Origin: Brachynemurus nebulosus
Taxonomy: Eukaryota > Arthropoda > Insecta > Neuroptera > Myrmeleontidae
Assembly: GCA_035578155.1 (NCBI GenBank)
Contig: JAPWDM010000008.1
Coordinates: 33,254,280 to 33,318,279 of the forward strand
Reading direction: 5' to 3'
Length of the DNA stretch: 64,000 bases
In this document: piece after piece, positions 1 to 64,000 of the stretch
Layout of the letters: each line of letters starts with the position of its first letter
Position numbering within the stretch: the first letter of the stretch is position 1
Program-made: the position numbers and the translations under genes
The notes under the pieces: generated by a model
What the model was told of the DNA's origin: nothing
Database searches by the model: none
Seen by the model: only the letters and a program-made list of their open reading frames with translations

Positions 1-364
1 CCCCCCCTTTTCAACTGGTTGGATCCGTCCTTGAATGGAGGTAGCAATACATCTTCAGGATTTACTAAAAGAGGGTGAAGAACATTTCGTTTACCTAGTA
101 TAAGAGCGTCTCGCTTAGGCTTAGGTCACTAAGCAAAATTTGTGTAATCAGTTTTGTTTAACAGAAACTGAGGGTGATTGAACAAAACTAAATATAAGGT
201 TTATTTGTGGGTAGGTAGTAGTGTTTGAAAAAACGATTCGAATTTGTTTAACAAAATCACTGTTTACCAGTGTTATCATGGATTCTCATATATGTATATT
301 CACTTAACTTCCCTAACCTCAGAAAGTCTAAATCAAGTCCTCAGCGTAAGTGTAGAAAATTGTA
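1..364. other. AT-rich sequence, nothing recognised
   Basis: No open frame of note, RNA gene or terminal repeat was seen here apart from short homopolymers. Confidence 0.4.
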
Positions 365-379
365 ACTAGTGGTGAGCCC

Positions 380-1440
380 AGAGTGTGCCCGACACGGCTT
401 AAGACATGTAGTCAGTCAGTGTCCATCGCCGAACACACAGTGCATTGTAATACATTGTTAGACAATGAGGGACATTCTGAGGGATGCTCATGCTCATATT
501 TCACTTGCTCATACTTACTTTGCTTCATTTGCTTACAATAGTTTTCGTACTTACGTACATAATTATATACCTACATTTTTTCAAAGTCTCCGTTGAAATG
601 TATTCACAATTATTGTCAATAGTTTTATGAAGGGTCATTTTTTGTTATATTTTTTACAACTTGGGCTAGTGAAGGTACATATTTGTACAGATTAATTTCT
701 TTTATTTAATGAAAACAGGTAAATTTTTAAGAAATTGTTCTAAGTAGATATTTATGATAATTGTTATTTTCTTAATTTTAATATGAATTTAAATAAATAT
801 AAAATCCTTATATAGAGTCTATGTCAGACTAAACTTTTTTAGTTAGTTAGACTAATTAAAGTTATATAATATTATGATAATAATTATTCATTCAATCATT
901 TGTTGAAAGGTCTATCATTATGTGTGTGGAAATATTTGGATAACTAGTAACTTTTCCTATAAATTAAAATACATATATCAAAGAATGGACAGATTTTTAT
1001 TTTATCTATATTAATTATTTTGAGTTTAAGAAATATTACCCTAATTTTTAAAGTTTTATTTTTGTAAAATATTGCATTTGGACATCGAAACTTGTATGTT
1101 TGACTGTATTGCATATTTGTATGAAATTTTTCTAATGCATACTCGTCGATTGTTAATTATCGAAAAATTTTCCAATGTTATTTATGGAAAAGCTTGTTAA
1201 TTTTAAATAAAAGAAGGAACCGATAGGTTAATTGATTGTTGCAAAGTAAGTATGAGCAAATGGAGTATGAGCATGAGCATCCTTTAGAATGTCCCTCATT
1301 GTTACTTGAATTGGACAGGTTGATCTGTCCCATAATAGGTGTTTTGTAGTAGTGTGTGTGAATACGCACACAGAAACAAACACCAAATCAACACCATTGC
1401 AAACAGTGTGTACCTACACAACATAGTGGGGATATTTTAC
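380..1440 (-). repeat. Dispersed repeat copy, interrupted by a foldback element
   Basis: The flanks 380-462 and 1302-1440 match, in reverse complement, the continuous sequence at about 15,490-15,735. Shared landmarks are CACTATGTTGTGTAGGTA, ATTCACACACAC and ATTACAATGCA. The 15.6-kb copy runs straight through the point where this copy is interrupted, so it acts as a paralogous empty site. The family is not recognised and no coding potential is seen. Confidence 0.7.
463..1301. mobile_element. Foldback MITE inserted in a dispersed repeat
   Basis: The ends are inverted repeats of about 65 bp. The left end starts CAATGAGGGACATTCTGAGG and the right end finishes with GTCCCTCATTG. Both arms carry GATGCTCATGCTCAT or its complement. 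The interior is AT-rich without a transposase. Comparison with the uninterrupted copy at 15.6 kb shows it is an insertion of about 839 bp. The target duplication is ambiguous because the ends are themselves CAATG/CATTG. Confidence 0.75.
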
Positions 1441-1442
1441 GT

Positions 1443-2750
1443 CACCCACTGGCTACAAATGGAACAGTTTGACATTCTAGTTTGGTCCCTTGGTCTAAAT
1501 GTTTACATTTAAATTGAACAACTGCCTCTACGAGAATGATTCACTAGGCTACTAGAGAATCAAGCCTATAGACCCTCTTCTTCGGACGGTAGAGCCGATA
1601 CCTTTCCATATTTCCAATAGAATTTATTCAAATTCAATTTCCAATTCCGTTTATTTTGCAACCACAACATTTTTACAAGCTGTCAGTTTCAACGTTTTAC
1701 GCCTTCCAATATCGCTGTCAACATTGTCCATTGTAGAAAGATTACTAGGCGAGTATTGAGAAGCAGTTTTGTTTTTCGCGCATCTACACTTCATGAAGAG
1801 GACAAGTCATAGTTTACATTAAGAGTTTTCATCTTCCTCTGTCGAATGCTACTACAAGCACAATCTTTTGTTTCATAATTTTCAAACTATTTTAATTTAA
1901 ACTATAAGATTGGATTCGCTCGGTATGGTGTGAAATTAACGAAAGCATGTCTTAAATTTTTTTCTACAAAACCAATATCCACTTGATTTTTATTGTATAT
2001 GCGAATTCCAGTGTGAGTTTATTAGTACAATTAGATTTTACAACCAATGTCGGTTCGAACGAAGTTTTGCTGTCACTCACACTGTTCGGTTCGGGTGAAA
2101 CGAATTGTAAAACTTAATAAACACTGTAAACAATAAAAAAAAATTTCCAGCAATTTGACAGGCGTACCAACCCCAAACAATAAAACACCCATCAATTTCA
2201 ATTTAAGATAATTCATTTATTTATGACCCTCACTTTATATCCCTCTAATAAAATATGACAATACAACAGTGTGGAGAGAGAGTGGTAAGTAAAAAGAAAA
2301 TTTTTATGGAAAACTTTTTTATCAACATTTGAAATGAAATAATTTAATTTTCTTCAATTTTTCCAAGTGTATATTTAAACAGATGCGATCGTGTAGAATA
2401 TTATAAAGTACAAAATTACGTCTTACCGTCCCAAGCAGTGCCTCATCGTAGACACTGTGAATATGGAAAAAGTATTTTAAAGAAAATTTTTTTATGTCAG
2501 TATATTAAATGTAAAATATATGGAGAGAAGTTCTAAGATTCACATTGTGTACAACCAAACTTTAAATAACGCTGTTTAGTGTGATGAAAAAATTTATGGA
2601 TTTTTTTAGATATTTTTTTTATGAGCTTACTTTGTATAGGTATCTTCGTGGAATAAATTCGTATATCTTTTAATATTTAACCAGTATTTCTAACAACAGG
2701 TGATCTTATTTAACGGTATCAATTATTAAACTTTAAGAAATACTTAAAAT
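1443..2750. other. AT-rich stretch without a recognised gene
   Basis: No supported exon, RNA or element was found. A weak inverted pair is seen around 1980-2120 (GTGTGAGTTTATTAGTA against TTAATAAACACTGT). Confidence 0.4.
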
Positions 2751-2752
2751 TT

Positions 2753-3687
2753 TAATTTCCTCGTCAAATTTACTATACAAAATATTAATCTACTTGGGGA
2801 GGGTACGTTAACTCGGCATAAAAAGGCCCATTTTTAATAATTTTTTTCAGACGCTACAGATAACACAAATTTAGTTCGATCGTAACATTATAGTACCTAC
2901 AACATATAAACAACATTTCCTTAACTTTTGAAAACAAAATATAAACAATTAAGCCAACGGCAGCAAATCTTCGGAGGCGCCTCGAAAAGAAGTTGTCTGA
3001 CGGTGAACAATATAACTCGTGAGTGGATCATCCGAAATAAAAAAAAGAATGATATCATTAGATAACCGTTTTCCTAAGGTATCCCTGGGAGGAAATTCTT
3101 TTCGATTTTTTAATTTTTGGTGACACTTAGAAGTGATAACACCGATTTTCGTCTAAAAAATGGACCTATTTGTTATTGTAAAATTAATAATTATGAAAAA
3201 TTAAAAGAAAGCTCCCAGGGATATCAGCCAGGTATCCCTGGGAGTAGGAATCGGTCGAGTAGATTTTGATTTAAACTGTTCACCAGTTTCAAAAATAAGA
3301 AGTGTCAGAAAATGGCTTTAAAGTTTTGTATACCTCAAAATTCAATATTAAATATAAAAAATTGTTTCATACGTACGTCATTGGTTATAGTATAAATTAG
3401 TATACTTACAAAGAACCATCGATGAACAAAAGAATTTAGGGATTCCGAGAGCACAAAGCCACGTACCTGCTGGGCAGGGATACGAAAACATATCGGAGCA
3501 ACAGACGCTCAGAGTTCTATATATCTTAGTTAGTTTTACTCTGATTTGTTTCAAATTTTTACACAATCTTAAGATGTTGTACAATCATATGAAACAACAA
3601 AAAAAAAAATGAGAAAAAAAATTTAAATACGTTACCCCTCCCCTTTACGCGTTTTTAGTTCGTATAGTAAATTTGACGAAGTAATTA
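2753..3687. mobile_element. Foldback MITE
   Basis: The terminal inverted repeat is TAATTTCCTCGTCAAATTTA on the left, answered by TAAATTTGACGAAGTAATTA on the right. The next bases are also inverted (a GGGGAGGG tract against a CCCCTCCC tract). Inside, GGTATCCCTGGGAG occurs near 3077 and 3232, with an inverted CTCCCAGGGATA near 3211. There is no transposase. The superfamily is not assigned. Confidence 0.65.
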
Positions 3688-4115
3688 ATCTACTTAATAA
3701 ATTTCTAATACTGACTGACTGACAGACAACGCACAGCCTAAACTGTTGGGTTTAGAAGAATGAAATTTTGCACAGGAGTTCCTTAACGTCAGTGAGCACT
3801 AAGAAAGGATTTTTAAAAATTCGTGCCCTAAGTGGGTTAAATACGGGATGAAAATTTGTATGGAAATTCGTCCTTTTTGAGATACACAAAAATATGTTAC
3901 TATGGCTATTAAAGTAAATAATATTTTATACACTGATTGACAGACAACGCACAGCCTAAACTGTTGGGTTGGGTTTAGAAGGACGAAATTTAGAACAGAA
4001 GATATGAAAATTGATCTTTAGGCATTACTACAATATAAATAAAAGTCAGTTGTGTAAACGTTTCTGGAAATTCATTCCCTAAGGGGTTAAAACCCATCGG
4101 TATACGGCTAGTATT
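3688..4115 (+). repeat. Dispersed repeat (CTGACTGACTGACAGACAAC type), short copy
   Basis: It starts with TAATCTACTTAATAAATTTC and CTGACTGACTGACAGACAAC and ends with ACCCATCGGTATACGGCTAG. The same two ends occur in reverse orientation at 18,594-19,822. An internal partial duplication of the GACAGACAACGCACAGCC segment lies near 3,720 and 3,940. No protein is recognised. Confidence 0.7.
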
Positions 4116-4722
4116 TTAAATATTTTTGTATTAATTTTCAAAGGAACTTTTTCCGTTTCACAAAAAATAAACAATCTCCTGCTGCGATTTAGGTTCAATT
4201 TTTAAAACTATATTATAGACCCAATATGATTCTGTTTCACCAAATTTCTTAACTGCACACTGGACAGTACCCTAATTGTGCGAACCCGACTTATTTTGAA
4301 TGAAATTACAAACATTACGTTTTGATCAGGATATTTAGAAAAAATTTTAGTTCCAAAATAATTTCCTCACTTTTTTCGTTCCCATTGCTAATTTTTTGTT
4401 ATAAATCACTCGCAGTATAAAACTTTTTTTCATCATGCTTTCAAAAAAATAAACATTCACACTATTTTAATAAAGAAAAAATACCACCAAATATCACAAT
4501 ATAAAATAAAATACCTGCTGGGCTGTTTGTGACCTGTAAATTCTTAATCTATTATGGAAAATTCTTCGCATAACACACGAAAACTTATTCTATCAACACA
4601 CATAAATCTTTCTACCGATATATCATTTTTCTTTTATGAATTTTTTATCCCATTCTCGTGTAAATACTTACCATATTTTATACATACATATTGGTACAAG
4701 TATGTCCTATAGTCCTATAGAG

Positions 4723-4911
4723 CAGCGGTTCCCAAAGAGTGCGCCGTCAAGCGTCACAAAGGGCGTTGCGCGTTAAAAAGAAATTTTTGAAAATTCTTCT
4801 TTAAGAACCGTATTCAGCTGCCTACAATGTTTGACATATTCAGATATTAAATTTGAATACTATAATTGAAAAATGGCTCGCGTAATTGAAAAAAAAGTTT
4901 GAACACCACTG
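4723..4911. mobile_element. Probable hAT-type MITE
   Basis: It begins CAGCGGTTCCCAAAG and ends GTTTGAACACCACTG. This is the CAGNGGT...ACCACTG terminal pattern common in hAT MITEs. The flanking 8-mers CTATAGAG and ATCTACGG match only partly, so the target duplication is not proven. Confidence 0.5.
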
Positions 4912-6285
4912 ATCTACGGTGTTAAATGTTGACAGGTTCAATAAGTTGCGGTGTCGGGCGACATAATTTAATTTTGTTGTACGATGTTACACGCCGGTTG
5001 ATCTAAATCAGTTTGAATATTTAATACAATTACATAATACGTACGTACGGTTTGGTTCCGCCGGTGCGGGGTGGTTTATTGGTTGGGTGGCTGTCTCCAG
5101 ATTGAAATATTCAAGTGTAAATTAAATAATATATTACGCACATGCCGCCTCTGTGTTTGCATTGACGTTACAAGTCTTCATGAATGTACTATATATTTCG
5201 GTGTATCTTAGAGTATCAAAATATTCGAAGAGTTTCCTAATTACCTACCATAAAACGAATTGAATATAGAACAGAATATTTTTTGCACGATCTTGTATTT
5301 TCATGCATTTACCGATGCTGTTGACAATGGTGGTAAGTTACATTTCCCGAACGTTTGTTTATATCCATGGAAACCAAAAAATAACAGTGCGGTAAGTGAA
5401 ATAGATGCGTGGTAAGTGAATAGGAGTGTGGTAAGTGAAATTAGCTCAAAAATGATTGGATTTATTTATTTAGATTGAAATTAAAAGTACAATTTGAACA
5501 ATTAGGAAAATAAATCGATTAATATGAAAATTTTCACTAGTTTGCAAATTATTACTATTGGCATTAATCTTCTTATTTTATGGACATTTCGACAGGTCGT
5601 TCAATCATTAAAATTTTCTGTGGTTTTCATAATCTTCCTTTCATTTTACGAGAATAAATTTGCAGCTAAAAATAAAATGCTTCATCAATTTCATTATTCT
5701 CACTAATATTATAGTTTAACAAACTATTTTCCTCAATTTTTTTAATAGAAAATTCGAAAAAAATATTCACGCCAGTGAAATGTTGACACTTAATTTTTTA
5801 TTTTTATTTTTTATTTACAAATATAGTTGTCAATTGTCACTACAAAGATTCGAATTAGTTGTTATGAATATTTATAATATTTTTTATTCATGGCATTCTA
5901 TGTCATAACATAAAAAATATAAATTTCACCTATATTATCCGAATTTTATTTTTTATTTAACATATTTTTATTCTTTAATTATGTTAGATCGATCGTGCAA
6001 AAAATATTATACAATACACGATGCGTTAAGTGCATTTACTGATCTCGAAAATTGCAAAAACTCGACCCTGCGGGTCTCGTTTTCACAACATTTTCTCGAT
6101 CAGTAAAAGTAACTTACCGAACTTATATTGTAAAATACTATATTTCGTTCTGGTAACTTGTTCTATATTTTTATCATGTTGGAACTCTGTTTTCCGTTTA
6201 CATTTAGCTCGAGCATTTTAAAATATCGTCAGTCCCGTTTTTCCCTCTCTTTAATAAGTTTTAAATAAATAAGGTTATCGTGTGA
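4912..6285. other. AT-rich stretch without a recognised gene
   Basis: There is a weak inverted pair, TATTTTTTGCACGATC near 5,277 against GATCGTGCAAAAAATATT near 5,993, which may mark an old foldback. The open frames here are short and have no recognisable content. Confidence 0.35.
5386..5443 (+). repeat. Short 20-bp tandem repeat with GGTAAGTGAA core
   Basis: GGTAAGTGAA occurs at 5391, 5411 and 5430, and GGTAAGTTA at 5332. Each is a strong match to a 5' splice-site consensus. No exon was found upstream, so this is recorded only as a repeat. Confidence 0.55.
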
Positions 6286-6291
6286 AATTTA

Positions 6292-6844
6292 GGGCCGATC
6301 TACATTATCGTTCCGCTCTCGGTACGATATCGCTACGCTCCCGGTTCGATAAAATATTCTTACACAAAAAACAATGAATGTATTATTCACATCATCGCTT
6401 CCGATACCGTTCCGATATCAGTCGCGATCCAGTCCGGCTCCAATACCAATACCACTTAGATAATATTTTATCGGAACGTTACTGGAGCGATACCAGACTT
6501 GTACCGAAAGTGTGAATGAAATATTTTTTTTTAATTCGACTCCAGCCGTTTCTCAGCCTTCTTCATTTATTTGAAAATTATTGTATTAGGAAAACATGAT
6601 ACAACACAACGACGCGACGTCTTGCCAGCTAATTAGCTAATAGATATGTATTATGATATTATGTTCTCCTAATACAATAGTGTTTAAAATATGGAAAAAG
6701 GATTTTATTGGAGCGAGAGCGGCACCATAGTGTGAATAGGGAACGAGCAGATACTGGCTCTGTAATGTGAATACAACAAAATTATATCGGAGCGAGACTG
6801 GAGCGAGAATGTATCGATATCGGCACTATAGTGTGGATCGGGCC
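6292..6844. mobile_element. PIF/Harbinger-like MITE
   Basis: The flanking target duplication is TTA (6289-6291 and 6845-6847). The inverted ends are GGGCCGATCTACATTAT on the left and, read on the minus strand, GGCCCGATCCACACTAT on the right. A 3-bp TTA duplication with GGGCC ends fits PIF/Harbinger. Bases 6,410-6,690 are shared in direct orientation with the otherwise different element at 31,016-31,437. No transposase is present. Confidence 0.7.
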
Positions 6845-6847
6845 TTA

Positions 6848-8662
6848 TTCTTCTTTTAAACATGAACACAACCAAATTTCTGAAAAACTTAATTCGCTGT
6901 TAACTTTAACATTTAATATACACGCAGTGACGCAGTTATATTTCGAAAGAATTTAACCCATAGTACAATTTAACCTAAGCTTTTTGTATTCTTTCACTGT
7001 TCACTTCACCCCCTGAATCCTCTTCATTTCCTTCTACGGTACCTTTTTAGTACGTTTTCTGTAATTTTTTGAAATAATCAAATTATCTCACGTAATTATA
7101 AAGTTTGAATTTTTGTAGTGACAATATCACAAAAATAAATAGCACTAAAATATATTTATACAGAAAATTTAGTTTACAAATTCCAATTTTTAACTTTTTG
7201 CAACTGTGCTAATGTAGTGCTACAGAAGCGTATCTATAAGTAAGTCACGCTCCTACTCACACTCTTACTCCTTTCATTGTTATTGAATTGTCAGTAACAA
7301 CGAAATCGATGGCTCTCAGCATCGTCGAAATAAATGCACAATTAAAAATATATAGGGAAGCACTTTATACATATAATTATGTATAACAACTGAACTTTTT
7401 CTGTCATACTCTAAGACTTTTACGGCTTGTTAACCGTTCGTTGGTTATGTAACTAACTTGAACTATGTTTCATATTATATAACATTCGAGGCGTAATTTC
7501 CATATACGTACAGGCATTTTGTAAATAGCCCAAAAACTTTTTAACAATTTATTTAGCCGTACAATATGAACAAAGTTTTAGTATATATTTAGATACACAA
7601 ACATGTTTAATATTAATAAATTTTTACTACGATCAAATGTACTAGCTGTGTTTAAGAAACGAGTTAATTAAAATTCTTATGTGTTTATTAAATTATACTT
7701 ATTCTGATTAATTGTTTACTAATTTAATAGCGAGTAAACCACATACTTTTATAAATTTCTCTAATTAAATTTTTGTTTGAAAATCAGGCTTTACGTTGGG
7801 TTATTATTCACAGCCTAGTGTCTGTTGTAAAGAACTTTATAATTGTTACTGATAGCATAATATATTCATTGAGTATTTTAGTTCTGATGATTGACTCAAC
7901 ATTAATAGTCCATGACCAACCCCGGTTATTTATTATCGTATCAGTCCTCGTTATTAAGGATAATAACAAGGATAGTATCCGATCCAATATTATTTTTATA
8001 GGGTTCCAATTGAGCGACCACTCCAAAAAAATTCAGTAACTGTGCCCTAATGCACTTAATTACTGCACCAAGTCTCATCAAAATTCAAGGGCTGCAACAT
8101 GGTAAAAAAAAAAAATATTTTTCATTTCTAATCTGCTAAACCGCCCCTCCAGTGGGTCCGACCCTGGAATTACATACATCAATCGAAAATACTTTAAAAA
8201 TAAAGTGTTGTGTCTCATAAAGTGCTTTTTCCTATCTCCTATAGTTTTCGAGATAATCCAAAATAATCGAAAGAGGTATATTAAGTTATAGGTTATCTGC
8301 CCCTGATAGAAAGTCCCAATAGTAACTGTATTGTCGTTTATGTGACACTGCAGGTACTTCAAATGTATAACTTCCCTAGATCAAAACAAAACCATTGTAG
8401 AAATATAATAGAAAATTATCAAAAATGTGGTGTAGTAGGCATTCTTTAATATTCTACATTCTATATCCTTTTTTTGGTTGCAAGTAATATATCTTTCTTT
8501 TGAATGATATCAACACCTTGACGGTCAAGAATGTCAAATGAAACCTTAATAACTCACACATCATTTCGTAGAACGTCAAAAATTCCATATAAAATGTATT
8601 AGCTGTTAAAATAGTGTACCATTATGATGTTAAAAATTTTTTGAATGATATTAGAGCTATTC
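6848..8662. other. AT-rich stretch without a supported gene
   Basis: An 88-codon frame at 7,773-8,039 and a 94-codon minus frame at 8,078-8,362 have low-complexity or unremarkable composition and no motif I recognise. I do not call them genes. Confidence 0.35.
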
Positions 8663-8670
8663 ATAAGAAC

Positions 8671-9138
8671 TAGGAATGTAACGATACTTAATTTTGTCGA
8701 TACAATACCGATACCGATAATTGTAGTAAATAATCGGCGATACCGATACCGATATCGATGCCTTAGCAGTTAATAAATAAAATTATATGTACCTCGGACG
8801 TTTATATGCATAAAACTTACCTATATAGGTACATTATTTAACAGAGTCGATCTTGTGATATAACACAAAGTAATAAACAGATAAGTACATAAAGTCAGTA
8901 ATTAAAGTGTACTTTTTGCAAATTTTTGTTAAGAAACCAAAGCTTTTTCAAATTATTTGCAGATAATCTGTTACCCAAATCATTTTGTATGAGGCCTGCG
9001 GTTGAAAACTTTTCGATTTTCCGCTTTTCAGACTGTGTGACATCGGCTGTATTCTAATCGGCGATACCAATATATCGACTTGTCAATTATATCGGCTGAT
9101 AATCGGATGGTATCGGAATCGGTATCGTTACATCCCTA
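8671..9138. mobile_element. hAT-type MITE with 8-bp target duplication
   Basis: The ends are TAGGAATGTAACGATAC and GTATCGTTACATCCCTA, inverted. The flanks are ATAAGAAC (8663-8670) and ATAAGATC (9139-9146), an 8-bp duplication with one change. The interior holds many copies of ATCGGTATCG-type words and no coding capacity. Confidence 0.8.
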
Positions 9139-9200
9139 ATAAGATCGTTGCACGCCAGCACATTGCTTAATGCTTAAAGTAAAAACACACTTTTAGTTTG

Positions 9201-9201
<1 letters not shown>

Positions 9202-9282
<81 letters not shown>
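9202..9282. repeat. (TA)n microsatellite
   Basis: An uninterrupted run of TA dinucleotides about 80 bp long. It produces a spurious IYIYIY reading frame on the minus strand. Confidence 0.97.
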
Positions 9283-9284
<2 letters not shown>

Positions 9285-9371
9285 CTATCACTGTACGCGC
9301 ATACGTTAGTTTTCTTCTCACGAAATGAAGGAAAGTGAAATAAAAGTGTTACAAGTATGCTCGTTTGCAAG

Positions 9372-10150
9372 TAGGGTTGCCAACTGTCCCGATTTAATCG
9401 GGATGTCCCGATTTTAGACATATATGTCCCCCGTCCCGACGACAGTACTTACTGTTACTTCTTTAATTCCGGCAGTCTCGCTATTGCTGTTTCCAAATTA
9501 CCGCGCTTGCATATCACGTCATCGCCCGGCCACGAAAGTAAGTACCTACACATAAAATGTACAGTGTTGCCAGTTTGACTCATCAAAATTCCCCCAACAA
9601 TAGTCAAAATCCTTTCAAAAAATTCATTTTTGGTAGAAGAAACCTCCAAAAATTGAAATAAATTGTTTAACGTACACGAATTATACAAGTGACATTCGAG
9701 TAGCCCCAAAAATAGCCAATATCTAAGACTGGCAACGTTTTTAAAAACGTCTTTCTTAAAAAAAATACAGTTCACAGTAAAAAAAAAATTGATAATTGAT
9801 AATAATAATAAATTTTCGCAAAATAAAAAATTATTGTAATATTATCTTCAAGAAATAGTTTATTGTATTTTTTTAAAGTATAAGTGTCTTAAAATACGAT
9901 ATCACACATTAAAATTTTAATGATTGATTTTAAACTGATTATTGAGTAATAATGATAAATATATTCTAAGTTTTGTATGCACATAGTAAATAGTTCTATG
10001 CTTGCTTAAAGTTCTAGTGGAAATTTTGACCTTTTGTTTAATAATGATTAAAAACGTATTTTTTTTTTAGCCGTCCCAATTTTATATTTCCCGTCCTGAT
10101 TTTTTTTTCTATTAAATTCCGAAATATTTAAGGAAGAGTTGGCAACCCTA
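9372..10150. mobile_element. hAT-type non-autonomous element with perfect 8-bp duplication
   Basis: The ends are TAGGGTTGCCAAC and GTTGGCAACCCTA. The flanks are TTTGCAAG on both sides (9364-9371 and 10151-10158), a perfect 8-bp target duplication diagnostic of hAT-type insertion. A second inverted pair, GTGTTGCCAGT near 9,562 and ACTGGCAACG near 9,728, suggests a smaller element nested inside. No transposase is visible. Confidence 0.85.
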
Positions 10151-10158
10151 TTTGCAAG

Positions 10159-11117
10159 CGACGTTGTTAAAAATTAATTAATTCGGAATTAGTGACATCT
10201 ATTGTCGACCACTTGAATCCACATCCACATTTTCTGTACAATAGCATCACCATACCTACTTTTGTGGCTCACTGTAACTCATTCACTGAAATAAATACCT
10301 ACAATAATTTCAGATTACTATAAATAAATTTAAAAGCATTCAACTATAATGAACAAATTCCTTCTAAAAGAACACATTTATTTACACTCAACATAACGTT
10401 CGTTATCCCATTCCGAATGTATATATACATATGTATATGTAAACTCGTATTCGTCATGACAGACTACACCAAACTACACAGCATAGTCTAAGCGTAACAA
10501 ACGTAGCAGCGCCTTTGCTATTCATTCAAACATTCGATTTGAAAATATTTTTCTTTGCATATATTTTATCAGGAAAAAACAGCTTTTTCCATCAAATATT
10601 ATATTTAAACTTGACTACGTACGAGTATATGTGTAGCGGAAAATACATATGTGGCTGCGCAAAGTTACCTACTATCTACACATATAGAAAACCGGAAAAA
10701 AAGAAAAGATCGAAAGGAATTTACAGGATATATACAGGATGTGTATATGGAATATCAGCAAGTGATAAGCAACTTAACTACTAAAATATATCAGCACGAG
10801 TGCACGACCAATGTAATTAGGTATCTTCTTTTAAATCCAAATCATATTTTGCAAGAAACAGATGTCGAAGTGATAAAAACTGTATAAAACTAACAAATGT
10901 TATTTAGTAGCAATAATGTGTATTCTACGACATAAAAATTGCTTTTTCAGTGAATAAGAAAATTGTGAAAATTTTAACAATTTCAAATTTAAATTAGAAT
11001 TTGTACTTAAAAAAATATTTTGTAAAAGAAATAGAATTTGAACAAGGGATAAATATAGACAGATTTGATTTAGAAGCATTGGAAAAACCAACCAATATTC
11101 CCTGTTTTGAAGCCCTG
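10159..11117. other. AT-rich stretch without a supported gene
   Basis: Two overlapping plus-strand frames (10,515-10,784 and 10,651-10,887) have no recognisable motif. One is rich in Lys/Arg because of A-rich sequence. Neither is called a gene. Confidence 0.35.
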
Positions 11118-11119
11118 TT

Positions 11120-11420
11120 TTGAATAAAATTCTTATAGTTTGGAGCTATTTTCGCAATTAATTGGAATAACATTAGGTCGTGTAATATGAAATGTCGTTT
11201 TTCGACCACTTAACCGACAATGGAACACAGATAAATGTCGACACTTTTATTAAGCATTCAAAAAATATTTAAAAGCAATTCTTTAATTTTGAAAAGATTT
11301 CTTGTAGTCTGGAATTATTTCCACCATTAACTGGAATAGTATTAGGTCGTGTAATATGAAATGTCGCTGTCCGACCACTTGATCGAAAATGTTATTCAGA
11401 TGAATATCGACACAGACAAA
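11120..11420. repeat. Diverged tandem duplication, about 169-bp unit
   Basis: TTAGGTCGTGTAATATGAAA occurs at 11,173 and again at 11,342. Matching flanks (GGAGCTATTTTCGCAATTAA against GGAATTATTTCCACCATTAA) surround both. The units are AT-rich and non-coding. Confidence 0.75.
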
Positions 11421-11925
11421 TGAGACAAATGGCTAGGATTTGATTTTCTTGAGGGGTACGGTCAAACTGTCTATTTTGAATATCTGTGTCAAAATTTGAG
11501 ATTTTGTTTACTTTTTCGCATTATTTAGTTTTGTTTTATTTATTGTTTTGTATTTTTTGTGTGCTGTGCGTCTTGTGAGTAGGAGGGAGGCCAGCTGATA
11601 AGAAAAAAATATCTAGGGCCCCAAAGTGGATTAATCCGTCTGTGCTTCCTCTAATTGTATTTGTTCCATCTAATTCAATTATTTTTTCTAAATATTAATT
11701 AAAATATGTTGAAATATGATTATTTATAATTAGGTTATGTGCTATAAAAGCATATAGGCAATCAGATATACTCATAATTTTAAGACTAATTAGTATACTT
11801 GACGGTGAAAACGAAAAAAGTAAGTCTTATTTGTTTTTTATCAGTTATTTATTAAATTGAGTTGCAATAAAATGTATTTAACCTAAAAATATTAAATTAC
11901 GTTCATTATATATGAAATAACAAAC

Positions 11926-12300
11926 AGGTCCAACTCACCTCACAAATGAGGATAGTTAGGCCAGGCGCACATTGAGCTGCGTCACGCAGTAAACGCAGGG
12001 CGGGGCAGAACAGAGCAGAGCAGGGTAGAGCAGGAAAGCACGTGTGGTCGGGTTCACATTGAGACGCAGTTACCGCAGGCAGAGCAACGCAGTTTCTGTG
12101 ACTCTTGTTGTAGAACGAGATAGCACGAATTTAAAAGCAGAGCAGCACTATTTTTCTTCAATTTACATGGACTACCCAAAATCGAGACAATTCTTTCAAA
12201 AGCGTGTGAGAAATGACAAATGAGAGTAAATGAAGCTGCGTAATATTAAAACATACCTAGAATTATATTAAAACGACGATTAAAGAATAACAACGTTATA
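11926..12300. other. Probable end of a decayed DNA transposon
   Basis: CAGGTCCAACTCACCTCACA at about 11,926 is roughly answered by GGAGAGTTGGAC near 12,770. GGCCAGGCGCACATTGAG and a run of GCAGAGCAG-type words follow. This may be the left flank of the pogo/jerky-like remnant downstream. The boundaries are uncertain. Confidence 0.35.
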
Positions 12301-12301
12301 A

Positions 12302-12700
12302 AAGTCGCTCGCCTTGAGCCATGATTTAGGTGAAGATGGAGAAAGAAAATGAGCTTTCCATATTAAGAAGCTTCAGAAACTTGGCTTTGCTCCCACAAGA
12401 GACAAAGTAAGAATGATGGGATTTAATATAGCTGATGAAATAAGGAGGCAAAAAGGGCAAAGCTATGAGAAAACGAAGATATTAAAGTTCATCATGGTCT
12501 GTGGAATCGGGAAATTCAATATTTAACGAAATTTCTAGTGACGATATTTCTGAAGCTATTAAAATTATGAAAATGAATGTGTTGATATCAAAGAATATTA
12601 TCGGAAAATAAAACGGAAAGATAATTGGATAAAATGTATAATTTGTGGACGTTAGCTAACGTTGGCTACATGAAATACGTCACAGAAAAGAAATAACTAG
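12302..12700 (+). pseudogene. Remnant of a pogo/jerky-like DNA transposase
   Basis: The plus frame at 12,320-12,505 reads LGEDGERK, a stop, then AFHIKKLQKLGFAPTRDKVR and GFNIADEIRRQ. This resembles the helix-turn-helix region of pogo/jerky-like transposases (pattern Hi..lq..gf.pt...vr..af..A). Further on, 12,605-12,690 encodes DNWIKC-IICGR followed, after a frameshift, by LHE. That resembles the WxxCxxCxxWxHExC zinc motif at the end of several insect members of this group. At least one in-frame stop and frameshifts are present, and the catalytic DDE core was not found. Assignment is by pattern memory, not search. Confidence 0.5.
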
Positions 12701-12719
12701 GAATAAAACAATAATTTGT

Positions 12720-13040
12720 ACTGGTCTATCTGACCTCTCAAAGAGGTTCTAACTCTTCCCCAAAGTGAAGGAGAGTTGGACTTTTCATACTATTGAATTT
12801 ACCTGTTATTTGTGATTTCTCTAGTTTATAATTTGAAGATTACTGTATGTTATATCGAAACTAAAGCTCTAATGTAATGTTTAATAGAATGAAATTTATT
12901 TTATGTTTTCAAATAATAAGATAATATTTACTTTTCTAAGTGTGGTTCAACTCTCCTAGAATTACCCTAATTATTTTTAAAAGAAATTAGTGTGTAGTTT
13001 TTAAATAAAATAGAGCAAATGGGGGGAGGGGCAAATTGCC
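12720..13040. other. AT-rich spacer
   Basis: GAGAGTTGGACTTTT at 12,771 and CAACTCTCCTAG near 12,947 are inverted echoes of the 11.93-kb end. Nothing else was recognised. Confidence 0.3.
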
Positions 13041-13044
13041 ATAA

Positions 13045-13705
13045 AGAAATTAAAAAATTTGGGGGACTGGTCTACCCACACTGTCAACTTCCTATTGGGT
13101 GTCCTTAAAGACTAGAGACTACATAAATAATTCTGTTTTCATTTCAGGCGACTCCTCCCCTGGGCCCCGATAGAGGCTTTGCTCCTTGCACCATACCGGG
13201 GACTTCGCCTTCTGTACATAAGAGTGGGGGCTCCAACCTTATCAAACTAATGATAACATCATTTGTTCTCAAGATATGCGAGACAAAATATATTTTGGCA
13301 AAAAACTAATTTTTTCAAGTTTGTTATTTCGTTTTTTTTTTTTAATTTTGTAATAAAATACTGGCGTTTTTTAACATCAAGGAAGATTCTTAGTCCATTA
13401 TATAATAATGTTATGTTAAAAAATCCATATAATCTATGTTGTCTTAAAAAAGTTAATTCCGTTTTTTACCACAAAAAACAAACCGCTAATCCGAATTTGC
13501 TGGAAACGTTATCCGGTCTTCGTTTTTTGATTGCGCATCTAATGAAATTAGTCCGTAGTTGATATCATCATCTGCTCTCGAGATATGCGAGACGAAAAAA
13601 ATTCACGAACGAACGAACTAACGAACGAACACATCACGCTAAAAACGATGGAATCGGATTCTAATGACCTTCGGTATAATCGGACCCAGTACAATAACTT
13701 CCTAT
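13045..13705 (+). repeat. Dispersed 660-bp repeat R1, copy 1
   Basis: Nearly the whole segment reappears reverse-complemented at 61,222-61,890. Shared landmarks are GGTCTACCCACACTGTCAAC, GGGGACTTCGCCTTCTGTAC against the matching GAAGGCGAAGCCCCTGG, GAGATATGCGAGACGAAAAA, a GAACGAACGAAC tract and AATAACTTCCTAT. No protein is recognised. The 99-codon frame inside (13,263-13,562) is not open in copy 2 and is treated as chance. Confidence 0.85.
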
Positions 13706-14650
13706 GGGAAGTTAATAATTAAGTTTCTGATGATGCAATTTCTAATCTCAAAGGAGCAATTTAAAATATTTTTAAACTTCAGGGGTCAACTTCTTTCCAG
13801 TGTAATTTGATCATATATAGGTACCTAGTTAAAAAATTCGTCTATATTTCATATTTTTCACTAAAGCCTTGACACACTCACTGTATCTATGTCTACAAAA
13901 TTTCATAATATAAAGGAAAATAGCGTGTGAGATATTTATGGTGGAATAACACAGTATGTATAGTGAATGAATGAATGAGTGGATGAAATGCGGCACAGTC
14001 AGTGTCTCTAAAAACATGTTCTGTTGTATATTTACAGATTTATATGTGTGTATTGAATACAAAAACCGGAAACGATGAAGAGGATATATGTACATATGTA
14101 TATGTATGTTTGTAATGGCAACTTAGTGTGGAAAATGTGTTTTTTTTTCTTTTCGTTCGAGTTGAGGAAAAATAAATTTACCTTATTTTAGAGGCGCGCA
14201 CCCATTTAAAATGTTTACCGGAAAACCAAGTGGTTATTGGTTTTGATTTAGTGTTTTGGTACTTAACCAAAAAGAAAAGAAATCTGATTTTTTTCGGATA
14301 TCGTATCGTTATGGGAAAAAGATTCATATTTTTTAGTTCAACATGTTATTTCACAAATATTATTCTATTTTAATTTTTGAAGTGGAAGTCTGAACCGCAC
14401 AATATTGAACGTACATACAGGATTGTCGACCATCCGGATATGCCGTGGTGTGCCCGGGTCCGGCTCTCCATGTGCGACCGGAGGAGGAATGTCCGGTCAA
14501 CTAACAAATTTAAATGATAATTTTGAAAGATACTTATTAGTCTAGTATCATTTACTACAGTGGTTTTCGTAAAGTAACTGACCTGCGTGCAGTTTTGAAG
14601 TATTTTTCCTTTTCAGTTTTTTTTTTCTTTTTGTTTTTTTTTTGTCGTCA
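13706..14650. other. Non-coding stretch, nothing recognised
   Basis: It contains short GAATGAATGAATG and TATGTATATGTATG tracts and a GC-richer patch near 14,440-14,500. No supported gene was found. Confidence 0.35.
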
Positions 14651-14656
14651 GGTGTA

Positions 14657-15103
14657 GGGGAGCAGGGGATAATTGGAGCCTGGTAAGCATAGATCGGATA
14701 TTACAATTTTTTATACATCGGATTTAAATTAAAAATCACAAGGTGATTGAAAAAATTATCCGGATCGGCCGGGAATCGAACCCAGAATCTCCTGGTAACT
14801 AGCCAGGTGTGCTATCCATTACACCATCGATCCTTTGCTCGACAGGCGTCCGAAACAGACAACATTCAATCCCCTATGTGTATGTACTCTCTATAATGCG
14901 AGAAGCAGTTACAACTTTTCAATTTCAAATATTATCGAGTGCTTGTGAAACTCTACTACGTATGACAGACTTTTGTCTGCATTTAAAACACACATAGTAT
15001 TCATATGTTCACTTATCGTTCAGTTAAGTGAACATATAAAACAGAAGCTTGTACTTTTGCACCGCTCCCATTACCCGCTAGCTTTTATTACCCCTGGCTC
15101 CCC
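14657..15103. mobile_element. TA-flanked MITE carrying a tRNA-like gene
   Basis: The left end is GGGGAGCAGGGGATAATTGG after TA (14,655-14,656). The right end is CCCCTGGCTCCCC before TA (15,104-15,105). The inverted ends and TA duplication fit a Tc1/mariner-type MITE. A 73-bp tRNA-like sequence lies inside on the minus strand. Confidence 0.65.
14761..14833 (-). tRNA. tRNA-like gene, nominal anticodon AGT
   Basis: On the minus strand a full cloverleaf can be drawn. The acceptor GGATCGA pairs with CCGATCC (six of seven pairs). The A box is TGGTGTAATGG. The anticodon stem is CCTGG/CCAGG with loop CTAGTTA (anticodon AGT). The T arm is CTGGG/CCCGG, and the B box GGTTCGATTCC is perfect. Position 37 is T rather than the usual purine. 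The body resembles tRNA-Arg/Glu/Gln types more than tRNA-Thr, so a mutated tRNA or tRNA-like transposon cargo is more likely than a working tRNA-Thr. It lies inside a MITE. Intact A and B boxes mean pol III transcription is possible. Confidence 0.6.
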
Positions 15104-15489
15104 TACTATTTGGTAGGTATTTATTTATTTTAGGGTTTGTCTTTCAAGGTCAGAAAGTCTCACAAAAGATGACGTCAGGCTTTTTTGACTGATATGGCCG
15201 AATGGCAAATGGGAGATAAAGCTTTTGTCCAGTCGTTAAGAATTGAAAAGCTGACAAGCCTGCAGGTATACAATAAGTGAAAAGTGCAAGGGAGTTGGTG
15301 GTGACACCTAGTGGTGAGGTTAAGTACTAGTTTATTTTAATGGATGTCCCGGAACCGGCTACAAAAATGAATTTTAACTTGTATAATTGCTACTGTGAAA
15401 ACTATTGATGTTTATAATTACTGGAACCACAGAATAATTCAGAAATCAAGTTGCTATCTCTGCACTAATGATACACATGTAGAAAAAAA

Positions 15490-15735
15490 AAACCCTCTAC
15501 TTCCCACCACTATGTTGTGTAGGTAGACACTGTTTGTAGCGGTGTTGGTTTTATGTTTGCTTCTGTGTGAGTATTCACACACACATAACTACAAAACACG
15601 TATTGTCGGACAGAGCAACGTGCAGTTCAAGCAACAATGGTCTAACAATACCTACATTACAATGCATTGTGCATTCGGTGACCGACACCGACCAACTAAA
15701 TGCCTTAAGCGGTATCGGCCACACTCAGACACACT
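15490..15735 (+). repeat. Dispersed repeat copy (uninterrupted form)
   Basis: Reverse complement of the two flanks of the foldback at 463-1,301. It contains CACTATGTTGTGTAGGTA, TATTCACACACACA and TACATTACAATGCATTG. The two short frames across it are not conserved in the other copy. Confidence 0.7.
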
Positions 15736-17189
15736 GCTATCCACAATCTTTTACACATATGCTTAGGGCTTGACTGGAACTTTAAGGTCCAGTTAAATAA
15801 TTGTAATCTTTTTAATTGTTGATTAATAAAGTAACACACATACATTTGGCACGTAAGTGTTTTTAATTCAAAACTCATAACCTTTTATTGCGTCCATTGT
15901 AAACAAGAAACTACATTTTTCAGTCAACAAAAATAAAGCAACAGAACTAGCTTTACGGCAATAAATTCAAATTTGACCGAACTAAAAACGATCTCCCTTT
16001 ACAAAAGTTATTATATCTATTAGTAAGTGAAATAAGTGAAAAGTTTTACTATTTTGTTCCCAGATCAACATTTACCTATATGTGTAATTCACTTGATTGT
16101 GTTATAAATATAAATTCTTTTCACCGAAATTGAAAAATAATTTAATAAAACTTATATATCTTGGTTGGTATAAATTTTACCCGAATAACTTTACATTTCG
16201 AGTAATATGCATCTTGTTCGCAAATTTTCTAAATTCTTACCTATACAGATAATTCAGATGGATTTTCTAATTCTAATAAAAATTTTCAATAAAGTTGAAA
16301 TGAACTGTAAGTCGTAAATATCCAATCTCGACAAATACGTAACCGATTTTAATAACATAGAATCATTGAAGTAAATAAAAAATAAAAGAGAAAACATAAT
16401 ATTTTATCAGTTTGTATGTATGTATTTGCTCGGTACTCGGTTACTATATAAATTTTCTACGCGGCAGTACTTCCGTGCAGACTGATGTAGTGGAAGTTGA
16501 TTTTGATTTTTGTCTATTTTACAGAAATGTTTATCGTATTTCAGTTTATTTACAATTGTAATGAAATCAGACCAGTGAAGTATTTAGTAAATATGGTTCA
16601 AGTACTGCAGTATCAACCGATAGTTCTATACGAATCAAGTATTGTTAAAATAAAGCGTAAGTTCAGCATTCCTTTTGTTCAAAAAGTATTTGTATTATTT
16701 TATTTTCCGGTAACTTTTATAAATATGTTTGTATTTTGCGGTATCTCCCTTTATATCACTATGTAACATTACTGTAACAAACCAAGTCATTTCTAAGAAA
16801 TTCCAAAACATGTATTTTATATTCCCTTTTAATTCAATGTAGCGCGTCGGTAACATACCGCTCTATGCATTTTTAGTATAATACTCGTAAACTAGATGGC
16901 ATTACCTATATCAAAACTCGTACAAAAGTTCACTTCGCCCTAATTTGTGACATTTGTTTCTGGGTGATATTTATAAAATTCGTAAAAAATATAAAAACTA
17001 CACAAACTGTATATCTGTACTAAATATTCAATAGGTAAGTCTATTATTTTGGCTATTTGTTGTTAGCAATGCATAATATTTGGTATCTTATGAGTTATTT
17101 TCGAATTATTGTATGTGACATTTCTGCAACTTTGTGTGATAACGTTCCTTGAGTGTAGTACATTGAACTTTATTTGTTTTTTTGTCAAG
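15736..17189. other. AT-rich stretch, one possible exon only
   Basis: Apart from the candidate exon at 16,593-16,656, no gene, RNA or element was supported. Confidence 0.35.
16593..16656 (+). other. Possible first coding exon with splice donor (speculative)
   Basis: An ATG in the context AATATGG opens a 21-codon stretch (MVQVLQYQPIVLYESSIVKI and one more residue). It ends at a consensus donor, GC|GTAAGT, at 16,657. TATATAAA lies at about 16,445, and GTGCAGACT about 30 bp further could be an initiator. The frame stays open past the donor to 16,766, so splicing is not required by the sequence. No family is recognised and no acceptor was traced. This is the only place in the window where promoter, start and donor line up outside a transposon. 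Confidence 0.2.
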
Positions 17190-17722
17190 ATGGCTTCCCG
17201 AAGACTCGGAGAAGAAGAAATTGAGCAATATCTTTTCGATTATGAGGCGGTGAGGATGGTTTTGATGATGATGACGACAGCATTGCGGATCCCGATTTTA
17301 TTCCTGATCTGGAGTTACCTTTGGAAGATGAAGTTTAAATGTTTTGGAAGATGAAGTTTAAATGTATAATTAATACCGTAAAGAGAGAAAATTCTGATTT
17401 TGGAAGGAAAAGATTCGTTAAAAAAATGCAAGAAAGTGCAAGATTCTTTAGCAATACCAAGACTGCATTTTCCAAGACCAAGATCAAGACTCAAACTGCT
17501 CTAGCAAGACCAACACCACGATTCTTGATGCAAGAACAAGATCAAGATTGCCAAGCCTTGGTCTTGGTCTTGCATTTGCTCATCACTACATCCAATGGAA
17601 AGAGGATCCAATGCAAGTACCCTAACTGTTCTGGCGTATCACAAACTGTTTGTGAAAAATGTGGCGTAGCCTTATGCTACAATAAAGAAAATAATTGTTT
17701 TAAGGCGTTCCATACATCTTAG
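17190..17722 (+). pseudogene. piggyBac transposase remnant (N and C termini only)
   Basis: An ATG at 17,190 begins MASRRLGEEEIEQYLF. After a frameshift it is followed by an Asp-rich patch (EDGFDDDDDSIADPDF) typical of piggyBac transposase N termini. At 17,595-17,722 the C-terminal cysteine-rich zinc domain is preserved: C-x5-C, then VCEKCGVALC, then CFKAFH before the stop. The central DDD catalytic region of several hundred residues is absent and replaced by about 200 bp rich in CAAGACCAAGATCAAGAC words. Flanking TTAA ends were not convincingly located, although AAAGGGTTAA at 18,102 could be a right end. The domain order and terminal motifs are seen in the sequence. The family name comes from knowledge of piggyBac proteins. 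Confidence 0.7.
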
Positions 17723-17729
17723 AGGAACA

Positions 17730-18590
17730 GTATGGTACAATGTTACATTTCGGTCACACTCCCCTTTTTTACGTTTTTTTTTTACATTTCCAAGAAAAAA
17801 ATCAAAACAAAAAAATATGTGTATTTTTATTTATTAAAATCTACTATGGTCCATTTCACTTAAATTTAACCATGCTTGACCACATATGAATTTAAATAAT
17901 TTCCATTTTCTTGGTTTTATTTCTTTCATTACTGCACTTTCTTAAATATTAAAATTGCAGTTTGTTTTTAGAATTAATAGAAGATTGATTTGTTTTGGAT
18001 ATAAGAATTATTTAATTTTTTAACTGACTCATGATCAATTGTATTTGAAACAGGGTATATTAAACCAAGTATTTGAGAAAATGTACATAGTTGAGTTATA
18101 AAGGGTTAAAGTTTTTTTAATTATAATCCTCGGTTACTGTGGAAAATTAAAGGTGATACTCTGTCAGGACAAGTGACAATAGTTTAATGTAAAAATCTAA
18201 TAAATTCATTTGTCAATATAATTCCTAAATGACTCAACTTATAAACGGCGTAACTTATAGATACTGCTTGCAGCTATTCAACTTATTAATAAATCATTCA
18301 TACATACTTATTCTCATGTTATTATTACGGTACCATAGAATACCTATGACCTTAAATACTTATTTGTGGTTTATTGATAAGTCGAGTCAAATTTCATGCA
18401 GTGAATTACGCTATTATTATTACTATCAGATCGTCCAAAAATATAACGTCACTGACTGATTTTGTAAAACTGAAAATTTAACTATTATCTTTGAAACACG
18501 ATATTAATTTATTTAATGAAATCAAAGTTTGTCCTGAAGTTTTACGTTCCAACATTATAATCTTAAAAATATGTATTCAAACTTATTTAC
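17730..18590. other. AT-rich stretch, nothing recognised
   Basis: The frames present (for example 18,229-18,459) are short and unremarkable. Confidence 0.35.
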
Positions 18591-18593
18591 TAC

Positions 18594-19822
18594 TAGCCGT
18601 ATACCCATCCGATGGGAGTTACTATCGGCAACATCTAACTATGTCAATTAGTGTTAAAGATTTATTAATTAAATAAGATATTATTTACTTTAAGAGTGTG
18701 ATCGCCTGAAAAAAGGTGATTTTTGGGAATTTTTTTAAAGAAAACTACTGTATGGAATGTTTTAATATTCTAAGGACATATTCCTTGATATATAATAAAC
18801 TCATGAGAAAATTTTTGGACCAAAAAATTGAAAATTCAGTGAATTATTCGCGATCTCCCAAGACTCCAAAAGAAAAGTCCACCCACTGCTACAATGATAG
18901 CGACCTTCACAGTGCCTGAAATCAAAAGACTAAAAAGCCTGTTAAACTAGAAGGTATTGTCCGTGCCATGAACCCCAATCGAAAAAAAAAAGTTGAAATT
19001 TAACAAAATGGCGGAGTTGAAAAAAAAGAGTTTGTAATTTTGCGCGAAAAGATGATTTTTGGGCTGCAAAAATTACATTTTTTATTCGATCGGAAAACTG
19101 GAGGTTCATAGCACGAAGTAACATATATAAAAGAAGCTGCAATAAGAATCAAATCGATCGGATGATTTGTCTTCAAGTTATAACTGCAGCAAATTTAAAA
19201 AATGTAGTTTTTCTTTACCTTACCTTTTAGTTTTAATCACTGAATATTTTTACTAAAATTATTTACAATATACTTACTACAACGGTCATAGTAAAACTAG
19301 ATAAGTCGTTTAAATGTGACAGGGTCTAGCTGCTCCATAACATGTGACTGACAGCCACGTCCAGAAACTCCCGAACTATCAACCTTCATACATTTCTCAA
19401 TACCTCAAAGTTAACAATGAAAATCAGAATCCACTCTTCAAATGGCTGTAACTCAAAAAGTATTTGAGATATGCACTTGAAATTTTAGTATGTAATTTTT
19501 GAAGGTATAGAATACCGAAACATGCAAGAAAATTTTCATATTTTTTCAAACTGTCACACTAGTGGTCCCCCTTAATAGTCATATATAGTAACACATTTTT
19601 ATATATCTCTAACTTCAGAAATGACGAATTTTCATACAGATTTTCATCCCCTATTTAACCCACCTAGGAGACGAATTTTCAAAAATCGTTTCTTAGTGTT
19701 CACCTACGATATATAAGGAACTCATATATGCAAAATTTCATACTCTTACGCCCAACGGTTTCGACTATGGGTTGTCAGTGAGTCAGTCAGTCACTGTTAG
19801 AGATTTATTAAGTAGATTTTAT
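18594..19822 (-). repeat. Dispersed repeat (CTGACTGACTGACAGACAAC type), long copy
   Basis: Begins CTAGCCGTATACCCATCCGA and ends near GTCAGTGAGTCAGTCAGTC, TTATTAAGTAGATT. These are the same termini as the 428-bp copy at 3,688-4,115 in the opposite orientation. This copy is about 800 bp longer. The extra interior (about 18,700-19,560) may be internal sequence lost from the short copy, or a later insertion. No protein is recognised. Confidence 0.65.
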
Positions 19823-19931
19823 ATCCAAATTTATTTACTATTCTGAAAACTATATTAACTTTATCAGTTAAATTAAATTAAATCAATTAACTACTATATC
19901 TACAAAAGTATCTTTTTCAACACTGAATATA

Positions 19932-20700
19932 CAGGCTGGGCCATTTTAATCTCTGCATCTAAATATCTCACCAGAGGCGCCACCTATCAAAAAATGACCT
20001 ATACAAAAGTTGTTAGGTATGAAGGGGGACATTAAATGGTGACCTTAAATTTAACCTTGAATTTCATTGTCAAGGTCATTGTCAAGGTCATTTTGAGGTC
20101 AAGTCGTATTTTTTAAATGGAACGACCTACTTTTTATTTCGGATTCTGAAAGAGCGTGAAATTTCACGTCGAAAATGCTATAAACGAATTTTTTTATAAT
20201 TGATCTTAAGAGGTGTAAAGACCACCAAAGAACAATTAATAAAAATTAGATTTTAAAAGAAAAACCTAACTTTAAAGTGTCGGCGTCTTTTGGAGACGTA
20301 AAATAGGAGCTTCTGTTCGTTTTTAATGATCTGTAAAGGTCATTCTAAGGTCAAAATCGAGAAAAAAATGAGACTAAAAATTCATGAAAAATTAATTTTT
20401 TATAACTAATAAATTTCATAGCTAAAAAATGAAAAGTTAAAAGTCAATAAAAAAATTCGTTCATAGTATTTTCGACGTGAAATTTCACGCTCTTTCAGAA
20501 TCCGAAATAAAAAGTAGGTCGTTCCATTTGAAAAATACGACTTGACTTCAAAATGACCTTGAAAATGAAATTCAAGGTCAAATTTAAGGTCACCTTTTAA
20601 TGTCCCCCTTCGTACCTAACAACTTTTGTAAAGGTCATTTTTTAATAGGTGATGCCTCTGGCGAGATATTTAGATGCAAAGATTAAAATCGCCCACCCTG
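19932..20700. mobile_element. Long-armed foldback MITE, TA-flanked
   Basis: Two arms of about 265 bp are inverted and nearly matching (19,932-20,200 and 20,440-20,700). The ends are CAGGCTGGGCCATTTTAATC and GATTAAAATCGCCCACCCTG, flanked by TA. The arms are full of CAAGGTCA/TGACCTTG words and share GTGAAATTTCACGTCGAAAA. The transcript could fold into a hairpin several hundred bases long. No transposase is visible. Confidence 0.8.
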
Positions 20701-20718
20701 TATAATATTTCTTGGGAC

Positions 20719-20788
20719 CTACCGTTAGTCAGTACCGATTTAACTTTTCTAAAAAGGTAAATCGGTACTGACTCTTGACTAACGGTAG
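20719..20788. repeat. Near-perfect hairpin
   Basis: CTACCGTTAGTCAGTACCGA is answered by TCGGTACTGAC and GACTAACGGTAG. The right arm carries a 7-bp insertion. It sits 18 bp outside the 20,700 end of the foldback MITE. Confidence 0.8.
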
Positions 20789-20824
20789 ATCCGAAATAAT
20801 ATTCTATCTTAAGTGATTACTGAA

Positions 20825-20955
20825 AATTACAGCAATTTTATTCATCAAACTATTCTAAAAGTAGTAAAGTTACAGCGATTCTGTACCAAAAGTAGTAAAA
20901 TCACAGCAGCTTTATACCAAATATAGTAAGGTCACAGCAATTCTATACCAAACAT
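20825..20955 (+). repeat. Degenerate 31-bp tandem repeat
   Basis: ACAGC recurs at 20,829, 20,872, 20,903 and 20,934, with TATACCAAA and TAGTAA between copies. It is non-coding. Confidence 0.6.
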
Positions 20956-20959
20956 TATT

Positions 20960-21530
20960 AAGATTAAAGCCGTCATCAGTCATCGCTTTGATTTTGAAAA
21001 CACCACAATAATACAAGCAGAAGCACATTCTAGAAAAAGGTTTTTTCTAGAACATTGCTGAATATGTTCCATATATCCTAACGCCAATCTAGCCACGGAC
21101 TCGTCACAACTTGACAACCACTACAGCCACACCTTCAAGAAATTCGTGCCCTCATCGCTTCCGAAAGATATATAAACCGTCAACTTTTTTTGCACGTTGT
21201 CATTTCGTTTGTCAACACTGTAACCTACGTGAAAACTTTTGGCTAATTTTATATCTAAAATATTGTTTCATAATGTATATTATAAAAAAAAAAAAAAAAA
21301 TTTCATTTCTCGTTTTTTTCTTTTTCTTTTTTTTTTTTTTTACTTTTGTATAATAATGTTTTCAAGTTTTTAAATTTTTAAATTTTAATTTCAATTTTAT
21401 ATAAAAAATTTTTGTGACATATTTTTCCATGTAAGCAGTTGCATGTTTTTGACAATTATTTGTTTGTTTACCAATAATTTTATAAATATGCATTGTATTT
21501 TTATATTTTTTATTCTTAATTAAAGGAGTC
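20960..21530 (+). other. Possible 3' region of a Penelope-like element
   Basis: This stretch precedes a hammerhead-like motif in the same orientation, as the 3' sequence of a Penelope-like element would. It contains an A15-type run and pyrimidine runs near 21,285-21,340. No reverse transcriptase or GIY-YIG frame is visible, so the link is inferred only from the motif. Confidence 0.25.
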
Positions 21531-21532
21531 GC

Positions 21533-21563
21533 CTGAAGACGGAAGCGTATGCTCTTCCGAAAC
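21533..21563 (+). ncRNA. Hammerhead-ribozyme-like core (CTGAAGA...GAAAC)
   Basis: CTGAAGA, C, then stem II GGAAG/CTTCC closing an 8-base loop, then GAAAC. The hammerhead core CUGANGA...GAAA tolerates variation at position 7, so CTGAAGA is compatible. The geometry (one base, 5-bp stem, 8-base loop, GAAAC) is identical to the motif at 56,823-56,853 beside a Penelope-like GIY-YIG gene. Stems I and III were not proven by eye, so self-cleavage is not claimed. Confidence 0.5.
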
Positions 21564-21599
21564 CGGTAGTGCAATTTTTAAATTAATCTTTCATTTTAT

Positions 21600-23600
21600 T
21601 GTTTTTTGTGATGACTTATAACTCCTAATGTTCCATTTATTAAATCCGTATATTTTTGAGAAGTTTTACTAGCTAATTCCCAAATTACGTGCCAACGAAA
21701 AGATAAAGTTGTCAAATGTTTTATTTTTTTTTTTTTTTTTTTGATTGATTTAGTATTAAAACAAATAATGATAGCGATAAAAGTTTATGCACAGATTTAA
21801 TTTTCATTAAAAAATATTAAAAACTTAATTTTTGATTTATAGGAAATTTAGGTTATGTTAATATGATTTTATTATTCCTCTTAGAAATTATATTATTTAG
21901 TAATAAATAAATATGATAATTAAATTAAATCGTTTGTTTTTCTTTCTAGCATTTCCCCTTGCCCAAATTTAAAAAAAAAAGGAAAATGGGTTATTTACTT
22001 ACTAAACGCAATGCTTAATATATCAAATTTTAATACTTTTTAACGGAAATTAAACGTGTCCCCCAATTTTTATCTACTTTTTTATTTGTTTTACTTGCAA
22101 ATCAATCAAGAAAAACAGAAAAAAAACTACAAAATTTCGTTGGCACTTAATTTGGGAAATTGCCGTTTTACTAATATTTACGAAAGACTTTTTTTAGTTC
22201 TAATGGTGTGTTAACATTGAAGCAAATATATCAGTTTTGATGTGATTTACGTAGGTAAAGATAGTTTTCAAAAATTTTGAAATACACCACTGTTATCATC
22301 AAATTAAAAAAAAATAAACCATAAAGCTCAATTACGAGATGGCGACATTGCTATACATACAGTAGTCATTCCAGTGTCAGTATGTACATTCTCTATAGCT
22401 ATCTCAGTGCATTATTACTAAACGACTATTACACTGTTGTGAATTACGTTCAGATAACGTTCATCATGTGACGATAAAATGTTCTTCTGTTCTGATGCTG
22501 TTTCGTAATTGTATTTGTCCTATATATTAAATAAAAATTTTGATTTCCCTTGGTATTGTAATACATACACTAACATTACAAATATCACCCCCCCCCGCCG
22601 CCGTCATTTGTATCAGTATCTGTCGCGAGTCGCATCGTAAAATAATTTAGATTGTAGAAAATGACTTGTCGTTGTCGTTGAAGACAATGACACAGCCTTC
22701 AAGTATAAAACTATCCTTCAATAAGAGAATGCAAACGTCGTATTGAATGTAAATCAATATAAGAGTTGCTTGGGTATTCAAGATGTTGACAAGTCATTGT
22801 GCTCTTGCAGTTGTCTTTCGATATTTCCATTGTATATATATCTTAAAAAATAGCTATTTATGTAACAAGTCGGAAAAGTGATGTTTTACTGGATGAGTAG
22901 ACAGACTCTTCTTGTGAGCTCGCACTAAAACTCGACGAGCCCAGTAAAACAGTTCCTGGACATATTATGTACCTATAATATTTTTTCTACAATCGTATGT
23001 CATTCATTTATACAAAGTGTGTTTTCTGAGAGTTACCATTTTGATGACGGCTAAACTATTGATTTAATCAGAAAATTGTTCAGATAAGAGTTTTAGCTAC
23101 CGATGGGAGTAACCGATTACTATATGCTCAGGAGTAACTGGTGTTGTGGTACTCTGGTTTCGTTTTGCGACGAAACGCTTTTGGAGCACTTAAAGTTCCA
23201 CTAAAGTTTTTGAAATTAAAGATAGTATATTTTTCAAACAACAATTTGTTAAACAATTTTACAATGTATTTAACAATGATTATTAACAGAATATCCAATC
23301 GTCCCACTGATCCTGTTCGGTTGTCCAGAATGTCCACTTGACTGATTCACTACTTGCTTTCACTGCACCTTTTCCACTATTGGCTCATACACTCGATCCT
23401 CCTTAGTCTCCGACGTAGCACTTGATTACAACTGATTGCCACCATCTGCCGCAACCGACTTATATACCCTTTGGTGATGACGTGCTGTTGTTGTGATGTA
23501 GTTGTTTTTCTTCGATATGGAGCTTCTAGATGATTCTCAATGGTTCCAGAATGTTCCACCATTATATAAAAAAAGGAAAGGAAAATAAATTTTAAAAAAA
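21600..23600. other. AT-rich stretch, nothing recognised
   Basis: It has poly(T)/poly(A) runs near 21,725 and 21,970 and a C/G-rich patch near 22,590. The short antisense frame pair at 23,128-23,341 overlaps on both strands and is judged non-coding. Confidence 0.35.
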
Positions 23601-23686
23601 ATGTTGTGGCCGTCGTTGCCGGTGGGGATCGAACCCGGGCCCTTGGCATTGGTGATCCAATCACATCACCACTGCTCCACCGGACC
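23545..23686 (-). repeat. tRNA-derived SINE-like sequence
   Basis: On the minus strand the head begins GGTCCGGTGGAGCAGTGGTG and carries an A-box-like TGGAGCAGTGG and a B box GGTTCGATCCC, the layout of a pol III promoter. An ACGACGGCCACAACA tail follows, then a T/A-rich end toward 23,560. The cloverleaf is degenerate, so it is a tRNA-derived retroposon head rather than a tRNA gene. The body boundaries and target duplication were not resolved. Confidence 0.6.
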
Positions 23687-23699
23687 GTGGTGATGCTAG

Positions 23700-24590
23700 T
23701 ACTCGGTGTTGAAGTCTTGATATGCGTGTAGGTAAAACTGATGTTGGGTATAGTAGTCTTCTGCTACGCCGTACGCAATGTTAGTACAGTAGAGTCCCAA
23801 TACTGGTTACTATATAGCTCTTGTGATTCTCGAGATATGATTTTCCTCTAAAAGACGTCAATACGTCAGTAATAGACGTCAACTTATTTAATAATGATTC
23901 AGGACAATTGGGACTTTTCATGGGTTTTTCAGTCATCACTAGCAAATTTGGATAAGATTTAAATATACATGAATAAAAAAAGTTTAATTTGGTCTATTGG
24001 TTGTGCACTGTACGGAAATCTAATTGTGCAAATCTGACTTGCACTTGGCCAATTTTTTTTTTTTTTTTTTTTTTTTTTGATTACCTAAAATATTTTTCAA
24101 TTTATATCTTTATTTTTTTTTAAATTTTTTCTGTTTTTCCTCAAAGAAATATTATTAAACATTGTTTCTTGTTTGATGTATCAATTTTAAAAAAATGTAA
24201 TATCCAGCTGTCAGTAAAATTTATTATCAAAAACTTAAGCCTCTACGTCAAATAATCTAAGCAATGCAAAATTAACATTAAAACTAAAATACCCCTGTTG
24301 CAACATTCTACATAACATAGCGAATTTCCGTTTAAAAAAATTAGTTTTTCTCGGAAACTAGTTGACATAGGATAATACCTTTTTTTATGTGATATTATCT
24401 CCTCGTTTTAATGGAATAAAAAAATGTCGCAAAAATTTTTGAATAAAGGGAAATTTTGGCAAAAAGCTAATTTTTTCACGAAAATTGCCAAAAAACCCAT
24501 GTTTCGGGCATCTGACGTGCCTGGTTAACGAACTCATCCAACGGTTTCGTTTCGTTCGAGAGTTATCGTGCGGACACACACACATAAAAG
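23700..24590. other. Non-coding stretch, nothing recognised
   Basis: It includes a long poly(T) run near 24,052-24,080. No gene was supported. Confidence 0.35.

Positions 24591-24601
<11 letters not shown>

Positions 24602-24666
<65 letters not shown>
24602..24666. repeat. (TA)n microsatellite
   Basis: An uninterrupted TA run of about 65 bp. The two IYIYIY frames across it are artefacts. Confidence 0.97.
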
Positions 24667-24669
<3 letters not shown>

Positions 24670-25133
24670 TTTAGCGAATACTATTTTCGGTTACTAGGGA
24701 CATCGAAACAAATTTCTGCCATAGTTCCGGGCTCTGGGCGCGTTTTGACAGTGGCTGTAATAGCTAAATTCCATTCTGGAAATTCGCTAAAATATGATTA
24801 ATGACGCAAAAAAGCAACTGTACATTCTCATATTTGTAACTTTCGGATCATAATCAAAATAATTTTCGGGCCACAAAAAAGATAGTGGCTTTCATTTTTC
24901 AGTAGTTGAGGCATACCAAATGTTTGTTACGATACAACCTTTCCTTGCTAGTTAACAAATATTTTTCTGCAATTTTCTTGATATTGCATCTTTCAGTATT
25001 ATGTTTTTGTTTACATCATATGAAACCTCTCAGGTATTGAACAACAAATTTTTTTGTCTTAAATGAAAATATTTTCTTTTTTACGTCGTCTTCGTAAATC
25101 AAAAAGGTACACATCTGTATATAGGGTAAGTGC

Positions 25134-26090
25134 GGGAGAGATGGCGCAGTAGCCATAGTTCGTCCGGTGATTGATAGATAGCGCTATTAATGGATTATAT
25201 GTTTAAAATAAGTTACTTATTTAAGCTGTATATGGTAACATTTATGATTAGTCCATCAGTTTAGTAATTATCTAACTTTTTATTATTGAAAAGTAAATTT
25301 TTTAACATAATATTTTATCAAACATTTAATTCATTAGAATTTAAGAATGTATATTTCATTGTTTTAATGAAAATGAGTTTTGTTAAGAATTTAGGCATAT
25401 TTTAAAAGTACCGTATAAAATTTTAGGTTAGAATTCCGCACTATGCTTACTATAGCAACATGCGACATCGATCCCAACAAAAAGGAGAGATGCCGCATTT
25501 AAAGTTGGTATAGATGCCGCATTTAAAGTTGGTATAGATGCTACATCATATTACATATTAAAAACATAGACTAATACCTTAATTTTACAATTTTTTTTTT
25601 GGACTGTAAATTATGCCACGTTAATATGGATCAAGAAAAGCTCTCATATTAGTGGAAATAACGAAAATAATAATGATTACCTGTGTATTGACTGTTTTGA
25701 AAAGTACTCAGAAACAGTAAAAAAAAGTTGACTGGTTAAGATGTATAAAATACCAAAAATGGTTACATATATGACATGCATCATGTATGGACATGTGTGT
25801 AATATATGTATAGGAGGGACGCTGCGCTAAAATTTTTAATATGAACTATGCGGCGTCTCTCCTTCTTTGATGCAGCATCTCTCCCATAGGTGTGGGAGAG
25901 ACGCCGCTTTGCAGGCTCTACAAAAATGTTAATTATGAATCCTTTATGACTCAAAATTTAAAATTATTTATAAATAATTTTAGAGAACAATGTTTACATT
26001 TATTGTGTACCAAATTTCCAATCAATTAAGTGCATACTTAAGGAATTATCAATGTTTTCAAAATGTGCGGCATCTCTCCCGCATTCACCC
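25134..26090. mobile_element. TA-flanked MITE with repeated GAGAGATGCCGC motif
   Basis: The ends are GGGTAAGTGCGGGAGAGATG (after TA) and CATCTCTCCCGCATTCACCC (before TA), inverted. The same AGAGATGCCGC/GCGGCATCTCT word recurs inside near 25,483, 25,510, 25,848, 25,866 and 25,889. The two at 25,866 and 25,889 are arranged as a palindrome. No transposase is present. Confidence 0.75.
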
Positions 26091-26092
26091 TA

Positions 26093-26870
26093 CATCTGGG
26101 TTATACCTCTACTTACTTGTGTAAAGGAAACTTGTTGAGTAGAAGAAAAAAATTCTTGAGTTCGTTTACAAACGCTGTTATTATTGTGCAATTATAAGGG
26201 GATTATATTTGGATATAAATATAATTGGATTGGAATTACCTGGATTATACTATACTACCTGAATTAAATATTTAGATCGAATATTAGAATTTATTATACC
26301 AACACTACCATGAGATAACTGAATAGCTCGTAGTAAACAGAAAAGCTCGACAAATTTATGCAGAGAAGATTTAGTGTTATTATAATGTCGTTGGTGCCAA
26401 CAACACGCAACTAAATAAACTAAACACCAACAGGTAAAAGGTTTTCGGAAATGTAAAATAGGTAACAAGTACACACAACCCTTCTGTTACACGATTAATT
26501 TATACCGTGCCAATTTTTGAAGGTGTTTATGAAAATAATTAAAACATGAAAACAAGAAAACACAGAATTAACACTACTAACCGATCACACAACATGTGCG
26601 TGATGCTATCACGGACGGGTATTGGCCGATAACACACTCACTGTGTGATCGGCGGATAACATAATACATATAACATAATTTTTAACTTAAATTACGTTAC
26701 TATATTTATTTTTATCGTTTTTGTTAAAAATGTATGTGTTTGCTCATGTTGAATTATTTCGTAAATTTATTTATTTAAATTTTACAGTCTTTGGAAAAGT
26801 GTAGTGAGTACGCGTGCGGACATAAGAGTATTAATAAATCATTTTTGCACGGGGTTCTAGCGAAATCACG
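26093..26870. other. AT-rich stretch, nothing recognised
   Basis: A hairpin-like pair, CCGATCACACAACATG against TGTGTGATCGGCGG, lies at 26,581-26,655. No gene was supported. Confidence 0.35.
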
Positions 26871-26873
26871 TCA

Positions 26874-27014
26874 TAATACCTCATTCACACTAAAGCGGTA
26901 CGTAGTAAGTAGCAGTAATTATGTACTATCATGCTATTGTATTTTGCTACTTTACTTACATATGTAGTCTACTTGCTACTTATCACTTGTCGCCACGGTG
27001 TGAGCGAGGTATTA
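26874..27014. mobile_element. Short MITE
   Basis: TAATACCTCATTCACAC and GTGTGAGCGAGGTATTA are inverted ends. The inner arms also pair partly (GTAAGTAGCAG against CTACTTGCTAC). TAA/TTA at the edges may be a 3-bp duplication. Confidence 0.6.
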
Positions 27015-27392
27015 CAACGCGGTATAAAAAAACTCGGCTTTAATGTGTTTCCCTTTTCATATTTTAGTCATTTCCTTGAAAAATATGAAAAACTGGTACA
27101 GAATTTTTTACAACAACGCTTCGTAGCTTATTAGTGCTAATTTCTAAATATATACCGTGTTTTATAAGAGAACCTTATGTGACCTTGTGAAGTAAGTGCT
27201 CTAATACAAATTGCTGTATCAGAGCAACTGTGAATCTTGCGAGATTTTTGAAAAATTCTAAAAGCTTCTTGTTTTTCTTTGGTAATAGAGAACGAATCGA
27301 TTTATGTACTCAAAAGAAGCTCAGATGGAATAACTTTCAAAGAAATGTTCTATTAAAGAATTACAAAGTCTTTAACTTTTTTTTATCTCTAA

Positions 27393-27924
27393 CAAGGAGA
27401 GGGCACGACATGGGAAATTGACTTTGGGATGGGATTTCGCAGGATTATAGTCGCCTAGAAGATTAATCAATTGTGAAAATATAAAGACCTACTGGCCAGT
27501 CAATTTCGAGAAAAACGCTTTCAAAAATTATTAAGTAAATGGTTACGAATTAAAAAAAAATGCAATTACATTTTAATTTATGATATTTATTGTTAGAAAT
27601 AATTATTTATTTTTGAAATATATTAATTTTAATATTTAATTAACAAAATAAAAAAATAAAAAATTACTTGCAGTCGGAATCGAACCCGTGCACTCGTTGC
27701 CACTATGATACGCTACCGATTGAGCTAAACTAACTGTTAATTTGACATTCAAATGTATGATATATAAACATACAGTAAATGAAGTTAGAATTTTGAAAGC
27801 GTTTTTCTCGAAATTGACTGGCCAGTAGGTCTTTATATTTTCACAATTGGTTAATCATCTAGGCGACTATAATCCTGCGAAATCCCATCCAAAAGTCAAT
27901 TTCCCATGTCGTGCCCTCTCCTTG
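27393..27924. mobile_element. Foldback MITE (PIF/Harbinger-like TAA duplication) with tRNA-like cargo
   Basis: The inverted arms of about 135 bp are nearly identical (27,393-27,527 and 27,789-27,924). They begin CAAGGAGAGGGCACGACATG, with TAA on both sides (27,390-27,392 and 27,925-27,927). The 260-bp loop contains a tRNA-like sequence on the minus strand. No transposase is seen. Confidence 0.8.
27665..27736 (-). tRNA. Degenerate tRNA-like sequence with intact A and B boxes
   Basis: On the minus strand the A box TAGCTCAATCGG and the B box GGTTCGATTCC both match the pol III consensus and are correctly spaced for a tRNA. The acceptor and T stems pair poorly and the anticodon stem is unclear, so this is a tRNA-derived sequence rather than a functional tRNA. 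It sits in the loop of a foldback MITE. Confidence 0.5.
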
Positions 27925-27929
27925 TAAGA

Positions 27930-28535
27930 TAATATTTTACCACATGGCTCACTGTTACTTTGATGTTGAAATATGGAGATAGCATCAATTTGAGAGACAT
28001 TCTTGAGTTTCACTCAAAATGCGCCCACTCTACGAAAACCGTGTTATGAAAGTACCGCGTTACGAGAGGGTTGACTGTAGTCATTTACATTTTATTCAAC
28101 AAAATTATTTATTCTATAAATTTTCAATCAATACGGTCCGGTCCGTTCGTATTTTCACTTATTACGAAAATCCATGTTATATTTTTCGTTTATGTGACAG
28201 TAAATTTTATAAGTATATATATTTTAATATAATGATCATGTCTGCACATTACATATACCTACCTACATATCCGTATTTATGGATTTTAAAGAGAACATAC
28301 GTGTCTTATCCGACGTGTCGGTCGGAAAGATTTTTATGTCGGTATAAAGATTTAAATCTTTACTAATAATTCGGTTCGCTAGATAAAACCACAACCGACG
28401 CGACACCTAAATCTATTATATTATATTATGGTGTATGAGAAAAGTATATCTGACTAAAAATTGTTACAGTGTTATGTAAGTTAACAGAGTTAATTTAACC
28501 TTCGAATTGCGCAAATGAAAGAAAAGGCAGAAACC
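27930..28535. other. Non-coding stretch, nothing recognised
   Basis: A 115-codon frame (28,019-28,366) starts just outside the MITE. It has no recognisable motif and unremarkable composition. It is not called a gene. Confidence 0.3.
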
Positions 28536-28539
28536 AAAA

Positions 28540-29227
28540 GGTGATTTCGGATAATTAGTCGATTAATCGGTTTAGTCGACCAATTGTGTTTACATCTGAT
28601 CATTTTTAGTCGACTATTTTACCTTCGACTAAATGACAAAATTTTTTTTTTTAAATGACTAAAAGTGACTAATTTATTAACTTTTCTGTATTAATAAACA
28701 CATATTTTACTTTGCAAAATACCACTTTTATTTTTAAAACTGTGACAATATTGTTTCGAACCGTTAGTTCATTTTCAAACTTATTCTGTTTGAAAATTAA
28801 CTAACGGTTCGAAACAATATTGTCACAGTTTCAAAAATAAAAGTGGTATTTTGCAAAGTAAAATATTTGTTTATTATTTACAAATTTGGAATACCATAAA
28901 GTAACGCTCAAATCTATTAATATTTTCTGTATTATTTATTGGATTTCAAATAATGAAAACACAAAAATTATCTATTTGTACAATTTTTTACTTTTATGTG
29001 ATTTTTCTTTTTTTTTAAAAATACGTTAAAAGTCAATAATTAAATCCAAAATTAAAGATCCTTTTTGAAAGAGTTATACAGGTTACCTCTATTCATGAAT
29101 TCGATTAAAAATTTAGTCGATTAGTCGACTATTGTTCGTTTGATATTTTCGACTGATGACTAAATTTGTCTGAAAAACAACTTGAGTCGATTAATCGACT
29201 ATAACTGCTTGACGGTTCGACATCACT
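28540..29227. mobile_element. Probable MITE rich in AGTCGATTAATCGAC, containing a hairpin
   Basis: AGTCGATTAATCG near 28,556 is mirrored by GAGTCGATTAATCGACT near 29,183. The right edge reads GGTTCGACATCACTA and the left edge TAGTGATG-like. Many TTAGTCGA words lie at both ends. A near-perfect hairpin occupies the middle. The superfamily is unproven. Confidence 0.55.
28692..28880. repeat. Near-perfect inverted repeat with 9-base loop
   Basis: Arms of about 90 bp run from TTAATAAACACATATTTTAC to the loop CTTATTCTG and back. They include GGTTCGAAACAATATTGTCA and its complement. Only a few mismatches are visible, which implies a recent origin or a selected structure. Confidence 0.85.
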
Positions 29228-30875
29228 AATTTTTTTCAGCGCATTTTAAAAATGTATTTTTAATTTTAATTAAAATAACTGCGCTTGAAAGTCCAAAATT
29301 ACACATTACACAATTTAAAAGATGTGAAGGCACAGTCAACAACAATTTCACCACTTTTTTTGCGCATACATGGTTACTGCACATCTTATGTCCAAAGACA
29401 CACTTATCCTTCTCAAAATATACAGCCGTATATAGCGAAAATGACTGTATTTTAGAGAAATAAAAATATGTACATAGATGTATAATACAAAAATATGGTT
29501 GCATTGGTATGAACATCAAAATGTAATTTTTGTAAATCTTACATTTATCTCTATGCAGACATTGACGACAGTTTTTCGTGTAAAATGGAATATTATATTC
29601 GTATTTATTATATGTGATATGATATCATATCTTTCGAACTACTAAAATGACTTCAATATGCTGTTTGCTATTTCATAATAACATTGTAATATTACTAACC
29701 ATAAAATAAACATTTCCACACATCTAACTAGTGCCATACTAGTTCGGATTGTTCGTACAAAAATTCTTGTAACATTTTCAAAATTAAGGACATTCCAGGC
29801 GCATTTGCAAGGGGGATCAAAAGGTCATGACCGCCCCCACCCCGCAAATCAAAAATATACAACTATAGATATTATTTAGTTTTGAACACCACATCGATAA
29901 AATTATAATTATAATAATTATTGAGTCAGTTGGTGTTTTTTTTCCTTGCTCGTCAAGTGAATTTCAAGAGAGACGTCAGGAATTTCTTAAGTGTGTAACG
30001 CCCCCAAGAAACTTTTTGATATATTTGCTTATTATTTGCTCTGATTGTTTGCTCTTTTTACTTTTTTACTCGTTAACTTTATTTCAAAGAAAAAATTTCC
30101 GAATTCTACTATTTTCTCTTTTTTTTTTTTTAAATAAGTTTAATAAAAAAATTTTTTTAGCTCTTTCATTTTCCATATTTCTTTTGTCCCAAGAATCTTG
30201 CATGTATAAGTGCCTTTGATTTCTAAAAACTTTTGTAAAAATCTTTTCGTAGAACCTTTGAAATGTGAAAAAAACATTTTTCGCATTAAAGTTTACGCCA
30301 ACAAATTTCTAGCCTAGTAGTAATAACTAGTTACCTATACAACAGATGCACTGTTTACAAGAATTGTCCTTTTCTGTAACTATTTTTTGCAAACTCTGGT
30401 GGGTGCAATTAGCAGGCGCGTATAGTGGGGGGGGGGTCAAATATTTAATTTTAATCACCATATCGGTAAATTTACCAGTTGACGCCCCTGAGTTAGTACT
30501 ATCTACAACCAAAACTAAACTTTTTTAGAATTTTTGGTGAATTTTTCATTTTTTAACAGATTTTACGATGTAATATTTTTAGATAATGCAATAACTGTGG
30601 TACCTGTAGTAACAACTTTTAATGTCTTTTCAAATAATTATTATTAAAATATAATATTGATAGTAAACAGTATTCTACCAAATATATATACCGTGAAATT
30701 ATATTTTCGCCTTAAAGTTCATAACAAATTGTTGTAACACAAAATACTTAAAGGCTAAATTATAAAATAATAGCAAAAATAGTTTAGAAATAACCCCCAA
30801 AATACTTTAAAAATTTGAGCGAAGTGGGACTAGCAGTAAATAAGATATTGACATTTAATGGGATTTTATAGTAGG
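29228..30875. other. AT-rich stretch, nothing recognised
   Basis: The frames present are short. The overlapping opposite-strand frames at 30,327-30,528 argue against coding. A GGGGGGGGG run lies near 30,427. Confidence 0.35.
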
Positions 30876-30879
30876 TCCG

Positions 30880-31595
30880 TGGATACTATTACTCCGAATG
30901 CAATGAAATTTGTAGGGAACCATCTAGGAACCAGACCGCATAATTGCTGACAATTTCATAAAAAATAATTGAATAGTTCAGAAGTTATGCAACTTGGTGC
31001 AATTTAGTATATTAACCCTTTGCACTCGATGGGCGCCACCACGGCGACACAATAAATATTGATTCCACTCGTTCCGATATCAGTCATGATTCGCTCTCGC
31101 TTCAATACCGCTCCAACACCAATACCACTAAGATAATATTTTATCGGAGCGATATTAGACCCTATATCGATGATAGTGAACACGTTTTTGATTCCACTTC
31201 GCTCCGTTTCTCAGCCTTCTTCATTTATTTGAAAATTATTATATTAGGAAAACATGATACAACACAACGACGCGACGTCTTGCTACAATACATTGTGATA
31301 CATACTACTAAAATTAACTAATAGATATATTGTATTATGGATATTATGTTCTCCTAATACAATAGTGTTTGCAGCGTTTTAAAACTACTGTTGAGTAGCT
31401 GAGTAACCATACTAAAAAATGGTTCGAGTGCAAAGGGTTAATGGAATGGCATGGTAGCGGCGTAGCTAACGTTACTCCGATTTCGATTAAATTCATAGGG
31501 GATCATCTAGAAACTAGACTCCATAATTTCTCAAAATTTCATTAAAAACAATCGAATAATTCAGAAGTTATGCCGCTTGGTACAAACTGGCGACA
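30880..31595 (+). repeat. Direct duplication of about 125 bp, split by a MITE
   Basis: TTACTCCGAATGCAATGAAA (about 30,888-31,002) and TTACTCCGATTTCGATTAAA (about 31,471-31,590) begin diverged copies that both end with CAGAAGTTATG and CTTGGT. The second is followed by ACACAGACGGACGGACAGAC. The piggyBac-type MITE lies between them. Confidence 0.7.
31016..31437. mobile_element. piggyBac-type MITE
   Basis: The ends are CCCTTTGCACTCGA and TCGAGTGCAAAGGG, flanked by TTAA on both sides (31,012-31,015 and 31,438-31,441). TTAA targets with CCCT ends are the piggyBac signature. Bases 31,070-31,375 match the interior of the TTA-flanked element at 6,292-6,844 in direct orientation, including the word AACACAACGACGCGACGTCT. 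Confidence 0.8.
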
Positions 31596-31812
31596 CACAG
31601 ACGGACGGACAGACACCAAAGCAAAATTGTGCAGAAGGCTCTAAAACGTAAAATGTGTGCTACTTTAGTAATCTCGGAAGCAAAACAAATATATTTACTT
31701 TTATAAAAAGTCAGACAGAAAAACCAATATTTCTAACGTCTATTTTATTGTAGAATTTTGCTGAAGGAAATTTTCACTGTATTATTTTGTAGTGTTGAAT
31801 AACAAAAAATAA

Positions 31813-32824
31813 CACAGGCCAACGACTAAAAAACTTTTTTAATACTTTAACCATAATTTTATGGATTTTAGTGTGCTGAATCTGAAAATAACAATAAAAT
31901 TGCTGTATCACCCACCATTTCCCTACATTTTACATCATAAACCTTTATATTCAAAAAATAGTTCAGAAAATTAATGCAATCAATATAATATCAAATATGC
32001 GAAAGCCAGCGATCCAATATCGTATAATGAATATAATATCTTATAATTCCAATATCTTAGCTCAAAGTTCCCGCATTTATCAGAAGCAAAGTTACAAGAG
32101 GGTGTCTTCATTGGCCCTGATATAAGAAAAATGATGTTTGACACTAAGTTTCAATTACATATAACAGTGAAAGAGAAAGACGCTTGGATTGCTTTCAAGG
32201 AAGTTGTTAACAAGTTTTTGGGTAACAAAAAAGACCCAGACTATAATACAACCATTGTATCTAATATACTTAATCGCTTCAAGAATTTGGGATGTTTAAG
32301 CTTAAAGGTTCATTTTTAAACAGCCAGCTAGACTACTTTCTGGACAATTTAGGAGCTGTCAGTGAGGAACAAGGAGAACATTTCCACCAGGATATCAAGA
32401 TAATGGAAAAACGCTATCAGGGACATTGGAACACCAGGATGATGGGTGATTACTGTTGGTCCTTTCACCGAGAAATTCAGCAAGCGGCACACAGAAAAAA
32501 AAACCACATCCGAAGCTTCAAAGAAAAGAGAGAAAGAAAATATAAGCCCATGGACTCTTAAAACCTTCATAAAACTTAGTATTTTAACACATAAATGTAT
32601 TTTATGTGTTAAAATAAAGTTCTGTTTGTCTTGTACAAGTTATTTTTTTCCACTCCTATAAAATATTAGCATATTTCATTAAATCTGACATAGCCAAAAT
32701 GTGACAAAACTGTGGGTGATACAAAATAATGAAATCCAAATTTGGATTTAGCACCCAAAAAAATATAAAAATCACCTATTAACGTTAAAAAAGTTTTTTA
32801 TGACCTTAATTTTGCAGGCCTGTG
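31813..32824 (+). mobile_element. DNA transposon remnant with CACAGGCC ends
   Basis: The left end CACAGGCC, after TAA (31,810-31,812), is mirrored by GGCCTGTG before TAA (32,825-32,827). AAAAACTTTTTTAA-type sequence is also inverted inside both ends. A decayed coding segment occupies the centre. CAC ends with a short duplication would be compatible with EnSpm/CACTA, but this is not established. Confidence 0.65.
32048..32561 (+). pseudogene. C-terminal part of a transposase-like protein, frameshifted
   Basis: Frame 1 (32,048-32,319) contains EAKLQEGVFIGPDIRK and TVKEKDAWIAFKEVVNKFLG. A one-base frameshift near 32,300 moves to a second frame (to 32,561) with LDYFLDNLGAVSEEQGEHFH, KIMEKRYQGHW and a Lys/Arg-rich tail. 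The segment lies centrally between the inverted CACAGGCC ends, which supports a role as the element's own protein. From memory, proteins with the EEQGExFHQD...MEkRYQG signature are abundant and repeat-like in arthropod genomes. I do not know a firm family name or catalytic residues. The N-terminal portion is absent. Confidence 0.55.
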
Positions 32825-32829
32825 TAATC

Positions 32830-34895
32830 ATCTACTAATCATCAGAGTGCTATTTAAATTGGTATTTTTACTATTTTATCAATAAATTTATAAAATTCTA
32901 ATTGTGCAATTTATTTTAGTATATATAGTACAAATAAATAAATAATTCATGAAAGCGCTAAACTATATCGTACAGTAAAATTACTTTATTGATTAAAATA
33001 AAAATGACGATTATGATATTAGTTCCCTTTTCTTTATATACAAAAAAATACATTCGTTTTTCGCCGTACGTATATAGCGAATTATTCGTACCGTGCTTAT
33101 TTATAAATCGTAAAATTTTATATCATATTATTTACGCTGAATGGTTTTTTAAAAGCGTTCAGTAAGTATATATTTTCCTTAAATCCATTTTAAATTTGAA
33201 AACGAATACGGATACAATATAAATACAATTGAGAATTTTAAAGTTTTTAAAATATCTGGATACTTATTTAAATTTTTATTATATCTTTCCGCGTGCTATG
33301 AATTTTATTTGAAATTGAATAAAGTAGACACTAAATATTACAGTATGTACGAAAAATTGTATTTATGATGTCATTAAGTGTACTGAAACGTTTTTTCGTT
33401 ATAGAATGGTGTATCGTCAGCGTATGTGTAATTCCTTGGGGAATTTTATTTAGTATGGGGAATCTAAATTTTGCGTATATTATCATTCATTTTAAATCAG
33501 TTTGCGTTTTAAACCTCAATTTATTCTTCTTATGGAATTTTGAGTAGATTTTAGGATAGTTAAATATATTTTTTCTGTAGAATTATTTCATATTTTACAA
33601 CCAATTTCATAAGACTTTTGTTTTACAAAATTGATATTATTGATACCATATCAAAAGAAAGGATATAAAAACAGAGTATGGTCGCGTACAAGAATAGGAA
33701 GTTTGAAGTTGTAGCTGTGGTAGCAGTAGAATGAATCCAAGCGAATTTAAGAGTTATAAAACCATTAAATTAAGAAGTTCGCTAGAAAATGGATGTAATG
33801 TCATTTTCGAATAGATTGTTTTTTCAAAGTTTCTGGAGTAACTGCTTATCATAGAAAATTTTTTACAGCGTTTAGAAATTTCTGATTAGTAACTCTTAGC
33901 CAAGAGTAAACACTTGCGATACTTTATAAGTAATTATCCTTCATGTGAGGTATTTCTAATTCTAGGATATACAATATAGTGTAGGAAAATGGGAAAAAAA
34001 TTAAATTTTTACATTAAGTTCTAATGTTCTAACAGTTCAGTATTTTACAATAAGTTCTAATTCTAAGCATTTTTTTTCTAAAATTATGTTTCTAATTCCA
34101 AATTCAGATTCCCATGCATACATTTTTAATTACAAGAACATGTCCTTTCATTAGGGATAAGGCTTTTTGAAAAATTGAGTCGAATATTTTTGTTTAAAAT
34201 TTTATAAAATTTGATTAGAATTTAAAAAGAATAGAAAAAAAGTATTTGTTTAGTTAGACAAATTTTATTTTCAAAAAAGCAATATCTGGAAAAACTTGAA
34301 AAAATAAATATAAGTAACCGATATTCAACGTTTTTTAATTTATGTTCATTATATAATTTTTTACTATTGGTACTATGAATTTTGCAGCACAACAAATACT
34401 TATACTCCCTTTTTCTATCCAACTTCCCAAATCTTTTTAATTTAAATTGAGACATTACTCCTCTTGTGAGTAAGAGTACTTATAATTTAAGTAATTTAAT
34501 CAAACTTGTATCTTACTGTTTATAAAATTTTTGTCCATTTTATGGATCACGATACATTGAACACACTGTACAAATTATCATCAATATTAAAATCAATATG
34601 AAAATTTCAGTAAATACAAGAGCTACAATTTAACAAGTTGATAAATTTTAAGTATAATAGAAAATTAATATATTATTAGTTATAGAATAGTGTACATATA
34701 TACGCATACATAATTTCATGACGTAGTAATAAATGAATTATTAAACTTCGCTATTAGTTAATATTAAACTCAACATCATCTTTGTATGAAACTTACAAGT
34801 TCACATGTGTATGTAAAGGAGAATTTAATAGAAACGACCTACTTTTTAAAATAATTAATAGTTTCAGTAATAACATGTTTTTTTTTTATATTGTA
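32830..34895. other. AT-rich stretch, nothing recognised
   Basis: No supported gene, RNA or element was seen in about 2 kb. The short frames at 33,365-33,547 and 34,222-34,455 are low-complexity. Confidence 0.35.
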
Positions 34896-34898
34896 AAT

Positions 34899-35846
34899 TA
34901 GCTGTACCCGCGACGTCGTTCACGCGGCATGTCAGTATAGAAACATATCTACCATAAAAATTTCCTCATAAGTCTTGCTCGCACCGATTTTCGTATTTTC
35001 CAGCAGTAAAAAGTGTTACATATCCGTACAGTAGCTTTTGCTTGATGTATGCCACGAATCATTAAAGAAGTATCATTTTTTTAAAAAAATTTCTAGCAGT
35101 ATCGGAATAATTTTGCGACCCTATCTACACCTGACTGTTGAAATGTTTAACTTCTCATTGTATGTTTGCAATTATGACATCAATTTTGTGTCCTGAGCCT
35201 ATACCTTTGATTTATCATATTCTTGTGTCATATTAAACTTCATTATTAGGTAAATCGAAGTGTTACCTATTTTTATAAAAATTCATCTTGAGTCTGTAGG
35301 ACAGTAATCGGTCTAGTAGGAAAATCAGTGATGATTATTCTTAAATAATTAATAAAATTATATAGCTATGACGAACTTACTGAATGAGAAGAAAAGTAAA
35401 TAATCTTTGAAACATTCGCACAGTGAAAAAATTTGTGTTAAAGTTTCACATGTCCGGAACGGTCCACTCAATTTTTTGTGTTATTTTAACACAAAGCATA
35501 TGTGTAAAATCTTTACAAAAGATTTGTGTCAATGATTTAGCACACCAAAAGACATAGGTACATTTTGTGTTAATTTTACACAATTACTTAGTTATAATTT
35601 TAACACAATGATGTGTCAAATTAACTGATTTAGAATGTAGAAGTTTACTCAATAGATATGTTGGTAGGTATATTTTTTATAATGATTTTTTCGTTCGAAT
35701 TACCAAGTGTATAAAAATCTATTGTTTTAGTTCGAAATATAAAGAATTATCGAAGGTTTGAATTAACGAGAGTCTACTGTACCTAAAAGGAATTACCTTT
35801 AATAAATTATGAACTTCACGCTTGCGAAGCCGCGGGTAACAGCTAG
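34899..35846. mobile_element. Interspersed element with TAGCTGTACCCGCG ends
   Basis: The left edge TAGCTGTACCCGCGACGTCG is approximately inverted at the right edge, GAAGCCGCGGGTAACAGCTA. Inside, 35,424-35,640 is dense in TTTGTGTTAA/TTAACACAAA words and may be a further small element. No protein was found. The class is uncertain. Confidence 0.5.
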
Positions 35847-36348
35847 TTATTTACTAAAATAATATGAATATTGATAAAAATAATTATTAAAATATACCTG
35901 TTTGCTAATTAAAAAAAAAATACTTATTACAGCAATTAAATAAAGGCAAAACAAAAACAAAAAAATTTGAAATTTGTCTTTTGACAAAACAATTCAAACT
36001 TAAAATTTGTCTGTTTATTATTTAAATTTTCAAATTTTATTATAAGGTTAAAAATTAAATTTTCGTTAATGCGCATTCCTGGGATTTGAAATACTTACTC
36101 TGAAGCAAGAATTTTAAAAATCAATTCAGTTGGGTTCAGAATTAGATCTAAATACTTGTTGGAACACACAATTTCAACTTGTGTGTAAACTGGAATTATA
36201 ATTCTGCCTAGTTGGAACAGTAAAGTCATCTGGGCGCATGCTCATTAAAACGAGAATTACTTTGAGTGTTTGTTGAAACATACCTTATAACGAATCTCTG
36301 CTGCTGTGCGGTGACTTATCTCTTACTACTTTATTTTCCGTCCGGCTT

Positions 36349-36359
36349 CATTAGTTATT
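36349..36359. repeat. Left target-site duplication of the LINE
   Basis: CATTAGTTATT, identical to 37,633-37,643 on the other side of the LINE insertion. Confidence 0.8.
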
Positions 36360-36552
36360 TATTTTTTTTTTAAATTAAAATTGGGGTACTGCTGCCGGTG
36401 GATGGCGCGGTCAGCAGCACCCGGCGGCATCGCCAACTAAGGGCATGCGCCGCCAAACACGATAAGGATAAAAAACATACACAAAACAGACAGGAACACA
36501 TAAATGCGATAGACAAGGGACAAAACATACACATAATAAAATCCATCGATGG

Positions 36553-37048
36553 GCCCTGCCATCCCAGGGCTTAAAAAGAGCGGACAGTCCTTGGTGACGG
36601 TACGATAAGTACGAGACAGAGCGTCCGGTCACCAAGGCCTGGAAGCCATCGCTGGGACTCCCTCCGAGGTGTAAAGGACCCCGGAGTGGAGAGAACCGAC
36701 TAGAAAACACAGTATCACAGACCGATATCACAGAGCAATATCACAGAAAAACTTATTACGTCACTGGGGAGCCACAGGCCCACCAGTGACGCAATAAGGA
36801 GTTAAAACAATACCGCTGTAGAGCCATAACAACAGGCCTACAGCGGCATGACAAAATATCACAGATAAAAAGAAACAAATGATGTACCACCTCGGGTGTA
36901 AAGAGCCCTCGGTGGTACATCGTTAAAAAACAATAACAAAAACAAAATAACACGTATAAATAACAACAGTACCACTAAGGGTGTAAAAGGTCCTTAGTGG
37001 CATAACGAGAGACTAAAAGTACCCTGGCAGACCAGCTGGAACAGGGTA
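36553..37048 (-). repeat. Row of stem-loops in the LINE 3' UTR
   Basis: Successive hairpins pair as follows: GCCCTG/CAGGGC (36,553-36,570); CCTTGGTGAC/GTCACCAAGG (36,589-36,637); CTCCG/CGGAG (36,662-36,686); CTTATTACGTCACTGG against CCAGTGACGCAATAAG (36,752-36,798); ACCGCTGTAG/CTACAGCGG (36,811-36,847); GATGTACCACC/GGTGGTACATC (36,881-36,921); CCACTAAGG/CCTTAGTGG (36,972-37,000); TACCCTG/CAGGGTA (37,020-37,048). The stems differ in sequence while pairing is kept. Loops fall into two kinds, one with GGTGTAAA and one with GAGCCA...AGGCC. Confidence 0.75.
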
Positions 37049-37175
37049 TCGTTAATAAATTAAGATACACACAAAATCGCGAAAACACATAAAATAAAAC
37101 GTTGCTGAAAATAAAATTTTAAAATATCGGGGGAGATAAAACGAGACGACTTGTAAAATCTGAGATGGTATGCCC

Positions 37176-37632
37176 CTAAAGTCTCTGAAGAAGATGCGAA
37201 TTTCGGAGAAATTCAAGCATCTTTCTTTCAGAGACTGCATCATAAGCTAAAGCTTCGGCTACACTACCTGGGAGCTGCAACCTCTGGCGCAATGGCTCAA
37301 AAGTTACACATTCCTCAACTATATGCCTCACTGGCTGATCCTCACCGGCGAGAAGATGACGATGTGTTAACGCCGTGTGGCCCAAGCGTAAACGTGTCAG
37401 GGCCACACTCTCTCGCCGGCTCAGATTTACAGGTTCCGGAGTTCTTCGGACCTCAGGTTTCACCTGTTTGAGCTTCGCCGTGAGGTTGTTCCACTCACGT
37501 TGCCATTTATGTTCGATCGCGGATCTAATGCACACTCTCAGATCCTCTGGGCGAATGGCAATGTCCTGTGGCTCACCGACTTCGGCTGCATGACGTGCTG
37601 CCTGGTCGGCGAGTTCATTGCCAGGTATCCCT
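37176..37632 (-). pseudogene. LINE ORF2, 3' part: RNase H end and C-terminal tail
   Basis: The minus frame begins at the truncation point with GNELADQAARHAAEVGEPQD, the RNase H motif GNExADxxA that carries a late active-site Asp. It continues with WQREWNNL, then VALTRLRLGHTALTHRHLL and HIVEECVTF, the tail found after RNase H in Jockey/I-group LINEs. There it usually contains a CxxC...H..C zinc motif. Here the CxxC cysteines appear lost (GEDQPVRHIVEEC). Endonuclease and reverse transcriptase are absent through 5' truncation. The frame is open to its stop at 37,176, so this copy is relatively young, but it cannot encode an active protein. Confidence 0.8.
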
Positions 37633-37643
37633 CATTAGTTATT
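37633..37643. repeat. Right target-site duplication of the LINE
   Basis: CATTAGTTATT, identical to 36,349-36,359. Confidence 0.8.
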
Positions 37644-37644
37644 A

Positions 37645-38940
37645 TTAATAGTTCTGTGAGCAATTTGGATTTTACGCCTTAAGATAAGTTGCTAGCTTGG
37701 TCTCTCGGTGTGAGCAGATTTAGTAGTCTGACTTCTCATTTGTGACCTGTTCAGCTAAGGTGGCCCTATCGCTGTCATAGCTCACAAAATAACTGAAGTT
37801 CGCAAGCCCCATCTTCAGTGTCAAGGATTCTACGCATGACGGTACAACAATGACCAAATTTAATAAAATTGTAATTTATGAAACTGGTAATCGTTATACC
37901 TATGTGATGTTATATGTGACCCATCCACACAAAATTATCCGAAATTTTATCTATATTAAAATTTTCAACAAATATACCTCCTGCAAACACGACTTCGTTA
38001 CAGTTTTATTAAATATGAATTTTAATCGAAATCGATGTCGACTGCTGTTTTTTATTCAACGTTGAAGGTTACTTAACTAAATTAAAAATTATCATATACA
38101 ATATCCTTCCCGGTCCCTGTCTTAAACAGGCACACATGACATTTCCTTTTTAATAAAACATTTGAATTATTCTGTTTAGAATATCATTTTTATTTTAAAG
38201 TAAACGAAGCAAAAAATTCACGGAGCATGATATGATTTTATAATTATGATTGTTTTGTAAGTACTTGTCATTTTTGTTCTTCATTTTTTTTTTTTAAATA
38301 TATACCCATAATACCATACCGTACACTCCTACCATTTTTTTTCGCTAGATATGTAATCTAAAAATTAATCTAGAAAGAAATTAAAAAATACGATAAAACG
38401 GGAAATGAATAAAAAAAATTATAGGTAGGTACATACTTATATTACAATAGAAATTGTTGTAATTAAAATAATTACCAGTGATAAAAATTTAAATAGTACT
38501 GTTACGTATGATGTAATGATAATATTGTGTATACCGTATGTTAGGAATTAAATGCAATATTGGAATTAATAAAATAGTACATTTAAAAGTTTTGTATATT
38601 TTAAATATTGCACTAAAGTAAGAGTTTTCTATGAACTAGGTAAACAGATCGACATATCTAACAGTAAATAAAACAACCTATTTACATTGCAAAACTAGCA
38701 CTTTTATTTAATTAACTGTATTATGACATGTTTCGATCCATTGCCAAATAACTTAAGTAGATAAAGTTTTCGTTTTTATTGTGTACAGGTGAGTCTTGAA
38801 AACTTTTATTAGTCACGAAGACTAAAAGTTTGTACCCTTATATATGTGATACACTAGCATTTGCTAGTGGTTTCCTCCACATAATGTTGCTTGAAATAAT
38901 AAAAAATAGTTGTATGTTATACACCAAAGAACAAAAATGT
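37645..38940. other. AT-rich stretch, nothing recognised
   Basis: No supported gene or element. Short AT-rich frames only. Confidence 0.35.
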
Positions 38941-38952
38941 GAGTTTTAATCC

Positions 38953-39860
38953 CGAATGTGAAGTTTGTTGCCAGAGGGCCCGTACAGGCCCGAGGGCAAC
39001 AAATCATACGAGGGATGAAGACAATACACTTTATTCCTTTGGTGTACCTATATACTATTTTTTGCAATTCCGGATAATTTAAAATTATAAAAATTAAAAA
39101 AAAAATTTTAAATGTCATTCAAATTGTATGTAATAATATTCCATCAAGTATACTTTGGACAAATCAATATGGAATTGTACAATACAATTGTTTGTCTTTA
39201 TCTACAAGTTTGAATTCATTTATTATTTTCGATTACCTAGCAACGCTATTTAATTTAAGCTAAGTTTCTGTAAATTGTGCTTGCTGATTCGTTTAAAAGC
39301 GGGAGCAAAATAATTTTTTAGTCCCTCGAGACTAAAAGTGACACTTTACTCTTTATTATGAGGGACTAAATCTTGTCTTTTAGTTCCGGAATTACAGAAC
39401 ATTATTTTTTGTAATTTCCAAACTAAAATACGTGCTTTTATATCCCTTCTAATAGGGAGTAAAGGGTTTTAGTTCCAAGGAACTGAAAATACTTTTGCTC
39501 CCACTTTTAAACCAATCAGTAAGCAGAGTTTATAGAACGTTATCAATCAACATAAACAAGCGAAATTTAATTTAAATGGCATTGCTAGGTAATGAGTTAT
39601 TTACTTATTTAACAAATTCTAACTTGTGGATAAAGACAAACAGGTACATTTTATTGTTCAGTTTGATTTATGTGTCCACAGTATACTTGATGTAATATTA
39701 TTTCGTACAATTTAAATGACATTTGAATAGTTTTCTTCTTATAACCCACAGGACTTATGTGTTCCCGGGACGTATTATTTGATCTCTTATTATTTAACCC
39801 CTCGTCTAAATTGTTGCCCTCAGGCCTTTACAAGTCCTTTGGTAACAAACTTGACACTCG
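38953..39860. mobile_element. Large imperfect foldback element
   Basis: CGAATGTGAAGTTTGTTGCC with GTACAGGCCCGAGGGCAACA at the left is mirrored by TTGTTGCCCTCAGGCC and GTAACAAACTTGACACTCG at the right. Pairing continues inward through TATACTTTGGACA/TGTCCACAGTATACTTGATG and ACCTAGCAACGC/GGCATTGCTAGGTAA. It reaches an inner pair, GGGAGCAAAATAATTTT against ATACTTTTGCTCCC (39,301-39,502). No transposase. The arms are diverged, indicating age. Confidence 0.65.
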
Positions 39861-39869
39861 AGAACACAC

Positions 39870-41580
39870 TGTGGTTCTTTGCATAGGCGGGATTTAATAT
39901 AAAACACCTCTTAAATTTTTAGAATTTCAAACCAGTTCAGGTCGACAGATGCTTGACTTAATTTCTGCATCCTCACTCCTTTTCTTCTACTATATCATTT
40001 TAATAAATCTTGTTCAAGTTTTTAATTTTTTATTCACACGAATATTGGAGGGACAATTGCCCCCCCCCCCAAATCCTGCCTATTGTCCTTTGGTATATCA
40101 TATACCTGCTGTTCTATTCAAATACTATTTTTCAAATAAAACTTTCTATGTATTTTGACTTCTTTTTCTAATACATTTTACGTACAATGTTGTAAGGGAG
40201 TTTTAACAATATGTAAAATCGGCATTATATTCATTTTGTTGAAATACAATGAAACAATATGGGTATAACAGAAAAATTAGAATACAATTTTTCTGCTGTT
40301 TGCACAATATTTTAATAATGTTGAAATGATTTCTTATATCCGATAACTTTTTTCTACATTATTCAAGGTAATATTCGATGAGAGGAAGTTTGATTATTTT
40401 TACATAATGCTTTTTTTTTGTTCGTGTAATGCGTTTCACGATATAAGGTTATGTTTGTTTAAATAAGGCTTGCCGTAGTAATGATAAAAGAAGCGGAAAT
40501 TAAATTTTTTTTAATAATCAATATTTAAAAAGACAAGATGATGCAAGGTATAAATTTTACTATTAATTTCAATTTTTTCATGTTTTTCGTGAATAAGGAC
40601 ATGATTTTTATTAATAAAATTTTAAATGAATAAAAACGTTTATCGTAGATTTTAAGATGGTAAATTGATGGCAAACGTAAAGGTCTGAGAAATGGAAGTT
40701 ATGGATAATTGCAACGAATGTTAAATCCTGGGAAAACCATGGTCACAATTACTGTCTTTTTATCGATTTATCTGTCCTACAACGTGGTGTATTGAGTTAG
40801 GAAATTTTTACTTGACGTTGTATCACGTAAATGATCGTAAAGGTGTTAGTCTTTAATTTGTTAGTTGTATGTTTATCTAAACGTTCTACTTTCTATATGA
40901 ATTAAAATTTACTGTCGCTTAAACTATTTCAAATTGGTCAGGCATGGGTAGACCATTTAATGTTATGATAGAAATGACGAATCCATAAGAATGTCATTGT
41001 TAAAACTGCCAAATCTCAAAAAAATGAAATCTTACATGTTATGCTATCTAACAGAATACAAGGATTATACAGAGCCGGGATTACGTATAGACACCACCCA
41101 AAAGCTTCCACATAGAGAAGGCGCCACATTTGAAAATAACATTGTTAATAGTATATTGTGCAATAAGTGCGGGAAATTGTCGATTGCCCACGAAAGCGAA
41201 GTTGAGCGCACGAACGTAGTGAGTGATTACTTTTTAAAATAATATTTATAAGCGTTCGTCTTTTTTTTCTGAATTAATGATCGTTTAAATTACTTTGTTG
41301 GTGGTTTCTATAGAAATAATTATGAAATAGGTATTTATTAAATGAAAAATTAAGAGGCGGCTTTGTGTGTTTTGATTAAATTTTGCGTGTTTTATTGTCA
41401 ATTTGCGTGTGAAAAGTTACTTTCCACACGCAAAAAAGTATGCGGGAAGAGTACAGTGGGCAAACAGCTATTTTGCGTACAGAAATGTGTTCGCCAAGTT
41501 AGTACTTCCCCCGCATGAGTAATAAAAAATAAATTAATTAATCACATCAACAAGTAGCGTCCCACAACTGAACGCGTTGA
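39870..41580. other. AT-rich stretch, one unrecognised small frame
   Basis: Contains a C11-type run near 40,061 and the small frame at 40,991-41,242 listed separately. Otherwise nothing was seen. Confidence 0.35.
40991..41242 (+). CDS. Unrecognised 83-codon frame (doubtful)
   Basis: An ATG-initiated frame that is less AT-biased than its surroundings. It has a single CNKCGK pair of cysteines near residue 57 and a mixed, protein-like composition (YLTEYKDYTEPGLRIDT). I do not recognise a family, and no second CxxC or histidine pair completes a zinc finger. It could be a fragment of a mobile-element protein or chance. Confidence 0.15.
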   Translation: MSLLKLPNLKKMKSYMLCYLTEYKDYTEPGLRIDTTQKLPHREGATFENNIVNSILCNKCGKLSIAHESEVERTNVVSDYFLK

Positions 41581-41585
41581 GAATA

Positions 41586-42527
41586 CGAGGTGTGTTCAAA
41601 AAGTAAGGTGACTTTTCAAATTTCTCGGGCTACGTACATTCGTTTTTCGATTTTTTTATTTTGTTGCGTTAATGCACTCGTCCCGAACATATGTTCACAG
41701 TTTCAGCTATATAGCATTCTTTGTTCATTTGTGAGTGGCATAAAGGTTAGAAGTGTTTGGTGTGCTCGGAGATTTTCTGCTGTCTAAAAAAATGGATCAA
41801 AAGGTTTGGCATCAAATTTTGTGTGAAAAATGGAATTAAGTGCTCCAAAATACTCGAAATGTTAACAGTGGTATACGGTGAGTCTACTCTGTGTAAAAAA
41901 AAAATGTTTATAAGTATTACAAGCTCTCCCAAGAAGGCCGAGAAGATGTCAATGACGAACCTCGCTCTGGACTCCCCAACACGTCAAGAACTGATGAAAA
42001 CGTTTAAAAAGTGAAGAAAATGGTATTGGGAAATTGCGGAATCACCATTAGAGAAACTGATGAGTATTAACTTGAAGTCATACACCGTTTGCGAGAAGCG
42101 ATACGAAAAAAAACGTCCGGAATTGTGGGAAAACAATTCATGGCTTTTTCATCACGATAAGCACTTGCTCACTTATCGTTTCTTGTGCGTGATTTTTTGC
42201 CCAAAAACAACACCATAATCATGCCTCAGCTACCATATTCACCGGATTTAGGCCCCCTGCGACTTTTTTCTGTTCCCAAAATTGAAGAAACCCATGAAAG
42301 GATGGAGATTTGCAACGATTAAGGAGATAAAAACTGCATCGCCGGAAGAGCTCAAGGCTATACCAAAAAGTGCATATCAGAAGTGCTTCGAGGATTAGAA
42401 AATGCGTTGGCACAAGTGTATTGTATCTTAGGGGGATTACTTTAAAGGGAACAAGATGAATATTGATAAATAAATAAAAGGTCTTTGATAAAAACATAAA
42501 GTCACCTTACTTTTTGAACACACCTCG
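41586..42527 (+). mobile_element. Deleted mariner element with TA duplication
   Basis: The inverted ends of about 30 bp begin CGAGGTGTGTTCAAAAAGTA on the left, and the right end is its complement. They are flanked by the TA target duplications 41,584-41,585 and 42,528-42,529. A broken transposase gene lies between. Typical mariners are about 1.3 kb; this copy is 942 bp, so internal sequence is missing. Confidence 0.9.
41790..42455 (+). pseudogene. Mariner transposase, degenerate
   Basis: Fragments in several frames show mariner landmarks in the right order. There is an initial MDQKVWHQ-like start near 41,791. The linker region SQEGREDVNDEPRSGLPNTS, followed by TDENV, lies near 41,920-42,005 (family pattern GRxxVxDxpRSGRPsTs). 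Part of the second catalytic region is left as LFHHDK where HHDNAPAH is expected. Near 42,220-42,300 is the third region, APCDFFLFPKLKKPMKG, holding the final Asp of the DD34D triad. The tail YQKCFED...RWHKCIVS follows. The segment with the first catalytic Asp is deleted, and stops and frameshifts are frequent. It cannot be active. Confidence 0.85.
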
Positions 42528-42539
42528 TATAATTTATAA

Positions 42540-43269
42540 CACAAACGGGTGAAATTGTAAAATGTTCCTGGATTTATTGTTCACTTACAACTTGGTCGAT
42601 TATATATTATATACCCTTTCAATAAATCAATCTTTTATTCTTTTCTAAAAATAAACTACAATTTTAAAATTTACGTGAGTGCAATAGTGAAAGAGATCAA
42701 GCCAAGAAAACGGAAATTATTTAAATTCATAAGTGATGAAGCATGGTTAAATTTAACTGAAATGGACCATACTTAAATTTTTTTTCATAAAAAGAAAAAT
42801 AAAAAATTAATTCCAGAAGTAGGTAACCTCCCACAGCTGAACGGTCTTTTTACATGTAACTTGATCGATTATATTATTTTTTTTTTAAATTTTGCGGTTT
42901 GAAGATTGAAAATACATGCTCAGCATCAGTCGTTTCGTCAAAATTTGTAAAAAATTCGTAAATTTTCTAAGAAGCCATACAGACAACATACAGACAACAC
43001 ACATACCAAAACCAATATCTACTTGAATGTTTGGGAATGGATCAAGTAGTAATAATAAAATCATGTTATAGGCATTTTATATAATTTCAAAGTTGTTGTG
43101 TATTGTCTAACAAGTCACTCTAAGTTATTGTGTATATCATGTGCATTAGGTTTACAATTTGATTGGATTGGGCACGCGCCACAATCGTGTTACGGTCTGT
43201 CATACCGATCTGTTCGGTTCTTAACAATAAATAAGACATAAATTTTTATAGTAATTTTTTCAATTTGTT
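42540..43269. other. AT-rich stretch flanking the large element
   Basis: No gene recognised. It ends with the CAAATT target duplication at 43,270-43,275. Confidence 0.35.
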
Positions 43270-43275
43270 CAAATT
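43270..43275. repeat. Left 6-bp target-site duplication of the large element
   Basis: CAAATT, identical to 52,935-52,940 and placed exactly outside the inverted ends AGTAG and CTACT. Confidence 0.75.
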
Positions 43276-43699
43276 AGTAGAATAGCTGAGCGGGTTCTAT
43301 GACACAGTAAAACCTCAATTATCCGGACTACTTTTTTGACCGTGTTAAGAACCGTGTAGTTTGGGGTCCTACTGTACCTAGTGTATGAATTGACCTTTGA
43401 CCTGGCACGTACATGTATTTAAAAATTGTTGTTGACATTTGACCCCACACTCGCTCATACTGTTGGCCTTGAAATTCGTAAGAGATGAGTCATTACCAGC
43501 AACCAAATTAATTTATGTTAACCCATTATGCGTCATCACAATTTACTTATAACAATTTGGTTTTGTGTTAACCCATTACCCGCCAGCACTGACGTAGTTT
43601 TTGAATGCAAACCTAACGCATGCGCAGACTGAATTTAAGTACACGACGCATGCGCAGACTGAATTTTAGGTTACAATTTGATAGATGGGGCACACTATC

Positions 43700-44165
43700 G
43701 CGTCTAAAATGTGGGGAATACCCTAACTCGGGGGTGGCCCCAAACTTTTGATACCGTACTGTACTTAAATTTTTGGTACACTGCCGTGTCAAAAGTGTGG
43801 ACCCCCCTGGTCAAAAAGGTATCCGATCACTTTTTGAAACGTACTGTACGTGCAAACCTTGGCCCCAACACGCGCTTGCCTTAAGTACGTCATCTTAAAC
43901 GAACTATCACGTCAAAAAATGTGGGGAATACCCTAACTCGGGGGTGGCCCCAAATTTTTGACGCCGTACTGTACTTAAATTTTTGGTACACTGCCGTGTC
44001 AAAAGTGCGGGCCCCCCTGATCAAAAAGGTATCCGATCACTTTTTGAAGCGTACTGTACGTGCAAACCTTGACCCCAACACGCGCTTGCCTTAATTGCGT
44101 CATTTTAAACGAAAGGTACATTACCAAGTCAAAGATGTGGGGAATACCCTAACCCACGGGGTGGC
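43700..44165 (+). repeat. Tandem ~210-bp subrepeats in the left arm
   Basis: GTGGGGAATACCCTAACTCG occurs at 43,711 and 43,921, and a diverged third copy (GTGGGGAATACCCTAACCCA) at 44,137. GGTACACTGCCGTGTCAAAA, CGTACTGTACGTGCAAACCT and CCCCAACACGCGCTTGCCTT recur between them. The right arm holds the mirror copy (52,040-52,505). Confidence 0.85.
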
Positions 44166-44199
44166 CGCTAAATTTTGTGGGGGCACTGTACCAAGCGCT

Positions 44200-45360
44200 A
44201 GATTTTAAAACCAGACTCCGGGGTCCAGATTTCTGACCGCTACTGTAATGCCGGAAATCGAGTGTTAACTGTACCGTATGGGGATTTTTGGTATATTTAA
44301 CCTTGGAAAATTCCAGGAATTTTTATCAGTTTTAAAATAAACAAACAACCAATAATTAAATGTTTATTTTAGCTGAATTATGATCATATGACTCATATAT
44401 GGAGTTCTTTTGGTATAAGAAAGATGACGTCATGGAATATTAATGAGTTAAAAAATTGTTTAGTAAAAAATATCACCCATTGTAGGCCTCAAGCAAAAAA
44501 TTATTTTTATCAGTTTTAATACTTTAACATTTAACTTACAGTGACCAATTTTTTAGTTAACTAACAAAAGTTCTTGAAATTTTAACAAGTTACAAAAAAT
44601 ATTACTTCTTATGGTGCACAACACTTTTGAATTTGACTGTAGCACAAAACTGTTTCTATATCAAACGAAAATTATCTGAAATAATTCAGTATGTATATAT
44701 GTATAGACTCTGTATATTAAAAATATTTTATGTATACACTCTGTATATTGAGAATAAGAAAGAAAATTTGTATATAATTTTAATTTTTATGAATACTAGT
44801 AAACGAATTGTATAGCCATTTATGAATAAGTATTAAAACTAATTATAAAATAATTTATAAATATTGCAAAAAATTTGTTTAATCAGCAAAATCAATGTAT
44901 ATCATTTTAATACTGATACATATTTATATTAGGGTATAATAGTATTGTATTTAAATTACTATAAACACGTCGCTTAATATAAAAATGATAACAGCATTGA
45001 GTTTTACTAAATTTTTAAATCTGTAAAATCAAATTTTTATAGACTAGAACATTTTGAATTTGCTACTTTATCATTAACATACATATAATATCATGTATAT
45101 ATAACGGGTGTATATTTAGTATTTTTAATAAATATTTTAGTATACAGGGTGTATCATGAAATATGCTTTTCAATTAGAACAATAAATTTCATAAGATTTT
45201 TGTTAATACTCTTATAGGTTAACGAAAGAAACTTTTTGCTGTAAAAAATAGGGGAATTCAGGGTAATAATTAAATAAAACGCACATATTTTTCTTTTTTT
45301 TAAGTTTTATTTATAGAATATGAATACAAAAAATTAAATTGCTTAAATCTATATATTACT
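44200..45360. other. AT-rich non-coding spacer of the left arm
   Basis: Mirrored at 50,690-51,990 in the right arm. A 62-codon frame (44,627-44,815 plus, and 51,228-51,416 minus) is open in both arms but is explained by arm identity and has AT-rich composition. It is not called a gene. Confidence 0.4.
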
Positions 45361-45366
45361 AAAAAT

Positions 45367-45833
45367 CTATTTATTTTACATATTAAAATTTTTTAAAAGA
45401 ATACAGTTTTCTAATGAACAAATTTTATCTGAATGGATCATACAGCGTCTTGAATAATATTCATCTCGCAGATTGGAAATCTTCGGTACATCAAATATTT
45501 CTTCCAAATTCAAAATCCACGGCTGGTTTTCGGTACCATCAAACAAATTTGAAATCCATTTCTTCTTTTCACCGCCCTTGAAACTTCTTTAATATAGGTT
45601 TCAATATGGAATGAAGTTTTTTGTACGGAATAAATCCATATGACCAAGGTATCCCATGCCAATTTCGGCAAAGCCAACGTGCAGCAACCCGTTCATATTT
45701 CTTCGGCAACTCGTTGAAATCAAACGGTGCATCGAATATAAGATGTAGTATTTCATCCGAATTTTCCGCAACGATACCAACTTCTTTAAAATAAAAAAGC
45801 TCCTTGATAGCCTTGTATATCAAGAAACGCCAT
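45367..45833 (-). pseudogene. Outward gene B, left copy (KGxEK family), broken
   Basis: The start codon at 45,831-45,833 is intact and leads into LDIQGYQ. The frame then breaks at a T6 run just downstream. The main body follows in the next frame, with HLIFDAPFDFNELPKKYE and the HGIPWSYG...IPYKK block. A deletion of about 14 bp near 45,583 removes the residues before the KGGEKKKW motif and shifts the frame again. The C-terminal region survives only as sequence. From memory, proteins with DxQG, HGxxW..G and VKGxEK motifs are frequent in insect genomes beside virus-like mobile elements. Their biochemical role is not known to me; an RNase H-like nuclease fold is a guess. A TATA/initiator pair lies upstream. 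Confidence 0.6.
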
Positions 45834-45851
45834 TTTTTATCGCCGCCGTAG

Positions 45852-45889
45852 AACTGAATTTACTCACACAATCCACAACTTTATATAAA
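45852..45889 (-). promoter_or_regulatory. Core promoter of left gene B
   Basis: On the minus strand TATATAAAG is followed about 31 bases later by TCAGTT, the insect initiator consensus. About 20 bases further is the gene start. This mirrors 50,093-50,127. Confidence 0.6.
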
Positions 45890-45995
45890 ATAATTAAAAT
45901 TGGTGAGGATAGTTAATTTGTGGGATGTATCCGAAAATGGACACTACTAATAGCTATTGCTAGTTAACCATCAAATTACAAACTGTTAATAATAT

Positions 45996-46172
45996 TTAGC
46001 ACATTACTGAGTACCATGTTCTTTTCACTTTAAGACCTAGTGATTTAAGGAATGCTAAATTTTCGGGTGAAATGTGTTGTCGCTTAAAAGTTTTACGTTT
46101 AATGATCTTAGGTTTCGAAAGTCCTTTGCTAGGTTGTTTAGCGTTGGACTGCTCTGAATTGTAAATTATCAT
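45996..46172 (-). CDS. Outward gene A, left copy: 58-residue basic protein
   Basis: ATG at 46,170-46,172, stop at 45,996-45,998, 58 residues. It differs from the right-arm copy only at positions such as SNAK for STTR. Composition is strongly basic (KPKIIKRKTFKRQ), followed by HISPENLAFLKSLGLKVKR. No cysteine motif, signal peptide or membrane segment is seen. The frame is open in both arms while neighbouring genes are broken, which hints at retained function or short target size. From memory, small basic proteins with an xPENxxFLxSLGL end occur in insect Polinton-like elements; no role is assigned. A TATAAA lies upstream on the minus strand near 46,282-46,287. Confidence 0.6.
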   Translation of the reverse strand: MIIYNSEQSNAKQPSKGLSKPKIIKRKTFKRQHISPENLAFLKSLGLKVKRTWYSVMC

Positions 46173-46251
46173 GGTTCGAAATGCAATTGTTTTACCACGA
46201 AATTGTTTTTTTCAGCGAAAGTGATGTTAACTCTTTGACAACCACCGGTAA

Positions 46252-46287
46252 ATTGACAATATTTTGTGTAAGTTTAACTAATTTATA
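46252..46287 (-). promoter_or_regulatory. Probable core promoter of left gene A
   Basis: TATAAA on the minus strand (46,282-46,287), followed about 32 bases later by TCAATT. The same arrangement is mirrored in the right arm at 49,696-49,731. Confidence 0.45.
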
Positions 46288-46304
46288 CCCTTTAACCATG
46301 ATAA

Positions 46305-47971
46305 TGTGTGTGAGCCCTTTAACCATGATAAGGTGTATGAGCTCTTTAACCATGATAAGGTGTATGAGTCACTCCAGGGGAAAAATAAGTCACTCCGGGG
46401 GCAAAATGAGTCACTCCGGGAGTAATATGAGTCATTCCGGGAGCAAAAAGAGTTTATCCGGGAGCAAAATGAGTCACTCCGGGAGCAAGATGAGTCACTC
46501 CGGAAGCAAAATGAGTCACTCCGGGGGCAAAATGAGTCACTCCGGGGAGCAAAATGAGTCAATCCGGGAGAAAAGTGAGTCACTTCGGGAGCGAAATGAG
46601 TAACTCCGGGAGCAAAATGAGTCACTCCGAGAGCAAAATGAGTCACTCCGGGAGCAAAATTAGTCACTCCGGGAGCAAAATGAGTCACTCCGGGAGCAAA
46701 ATGAATCACTCCGGGAGCAAAATGAGTCACTCCGGGAGCAAAATGAGTCACTCCGGGAGCAAAATGAGTCACTTCGGGAGCAAAATGAGTCACTCCGGGA
46801 GCAAAATGAGTCACTCCGGGAGCAAAAGAGTCACTCCGGGAGCAAAATGAGTCACTCCGGGAGCAAAATGAGTCACTCCGGGAGCAAAATGAGTCACTCC
46901 GGGAGCTAAATGAGTCACCCCGGGAGCAAAATGAGTCACCTCTGGAGCAAAATGTGTCACTCCGGGAGCAAAATGTGTCACTCCGGGAGCAAAATGAGTC
47001 ACCCCGGGTAAAATGAGTAACTCCGGGAGCAAAATGAGTCACTCCGGGAGCAAAATGAGTCACTCCGGGAGCAAAATGAGTCACTCCGAGAGCAAAATGA
47101 GTCACTCCGGGAGCAAAATGAGTAACTCCGGGAGCACATTGAGTAACTCCGGGAGCAAAATGAGTCACTCCGGGAGCAAAATGAGTCACTCCGGGAGCAA
47201 AATGAGTAACTCCGGGAGCAAAATGAGTCACTCCGGGAGCAAAATGAGTCACTCCGGGAGCAAAATGAGACACTCCGGGAGCATGTGAGTCACTCGTTGG
47301 AGTCAAATGAGTCGCTCGGTGAAGCAAATGAGCTAAGTATATATATGAAATTGTCTGAACCGGAATCAATGGACTGGGATAAAATAGATGTTTCAATTGG
47401 TGTATTTTTCGAACGTGAACCAATGCTGCTGAACGAACTGACTTTGGAAACATTTCTTTAAATCTACAAGTGAATCAGTTTGAATGTGCTGAAAAGTTAT
47501 GGTGCGAGAATCATACAACGCGCCTGGATTTGGTTACCAGCCGATTATCAAGCCATGTTTCAAGAATGTGAACCATGTTTTGAATATTATAATCGACCCT
47601 GGCAACAAGATCATATTGATGGACCACCTGGTTTGAAAATTCGCTGTGAAATGTGCAAGAATGGCGTGAAAATGGAGGAAAACTTTCAACCACCCGTTGG
47701 TGAACCATTGACATCTGCAACACGGATTTCACACGTTGAAGACATATTTCTGACTCATCCTTATTTGTATACAAAAGTCAGAAATTTCGATATGTTATTA
47801 TACTTAACAAAACAACTATTGAAATATGATATTTGGGTGCAACATCTGTATGCATATATGATACCCGAATATGCACAACGAATTTGTCAAGTATGGGATC
47901 AGTTACCTGAAAACATGAAACAGTTACGTTCGGGTGTTATTGAATATATAAACAAATCATACAATTTTTAA
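46305..47971 (+). pseudogene. Inward gene spanning left arm, 21-bp array and centre; interrupted
   Basis: One plus frame reads three 9-residue repeats (FNHDKVYEL type) and then 7-residue repeats ESLREQN through the array. The same frame exits the arm as NELSIYMKLSEPESMDWDKI. It stops at TAA 47,459, meets a further TGA, and reopens as the 163-residue frame 47,480-47,971. That last part has two CxxC pairs (CEPC at its residues 30-33, CEMC at 56-59), which would suit a zinc ribbon. It also has a helical, aromatic-rich C terminus, and AATAAA follows at 48,073. In-frame stops (for example GAG TAA within the array) make this copy non-functional unless spliced. The family is not recognised. The heptads could form a coiled coil, or may be a by-product of the 21-bp period. 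Confidence 0.45.
46366..47283 (+). repeat. 21-bp tandem array with TGAGTCA sites, left (about 43 units)
   Basis: The unit is TGAGTCACTCCGGGAGCAAA plus one A. Most units are identical, with a few single changes and small indels. Each holds TGAGTCA, the palindromic AP-1/bZIP site, and the near-palindrome CTCCGGGAG. GC content is much higher than in the surroundings. The period of 21 is a multiple of 3, so frames on both strands stay open for long distances, giving spurious ORFs of up to 391 codons. Confidence 0.95.
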
Positions 47972-49307
47972 TATTTATTTATTGTAAAAAATATTTCATA
48001 TACATTTGTTGTAAAAAATATTACATATACATTTATTGTGAAAATATTTTGTATTCATACTTATTTTTTAAAAATAAAGAACAATAATTATTTACATATA
48101 TGTGTTATTTATTTGAAAAAAAAAAAACCTTTTTATCTTACAGGGTTAAAAAATATAAAAATAAAATATACACTTCAATGAGGGATAACTGCTGCTTCTT
48201 ATACGGTGGTGTTCTTCAAAATTCAGTAAATTCTTAGTGTGGATAATCAATTAATCATCATCATCATCATCATCATAATCGCTAGCATCTTCTTTATCAG
48301 TTTCATCCAGATAATCACCTAGTGGTTCAATAACATCAGCCTTTTGAAGTTCGCGAAGTATAGAGAATATTTCTCGACCAACAGTAGTTTCTTTTAAAGC
48401 ATTTAACTCTTTGATTAAATCTTCTCGATCGTAAACGTTAAACAACAACATATTTTTATTTTCCTCTAAACTTCGAATAATGTTGAGTATTTTTTCACCA
48501 GTCTCTGAAGTCTCGTATAAACGTTGTAATTCATCTATTAAAGTATTAGGATTATGCCAGTATTTTATTTTTTTCGATTGTATGTTAACATTTCTACACT
48601 CTCTCAAGTTGTCTTGCTTAAAATGCTTAGCTAAGGCCCCGTTTTCGACATTTTCATTTGAAGCTATATGACGTTTTAAGCTTATTGGTTTAACCTGATT
48701 GACAATTTTCGCTTCATTTTCCGAGTCAACGTTTCGAACCTCTTTTAACATTATAATATCTAAAGCAGTTCCTAAAAGTTTAGTTAGTTGTGAAGAGGAG
48801 GTTGTTTCATTGCAATTGTTATTAATTGCTGTTAAGTGATTTACTTGCTTACTTTCATTAGACCAACTATCTTTCTCGTTTTCAGATTGATGACGGTTTT
48901 CTCCTCTTTTCAAAGAGTTAAATTTGGTTTGAATGGCTTCAGTTGCAGCATCTATCCTTTTTTGGTCAAACGGATTCAAGATTGCTTCAGAGTAATCAAT
49001 ATCATGCTGTAGTTGAGATGTATTTTCATCATCATTATCATCAAATCTAGATATAGAGATATCAGCAGGTGTTTTATTATTATTAGCATCATATGATATG
49101 AATTTGCTTGGTGAGTTATCATTCTTTCCAATCGTACCATCATTAATATTGCTTAACGAATTATGTTGAGCATTTAAGTGTCTAGAAAGATTAGACTTTC
49201 GCGTAAATGCTTTACCACAAAAATCACAATTATACATCGTTCAGCGGGAGGTCTGAAGCGTTCGCTAGTAAATGAATAACTGTTCAAAGATTTATTGCTT
49301 CTCTACT
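47346..49307. other. Unique centre of the large element
   Basis: Contains the 3' part of the inward gene (plus, ending 47,971) and the zinc-finger gene (minus, ending 48,251). The two converge on a 280-bp spacer with AATAAA signals on both strands (48,073-48,078 plus; 48,108-48,113 as the minus-strand signal). Confidence 0.75.
48251..49237 (-). CDS. C2H2 zinc-finger protein with acidic tail, 328 residues
   Basis: ATG at 49,235-49,237; the frame is uninterrupted to 48,251. One N-terminal C2H2 finger is complete (C4, C7, H20, H25; CDFCGKAFTRKSNLSRH), with the usual F and L core residues. A long polar low-complexity region follows. At residues 224-231 KIKYWHNP introduces two related helical repeats (about 232-258 LIDELQRLYETSETG..., and 274-299 LIKELNALKETTVGR...). 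The protein ends in an Asp-rich tail made by an ATC repeat. A single finger plus an acidic tail suggests DNA or protein binding, perhaps regulation of the element. From memory, YWxxPNxL-type repeats occur in insect mobile-element or virus-linked proteins. It is the only long intact gene of the element and one of the few intact genes in the window. Confidence 0.75.
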   Translation of the reverse strand: MYNCDFCGKAFTRKSNLSRHLNAQHNSLSNINDGTIGKNDNSPSKFISYDANNNKTPADISISRFDDNDDENTSQLQHDIDYSEAILNPFDQKRIDAATEAIQTKFNSLKRGENRHQSENEKDSWSNESKQVNHLTAINNNCNETTSSSQLTKLLGTALDIIMLKEVRNVDSENEAKIVNQVKPISLKRHIASNENVENGALAKHFKQDNLRECRNVNIQSKKIKYWHNPNTLIDELQRLYETSETGEKILNIIRSLEENKNMLLFNVYDREDLIKELNALKETTVGREIFSILRELQKADVIEPLGDYLDETDKEDASDYDDDDDDD

Positions 49308-49316
49308 TATATATAC
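49278..49316 (-). promoter_or_regulatory. Probable core promoter of the zinc-finger gene
   Basis: On the minus strand TATATATAAG is followed about 33 bases on by AACAGTT, close to the initiator TCAGTT. The ATG follows about 40 bases later. The TATA run coincides with the exact inner end of the right arm. Confidence 0.5.
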
Positions 49317-49719
49317 TTAGCTCATTTGCTTCACCGAGCGACTCATTTGACTCCAACGAGTGACTCACATGCTCCCGGAGTGTCTCATTTTGCTCCCGGA
49401 GTGACTCATTTTGCTCCCGGAGTGACTCATTTTGCTCCCGGAGTGACTCATTTTGCTCCCGGAGTGACTCATTTTGCTCCCGGAGTGACTCATTTAGCTC
49501 CCGGAGTGACTCATTTAGCTCCCGGAGTGACTCATTTTGCTCCCGGAGTGACTCATTTAGCTCCCGGAGTGACTCATTTTGCTCCCGGGGTGACTCATTT
49601 TGCTCCCGGAGTGACTCATACACCTTATCATAGTTAAAGAGCTCATACAGCTTATCATGGTTAAAGGGCTCATACACATTATCATGGTTAAAGGGTATAA
49701 AATAGTTAAACTTACACAA
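49306..49719 (-). pseudogene. Inward gene, right-arm copy, truncated
   Basis: The same reading frame as the left inward gene: three FNHDKLYEL-type 9-residue repeats, then about 13 ESLREQN heptads without a stop, then ETLREHVSHSLES and NELSIYK and a stop just past the arm junction. The unique C-terminal part present on the left is absent, because the arm ends there. No ATG precedes it in frame. A GTAAGT donor-like sequence upstream may mean that an earlier exon exists. Confidence 0.4.
49371..49619 (-). repeat. 21-bp tandem array, right (about 12 units)
   Basis: Same unit as the left array on the opposite strand, starting next to CACATGCTCCCGGAGTGTCT. In this array the ESLREQN frame has no stop, whereas the other sense frame is closed by GCTAAA variants. 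Confidence 0.95.
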
Positions 49720-49731
49720 AATATTGTCAAT
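49696..49731 (+). promoter_or_regulatory. Probable core promoter of right gene A
   Basis: TATAAAA at 49,696-49,702 and TCAATTT about 31 bases later. The gene start is 80 bases further on. Confidence 0.45.
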
Positions 49732-49809
49732 TTACCGGTGGTTGTCAAAGAGTTAACATCTCTTTCGCTGAAAAAACAATTTCGTGGTATAACAATTGCA
49801 TTTCGAACC

Positions 49810-49986
49810 ATGATAATTTACAATTCAGAGCAGTCCACCACTAGACAACCTAGCAAAGGACTTTCGAAACCTAAGATCATTAAACGTAAAACTTTTAAGC
49901 GACAACACATTTCACCCGAAAATTTAGCATTCCTTAAATCACTAGGTCTTAAAGTCAAAAGAACATGGTACTCAGTAATGTGCTAA
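49810..49986 (+). CDS. Outward gene A, right copy: 58-residue basic protein
   Basis: ATG at 49,810, stop at 49,984-49,986. It is nearly the same protein as 45,996-46,172 in the left arm, with a basic centre (KPKIIKRKTFKRQ) and an ISPENLAFLKSLGLKVKR end. A longer upstream frame exists from 49,657, but the left copy's equivalent is not conserved as coding, so the internal ATG is preferred. The ATG shares its CATG palindrome with an ATG on the opposite strand. No function is known. Confidence 0.6.
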   Translation: MIIYNSEQSTTRQPSKGLSKPKIIKRKTFKRQHISPENLAFLKSLGLKVKRTWYSVMC

Positions 49987-50092
49987 ATATTATTAACAGT
50001 TTGTAATTTGATGGTCAACTAGTAATAGCTATTAGTATCCATTTTCGGATACATCCCACAAATTAACTATCCTCACCAATTTTAATTATTTT

Positions 50093-50127
50093 ATATAAAG
50101 TTGTGGATTGTGTGAGTAAATTCAGTT
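50093..50127 (+). promoter_or_regulatory. Core promoter of right gene B
   Basis: TATATAA at 50,093-50,099 and TCAGTT at 50,122-50,127, with the initiator A 31 bases from the TATA start. This is the canonical spacing for insect core promoters. Confidence 0.65.
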
Positions 50128-50145
50128 CTACGGCGGCGATAAAAA

Positions 50146-50624
50146 ATAGCGTTTCTTGATATACAAGGCTATCAAGGAGCTTTTTTTATTTTAAAGAAGT
50201 TGGTATCGTTGCGGAAAATTCGGATGAAATACTACATCTTATATTCGACGCACCGTTTGATTTCAACGAGTTGCCGAAGAAATATCAACGAGTAGCCAGT
50301 TGGCTTTACCGAAATTGGCATGGGATACCTTGGTCGTATGGATTTATTCCATACAAAAAACTTCATACCATATTGAAACCTATATTAAAGAAGTATGATG
50401 TTATATACGTCAAGGGCGGTGAAAAGAAGAAATGGACATCAAGTTTGTTTGATGGTACCGAAAACCAGCCGTGGATTTTGAATTTGGAAGAAATATTTGA
50501 TGTACCGAAGATTTCCATTCTGCGAGATGAATATTATTCAAGACGCTGTATGCTTCATTCAGATAAAATTTGTTCATTAGAAAATTGTATTCTTTTAAAA
50601 AATTTTTATATGGAAAATAAATAG
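50146..50624 (+). pseudogene. Outward gene B, right copy (KGxEK family), start and N terminus damaged
   Basis: The start codon seen on the left is ATA here (50,146-50,148). A T7 run at 50,171-50,177 breaks the frame after DIQGYQ. From 50,271 the frame is open for 117 residues and carries the full C-terminal part missing on the left: HGIPWSYG (residues 17-24), YVKGGEKKKW (47-56), LNLEEIFDVPKISIL, and a C..H...C....C group (C93, H96, C101, C106). AATAAA follows at 50,680. The two arm copies are damaged at different positions, and neither encodes the whole protein. Confidence 0.65.
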
Positions 50625-52039
50625 ATTTTAAGTAATATATAGATTTAAGCAATTTAATTTTTTGTATACATATTCTATAAATAAAATTTAAAAAAAAGAA
50701 AAATATGTGCGTTTTATTTAATTATTACCCTGCATTCCCCTATTTTTTTACAGCAAAAAGTTTCTTTCGTTAACCTATAAGAGTATTAACAAAAATCTTA
50801 TGAAATTTATTATTCTAATTGAAAAGCATATTTCATGATACACCCTGTATACTAAAATATTTATTAAAAATACTAAATATACACCCGTTATATATACATG
50901 ATATTATTTGTATGTTAATGATAAAGTGGCAAATTCAAAATGTTCTATGTGTCTATAAAAAATTTTGATTTTACAGACTTAAAAATTTAGTAAAACTCAA
51001 TGCTGTTATCATTTTTATATTAAGCGACGTGTTTAACTTATAGTAATTTAAAACCAAAAATTGAACTTTTATTCTGTTTAAAAATGTTAAATACAATACT
51101 ATTATACCCTAATATAAATATGTATCGAAGTATTAAAATGATATACATTGATTTTGCTGATTAAACAAATTTTTTGCAATATTTATAAATTATTTTATAA
51201 TTAGATTTAATACTTATTCATAAATGGCTATACAATTCGTTTACTAGTATTCATAAAAATTAAAATTATATACAAATTTTCTTTCTTATTCTCAATATAC
51301 AGAGTGTATACATAAAATATTTTTAATATACAGAGTCTATACATATGTACATACTGAATTATTTCAGATAATTTTCGTTTGATATAGAAACAGTTTTGTG
51401 CTACAGTCAAATTCAAAAATGTTGTGCACCATAAGAAGTAATATTTTTTGTAACTTGTTAAAATTTCAAGAACTTCTGTTAGTTAACTAAAAAATTGGTC
51501 ACTGTAGGTTAAATGTTAAAGTATTAAAACTGATAAAAATAATTTCTTGCTTGAGGCCTACAATGGGTGATATTTTTTACTAAACAATTTTTTAACTCAT
51601 TAATATTCCATGACGTCATCTTTCTTATACCAAAAAAACTCCTTATATGAGTCTTACGATCATAATTCAGCTAAAACAAACATTTAGATATTGGTTCTTT
51701 GTTTATTTTAAAACTGATAAAAATTCCTGGAACTGACAAGTTGAGACTTGCTTTTAAATAAAAATCCTCTCTGACTATGATGCAAACATATCATGAAATT
51801 ACATCATCCTGAGTCAGCTAAAAAAATCTTAAATAAACAAACTCAAACCGTATAAAGTCACGAGTTTTTATTAAATAAACATCTTATAAAGTGCTGACTC
51901 ATATACAAAAAAAAACCTCAAGTACAATTGACACCCAAATTTCCGGCAGTACAGTAGCGGTCAGAAATTTGGAGTCTGGAATCTGGAGTCTGAAGTCATG
52001 ATTGCGGCTAGCGCTTGGTAGAGTGCCCCCCACAAAATT

Positions 52040-52505
52040 TAGCGGCCACCCCTTGGGTTAGGGTATTCCCCACATTTTTGACTTGGTAATGTACCTTTCG
52101 TTTAAAATGACGCAATTAAGGCAAGCGCGTGTTGGGGTCAAGGTTTGCACGTACAGTACGCTTCAAAAAGGGGTCGGATACCTTTTTGGTCAGGGGGGCC
52201 CGCACTTTTGACACGGTAGTGTACCAAAAATTTAAGTACAGTACGGCGTCAAAAATTTGGGGCCACCCCCGAGTTAGGGTATTCCCCACATTTTTTGACG
52301 TGATAGTTCGTTTAAGATGACGTACTTAAGGCAAGCGCGTGTTGGGGCCAAGGTTTGCACGTACAGTACGTTTCAAAAAGTGATCGGATACCTTTTTGAC
52401 CAGGGGGGTCCACACTTTTGACACGGCAGTGTACCAAAAATTTAAGTACAGTACGGTATCAAAAGTTTGGGGCCACCCCCGAGTTAGGGTATTCCCCACA
52501 TTTTA
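52040..52505 (-). repeat. Tandem ~210-bp subrepeats in the right arm
   Basis: Mirror of 43,700-44,165: CGAGTTAGGGTATTCCCCAC at two places plus a diverged copy, with AAGGCAAGCGCGTGTTGGGG between. Confidence 0.85.
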
Positions 52506-52934
52506 GACGCGATAGTGTGCCCCATCTATCAAATTGTAACCTAAAATTCAGTCTGCGCATGCGTCGTGTACTTAAATTCAGTCTGCGCATGCGTTAGGTT
52601 TGCATTCAAAAACTACGTCAGTGCTGGCGGGTAATGGGTTAACACAAAACCAAATTGTTATAAGTAAATTGTGATGACGCATAATGGGTTAACATAAATT
52701 AATTTGGTTGCTGGTAATGACTCATCTCTTACGAATTTCAAGGCCAACAGTATGAGCGAGTGTGGGGTCAAATGTCAACAACAATTTTTAAATACATGTA
52801 CGTGCCAGGTCAAAGGTCAATTCATACACTAGGTACAGTAGGACCCCAAACTACACGGTTGTTAACACGGTCAAAAAAGTAGTCCGGATAATTGAGGTTT
52901 TACTGTGTCATAGAACCCGCTCAGCTATTCTACT

Positions 52935-52940
52935 CAAATT
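52935..52940. repeat. Right 6-bp target-site duplication of the large element
   Basis: CAAATT, matching 43,270-43,275. Confidence 0.75.
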
Positions 52941-52944
52941 AATG

Positions 52945-54410
52945 TGAAGGATAAACAAAATTTTTCCCTTTCATGATAGTTCCTTGTAAGTTCTCGAAAT
53001 CGTTCTTAAATATACTGTGCGGTCATTAGTTGGTATCAAAGAACAAATACAAAAGGATCCTTTTTCAAAGAGATGAACAAGTTAACTGACCAATGTATTG
53101 CTTTAACTGAGAAAAATTTCCGTTTAAATCCGTAGTGAACAAAAAAAAAAAGAAAAAGTTAGAAAAGAAGAAGAAAAGAGAAATTTCAAATTTTTCATTG
53201 AGATTCCGCCTTTTATAAATCACTAAAAAATTCAGAGCCATTCCAGTTTGGCCATGTAGAGAAATGCTGGGCCTCAGGAATAAAACCAATTTTTTTAAAA
53301 ATTTTCCCCCAAAAAAAGTGACAATCGAAAAAAAACTCCTTTTACTTTTTGGCGAGTTCCCTCTTCAATAAGTTCGAGCTCCGAAGCTGCAATTTCGGCT
53401 ACCGAGCGCCTGTTTTCCAGTAGTGTACCCAAAATTAATGACTTCTATCCCATAAAATGTCCACTCCACATTTAAAGTGCAGAATGATACTCTTTTTAAA
53501 ATTTTTTCCAAATTTGACTTTCACAAGAAAAGTGCCCATTAAACACCCACTGATGCGAATCAACTTCATTGTTGTCAACCCAAAAGAGCAATTTTCGAGC
53601 CGAACTCTCTAACCCATCTCTAATTTTTATATCTAACTACACAACAAATTGCAGCCGCAATATCAGGACTAATCTTACTACACTGTACTGACAGCACACT
53701 ACACTGTACGCCGTAATGAATGTGATCTTCCTCGAAAATGCATTCAATGGATCGTTTATTAAAAGAATTCAATGAAACGTATGTAATGACTCCCCGGGGA
53801 TATCTAACTTGGAGGAAATAAAAGGAAAATATATTTAATCAGTTGAACACGAATAGTTGGAATACGCGCGCCGTACCATAGCCGACCATAACCTCATATC
53901 GCCAGAATAAATGGTACGGCCACACGTTTGATATAAAGAGGTAGTGCAAACAGTCATGTGGGATCGATTTAAATTTTTTTTTTTATTAATTTGATTTCGA
54001 TATTGAAATTTTTTTCTAGAACAGAAAAATAAAAAAATAAATAAATAAAGATAAGCTGAAAAATCATTCTAATGGTATGGAATGGTGGAGTACGAATGGT
54101 AAGAAAGCAGAGAAATGATCACTAAAAAGAAATGATTAAATAATAATATTGTTGTTATTAGCTCTTAGTTATGTATATTTTCATTTCTTAACCCTTAAGG
54201 AACTTTTTCACGTAGTAACAAACGTAAAACAATAAATTTTCTTTGACAGTAATGGACAAAAGATACTATAATTAGTTATAATAGCATAATGTCGCTAGAC
54301 ACCTAGAGCATATTTCCGGCAGCCCAAACGATTAAAAACTAGGCTTGCAGCGAATTAAATATTCGACTATTTTGTGATATTCGACCGAATACTGAAAGAC
54401 TATTCGTAAT
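52945..54410. other. Non-coding stretch, nothing recognised
   Basis: Moderate AT content, no supported gene. ATTCGACTATTTTGTGATATTCGACCG-like words near 54,360 may be an old element edge. Confidence 0.35.
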
Positions 54411-54422
54411 ATGACGTGATAT

Positions 54423-55142
54423 CAGAGTTGTGCCATGTGATGTAAAAAACCAGTTTTTTACATTTTTACGTAAAAAATTGTAAAATATGTAAAAAACTGT
54501 AAAAAATTGTAGAAAATTGTAAAAAGTGTAAAATACTTAAACCATTTGTCATTTCACTGACAAGCAATATTTATTTTGACCGTTGTTACTTGTTTATAAT
54601 TTCACATAAAAAACCGTGTAAACAAATTGTCCACATAAAAATGATTTTCTGCTGGTGGAAGGCTATCCGCAACTGACTACAAAGGTTTGAATTTCCAATT
54701 TAACAAATTCAGTTTTGACAGATCAAAAAAACTACTATATGTTTATTTCTCTTTAAATTATAATAACAATAAAATCACTGTATTGATGAAGATGAGATGC
54801 CTTTAATAAATTTTAACTGAATAAATAAAAATCTTTTTAATATTGAATTCTTAAATAAACTATTCTATCAAAACTAACCTTTCTTTTTTCTGTTTGTACC
54901 CATTTATATTTTTAGTTTTCAAATTACTTAATTATTAAGTTTTATTTTGCAAATATAGCAAATACTTCAATAGCAAATATATGGAATACTATCAGTAACG
55001 CTTACATCTATTAAATATAAAAAAAATTAGTTTTTTACGTTTTTTACATTTTTTTATCAAAACAAGTATATGTAAATTACAGAGTTTTTTACATGTAAAA
55101 AACTGTGTAATTTATCTGAAGTAAATTACACGCACAACTCTG
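54423..55142. mobile_element. hAT-type MITE with perfect 8-bp duplication
   Basis: The ends are CAGAGTTGTGC and GCACAACTCTG. The flanks are CGTGATAT on both sides (54,415-54,422 and 55,143-55,150). Near both ends are clusters of TTTTTTAC/GTAAAAAACTG words about 11 bp apart. No coding capacity. Confidence 0.9.
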
Positions 55143-55150
55143 CGTGATAT

Positions 55151-55300
55151 GCACTTCATTGGAAACAAAGCAATTTTTGAAGTGAAAACTTCTATAGCGA
55201 GAGTAACTCTGCGTGAGAGTGAAAACGATGATAATTTGACTATAATGAAATTTGTAATAGTTCTAAGATGAAACAAACGCTTTATTAAATTTATTCACAA
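55151..55300. other. Short spacer between two elements
   Basis: Nothing recognised. Confidence 0.4.
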
Positions 55301-55302
55301 TA

Positions 55303-56346
55303 CAGCAATCCCCCGAAGAACACGATTAATTGGTTCCGTGTTCTTGGAAACCGTGTTGTTCGAGACCTCAAAAGATAGGCATTTTCTATTACAAGTGTGA
55401 AATAAAAAAATATAAAAAAATTTTAAAGAAATAACGCAACGAAATTTGGATTACATACTTATGTACATACATATTTGTATGCAATGCGTATTTATCTCGA
55501 TTAAAATAGAATGGAATTGAGCACTCGTTAGCTCTGAAGTCGGTCTATCATAAAAATTTATTGAAAATTTAGATCCTAAGTATCTCGTAAACGGTGCATC
55601 ATAGTTCAAAAATATCGAAATTTTTTAAAGCTTAAGCGAAGCAAGTTGTGGATATTCCAAACATCGAAAATTGTCGATATCGCGTAACTTATCATAGATT
55701 GGCTATAACTGGTTAATTTAGGCTCTGTTAGTCCCATTGATTTAGTCACCAACAGAATATTTTCGAAAAAATTAGTTTCGATACTTTTCGTAAACGTAAA
55801 CTTTTGATCGTAAATATCTCGTAAACGGTGCGTCGTAGCGAAAAAATAACGAAATTTTTGAAGGCTTAAGCGAAGCAAGTTGGTATTCCGAACATATTGG
55901 GACTGTGAAAACCTACTTTTTGTTATCGAAAATTATCAATGTCGAAAATAACGACATTTTCAAAATTTTAATATGTAAATTTCTACATATTCGTTATCAT
56001 TTCTATTATAAATTTCTCAAAAATTTTAGTAGTTTTTATTTCCATCATTTTTCTTGTATAATGACAGATTCAATTTACACGATTTTTATTCGTGTATAAA
56101 TTAAATCCACATCGAACTTATACGAGTATATTCGCGTACATTGAGGATCGATGTAACTTTATATCAAATATATAATATCTATATGTATTTTATTCTTTTT
56201 AACCGACTTCAAAAACGAGGAGGTTCTTAATGCAACCCGTGTTTTTTTTATATATGTATGTACACCGATTTCTCTTACATTTCTGGGCCAATTTGCGCCA
56301 TTCTTGTTCTTGTTCTTTGAGACCCGTGTTCTTCGGGGGTTGCCTG
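55303..56346. mobile_element. Tigger/pogo-like non-autonomous element
   Basis: The ends are CAGCAATCCCCCGAAGAACA and TGTTCTTCGGGGGTTGCCTG, flanked by TA. The CAG...CCCCCG end type is characteristic of pogo/Tigger. Inside is a diverged direct duplication (ATCTCGTAAACGGTGC near 55,583 and 55,816, each followed by CTTAAGCGAAGCAAGTTG), and near 56,200 the widespread insect word AACCGACTTCAAAAACGAGG. No transposase. Confidence 0.8.
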
Positions 56347-56383
56347 TATTCTTAATGTCACTGTCAAGAAATCCTATATTTAA

Positions 56384-56642
56384 CCCTAGAACGACAAGGC
56401 TCTGTTATGGGACAAATTTAGCAAGTGAGTGTCATAAATGACGCCTATAATACACCGGTTCTAGTGTGTCAAATCGATATTTAATTGATGTCAGTGTCAG
56501 CGTCTGTCTGTCTAGATGGTATTCAAATTTTTACCAAAAAAGAAACTTATTAGATTATTGTCAACTTCTACATTATCAAAAGTTACAGCGCTGAAACAAA
56601 AAACGTAGGTGTCATGTATGACACCGACTTGTCGTTCTAGGG
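56384..56642. mobile_element. piggyBac-type MITE
   Basis: The ends are CCCTAGAACGACAAG and CTTGTCGTTCTAGGG, flanked by TTAA (56,380-56,383 and 56,643-56,646). Length 259 bp. No coding capacity. Confidence 0.9.
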
Positions 56643-56822
56643 TTAATAAATTTTTTCTTTAATGGTAATAAAAATAAGCAACTATACATTTTGCATAGGT
56701 ACTAGGAGCATACTCACGATTAAGTCAATATTTCTGTTTACTAAAAATTAGCTAGGTACGGAATTTTTTGGAAAAAAATCACCAGTTTACTAAGGATTAT
56801 TTAGTTTTTATTTTTTAGCAAC

Positions 56823-56853
56823 GTTTCGAGACGCAATGCTGTCTCCTCATCAG
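56823..56853 (-). ncRNA. Hammerhead-ribozyme-like core of the Penelope-like element
   Basis: On the minus strand: CTGATGA, G, stem II GAGAC/GTCTC with an 8-base loop AGCATTGC, then GAAAC. This is the hammerhead catalytic core. Penelope-like elements are known to carry hammerhead motifs. It lies downstream of the GIY-YIG gene on the same strand, where expected. Stems I and III were not verified. Confidence 0.7.
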
Positions 56854-56859
56854 GCCCTA

Positions 56860-57210
56860 AATAACATATTAGTATTATAGCAAAAACAATTTTTTGGAAT
56901 AAAAATAATAGAATTAAAAATTACTTACAGTTTTTTTATAAAAGGACAAAAACAAAAACAAAAAACTTATTCTTTAATAAAATGTCAAAAATAAAATTAA
57001 TTGAGCAACATTGATTGTCACATAAATAAAATAATAAAAATGTTTTTTTTATATAAAAAGATTAACAATTAAAATTTTTAAAAAAACAATAAAACGAATT
57101 ATGAAACGAGCAACATAATATAATGTATTGAGACATTTTTATTGACTAGTTGAGATGTGTTAAGATATTTCTGCCGACTAGTGTATTTATCGATAAAAAC
57201 AGTTATTGTG
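56860..57210 (-). other. 3' non-coding region of the Penelope-like element
   Basis: A-rich on the minus strand, between the stop codon and the hammerhead motif. No gene. Confidence 0.5.
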
Positions 57211-58044
57211 TTACCGACTACTATGATCACTTAGGATCTTCTGCGCAGTTACACACAGCTGATGATAAACTATCAAATTCAAGTTGTCAGTTTGATTGTT
57301 ACAATTTTCGTGTGTATTTATCCACAGGCTTTCTAGATTCAGTCTTTTTTTGAGATTTCTCTGATATTGCAGCACTCTCGTGTTCTGAAAATGAAAACGG
57401 TGGTCTTTTTCATTGGAGTGTTGCGCCAGTCCGGTACGAAAATCACTTCTAGCCAAATCCCACTGGTGTTGTGTCAGACGTAGCTCTAACGATTTCGACG
57501 TTTGGCCTATATAAAAAAGTTGACAACCAGCACACGGAATGGAGTAAATAAGATTATCCTTCTTTTCAGGTGGTATAGTTGGTTTTTGTCTGGTGTAAAG
57601 GGAATTTTTGATCGCGAAAGGATAACTAAATACCGGTCGTAAGCCATTTGACCGCAGAAGAAAGGATACGGGGCCAGTATGTTGTCCTAAGCGTGGTATT
57701 TTTAAAAAATTATTATATTTTGTCGTATTGTCGGTATTATTAGATGGTGTGAAATTATTATAGTGTCGGTGTACGACTGTTTTTACTGTGCTATTAATTA
57801 TTGGTAAAAGGAAATTATTCTTTTTTAAGATATCTTTGGCAATTTTTAGTGTTTCTGGGCGGTGCTTCGGATGAGTCAGATTAACGGCTCTATTTATGAT
57901 ATTGTAGGCAATGTTTCGCCTGACGTGCAACGGGTGTCCAGAGTGCCAGTTGATCAGCCTAGTCGAGCAATAAGACTTTCTATGCCACATTGTATCAAGT
58001 ATGTTATTTTCATCTCTTGTGATTAGCACATCCAAAAATGTCAA
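57211..58044 (-). pseudogene. Penelope-like reverse transcriptase C-terminus + GIY-YIG endonuclease
   Basis: A 277-codon open frame. Residues 3-10 (FLDVLITR) and 33-80 (WHSGHPLHVRRNIAYNI, NLTHPKHRPETLKIAKDIL) match the last part of the Penelope reverse transcriptase. A linker follows (PRLGQHTGPVSFLLRSNGLR). The GIY-YIG nuclease begins at about 165: LIYSIPCAGCQLFYIGQTSK holds the paired cysteines and the GIY-YIG core (IYSI...FYIG). Then come R189, H193 (LRLTQHQ), H209 in LAQHSNEKDHRFHF, and the conserved Glu in NLESLWI (about 238). The frame is free of stops but has no start, since the 5' part is missing. The nuclease residues look intact. Confidence 0.85.
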
Positions 58045-58059
58045 AAAATCTTTGATAAA

Positions 58060-60050
58060 AATTAGATAGTAACATTAACTTCACTTTCATTATTATTACT
58101 TATCAGTTAATTTCTATGCTTTTCAGACTATTAGTATTCAGCAAATCGACATAGAAATTAAAATAAATCAAAATATAAATTAATTTATTATTTTTTCCCC
58201 ATATTTTTGTGATGTCATATAAAATTAATACCATTTTCTCCTACCTTAAGACTTTCGCGAATGAATCCTTTTGATCAAGGAATCCTTTTATTTCTTTTAA
58301 ATAAAATTGAGAATATAATTACTAAATTTTTTGAAGAAAATAAGATAATATTAGTATCTCTTTACAAGTTAATTTTTCTAATTTTAAATCTGCAAGCATG
58401 TCGCTTGTAACTGACAAGTCAATTCAATAAAACAAATTTTTTTATACCTGCCCATCGGTTTAATACTACACGAGTTCTATATGAAAATATGTATATTATT
58501 ATGTAATTTTACGTCCGATGTAATAATAGATGGACATGTGTGGTATATTTTATTGAAAAATTTCTGTCGTATTGATAGAAAAAAATAAAACAAATATTCA
58601 TTAACAGTTTTAATTGTTTTATAAATCAATTTGTTGGATGTGAACTTTTTCAACCATTACCGTCATTTTATTGTTTAGAGGTATAGATATAGATTTTAAT
58701 AAATAAATATGTATTTGTATATACCGTTTGTTTCGGAGAAGTAAGAACATACAAAATCTAACATGGGAAAAATTGTTGGGATCAGAGCATGCTTATATTG
58801 TACGAAAGTGACTTTTATATAGTATCATTAGTATCCATAATTGTAAAATTGTATTTTTTGAAAATAAAAGTATAATTGCCATAAATATAAGAAATTTTAT
58901 TAAATAGTATCACGGTACACGATTTTGGTTCCTTGTGCGCAACGGATATGTTGATTATTTTCGTTTAATAAATAAAACTCAATTTATTCTTAATTTCAAT
59001 TTATTTAATTTAATTTAATGTTTGTTACATTTATTTTCTATTGATCGTGACACCTGACATAAAAATCTGAGAGAAGTCATTACATTGTTACAATGTCAAA
59101 AATTAGTTGTTCCAAATTACGTCTGTCTAGTTTCACGTTACAAACATCTCTCTCCTTTTTGGTGCGGTGGCTCATCGCACCGGCACCCCCTTTCATCATA
59201 GTCATCAACACAATTCGGGTATTCCCCGTATATACATGTACATTTTATTTAAAATCTTTTACATATAATGACAAGTTTAATACATCAATTGTTCATAACA
59301 TCCGAGTTATGTCGTTTACATAATATTTTACACAATGTCGTGTTTGCTGAAATTCCACGACAAAAAATATCTGTTAGTAGTGAATTTTAATGTTAATTTA
59401 ATATTTATACTTATAATAAATTTTCTGCTGTTGGCTTCTAATTATTTTGAAACATTATTTCCCTGTAATACTTTATTATTTCATTTTTTGTTGACAATTT
59501 AACTCATATGTATCAGTTAAGTCCCATAAGAATAGGTATTGTAGTTTTTTTCCCTTTGACCATGGAAAAGAAGTTAGGACAGATTTTTACAGCGAGAAAA
59601 ATGGTACAAAACATTTCATCGGTCGTTTTGTTGTATGTAAACATGATAAAAATGAAGCAAAAATTCCGTATTGGCAAATTTAACTAATTTAAGAGCCATG
59701 GTAACAATGCTTTAAATTATAATATGAATTATACTAATTCATTTTATTCGTTAAATAGTCTTACCGTATTAAACTTGAGTTTTACGTATATTTTTTCTAA
59801 ATAAATTTGTGTTTTCTACAACTCAAATTTTTGGCCTAAAAGTAATTTAATTGTCAACCCAAAAACGCTTCAGCTTCGCTGTCGCGTTTTTATTAGTTGA
59901 CAGTTTTTCTCGTTGAAGTGTTAGGCAACAAACTTTCGTTAGAAAAACTCAAATTTATTGGTAAAAATACAAACCTCTCGTGTAGGTGAATTATAAGCGA
60001 ATATTAACTAAAACCAAATTAAACCACCTTTGATCGGAATAATTTTTTTC
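58060..60050. other. AT-rich stretch, nothing recognised
   Basis: About 2 kb without a supported gene, RNA or element. A possible hairpin lies near 59,855-59,900 (GTCAACCCAAAAACGC against GCGTTTTTATTAGTTGAC). Confidence 0.35.
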
Positions 60051-60057
60051 TATGTTA

Positions 60058-60199
60058 CACTCTCAAAACGATTTCTTTGCTCAATGATTAAAAATTTTTT
60101 AATTCTTTTACTTTGAATCATAGAAAATATTTCTTTTGATTGAGAGAAAAAAATTAAAGAAATATTTAATCGTTGAACAAAAAAATCATTTTGGGAGTG
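60058..60199. mobile_element. Short TA-flanked MITE
   Basis: CACTCTCAAAACGATTTCTT at the left and ATCATTTTGGGAGTG at the right are inverted, flanked by TA. The arms pair over about 60 bp with mismatches, and the whole is 142 bp. Confidence 0.7.
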
Positions 60200-60204
60200 T
60201 AAAA

Positions 60205-60640
60205 TTTACATGTCCCTAGTTGCATGAAACACTCTGTATGCATGTTATTACACAATATACATACATCATAATGGAAGCTGAACTCAAATTGAAATTGAGA
60301 CCGTTGCGCTACGTTACATCTCATTGGCGCAAGAGTACAGTACGTCACAAAAAATAACAAGTATGACATTTTTAATTTTCCAATAGGAAGTTAGTGAATT
60401 ATGATGGGCCCGATTTTCGAATATCCCAACTTTGACCTATCTGCTACACCTTTCGAGAGCGCTAGAACTCGTTAAGACGAGTTAGTTTCCACGTTCGGCT
60501 ATGTCTGTGAAAGTTTTCTACACCCCTCCCCCCAACATATCTTTGTCTTCTACTCAAATCATAATAATGTAATAATGATATCGATGATGTCTATTATTGG
60601 CAAAAATTCCGAAAAGCGGACACTTAACTCCTTTATTTCT
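60205..60640. other. Non-coding spacer
   Basis: Nothing recognised. A 67-codon minus frame at 60,166-60,369 overlaps the MITE edge and is not called. Confidence 0.35.
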
Positions 60641-60798
60641 AGTATTAAGGGGTTAGAGGTAGTCAGCAGTGTAAAAAATTGTTTATTTTAAATAATTTTT
60701 TTTTTTTTTTGACAGTAGTTTATTTTACAAAATAAATAATACAGAATTATTATGTTATGTTCTAATTTTATTTGACAAAAATTAGAAAAAAATATATT

Positions 60799-61210
60799 TA
60801 TTGTAGACTAAGATATCGCCATGTTTGTTTGACCCCGTTCCAGAAGTCACGCTTTGCGGTGACCATCATAATATTTTACTCGTTTATTCAAAATCAGTCA
60901 AAAAATCGTTAGTTTAATAGTTAGTTTAGTGTCCGATCGAAGCTTTTTATTTTCTTGTGAAAATACGTAAAATGGTGGCTTCTGATAATTTATTTTTGCG
61001 TTTTCAAGGAAAAATTCATCAGCTTGTTGTTTATAAAAAATTCAAATTTCGATTTTAAAAAAGATTCCTTCGATTCGGCACTTGATTAACTATTAAACTA
61101 ATGATTTTTCTTTATTTGATTAATATTAGATGAGCCAGTAAAATGTTGTGACGGTCAGCGCAAATCAAGACGGGGTCGAACAAATATGGCGATAACGTGG
61201 TTTACAATAA
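60799..61210. mobile_element. MITE nested in the TTAA element
   Basis: TTATTGTAGACTAAGATATC with GCCATGTTTGTTTGACCCCG at the left is mirrored by CGGGGTCGAACAAATATGGC and GTTTACAATAA at the right. Arms of about 120 bp pair, including TTAGTTTAATAGTTA/TTAACTATTAAACTAA. Confidence 0.75.
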
Positions 61211-61221
61211 TTATGTATATA

Positions 61222-61890
61222 TAGGAAGTTATTGTAATGCGTCCGATTCTACGAATTGCTAATTTTAACATATCTCCAGGTTTCAAGGTCACTAGAATCC
61301 GAATCCACCGTTTTTAACGTGATGTCTGTGTGTGCGTTCGTTAGTTCGTTCATTCGTTCGTCGATCGTTCGTGTATTTTTTTTCGTCTCGCATATCTCGA
61401 GAACAAATTATGATATCAACTCCGTACTAATTTCATTAGATGTGTAATCAAAAAATGAAGACCCGATAAAATTTTCAGCAAATTCGGATTAGCAGTTTGT
61501 TTTTTGTGGTAAAAATACGGAATTAACTTTATTAACATAACATAGATTATATGGATTTTTTATACCATAACATTATTATATAATGGCGTAAGAAACTTCC
61601 TTGATGTTAAAGACGCCAGTATTTTATTACAAAATTTAAAAAAAAAAAGAAAAAAAACGAAATAAGGAAAATTGAAAAAATTAGTTTCTTGCCGAAATGT
61701 ATTTTGTCTCCGTCTCGCATATCTTGAGAACAAATGATGTTATCATTTGTTTGATAAGGGTGGAGCTTTAGGTACAGAAGGCGAAGCCCCTGGTATGGTG
61801 CAAGATTTATGTACAGTAGTCTCTAGTCTTTAAGGACACCTAGTGGGAAGTTGACAGTGTGGGTAGACCTGTCCCCCAAATTTTCTTAAA
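61222..61890 (-). repeat. Dispersed 660-bp repeat R1, copy 2
   Basis: Reverse complement of 13,045-13,705, with many point differences and a conserved order of landmarks: CGTTCGTTAGTTCGTTCATT, CTCGCATATCTCGAGAACAA, GAAGGCGAAGCCCCTGG, GTTGACAGTGTGGGTAGACC. Confidence 0.85.
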
Positions 61891-62020
61891 TATTTTTAAA
61901 ATAAAGATAAAACATTAAGCTTGTATTATTTCTATTATAAAATAATTTAAAGTACTGTCAAAAAAAACCATTTAAAATGCTCACTTTTTTCACATTGCTG
62001 ACTACCCCCTAACCCTTTAA

Positions 62021-62780
62021 TAGTCAGAAATTATTTGGATACAATTTTGTCCCTTACTCTACCCTTGCAATCAATTTTTTATCAGTTGACAATACATATG
62101 CATCCAACTAGATATACTCGTCATTCGTACAGCGACGAGTTATCAGTTCTATCAATTTATTCGCGTTGTTATAATTAAATGATAAATGCAGGAATAAAAA
62201 TCAATTTAATTGGACTCTATAGCAGTATATTTAAAAAAGCAAAAAAAATGTTTCTAAATAGAATTTGTTGTATACAAATCATTGCATTCATGTTCTACCA
62301 TCCGTCACTTCGCCAATCAGCCCGTTAACAAGCGCACATAGCACAAAATAAATATTATACAGTTCGATAGATAGTCACATATACATAGACACATTTCGAA
62401 TAAAATAATTATTCACTATACATTGCAAAAATATTGTATTACAGTAGAAGTAGTTCTCAGTAAGACCGTTTCCGTACATCTCAGTAGCAATTCTACCACA
62501 TCTGTCACACAATGTCGTTCGGAGCGTGAAACAATAAAATTTTCTTCGAATCAAATTCTGAGTTATTTCATCTAAATAATGCCTTTCTCACTACTGTCAT
62601 TCACAAACAGTAACAGTTACCACAAGTCTAAATTTTTTTTCCCCATTTTTGTGAAATTTTGAGCGCAGAAATAAAAATTTGTTTTTTCATTTAAATTAAT
62701 TTTACTAAAAAAGCGGTAGGCAGGATTATTAAAAAATATTGAATTATCGTTAAATGACACCAGTTGAAAAAGAAATTACA
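62021..62780. other. AT-rich stretch, nothing recognised
   Basis: No supported gene or element. Confidence 0.35.
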
Positions 62781-62782
62781 AC

Positions 62783-63172
62783 CGACGAAAAATTCAAATT
62801 TTAATTTGTATATGAATAAAATAAAGTAAAAAAAATGTTTTTTAAGAAAAAGCTTTTACTTAAAAATGGGGTAAAAAAATTATGTAAATAACTTTTGAGT
62901 GAAGTTTGAAGCAATATGCCACATAATTTATAAAAGCTTGAGGCGTTATCATTAACTATTTCTGTTTTTGATGTTTTGGAAGTATAGCTATATTTTTTTA
63001 CTTTTCAGTAGTTACCAAACCTAATTAAACGCCTCAAGTTTTTATAAATTGTGTTGCATATTGCTTCAAACTTCACTCAAAAGTTATGTTATTTTTTTCC
63101 CTATTTTTAAATAAAAGCTTCTTCTTAAAAAACATTTTTTTTTACTTTAATTTATTTTCTACTTTTTAGTCG
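62783..63172. mobile_element. Foldback element
   Basis: Arms of about 165 bp are inverted: AATGTTTTTTAAGAAAAAGC...GTGAAGTTTGAAGCAATATG...TATAAAAGCTTGAGGCG on the left, with the complement on the right. About 75 bases lie between the arms. No target duplication was resolved and no coding capacity is seen. Confidence 0.75.
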
Positions 63173-63179
63173 GATCATA

Positions 63180-64000
63180 ATTAATTTTAAAAAAATTAAA
63201 GAAGGTATTAAATTTTTTTACCTATATTTTAATCGGTTAACTTACCCTAATCAAACTTAACTATGGAAACAAAAAATTGCAATGCAAAATCAATGAACAA
63301 TATTTGACAATTCGAAATGTCAAGAAGTTGCACAGGACTAAAAATCAAAAATTTTTATTTAGGGCAAAACAAATTACACAATATTGCATTATCATCAAGG
63401 TTAGACAGGTATGAAAAATTTGAAACCTCTAGCTCAATTGGAACCTGTCTAAATTTTGAGTCCAAGATTTTCTCTAAACCAACATACTAACATAGCAAGT
63501 TAAATAAAAGTTTTTAATAAAAAATAAATTTGCTAACTAATTTCAAAAATCTTACGGGCCCCCTGGATAATCTACCCAAGAAGCTGAAGGCAAAATTGCA
63601 AATCAATCGGATGAAAATTTCTGAAATTATCTTTCCCACCATGTTGGAAAATGTATAGTTTTGCGAAAATTTTGATTTTTGAATTAATTATGAAAATGTA
63701 TGTTGCAAAAGTAACGAAATAAAGTAATGGAATAAGGTAATGAAAGAAGGTTACAGACCAAACTGAGAGATTCCAAAATGTTACGCATAGCATAGAGGCG
63801 TTTTTAAACCTTTTCAATCACTGGAAGTCGTTTCAAAGATCGGATTCAAAACGATTTTTACAATATTTTAATAGTCATAACTCATAATTCCTTTTTAATG
63901 TCATTCTAAAGATCATAATATGGCGTCGGCCATCTTACGAATGGGCGTATTTCAGTATCGTATCTCCATTCAAATTTTGAGTTGCGACACCGACAATATT
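63180..64000. other. AT-rich end of window, nothing recognised
   Basis: The 81-codon minus frame at 63,572-63,817 has no recognisable motif. Confidence 0.35.

What the first reader, a model, noticed from the sequence alone, without database searches (positions are those of the whole stretch)
43270..52940. Polinton-like ends on a 9.66-kb near-palindrome without any Polinton core gene
Seen: perfect 39-bp terminal complementarity starting AGTAG, CAAATT duplicated on both sides, arms of 4.07 and 3.63 kb, and only small genes inside. Known: Polintons/Mavericks make 6-bp duplications and have AG ends, but usually carry polymerase B, integrase, ATPase, protease and capsid genes and have TIRs of roughly 0.1-1 kb. 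Inference: either a non-autonomous Polinton derivative mobilised in trans, or a head-to-head fusion of two defective copies. Giant arms holding genes would be an unusual and possibly undescribed architecture.
Basis: partly seen in the sequence, partly recalled or inferred. Interest (0 to 1): 0.88.

Follow-up and report, generated by a model that had tools for sequence, protein, structure and literature searches.

The report
Mirror-image satellite of Polinton transposons
This 9.7-kb stretch belongs to a family of roughly two hundred near mirror-image mobile elements that share their ends with full-length Polintons (virus-like transposons) in the same genome but lack the polymerase, integrase and major capsid genes; they likely arose when one end was copied onto the other during replication and are probably moved by the full elements' proteins, which would leave a rare genomic record of how Polintons replicate.

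Summary
In detail: 43276-52934 is a 9,659-bp near-palindrome flanked by CAAATT. Its ends match perfectly over 73 bp, not 39. It is not a singleton: 16 of 16 tested copies with these ends carry an exact 6-bp duplication. Two of them are 16.6-16.8-kb Polintons with PolB, integrase, ATPase, PLA2-like, protease-like and capsid genes. Thirteen without PolB (window copy plus 12 fetched) all have giant arms. The junction that makes the palindrome occurs 230 times (reversed-pattern control 0). A PolB-bearing, integrase-less relative looks like the parent: the palindrome equals it with the PolB end replaced by an inverted copy of the other end. Copy E19 is an almost perfect mirror image turning beside a native 10-bp palindrome; junction spacing suggests more. 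Within an element the outer ends match each other better than those of other elements, and six satellites carry full-length-type outer ends on both arms over parent-type interiors. Best reading: integrated snap-back satellites of Polintons, probably mobilised in trans. Neither mobilisation nor fold-back was observed, and the window copy's own inner arms are unequal. Its zinc-finger gene shows no purifying selection. New variant of a known kind.

The parts
43270..43275 (.). left target-site duplication CAAATT
   Evidence: 16 of 16 tested copies with these ends have an exact 6-bp duplication
52935..52940 (.). right target-site duplication CAAATT
43276..47345 (.). left arm of the palindrome, ending at the junction AAGTATATATA|TGAAATTG
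49308..52934 (.). right arm of the palindrome
43276..44274 (.). outer terminal repeat (Polinton TIR); first 60 bp identical to full-length copy E7
51922..52934 (.). outer terminal repeat, other side
45141..45915 (-). left-arm copy of the g162 region (gene of unknown function next to the major capsid gene in E7); frame broken, 96-aa open stretch at 45569-45859
50064..50851 (+). right-arm copy of the g162 region; 154-aa open frame at 50160-50624, 97% identical to the E7 protein over 147 residues
45999..46211 (-). left-arm remnant of the candidate minor-capsid gene (71-aa frame)
49615..49986 (+). right-arm remnant of the candidate minor-capsid gene (123-aa frame; 48% and 52% identity to L040:4307-4456 and 4453-4653)
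46256..47345 (.). 21-bp tandem array and array edge, left arm
49308..49661 (.). 21-bp tandem array and array edge, right arm, upstream of the zinc-finger frame
47346..48157 (+). spacer part 1: 3' part of gene f, the gene next to PolB (165-aa frame at 47474-47971, 97% identical to the C-terminal part of the E10 255-aa frame)
48251..49240 (-). spacer part 2: C2H2 zinc-finger protein (329-aa open stretch, 328 aa from its ATG)

Best explanation
This is a non-autonomous Polinton: it has Polinton ends and a 6-bp target duplication but no polymerase, integrase or major capsid gene, its polymerase-side end was likely replaced by an inverted copy of the other end during linear-DNA replication, and it is probably replicated and inserted by proteins of full-length Polintons in the same genome. 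Proposed mechanism. (1) A full-length Polinton gave rise to a deletion derivative that kept PolB, gene f, a zinc-finger gene, a 21-bp array, a minor-capsid remnant, g162 and both ends; this type is seen at L054/L055, its place as parent is inferred. (2) In one founder the PolB side was lost at a fixed point inside f, and the strand folded back on, or switched to, the opposite end; copying that end gave a palindrome with two origins. The shared junction is seen; the fold-back is inferred. (3) The palindrome multiplied as a unit and integrated with 6-bp duplications, presumably by the integrase of full-length copies. The copies are seen; the trans-acting step is inferred. (4) During replication one end would repeatedly serve as template for the other, giving identical ends within an element and full-length-type outer ends on both arms at once. 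The identity and mosaics are seen; the process is inferred. (5) Fold-back recurs: copy E19 is an almost perfect mirror image turning beside the native AAAATATTTT.
For: Ends and duplications: 14 of 14 fetched elements, plus E15 and the window copy. Full-length copies E7/E10 with the same ends and 1.2-kb TIRs: in E7, DJR major capsid 1.6e-123, rve integrase 4e-15, A32-type ATPase, PLA2-like domain and PolB 62% identical to Megastigmus wasp adintovirus PolB; E10 matches the same eight E7 proteins. Giant arms in 13 of 13 copies without PolB, that is the window copy and 12 fetched, and in 3 of 3 copies chosen by the zinc-finger gene. Junction 230 times, control 0, at the same place in 14 of 16 satellites examined; E8 lacks f, L052 had no exact match to the search string. 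Parent type. E19. Own right arm ranks first for 14 of 14 elements, 0 of 100,000 shuffles. Arms differ at 0-4 sites over the outer 3 kb in 8 of 13 copies. In E8, E9, E11, E12, E18, E19 the outer 350 bp of both arms are 99.2-99.7% identical to E7 (70% to the parent type), while 0.9-1.2 kb in they are 94-96.5% identical to the parent's capsid-side arm (43-49% to E7), gaps counted.
Against: No replication intermediate, transcript or protein was observed. The window copy and its sister E1 are not homogenised further in (W: 24, 29, 6, 23, 9 differences per 500 bp after 1 in the first 500) and kept that asymmetry when copied, so palindromes are not rebuilt at every move; at 0.9-1.2 kb the window's left arm is parent-like and its right arm E7-like. 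E5 (16 in one 500-bp block) and E9 (11 in one block) also have unequal stretches; E8's 88 fall in a block that runs past the end of its 2.9-kb arm. The PolB frames of E7 and of the parent type do not hit Pfam DNA_pol_B_2; the call rests on homology and a YTDTDS motif. The chromodomain match of the integrase is just under Pfam's cut-off; the protease match is weak. The 14 fetched elements were picked by similarity to the window's end, so E7-type ends are over-represented; the three picked by the zinc-finger gene have other outer ends. The parent type sits in an AT repeat, so its TATATA duplication is uninformative.
Confidence: 0.75

Rival explanations
1. The founder palindrome was made by joining two separate defective molecules head to head (end joining or recombination between inverted arrays) rather than by fold-back of one molecule; later spread in trans is the same.
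For: The junction shows no clear microhomology to the E7 sequence by eye and lies at the edge of a 21-bp array present in both orientations. The window copy has two arms that differ by several percent, one parent-like and one E7-like at 0.9-1.2 kb.
Against: E19 turns with almost no spacer beside a native 10-bp palindrome, with arms differing at 0-2 sites per 500 bp, which is what one folded strand gives. Eight of 13 copies have arms differing at 0-4 sites over 3 kb.
Confidence: 0.2
2. The arms were equalised after insertion, by gene conversion between the two arms in the chromosome, as in chromosomal palindromes.
For: Arms of one element are more alike than arms of different elements.
Against: It does not create the shared inverted junction or explain why sister copies W/E1 at two loci keep the same unequal arms. 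Outer ends of E7 type on both arms need an exchange with full-length elements first.
Confidence: 0.08
3. Two ordinary copies were inserted next to each other in opposite orientation, or the assembly folded a read back on itself.
For: Such arrangements look like palindromes.
Against: The duplication lies outside both arms and the flanks differ on the two sides in 14 of 14 copies. The same junction occurs 230 times. The spacer is asymmetric.
Confidence: 0.02

Closest known systems
Polinton/Maverick elements, insect adintovirus type
   Same: AG-starting ends, 6-bp duplications, and an autonomous-looking partner with PolB, rve integrase with a sub-threshold chromodomain match, ATPase, protease-like and capsid genes. 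Adintoviruses are described with a chromodomain integrase (PMC11071296, passages) and as 13-14.5-kb PolB/integrase/capsid genomes in fly samples (PMC8363768, passages).
   Different: This element has none of the core enzymes and its terminal repeats are 3.6-4.1 kb with genes inside, against 1.2 kb in the full-length copies.
AAV snap-back genomes (defective interfering particles)
   Same: Self-complementary genomes keeping one viral end, symmetric or asymmetric, replicating with Rep and helper functions (PMC8235507, passages).
   Different: AAV does not use protein priming (recalled), and those forms were seen in virions. Here they sit in a host genome in roughly two hundred copies.
Deletion derivative of the kalilo mitochondrial plasmid
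   Same: A derivative of a linear plasmid reported to form hairpin and duplex DNA (title of Vierula and Bertrand 1992, seen only as reference 47 of PMC11071308); that kalilo is a pPolB plasmid is recalled.
   Different: Mitochondrial plasmid of a fungus. I did not read that paper.
Foldback/Galileo transposons
   Same: Long, internally repetitive inverted ends (PMC3573991, abstract start in search listing).
   Different: Galileo is classed with P elements in that abstract. Here the ends and the partner genes are Polinton.

Membership tests
Polinton/Maverick, as an autonomous member | 6-bp target-site duplication | tested here: met
   16 of 16 tested copies with these ends
Polinton/Maverick, as an autonomous member | terminal inverted repeats starting AG | tested here: met
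   AGTAGAATAGC; other variants AGTAGATAGG
Polinton/Maverick, as an autonomous member | protein-primed PolB gene | tested here: not met
   no PolB match in the window element; present in E7, E10 and the parent type
Polinton/Maverick, as an autonomous member | rve integrase gene | tested here: not met
   no match in the window element; present in E7 and E10
Polinton/Maverick, as an autonomous member | packaging ATPase, protease and major capsid genes | tested here: not met
   no match except a remnant of a candidate minor-capsid gene; ATPase and major capsid in E7 by Pfam, protease only by a weak match, E = 0.021
Non-autonomous derivative of a Polinton | shares ends with a full-length element in the same genome | tested here: met
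   first 60 bp 100% identical to E7
Non-autonomous derivative of a Polinton | moved by enzymes supplied in trans | not testable with these tools
   inferred from own 6-bp duplications in copies lacking the enzymes
Snap-back (fold-back) genome | inverted duplication of one genome end including the presumed replication origin | tested here: met
   both arms derive from the capsid-side end; that the origin lies there is inferred
Snap-back (fold-back) genome | turn point at a short inverted repeat, little or no spacer | tested here: inconclusive
   met in E19; the window element has a 1,962-bp spacer
Snap-back (fold-back) genome | extrachromosomal hairpin or duplex form | not testable with these tools
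   no DNA-form data
Foldback/Galileo | P-superfamily transposase partner | tested here: not met
   six frames of the element scanned with Pfam gave no transposase; E7 frames gave Polinton genes and none either

The most novel reading that the evidence does not exclude
A self-renewing lineage of hairpin satellites: Polintons throw off integrated snap-back genomes that outlive their founder, exchange ends with their helper, rebuild the mirror image by copying one end onto the other, and fold back again to give ever simpler palindromes, so the host germ line would hold a defective-interfering population of a virus-like transposon.
Probability: 0.4. Interest if true: 0.86.

Novelty: new variant of a known kind. 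Interest (0 to 1): 0.74.

Why it matters
Polintons are thought to replicate as linear DNA by protein priming, but in animals this rests mostly on gene content (recalled). A family of integrated palindromes with a shared breakpoint, ends exchanged with full-length copies and near-identical arms would be sequence evidence for an extrachromosomal linear stage with copying between ends. It would also add satellites to the Polinton world, in numbers that could load the helper, and it makes testable predictions on hairpin DNA forms and on transcription from inverted arms.

Tried and rejected
Selection on the zinc-finger gene: pairwise dN/dS runs from 0.61 to 2.21 among pairs with at least 8 differences, so I do not claim a maintained satellite gene. 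Ten of 11 frames found were 312 residues or longer, E3's being cut by the fetched stretch; E4's stops at 79. The g162 frame with its start motif is whole in both arms of E3 and one arm of E9 and 90 aa long in E2, E4, E8, E18, E19 and E9's other arm; it was not found with that motif in W, E1, E5, E6, E11, E12. L051 has full-length g162 matches in both arms.

The zinc-finger protein had no tblastn match in E7/E10. A 35-residue match at 43% to the C-terminus of an E7 gene is weak.

Protein search with the g162 frame scored nothing. PDB search with it gave only weak hits. IMG/VR scan with the capsid protein gave no relative. PDB search with the candidate minor-capsid protein gave nothing informative; that name rests on gene order and is recalled. 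PDB search with the PolB frame matched only its zinc-finger stretch.

Host: not named by any search. The named protein relatives listed are insects, apart from a wasp-associated virus record.

First-look candidate numbers (2,283, 982 and 484) are not copy counts and I do not use them as such. Of the 40 scored zinc-finger places at least three (C11, C45, C77) lie beside PolB by position, so that list mixes satellites and PolB-bearing relatives; only the C11 one was fetched. A pair of junctions 5.7 kb apart on C58 was left out of the head-to-head set. Counts of the end motif and of the intact f junction could not be had.

Literature: six full-text searches aimed at non-autonomous, satellite or palindromic Polintons and four at comparators. 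No listed title describes such elements; the lists were capped and I read passages of two papers from these lists for this question. The six phrases, among them 'non-autonomous polinton' and 'non-autonomous maverick', gave 3 papers, all for 'polinton-derived'. Repbase is not held, so named non-autonomous Polintons there cannot be excluded.

Full report
Observation. The finding is real. The element is 43276-52934, 9,659 bp, flanked by CAAATT; its ends are complementary without a mismatch for 73 bp, more than the 39 bp reported. Arms of 4,070 and 3,627 bp enclose a 1,962-bp spacer; the matching blocks are 93-99% complementary.

Not a singleton. A search of the window's own genome (960 Mb, 138 contigs) with 225 bp of the end scored 40 of 2,283 first-look candidates; all 40 matched at 93% or more, and 38 of them form 19 inverted pairs 8-17 kb apart, the window's among them. 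I fetched 14 of the other 18 pairs. All 14 start and end with the same motif and carry an exact 6-bp duplication, each a different one. E15 (ends only) and the window copy make 16 of 16. E1 has the same length as the window copy, differs at 14 of 9,659 positions and lies in the opposite orientation at another locus.

Full-length relatives. Two copies (E7 at L039/L040, 16.8 kb; E10 at L044/L045, 16.6 kb) have 1.2-kb TIRs and are 98-100% identical in their main aligned blocks. E7 encodes an rve integrase (4e-15) with a chromodomain match just under Pfam's cut-off, an A32-type ATPase (4.4e-10), a PLA2-like domain (2e-12) and a double jelly-roll capsid protein (1.6e-123); a 141-aa frame has a weak match to a viral cysteine protease (0.021). 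The 1,167-aa PolB frame has no Pfam polymerase hit, but residues 500-1160 are 62% identical to PolB of Megastigmus wasp adintovirus and the frame contains YTDTDS. The first 60 bp of E7 are identical to the window's.

Anatomy of the palindrome. Both arms derive from the capsid-side end: TIR, a 0.8-kb stretch (b) absent from E7 and E10, g162, a remnant of the candidate minor-capsid gene, and a 21-bp array. The major capsid gene is missing. The spacer holds the 3' part of gene f, which follows PolB, and a zinc-finger gene. Thirteen of 13 copies without PolB (window copy and 12 fetched) have giant arms; three more chosen by the zinc-finger gene do too (one outer end of each lies outside the fetched stretch). 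None of these 16 has a tblastn match at E 1e-5 to E7's PolB, integrase, ATPase, PLA2-like, protease-like or major capsid protein within the stretch held.

Parent. At L054/L055 lies an element with TIR, b, g162, minor-capsid remnant, array, zinc finger, complete f, 1,176-aa PolB frame and TIR, without matches to the integrase, ATPase, PLA2-like, protease-like or major capsid genes. The window element equals this with everything from the PolB-side end to a point inside f replaced by an inverted copy of the other end. The junction reads AAGTATATAT[AG][TC]GAAATTGTC in 14 of 16 satellites (15 occurrences, E19 twice); E8 lacks f and L052 had no exact match to the search string. The pattern occurs 230 times in the genome with up to 3 mismatches, reversed control 0. 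A single origin followed by amplification is the simplest reading.

Recurrent inversion. E19 has f on both sides, no zinc finger, and an almost perfect centre beside a place where the normal sequence has AAAATATTTT. Among the 100 listed of 230 junctions, five further pairs face each other with f-to-f spans of 0.17-2.7 kb, implying turn points 84, 413, 678, 687 and 1,353 bp into the spacer (E19: 703). The three near 680-700 bp may be one event.

Copying between ends. In the outer kilobase an element's left arm is closest to its own right arm in 14 of 14 elements (sister copies E1 and E10 dropped), mean 99.2% against 87.3% between elements with gaps counted; 0 of 100,000 shuffles reach this. Without the parent type and with gaps ignored the between-element mean is 95.0%. 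Arms 1-3 kb in are up to 99.9% identical between non-sister copies, so the ends differ more between copies than the inside does, yet match within a copy. In E8, E9, E11, E12, E18 and E19 the outer 350 bp are 99.2-99.7% identical to E7 on both arms and 70% to the parent type, while the block 0.9-1.2 kb in is 94-96.5% identical to the parent's capsid-side arm and 43-49% to either E7 arm, gaps counted. I infer exchange of ends with full-length elements followed by copying of one end onto the other, as a linear protein-primed replicon would allow. Against a strict rule: W and E1 share unequal inner arms, W's left arm is parent-like and its right arm E7-like at 0.9-1.2 kb, and E5 and E9 have an unequal stretch each.

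Function. The most likely life is that of a satellite: presumed origin-bearing ends, no enzymes. Gene retention looks passive: dN/dS of the zinc-finger gene 0.61-2.21 and g162 broken or shortened in most copies.

Novelty. Snap-back genomes are known in AAV (PMC8235507, passages), and a hairpin-forming deletion derivative of the kalilo plasmid is in print (title only). My searches listed no description of palindromic or non-autonomous Polintons, within an open-licence library and capped lists only.

Noticed in passing
46256-47345, 49308-49661; L040:680-1372: The satellite and the full-length copy E7 both carry a 21-bp tandem array just upstream of a TATA-like sequence and gene start (by eye), with different unit sequences: a possible promoter array.
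   Followed up: partly
L043:2034-4076: About 2 kb of sequence not matched by the satellite segments interrupts the right arm of copy E9 only.
   Followed up: no
G000, many contigs: The host genome holds many other PolB stretches: 193 DNA_pol_B_2 matches from 75 scored of 1,288 candidates (several per gene), some in open frames of about 1,400 codons, suggesting numerous Polinton families.
   Followed up: no
L051, L052, L053, L054: Further end variants, AGTAGATAGGCTA and AGTAGAATAGCTAGGCC, replace the outer 30-130 bp in related copies.
   Followed up: partly
G000:C122:41920762-41932380: E15, 11.6 kb with a PolB match inside and a GAAGTT duplication, looks like another PolB-bearing deletion derivative closer to the E7 lineage.
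   Followed up: partly
57211-58074: Frame with a GIY-YIG-like C-terminal region resembling a Penelope-like retroelement (recalled, not tested).
   Followed up: no
37176-37631: Frame resembling the RNase H end of a non-LTR retrotransposon (recalled, not tested).
   Followed up: no
27388-27929 and 28692-28876: Two short inverted repeats, arms 139 and 89 bp, 97% complementary.
   Followed up: no
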